5,138 nt of DNA, taken from Promethearchaeota archaeon. GTDB lineage: Archaea > Asgardarchaeota > Lokiarchaeia > Sigynarchaeales > SOKP01. Both the position numbers and the translations under genes were made by a program. A model generated the notes under the pieces. That model had not been told where the DNA came from, made no database searches, and was given only the letters and a program-made list of their open reading frames with translations. How positions within the stretch are numbered: the first letter of the stretch is position 1; every line of letters starts with the position of its first letter. The DNA is taken from NCBI GenBank assembly GCA_019057975.1, contig JAHLWJ010000335.1, positions 1 to 5,138 on the forward strand, read 5' to 3'. This document shows, one piece after another, positions 1-5,138 of this stretch.

Positions 1-2138
1 CAGAATGGATTTATTTTAAGCCTAATATTAATGATTTATATCAGCAAATTGAAGCAATAAATAATCTTCAATGTAAACCACGGAAAGAGCATTTACCTTT
101 ATTAAAATTGTTTGTAAGTAAAAAAGATGCTTTATGGCCGAGGTTTGATAAGGTCAAAATTGATGATTGGATTTTGTTAAAGGACCCAGATTTTCCGGGG
201 GTTCAAAATCAACGAAATTTCGTAGAAGTAGCATTAAGTACTCCAGACTTCGCGATATTAGAAGGTCCGCCAGGTTCTGGAAAAACACATACAATTTGTG
301 AGATTATACTTCAAGCGATCAAAAGGAATATGAGGATTCTCTTATGTGCTTCAACGCATGTTGCTGTTGATAATGTCCTTGAATATTTAGTAGATAAAGA
401 AGATGTAATAGCAGTACGTATCGGAAGAGAAGATAATCAATCAATTTCCCCTAAAGTTAAAAAATTTCTATTATCAAGAAGAATAAATACTGAAAAACAG
501 TGGTTAATAGAGAAATTAACGAATTTAGGTGATAATATAAATAGGGGGCAACAATATTTTTTAGATGTTTTAAAATCAAAAAATGGGGAAACAGAAATAG
601 AAAGGATGATATTAAATAACGCTAACTTGATTTGTGGAACAACTATTGGAATATTGCAACATCCCGCAATTCGTGAAGAAAGATCCACTCCTAGAGCTGT
701 ATTTGATATCTTAATTATTGATGAAGCAAGTAAAACCACGCTCCAAGAATTTATTGTCCCAGCATTATACTGTCGAAAATGGGTTATGGTTGGAGATGTT
801 AGGCAATTATCTCCATTTGTAGATGCAGTTGCTGTAAGAAAATCGGTTGAAGGTCTCCTTAATGATAATGAGAAAACTATATGTAGAGATGCTTTTTGTT
901 TATGGAAATTCTCTGGGTTTAGTATTATTATATCAGAGCCGAATAAAGAAATTCGCGACAAATATAAATTCCAATTCGATTCCTTAAAACTCGAATATTT
1001 TGATTTAGAAACAGTACAAGAAAACGCGTCGTATCAATTTTTAGCTTCCCAAATTTTTATTGGAACACCCGAGTTAGTAAAACAATATGAAAATCATTTT
1101 CCCATGGATACTTTTTTAAGAGGTAAAGAATTTGGGATTAAATTAAAATTTGCAAATAACTATTGGATAAATCATATTGAAAACGAGAAATTTTCTACTC
1201 GATATAGAGGGAGTTTTGGAGATCTTATAGCCTGGCGTTTAATCCGATTGTTTGATTTAAGATTTTCAGAAGGTGATCTAAGGATATCCGAAATCTCTCA
1301 AGATATAGATAATCTTCTTCCTTATTGGAAAGATGATACAGAATTACAGAAAGATCTGAGTTTAATTAAAAAAATTGCTTTTCCTTCTATATTAGAAATA
1401 ATTCAAGAAGGTTTTCATGAGGTAAAAAAAGAAAATTTACCCTATTATAAAATGACCGTCTCTACCCACGGATTCAACTCTGAAGATAAGGAAGTTAGAT
1501 ATGAGCTTTTAGAATACCAACACAGAATGCATCCTGAAATTTCAAAGTTTTCCCGAGAACAAATTTATCGAGGTAAAGCACTAAAAGATAATCAGAATTT
1601 AAGGAAACTGAGAGAATGGAATTATAAAAAATATGCTAGTAGAATAATTTGGGTAAATATACTAACGAGAAATTCATCAAAAATTAATATCAATCTAACT
1701 GAAGCTCATAGACTACTTGAAGAATTAAAATCATTCTTAGATTTCTCAAAGAACAATCCTAAAAATGGAAATGAATCCTGGGATGTAGCAGTTTTAACTT
1801 TTTATAGTTATCAAGAAGATTTCTTAAGAAACCTTATAAAGAATTTTTTTGGCAAAAAAATGAACTTAAGAGAATTTGATATACCCAAATATAATATCAA
1901 TATAAAGATCTGCACAGTCGATAGATTTCAAGGACATGAAGCAGATATAGTTTTTTTATCATTTGTGAAAACAAATAGTGTCGGTTTTTTAAACTCATTA
2001 AATCGCCTTAATGTAGCCATTACAAGAGCACGATATCAACTAGTTATGATTGGAAATAAAAAGTTTTTTTTAGATCAAAAAATCTCCCCAACACTTAAGG
2101 AGTTAGCAAAAATCCAAGATGACATATCAATAAATTAG
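1..2138 (+). CDS. SF1 UPF1/DNA2-like helicase (COG1112 type), 5'-truncated by window edge
   Basis: Predicted ATP-driven DNA or RNA helicase of superfamily 1, UPF1/DNA2-like group. The frame is open from base 3 (first complete codon) to TAG at 2136-2138, giving 711 visible residues; the true start lies upstream. Counting from base 3, all core motifs are present: QR of the Q-motif (70-71) in GVQNQRNFV, Walker A GPPGSGKT (88-95), motif Ia around ASTHVAVDNV (116-125), Walker B IIDEAS (238-243), motif III GDVRQLSP (264-271), QHRMHP (506-511), motif V TVDRFQGHEADIV (638-650) and motif VI RLNVAITRAR (668-677). The stretch from TPDFAILEGPP through DEASKTT to GDVRQLSP is typical of bacterial and archaeal COG1112 proteins. 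About 190 residues (roughly 272-460) separate motif III from the SILEIIQEG segment before QHRMHP, far more than in canonical UPF1. The protein ends 34 residues after motif VI, so no nuclease domain is fused at the C-terminus. It is first in view of a three-gene operon with a PLD nuclease. The polarity, DNA or RNA preference and N-terminal domain cannot be read here. Confidence 0.93.
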   Translation, partial: EWIYFKPNINDLYQQIEAINNLQCKPRKEHLPLLKLFVSKKDALWPRFDKVKIDDWILLKDPDFPGVQNQRNFVEVALSTPDFAILEGPPGSGKTHTICEIILQAIKRNMRILLCASTHVAVDNVLEYLVDKEDVIAVRIGREDNQSISPKVKKFLLSRRINTEKQWLIEKLTNLGDNINRGQQYFLDVLKSKNGETEIERMILNNANLICGTTIGILQHPAIREERSTPRAVFDILIIDEASKTTLQEFIVPALYCRKWVMVGDVRQLSPFVDAVAVRKSVEGLLNDNEKTICRDAFCLWKFSGFSIIISEPNKEIRDKYKFQFDSLKLEYFDLETVQENASYQFLASQIFIGTPELVKQYENHFPMDTFLRGKEFGIKLKFANNYWINHIENEKFSTRYRGSFGDLIAWRLIRLFDLRFSEGDLRISEISQDIDNLLPYWKDDTELQKDLSLIKKIAFPSILEIIQEGFHEVKKENLPYYKMTVSTHGFNSEDKEVRYELLEYQHRMHPEISKFSREQIYRGKALKDNQNLRKLREWNYKKYASRIIWVNILTRNSSKININLTEAHRLLEELKSFLDFSKNNPKNGNESWDVAVLTFYSYQEDFLRNLIKNFFGKKMNLREFDIPKYNINIKICTVDRFQGHEADIVFLSFVKTNSVGFLNSLNRLNVAITRARYQLVMIGNKKFFLDQKISPTLKELAKIQDDISIN

Positions 2139-2142
2139 GTGA
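2137..2142 (+). promoter_or_regulatory. Shine-Dalgarno site AGGTGA for the middle gene
   Basis: AGGTGA overlaps the last two bases of the helicase TAG stop and sits 6 bases before the ATG at 2149, an ideal spacing. This fixes the start of the middle gene and suggests that its translation is coupled to termination on the helicase. Confidence 0.8.
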
Positions 2143-2148
2143 AAAAAT

Positions 2149-3282
2149 ATGGAAATTATATTGAAAAGAAAAGTTATAGTGAAGAAGTATAAAGCACTTC
2201 TAGATATTGGTATTAAAGAGAGAAGGTCTGATATCATAGCACTTTTATTGATTGCTAAATCTCATAATGATCAGTTGTCAATTCCAATAATTTGTAATGA
2301 ATTTATATTTCGTGATAATGAAACTATCGCTAAAAGGATAATCCAAAGATGTCAGGATCTTGCCTTGCTTGATAAGAATTTGAAAATTACCGAAGAAGGA
2401 TTAGCCGCTAGGGATGATGAGATGATTTATTATCCTTTCACAGGAACATATTATGTGTGGGTAACTGAAGATCCTATCTTTCCTCAGAGAATATTAAACA
2501 TCGAAATGGTAGACGAAAAAATAAATTTCAAACAGGAAATTAAAGGATATAAATGGGAATATGTAAATGGGGAACGAACAAAAATAGAGATTGAAAAAAA
2601 TATCATTTCAGTTCCAGAATGGCTAAAAAATGTTGAATCCTTAAAAAACATCAAATTATTTAACGAGGATAAAAAAGATATAAGAATACAAAAAATCGAA
2701 GAAAAAATCGAACCAATTTCTATTGAAGAGTTAGAGACTCAAATAAAAATATCAGATGATTTAAAATTATTAGAATTAAGTGGAATTTTTAATGATGAGA
2801 GAGAAGTTCCATTTTTTCCGGATATTCGTTCAATTTGGGAACAAATTCTGAAAGATAAATATCGAAAGTGGGATTGGAGTGATGAAAGTCTAAAGTTAAG
2901 ATATAACGAAACATCGGCAGTAGAGAAAAAAAACTTTACCAAAATATTTAATTTCTTAGATCCTATTATTGAGAAATTTGGTAAATTTGAGTCTATTGAT
3001 ATAAAATTAAAAATTAAACCAGAATCTGATGAAGAAGCAACTTTATGGGCTAATTGGTTATTAGAAAATCAAATTCAAGAATTTATGTTTCCTCAGATTT
3101 TTAAAAATTATAAAAATCAAATTTCAAGTAAGTTCCAAGGTTTCAATATCGAATTAAAACCAGTTAAGGAAATTTCAGAGGTTTTTATCAGTAAAATGTT
3201 TATAGAGGAAATTTCTAACGATTTTTGGTTTATCCAAGCACCATTAGACATTTTTCCGATTAATATTGGAGGAGATGAATAA
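2149..3282 (+). CDS. Unrecognised 377-aa protein, probable N-terminal winged helix, between helicase and PLD nuclease
   Basis: I do not recognise a named family. The ATG start is supported by AGGTGA 6 bases upstream. Residues about 22-88 alternate helix-rich and short strand-like stretches (RRSDIIALLLIAKS, then ETIAKRIIQRCQDLALLD, then LKITEEGLAARD), the pattern of a winged helix-turn-helix whose wing ends in 'ITEEG'. Next comes a conserved-looking motif GTYYVWVTEDPIFP (99-112). Residues about 170-210 are highly charged and probably a linker. The C-terminal part (about 222-377) is mixed alpha/beta, with Trp-rich KWDWSDES (240-247) and an ending with FWFIQAPLDIFPI (359-371). No catalytic motif, signal peptide or membrane segment is seen. 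The position, 10 bases after the helicase and 1 base before the PLD gene, implies work in the same complex or pathway, perhaps as nucleic-acid recognition or adaptor subunit (inference). The protein is probably cytoplasmic. The reading frame is very secure, the function is not. Confidence 0.9.
   Translation: MEIILKRKVIVKKYKALLDIGIKERRSDIIALLLIAKSHNDQLSIPIICNEFIFRDNETIAKRIIQRCQDLALLDKNLKITEEGLAARDDEMIYYPFTGTYYVWVTEDPIFPQRILNIEMVDEKINFKQEIKGYKWEYVNGERTKIEIEKNIISVPEWLKNVESLKNIKLFNEDKKDIRIQKIEEKIEPISIEELETQIKISDDLKLLELSGIFNDEREVPFFPDIRSIWEQILKDKYRKWDWSDESLKLRYNETSAVEKKNFTKIFNFLDPIIEKFGKFESIDIKLKIKPESDEEATLWANWLLENQIQEFMFPQIFKNYKNQISSKFQGFNIELKPVKEISEVFISKMFIEEISNDFWFIQAPLDIFPINIGGDE
3268..3274 (+). 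promoter_or_regulatory. Shine-Dalgarno site GGAGGAG deciding the PLD gene start
   Basis: GGAGGAG lies inside the last codons of the middle gene. It is 9-11 bases before ATG 3284, depending on which GGAG pairs with 16S rRNA, and touches the ATG at 3275 too closely to serve it. It also overlaps the in-frame TTG at 3266, which therefore cannot be the start. The site selects ATG 3284, one base after the middle gene's TAA (3280-3282), indicating coupled translation. Confidence 0.75.
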
Positions 3283-3283
3283 A

Positions 3284-4807
3284 ATGTTAACTGATTTTAG
3301 TACGGTAGAAAAAAAAGAGATTATAATAAATAATCATGTTTTAGAGAAAATTTGGTATATTGCGGAAGATAAGGAATTTAAAGAACACCTACAGGAATTT
3401 TATAAACCTAATATATGGTTTGCTGGAAAAAAAAGGATTTTTGAAAAAAGTATCGCTAAGCATATTGAAAACGCTAAAGAAATAGTAATAATTTGCTCAT
3501 TTTTACTTGAACAAACAGAAATTATTGACGCAATACTAAAAATTGTTAAAAATTCAGTTAGAGTATATATTATTACTGCTTCTGAAAACCAATTAGAAAA
3601 ATCGTATCAATTAGAGAGTGAATTAGAGGATGAAAGGGTTGCAGCTCATATACTTTTATTAAAAAACTTGAGGAAAAAATGTTTAATAAGAAGTGCCCCA
3701 AACTTCCATGCTAAATATATTTTGATTGATCCAAAATTAAACTCAAGGTTAGGTTTTATTTCTAGTGCTAATTTTACAAAACATGCTTTATCTAGCAATA
3801 TAGAAATAGGAGTACAATTAAATGAAGAGCAAATATCGGATTTATTTAATTCATTTTGCTATACTTTTTGGTATGAAAGTAAACACGAATATCTAAGAGA
3901 AGCTTCTTTAAGTGCCGTAAGAGATGCGCCGATTGGATTTATTGATAAACCAGATTTAACTCATATTATCTGTCCTAAATCAAATAACGATTTTGAATTA
4001 AATCTTACGAGGCTTATTAAAAATTCTCACGGAGATATTTATATAAGCTCTTATTCAATAGATTCCAATAATTCAGTTTTTAAAATAATTTTAAACCAGT
4101 TAAAGAATGGTCGAAAAATCTATATCTATGTAAGACCTAGGAAAAAAGATTTGGATTCTTTGCTTGAATTAGAGCAAGCAGGAGCAACTATACGGGGGCA
4201 CCCATCACTTCACTTTAAATGCATACTAATTGATGAGAGTATAGATAAAAATGGGATAATATTCACGGGGAATTTAACGAAAGAAAGTTTTGAGAGTAGT
4301 TATGATGTGGGTATATTTTTAAATTCCCAACAATATAAAATTATCTTAGAAATTCTTAAATCTTGGAGATTTTTAATGCCAGCAATTTTTTTCGGAAAAG
4401 CAAGTATAAGTGAAATACCAATAGGAAAATACAGGGAATGGACACCAAAAAAAAGTGAGTTTGAAATAAAGCAACTAGTAGTTCAAGATTTAGGAACATT
4501 CGAAGGAGATACAATTGAATCCTATCAAAGTTTTAAACCTAACTATGAGATATCGAACGAAATTCGAGATAATGTAAAGGAAATACATATTTTATGGAGG
4601 GTAACACCTCCTATATTACCAAAAGATGCTAAACTTGTTACAAACATCCCAGATAATCTCTCTAAAAAACACAAACATTTATTGGAAAATGAAAAAAGAT
4701 TATACAGAAAAAATAAAAAAAAATACTTATTGTTTAAACGAGGAGATAACTATAAACTGATTAGAGATTTATCGGAAATTATAGGAGCTAAATTAGTCCT
4801 GGAATAA
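3284..4807 (+). CDS. Phospholipase D-superfamily protein with two HKD motifs, probable nuclease
   Basis: Predicted phosphodiesterase of the PLD superfamily, most likely a nuclease given its helicase partner. From ATG 3284 it has 507 residues. Two HKD repeats are complete. The first has H142, K144 and D149 (FHAKYILID), followed by FISSANFT (158-165). The second has H310, K312 and D317 (LHFKCILID), followed by FTGNLT (327-332). Each lobe begins with a strand-rich stretch (about 64-100 and 249-286). One chain can thus form the two-lobed active site that single-HKD PLD nucleases build by dimerising. In the known mechanism one histidine forms a covalent phospho-intermediate and the other protonates the leaving group; no metal is needed. 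The C-terminal 140 residues (about 365-507) match no domain I know, end very basic (KKHKHLL to YRKNKKK, 461-480) and may bind nucleic acid. There is no signal peptide or membrane segment, so it is cytoplasmic, which argues against a secreted phospholipase. Earlier in-frame TTG (3266) and ATG (3275) codons are less likely starts. It is the last gene of the operon. Confidence 0.93.
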   Translation: MLTDFSTVEKKEIIINNHVLEKIWYIAEDKEFKEHLQEFYKPNIWFAGKKRIFEKSIAKHIENAKEIVIICSFLLEQTEIIDAILKIVKNSVRVYIITASENQLEKSYQLESELEDERVAAHILLLKNLRKKCLIRSAPNFHAKYILIDPKLNSRLGFISSANFTKHALSSNIEIGVQLNEEQISDLFNSFCYTFWYESKHEYLREASLSAVRDAPIGFIDKPDLTHIICPKSNNDFELNLTRLIKNSHGDIYISSYSIDSNNSVFKIILNQLKNGRKIYIYVRPRKKDLDSLLELEQAGATIRGHPSLHFKCILIDESIDKNGIIFTGNLTKESFESSYDVGIFLNSQQYKIILEILKSWRFLMPAIFFGKASISEIPIGKYREWTPKKSEFEIKQLVVQDLGTFEGDTIESYQSFKPNYEISNEIRDNVKEIHILWRVTPPILPKDAKLVTNIPDNLSKKHKHLLENEKRLYRKNKKKYLLFKRGDNYKLIRDLSEIIGAKLVLE

Positions 4808-4932
4808 AATCAAATTACTTTAAATTCATATTTTATAATTACTAAATTTGGTATGGCAAAAGAATTAAGAATCCAAGAACGAGTGTCAATCCATATATTT
4901 TAGGTCATGATATAATTTTCCAGATATTCGAC
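4808..4932. other. Convergent intergenic region, no gene seen
   Basis: These 125 AT-rich bases separate two convergent stop codons. I see no tRNA-like fold, no convincing hairpin and no repeat. The only near-symmetry is the short imperfect palindrome TACTAAATTTGGTA. A 16-codon frame starting at ATG 4853 lacks a ribosome binding site and simply continues the PLD frame past its stop. Confidence 0.6.
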
Positions 4933-5138
4933 TTAGGCTTTAAAAAAATCACTGATTGTTTTATTTTTTTTTTTTTTTAAACTTGATAAAGTCTTAGCTA
5001 TTTGATCTATATCGGCAATTTTTTTAATCACATAAAATTTTTTCTCAGATTTGAGAATTTTTCGTGGAAATTCAGTTTCTTCAACGATTTCTTTGGGTTT
5101 GAGAACGATTGTAGGTTTCCCTTGCTCCTTACCATATT
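4933..5138 (-). CDS. 3' end of a convergent gene; 67 C-terminal residues ending in a PIP-box-like motif
   Basis: On the minus strand a frame is open from the right edge (first complete codon 5136-5134) to TAA at 4935-4933. The start lies beyond the window. The visible 67 residues are lysine-rich and hydrophilic, with a likely short strand or helix in KKFYVIKKIADIDQIAKTL (32-50), then KKKK (54-57) and the ending NKTISDFFKA (58-67). NKTISDFF fits the PCNA-interacting consensus Q-x-x-(hydrophobic)-x-x-(aromatic)-(aromatic), with Asn in place of Gln, and sits at the extreme C-terminus where archaeal replication and repair proteins often carry it. The protein could therefore be a DNA replication or repair factor (inference); the body of the protein is not recognised. 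A run of 15 A in the coding strand encodes most of the KKKK stretch, and this ending exists only if the run length is correct. It is the only open frame through this end of the window, but it is short, so the call is moderate. Confidence 0.6.
   Translation of the reverse strand, partial: YGKEQGKPTIVLKPKEIVEETEFPRKILKSEKKFYVIKKIADIDQIAKTLSSLKKKKNKTISDFFKA
4964..4978 (+). terminator. Oligo-T tract (T15), candidate 3' end signal of the helicase-PLD operon
   Basis: Fifteen consecutive T on the plus strand lie 156 bases beyond the PLD stop codon, with further T-rich sequence just upstream (GTTTTA). No stable GC-rich hairpin precedes it, so it does not look like a bacterial intrinsic terminator. 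Archaeal RNA polymerase can terminate on oligo-T alone, and such a tract would do so efficiently. It lies inside the coding region of the convergent gene, so it may instead simply reflect lysine codons there. Confidence 0.4.

Follow-up and report, generated by a model that had tools for sequence, protein, structure and literature searches.

The window analysed here, a stretch of 5,138 nt from the contig of a Lokiarchaeon-like Asgard archaeon, contains three + strand ORFs (ORF listing) coding for a UPF1-like SF1 helicase (1..2138; frame 3-2138 of 711 codons, lacking its 5' end), a 377-aa adaptor-like protein, hereafter called the middle protein (2149..3282), and a 507-aa PLD-family protein (3284..4807). 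The intergenic gaps are 10 nt between the helicase and the middle gene, and 1 nt between the middle gene and the PLD gene. The start of the latter is best placed at the ATG at 3284, which lies 3' of a GGAGGAG (3268..3274), its likely ribosome-binding site, located within the 3' end of the middle gene. The start listed mechanically, a TTG at 3266, was rejected, as it would make the PLD gene overlap the middle gene. The next ORF of at least 60 codons (4933-5136) lies on the opposite strand, and the window, which begins inside the helicase, includes no partner or regulator genes.

The window helicase matches the Pfam families AAA_11 and AAA_12, and displays a Walker A motif (GPPGSGKT, 264..287), a Walker B/motif II (ILIIDEAS, 708..731, with the DEAS signature), and a motif VI. 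Its complete relatives range from 843 to 1276 aa. For the helicase of locus L001, the closest full-length relative, the best solved structures are SMUBP-2, UPF1, and SEN1, with DNA2 also present among the solved relatives, while the top solved match of the helicase linked to the Argonaute HrAgo1 (see below) is DNA2, barely above UPF1 (81 vs 80 bits). UPF1 is an RNA-surveillance helicase, and action on DNA is possible for both UPF1/DNA2-type helicases and PLD nucleases. In our tree, the helicases of the three-gene cassette split from four stand-alone helicases with a support of 100/100, and seven full-length cassette helicases contain no kinase or NERD domain (Pfam, E <= 0.01).

Concerning the middle protein, library searches returned no family above cut-off, with one sub-threshold Pfam match only (E 0.14), and it is part of no PADLOC family. 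Structure prediction indicates the presence of a winged helix (residues 25-92, 2221..2424). Homology spanning almost the entire length was found for the middle proteins of two bacterial plasmids (hhalign, 99.4% and 99.7%, against 0.1% for an unrelated control). When 5.8 billion proteins were searched using a widened middle alignment, scoring only the candidates that shared most words, one protein was added, and a plasmid search using the middle protein of the window gave no match.

The PLD protein (Pfam PLDc_2) harbours two full HxK(x4)D motifs, HAKYILID (3707..3730) and HFKCILID (4211..4234). It matches NucT/Nuc weakly among solved structures, and the DrmC profiles best among PADLOC families (82 bits), MkoC being far lower (17 bits); no viral relatives were found by scanning the PLD alignment against viral contigs. 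The H and K of both motifs are kept in all 15 aligned non-Argonaute cassettes (the D of the second motif is absent in 8 of 15), and are lost in the three PLD proteins linked to an Argonaute. This loss may represent one event, since the three loci form one clade in the tree. The first-pass annotation of this DNA had described three tightly packed genes coding for an intact SF1 UPF1/DNA2-like helicase, a winged-helix-like protein, and a PLD protein with both active-site motifs, a description that our data bear out, with the 5' end of the helicase missing.

The trio is a conserved unit, and its recurrence goes beyond chance. We found the middle gene in 13 of 227 Asgard genomes, which is a lower bound since the survey missed at least two middle genes recognised later (L079 and L082), as well as that of L077, recognised only by profile comparison. 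Gene order and strand are the same at the 13 loci as far as the contigs reach: the helicase gene is 5' of the middle gene in all of them and the PLD gene is 3' in 12, the contig of the remaining one stopping in the middle gene. Each of the three proteins has its own gene, both in the window and in 16 further loci whose layout was compared, and their distances correlate at 0.90-0.94 (15 loci). Relatives with 94-97% identity in the PLD and middle proteins are carried by contigs of 8.5 kb. Three intact copies of the trio, reached via a distant PLD relative, are carried by bacterial plasmids, with such plasmid operons present in Pontibrevibacter nitratireducens and Vibrio rumoiensis. The first pass had rightly read the middle protein as a constant element and the helicase and nuclease as unfused, and its hypothesis, which would have fallen had the three genes rarely co-occurred, is not refuted by this test. 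Its proposal of a defence-type operon is equally supported, with CARF, viperin, Argonaute, or CRISPR genes beside many copies.

Membership in Mokosh, however, is not supported. Mokosh types I and II (MkoA/MkoB, MkoC) share with the cassette a COG1112-type helicase and a PLD nuclease. The best PADLOC match of the window helicase is indeed MkoA (276 bits), but this match is generic and non-discriminating, because 358 and 369 bits are reached by two Asgard UPF1-like helicases that stand alone, more than by any of the seven cassette helicases scanned. As the N-terminus of the window helicase is missing, we assessed the N-terminal half of MkoA in its relatives. This half carries a kinase region or, alternatively, a NERD region (PMC10952713). 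Going by the single best stretch listed per protein, it is unmatched in the seven cassette helicases, where this stretch starts at position 536 of 1112 at the earliest. MkoB is not among the best 25 of 27 PADLOC families for the window PLD, whose best match is DrmC, and scores weakly in the four relatives for which it is listed (22-38 bits, 22 bits in L001). To our knowledge, the helicase and PLD genes of Mokosh are not separated by a third, conserved one. The generic MkoA match, the unmatched N-terminal half, the separate non-MkoB PLD, and the extra middle gene, which is conserved in the cassette, all speak against membership in Mokosh.

The gene located 5' of the helicase varies among Asgard relatives, being a viperin in five loci, an Argonaute in three, and a type III-B CRISPR effector in one. 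These partners lie on the same strand, mostly overlapping the neighbouring gene or separated from it by 1-50 nt (178 nt in L032). Viperin precedes the helicase in L022, L025, L029, L032, and L065 (the last cut off within the helicase by its contig end), and an AA_kinase-family gene is inserted between the two in L032 and L065; L067 likewise has a viperin, located there 5' of a cassette of a second type. Seven of the 13 cassette genomes possess a viperin vs 7 of 214 others (p 9e-7), in three cases on another contig (G055, G091, G120). Among ten other viperin genes, the nine that were mapped do not adjoin the cassette. The cassette-linked viperins do not group together but are dispersed across the tree of viperins, requiring five changes, at least four of which are forced by supported branches. 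On the helicase tree, the viperin label needs two changes, and strictly supported branches force only one.

PIWI genes are found 5' of the cassette in L079, L082, and L077. The Argonaute of L079 is identical over 817 residues to HrAgo1 (8r3z) of Ca. Harpocratesius repetitus, and is part of the arrangement rnc, HrAgo1, and then homologues of the three window genes with their order unchanged, except that the PLD has lost its HKD residues, whereas that of the window keeps both motifs. The original description of HrAgo1 reports that hrAgo1 is flanked by rnc and a helicase, and the text searched of that paper makes no mention of a PLD neighbour (PMC11217426). The analogy with the piRNA pathway, which had been drawn through Mokosh only, has an independent footing in this arrangement, in which, in an Asgard genome other than that of the window, a PIWI-related Argonaute is directly followed by the cassette. 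By coordinates, 15 of 18 PIWI matches are not beside a cassette gene, and PIWI enrichment is not significant when only the 13 genomes detected through their middle gene are considered (3/13 vs 14/214, p 0.06). The L077 Argonaute is blank in Pfam, and was recovered by searching the genome with the PIWI model, as well as by comparison with the other Argonautes.

In L027, Cmr1-6 (type III-B) overlap the called start of the helicase. Cas10 is present in 8 of the 18 genomes examined and was rejected as a general partner, as it adjoins the cassette in one of them only; no CRISPR arrays were seen next to the cassette in the eight loci searched. CARF-family genes are present in 9 of 13 loci within the fetched stretches (PADLOC confirms L001, L002, and L022). 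Of the 15 strongest CARF3 matches of cassette genomes, eight are located no more than 10 kb from the cassette (p about 4e-14, with the cut-off giving 15 matches chosen after the list was seen), and this holds for none of the 15 weaker matches, most of which match only the winged-helix end. The two bacterial plasmid copies that were scanned carry a CARF-AAA-HTH regulator (CARF/sigma-54, RtcR-type) 3' of the trio.

Given that the cassette is 3' of viperin, a CRISPR complex, or HrAgo1 in some relatives, it is likely part of an RNA-directed antiviral pathway. Viperin and Cmr act on RNA or RNA synthesis, and the ddhNTP product of viperin terminates RNA chains. HrAgo1 equally acts at the RNA level (PMC11217426). 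Our preferred reading, to which we assign a probability of roughly one half, is that the trio is the core of an RNA-directed antiviral module with exchangeable partners. The helicase, the winged-helix adaptor, and the PLD nuclease would be made together and would probably act as one complex, with CARF regulators turning the operon on. The partner, often 5' of the helicase, would recognise foreign RNA when it is an Argonaute or a type III-B CRISPR complex, while viperin might mark it via ddhNTP. We infer that the helicase would then load onto the flagged RNA and track along it, that the adaptor would couple it to the PLD protein, and that the latter would cut. In the Argonaute-linked form, the Argonaute may be the one to cut, with the PLD protein staying as a scaffold.

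The most probable alternative, which we consider unlikely, is a defence system acting on DNA (DISARM-like, NgoAVII-like, or Hachiman-type), where the helicase would move along DNA that is single-stranded or damaged, to be nicked by the PLD protein. The best match of the window PLD to DrmC of DISARM is consistent with this possibility, as are its weak NucT/Nuc matches and the presence of DNA2 among the solved structures related to the helicase of L001 and at the top for the HrAgo1-linked one. A haloarchaeal Argonaute and its PLD partner AgaP, moreover, restrict plasmid DNA (PMC11442185). AgaP, as described there, keeps the H and K of its motif, whereas the three Argonaute-linked cassette PLDs have neither, and in the cassette the helicase and middle gene stand between Argonaute and PLD. 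Within the 5.1-kb window, the two other genes match neither DrmA nor DrmB. That the helicase of L001 is closest, among solved structures, to SMUBP-2, UPF1, and SEN1, and that the exchangeable partners are RNA-level systems, both argue against action on DNA.

We regard as improbable that the trio is instead an RNA quality-control or repair operon induced by RNA damage, with CARF/RtcR sensing RNA ends and the helicase-PLD pair clearing broken RNA. The surveillance function of UPF1 and the RtcR-type regulators of the bacterial copies would fit such a role, the CARF domain of RtcR being known to control the RNA repair genes rtcAB (PMC9650030), but the patchy distribution (13/227), the plasmid copies, and the viperin and type III-B CRISPR neighbours point to defence.

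Adjacency alone is not proof of joint action, because defence genes cluster anyway, and the trio could be a self-sufficient passenger of defence islands to which viperin, Argonaute, CRISPR, and CARF genes lie next merely through this clustering. The location elsewhere of most of the viperin genes examined and of most PIWI genes, including the three viperins on other contigs, is what such a passenger would predict. We nonetheless consider it very unlikely in view of the close same-strand 5' spacing or overlap of the partners, the changed PLD motifs in the Argonaute-bearing clade, the scatter of linked viperins over their tree, and the changes of viperin label on the helicase tree (two, one of them strictly forced). 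Least probable of all is a new Mokosh subtype with a third gene, which the helicase and PLD composition and the MkoA match would suggest, but to which the better MkoA matches of stand-alone helicases, the best stretches starting at position 536 or later, the weak MkoB scores in relatives, and a middle protein in no PADLOC family are opposed.

Returning to the trio as core of an RNA-directed module, a broader scenario is possible, which we put forward tentatively: the cassette might be a general RNA-surveillance platform, headed in Asgard by a PIWI-related Argonaute with RNase III, by viperin, or by type III-B CRISPR. The pairing with HrAgo1 would then be a prokaryotic equivalent, and perhaps the precursor, of the axis formed in eukaryotes by PIWI, the Armitage/MOV10L1 helicase, and the Zucchini PLD, where the PLD became a scaffold once the Argonaute cut, and the window would carry the form whose PLD still cuts. 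HrAgo1 has been placed as sister to the eukaryotic PIWI clade or, in some analyses, to all eukaryotic Argonautes (PMC11217426). The conserved cassette behind it supplies specific candidate partners that can be expressed and tested, and raises the question of whether the combination of PIWI, helicase, and PLD seen in the piRNA pathway has an archaeal root.

A partial parallel in architecture exists in CoCoNuT systems, where CnuH-CnuE comprise a UPF1-like helicase and, downstream of it, a winged-helix protein together with a nuclease; two PLD domains are used in type III-C, and type II shows a CARF/RtcR linkage (PMC11090510). The cassette likewise has a UPF1-like helicase followed by a winged-helix protein. 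The winged helix is fused to the nuclease effector in the CnuHE described there, whereas these are separate genes in the cassette. CoCoNuT partners are an McrB-type GTPase (CnuB) and McrC (CnuC) (PMC11090510), for which the 5.1-kb window offers insufficient space, whereas cassette relatives pair with viperin, Argonaute, or Cmr. No link of viperin to a helicase-nuclease cassette was found in the literature searched; prokaryotic viperin (PADLOC pVip), which adjoins the cassette in some relatives and lies outside its core, is now linked to one.

The helicase gene of the window occupies a 5'-open frame at 3-2138 (+), which encodes a Walker A motif, a motif II of the form DEAS, and motif VI. It is followed on the same strand, after gaps of 10 and 1 nt, by the middle gene (2149-3282, +; 377 aa) and by the PLD gene (3284-4807, +; 507 aa), which carries two complete HxK(x4)D motifs. 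In Pfam, the helicase matched AAA_11/AAA_12 and the PLD protein PLDc_2; the middle protein gave only sub-threshold matches in Pfam and NCBIfam, and none in PADLOC. The next ORF of at least 60 codons lies on the opposite strand (4933-5136, -) and corresponds to the last 67 codons (C-terminal) of a convergent, unrelated gene with a sub-threshold match to DUF7486. The closest middle proteins are 88-97% identical and all metagenomic, marine sediment being named for one, and a scan of genome contigs recovered two relatives, the loci L001 (Candidatus Lokiarchaeota) and L002 (Candidatus Prometheoarchaeum). In a helicase tree, the window protein is sister to that of L001 (support 100/99), which points to a probable Lokiarchaeal origin.

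Of 227 genomes from the same phylum, 13 contained the middle gene according to a profile search; the flanks of these 13 loci were retrieved and their ORFs mapped. A same-strand helicase lies immediately 5' of the middle gene at 13/13 loci (truncated at the contig end in L026 and L030), and a PLD gene immediately 3' at 12/13, the contig of the remaining locus, L024, stopping within the middle gene. This bears out the first-pass annotation, which had proposed that the three genes belong together and that a constant middle protein stands between an unfused helicase and PLD protein, the gene order being the same across the loci wherever the contigs extend far enough. L031 has interruptions in both its helicase and its PLD frame. 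Additional copies of the cassette emerged through helicase or PLD matches (L079, L082, and L077, the middle protein of the latter being recognisable by profile comparison only, 98.5%), and the figure of 13/227 is therefore a lower bound. Two more copies are split between contigs, in genomes G037 (L065/L066) and G002 (L080/L081), and the middle gene was not seen in either. When helicase, middle, and PLD proteins are compared pairwise across 15 loci, their distances show correlations of 0.94, 0.90, and 0.92, which 2000 permutations did not once reach, and a tree separates 20 cassette-family helicases from 4 stand-alone Asgard helicases with support 100/100.

The 5' partners of the cassette vary among loci and are defence genes. 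All evidence on partners comes from relatives, many of whose contigs are short, the window itself starting within the helicase. A viperin gene precedes the helicase on the same strand in L022, L025, L029, and L032 (best pVip model, 259-295 bits), as well as in L065 (286 bits), whose contig ends within the helicase; an AA_kinase-family gene sits between the two in L032 and L065. In L027, the helicase is preceded on the same strand by a Cmr1-Cas10-Cmr3-Cmr4-Cmr5-Cmr6 operon, the last gene of which overlaps the called helicase start. A survey of viperins gave 16 matches in 14/227 genomes, and the 15 matches other than G025:C276 were mapped: five lie 5' of a cassette helicase, a sixth (L067) immediately 5' of a divergent cassette of a second type, likewise made up of helicase, middle, and PLD genes, and nine are not beside a cassette. 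Viperin is present in 7/13 cassette genomes versus 7/214 others (p = 9e-7), and in three of these seven cassette genomes it lies on another contig. In genome G055, a viperin gene and a PIWI-domain gene stand in divergent orientation, 115 nt apart (L070:1390-4801), and another viperin adjoins very large leucine-rich and TPR repeat proteins (L068:301-7604, genome G102).

In L079, L082, and L077, the gene 5' of the helicase on the same strand codes for an Argonaute (cut by the contig end in L082), with spacings of 50 nt in L079 and 29 nt in L082, and an overlap of 4 in L077. PIWI genes gave 18 matches in 17/227 genomes, three of them 5' of a cassette helicase; they occur in 7/17 genomes with the cassette or its helicase versus 10/210 others (p = 4e-5), or in 3/13 versus 14/214 (p = 0.06) if only the genomes detected through the middle gene are counted. 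The L079 Argonaute is the HrAgo1 chain of PDB 8r3z (817 residues identical), which identifies L079 as the locus encoding HrAgo1 in Ca. Harpocratesius repetitus. The catalytic tetrad of HrAgo1 is reported to be active, and the flanks of its gene are described as rnc and a helicase (PMC11217426); the main text of that paper contains neither "PLD" nor "phospholipase", and its figure may show more genes. In agreement with the described rnc, an RNase III-signature gene lies 327 nt 5' of the Argonaute. The L079 helicase belongs to the same family as that of the window and is followed by middle and PLD homologues.

An alignment of 18 PLD proteins comprised 15 from cassettes for which no Argonaute is known, that of the window among them, and three from Argonaute-linked cassettes. 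Motif 1 H, K, D, and N and motif 2 H, K, and N are retained in 15/15 of the former, and motif 2 D in 7/15; H and K of both motifs are absent from 3/3 Argonaute-linked proteins. As the three Argonaute-linked helicases form one clade (support 100/99), this loss may represent a single event. It differs from the situation of a haloarchaeal Argonaute-linked PLD, whose unusual but active centre retains H and K (PMC11442185).

UPF1-like helicases of this sort are reported typically to share operons with a downstream winged-helix-nuclease fusion, which has two PLD domains in one CoCoNuT subtype, with RNA targeting predicted (PMC11090510). The cassette fits this pattern of helicase, winged helix (predicted for the middle protein), and nuclease, although its parts are unfused, whereas the CoCoNuT winged helix is fused to the nuclease. 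Since viperin, Argonaute, Cmr, and RNase III have RNA in common, we favour the cassette being a predicted RNA-directed antiviral platform. One point against an RNA-directed role is the HrAgo1-linked helicase, for which DNA2 is as good a match as UPF1.

Membership in Mokosh, put forward as a possibility in the first-pass annotation, was not supported. The top PADLOC match of the window helicase is MkoA (276 bits), but two stand-alone Asgard helicases used as control reached 358 and 369 bits, versus 269-292 in six other cassette helicases, indicating that the match marks the helicase family and not Mokosh. Moreover, the best-scoring MkoA stretch starts at position 536 of 1112 or beyond in all seven cassette helicases scanned, leaving the N-terminal half of MkoA unmatched, and Pfam revealed no kinase or NERD domain in seven full-length cassette helicases. 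The window PLD protein matched DrmC profiles best and MkoC weakly, MkoB was absent among the best 25 of its 27 matched PADLOC families, and the MkoB match in L001 amounts to 22 bits. On these grounds, Mokosh identity was rejected.

A distant PLD relative pointed to bacterial plasmids, where the order helicase, hypothetical protein, PLD, and sigma-54-interacting regulator is found in Pontibrevibacter nitratireducens, Vibrio aerogenes, and Vibrio rumoiensis. For P. nitratireducens and V. aerogenes, the hypothetical protein matches the archaeal middle family near full length (hhalign 99.4% and 99.7%; 0.1% for an unrelated middle protein as control). A scan of two of the plasmid regulators identified both as RtcR_PspF1-type CARF-AAA-HTH proteins (419 and 693 bits). 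A fourth plasmid copy, in Klebsiella (L064), is disrupted by insertion elements, with PLD and regulator left. Cas2 and a Cas6-RT-Cas1 fusion (L062:9418-12707) lie about 2 kb from the V. aerogenes plasmid cassette.

CARF-family genes are present within the retrieved stretch at 9/13 archaeal loci (identified by PADLOC in L001, L002, and L022, and by homology or CARF3 search in the rest); in the four others (L024, L026, L029, and L031), the contig end cuts the side 5' of the helicase or its viperin. Eight of the 15 strongest CARF3 matches (13 genomes) are situated no more than 10 kb from the cassette, against an expectation of about 0.1 (p = 4e-14). Given that a Csa3 protein binds cA4 (PMC8699464) and that RtcR acts through RNA repair proteins (PMC9650030), the signal that switches on the operon of this predicted RNA-directed platform through CARF regulators could be a CRISPR messenger or, alternatively, RNA ends.

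The second, divergent helicase-middle-PLD cassette has the same gene order (L002:7420-12585, -; L067:491-5649; L084:4218-9325), and its middle proteins in L002 and L067 show no similarity to the middle family of the window. Downstream of the L001 cassette is an RNase III-like gene, which at 26.4 bits falls just short of the Pfam cut-off (27) and also shows a weak dsRNA-binding match; upstream is a large ORF (L001:719-3514) that we take to resemble a DUF499-type ATPase. Finally, a split CARF_m1 and PIN-like pair recurs beside the cassette (L001:5337-7266, L022:14843-16449, L023:5821-7796, L025:3499-5096, and L027:12600-14272), and corresponds to one fused CARF_PIN protein in PADLOC, as judged from a scan of the L001 pair only.
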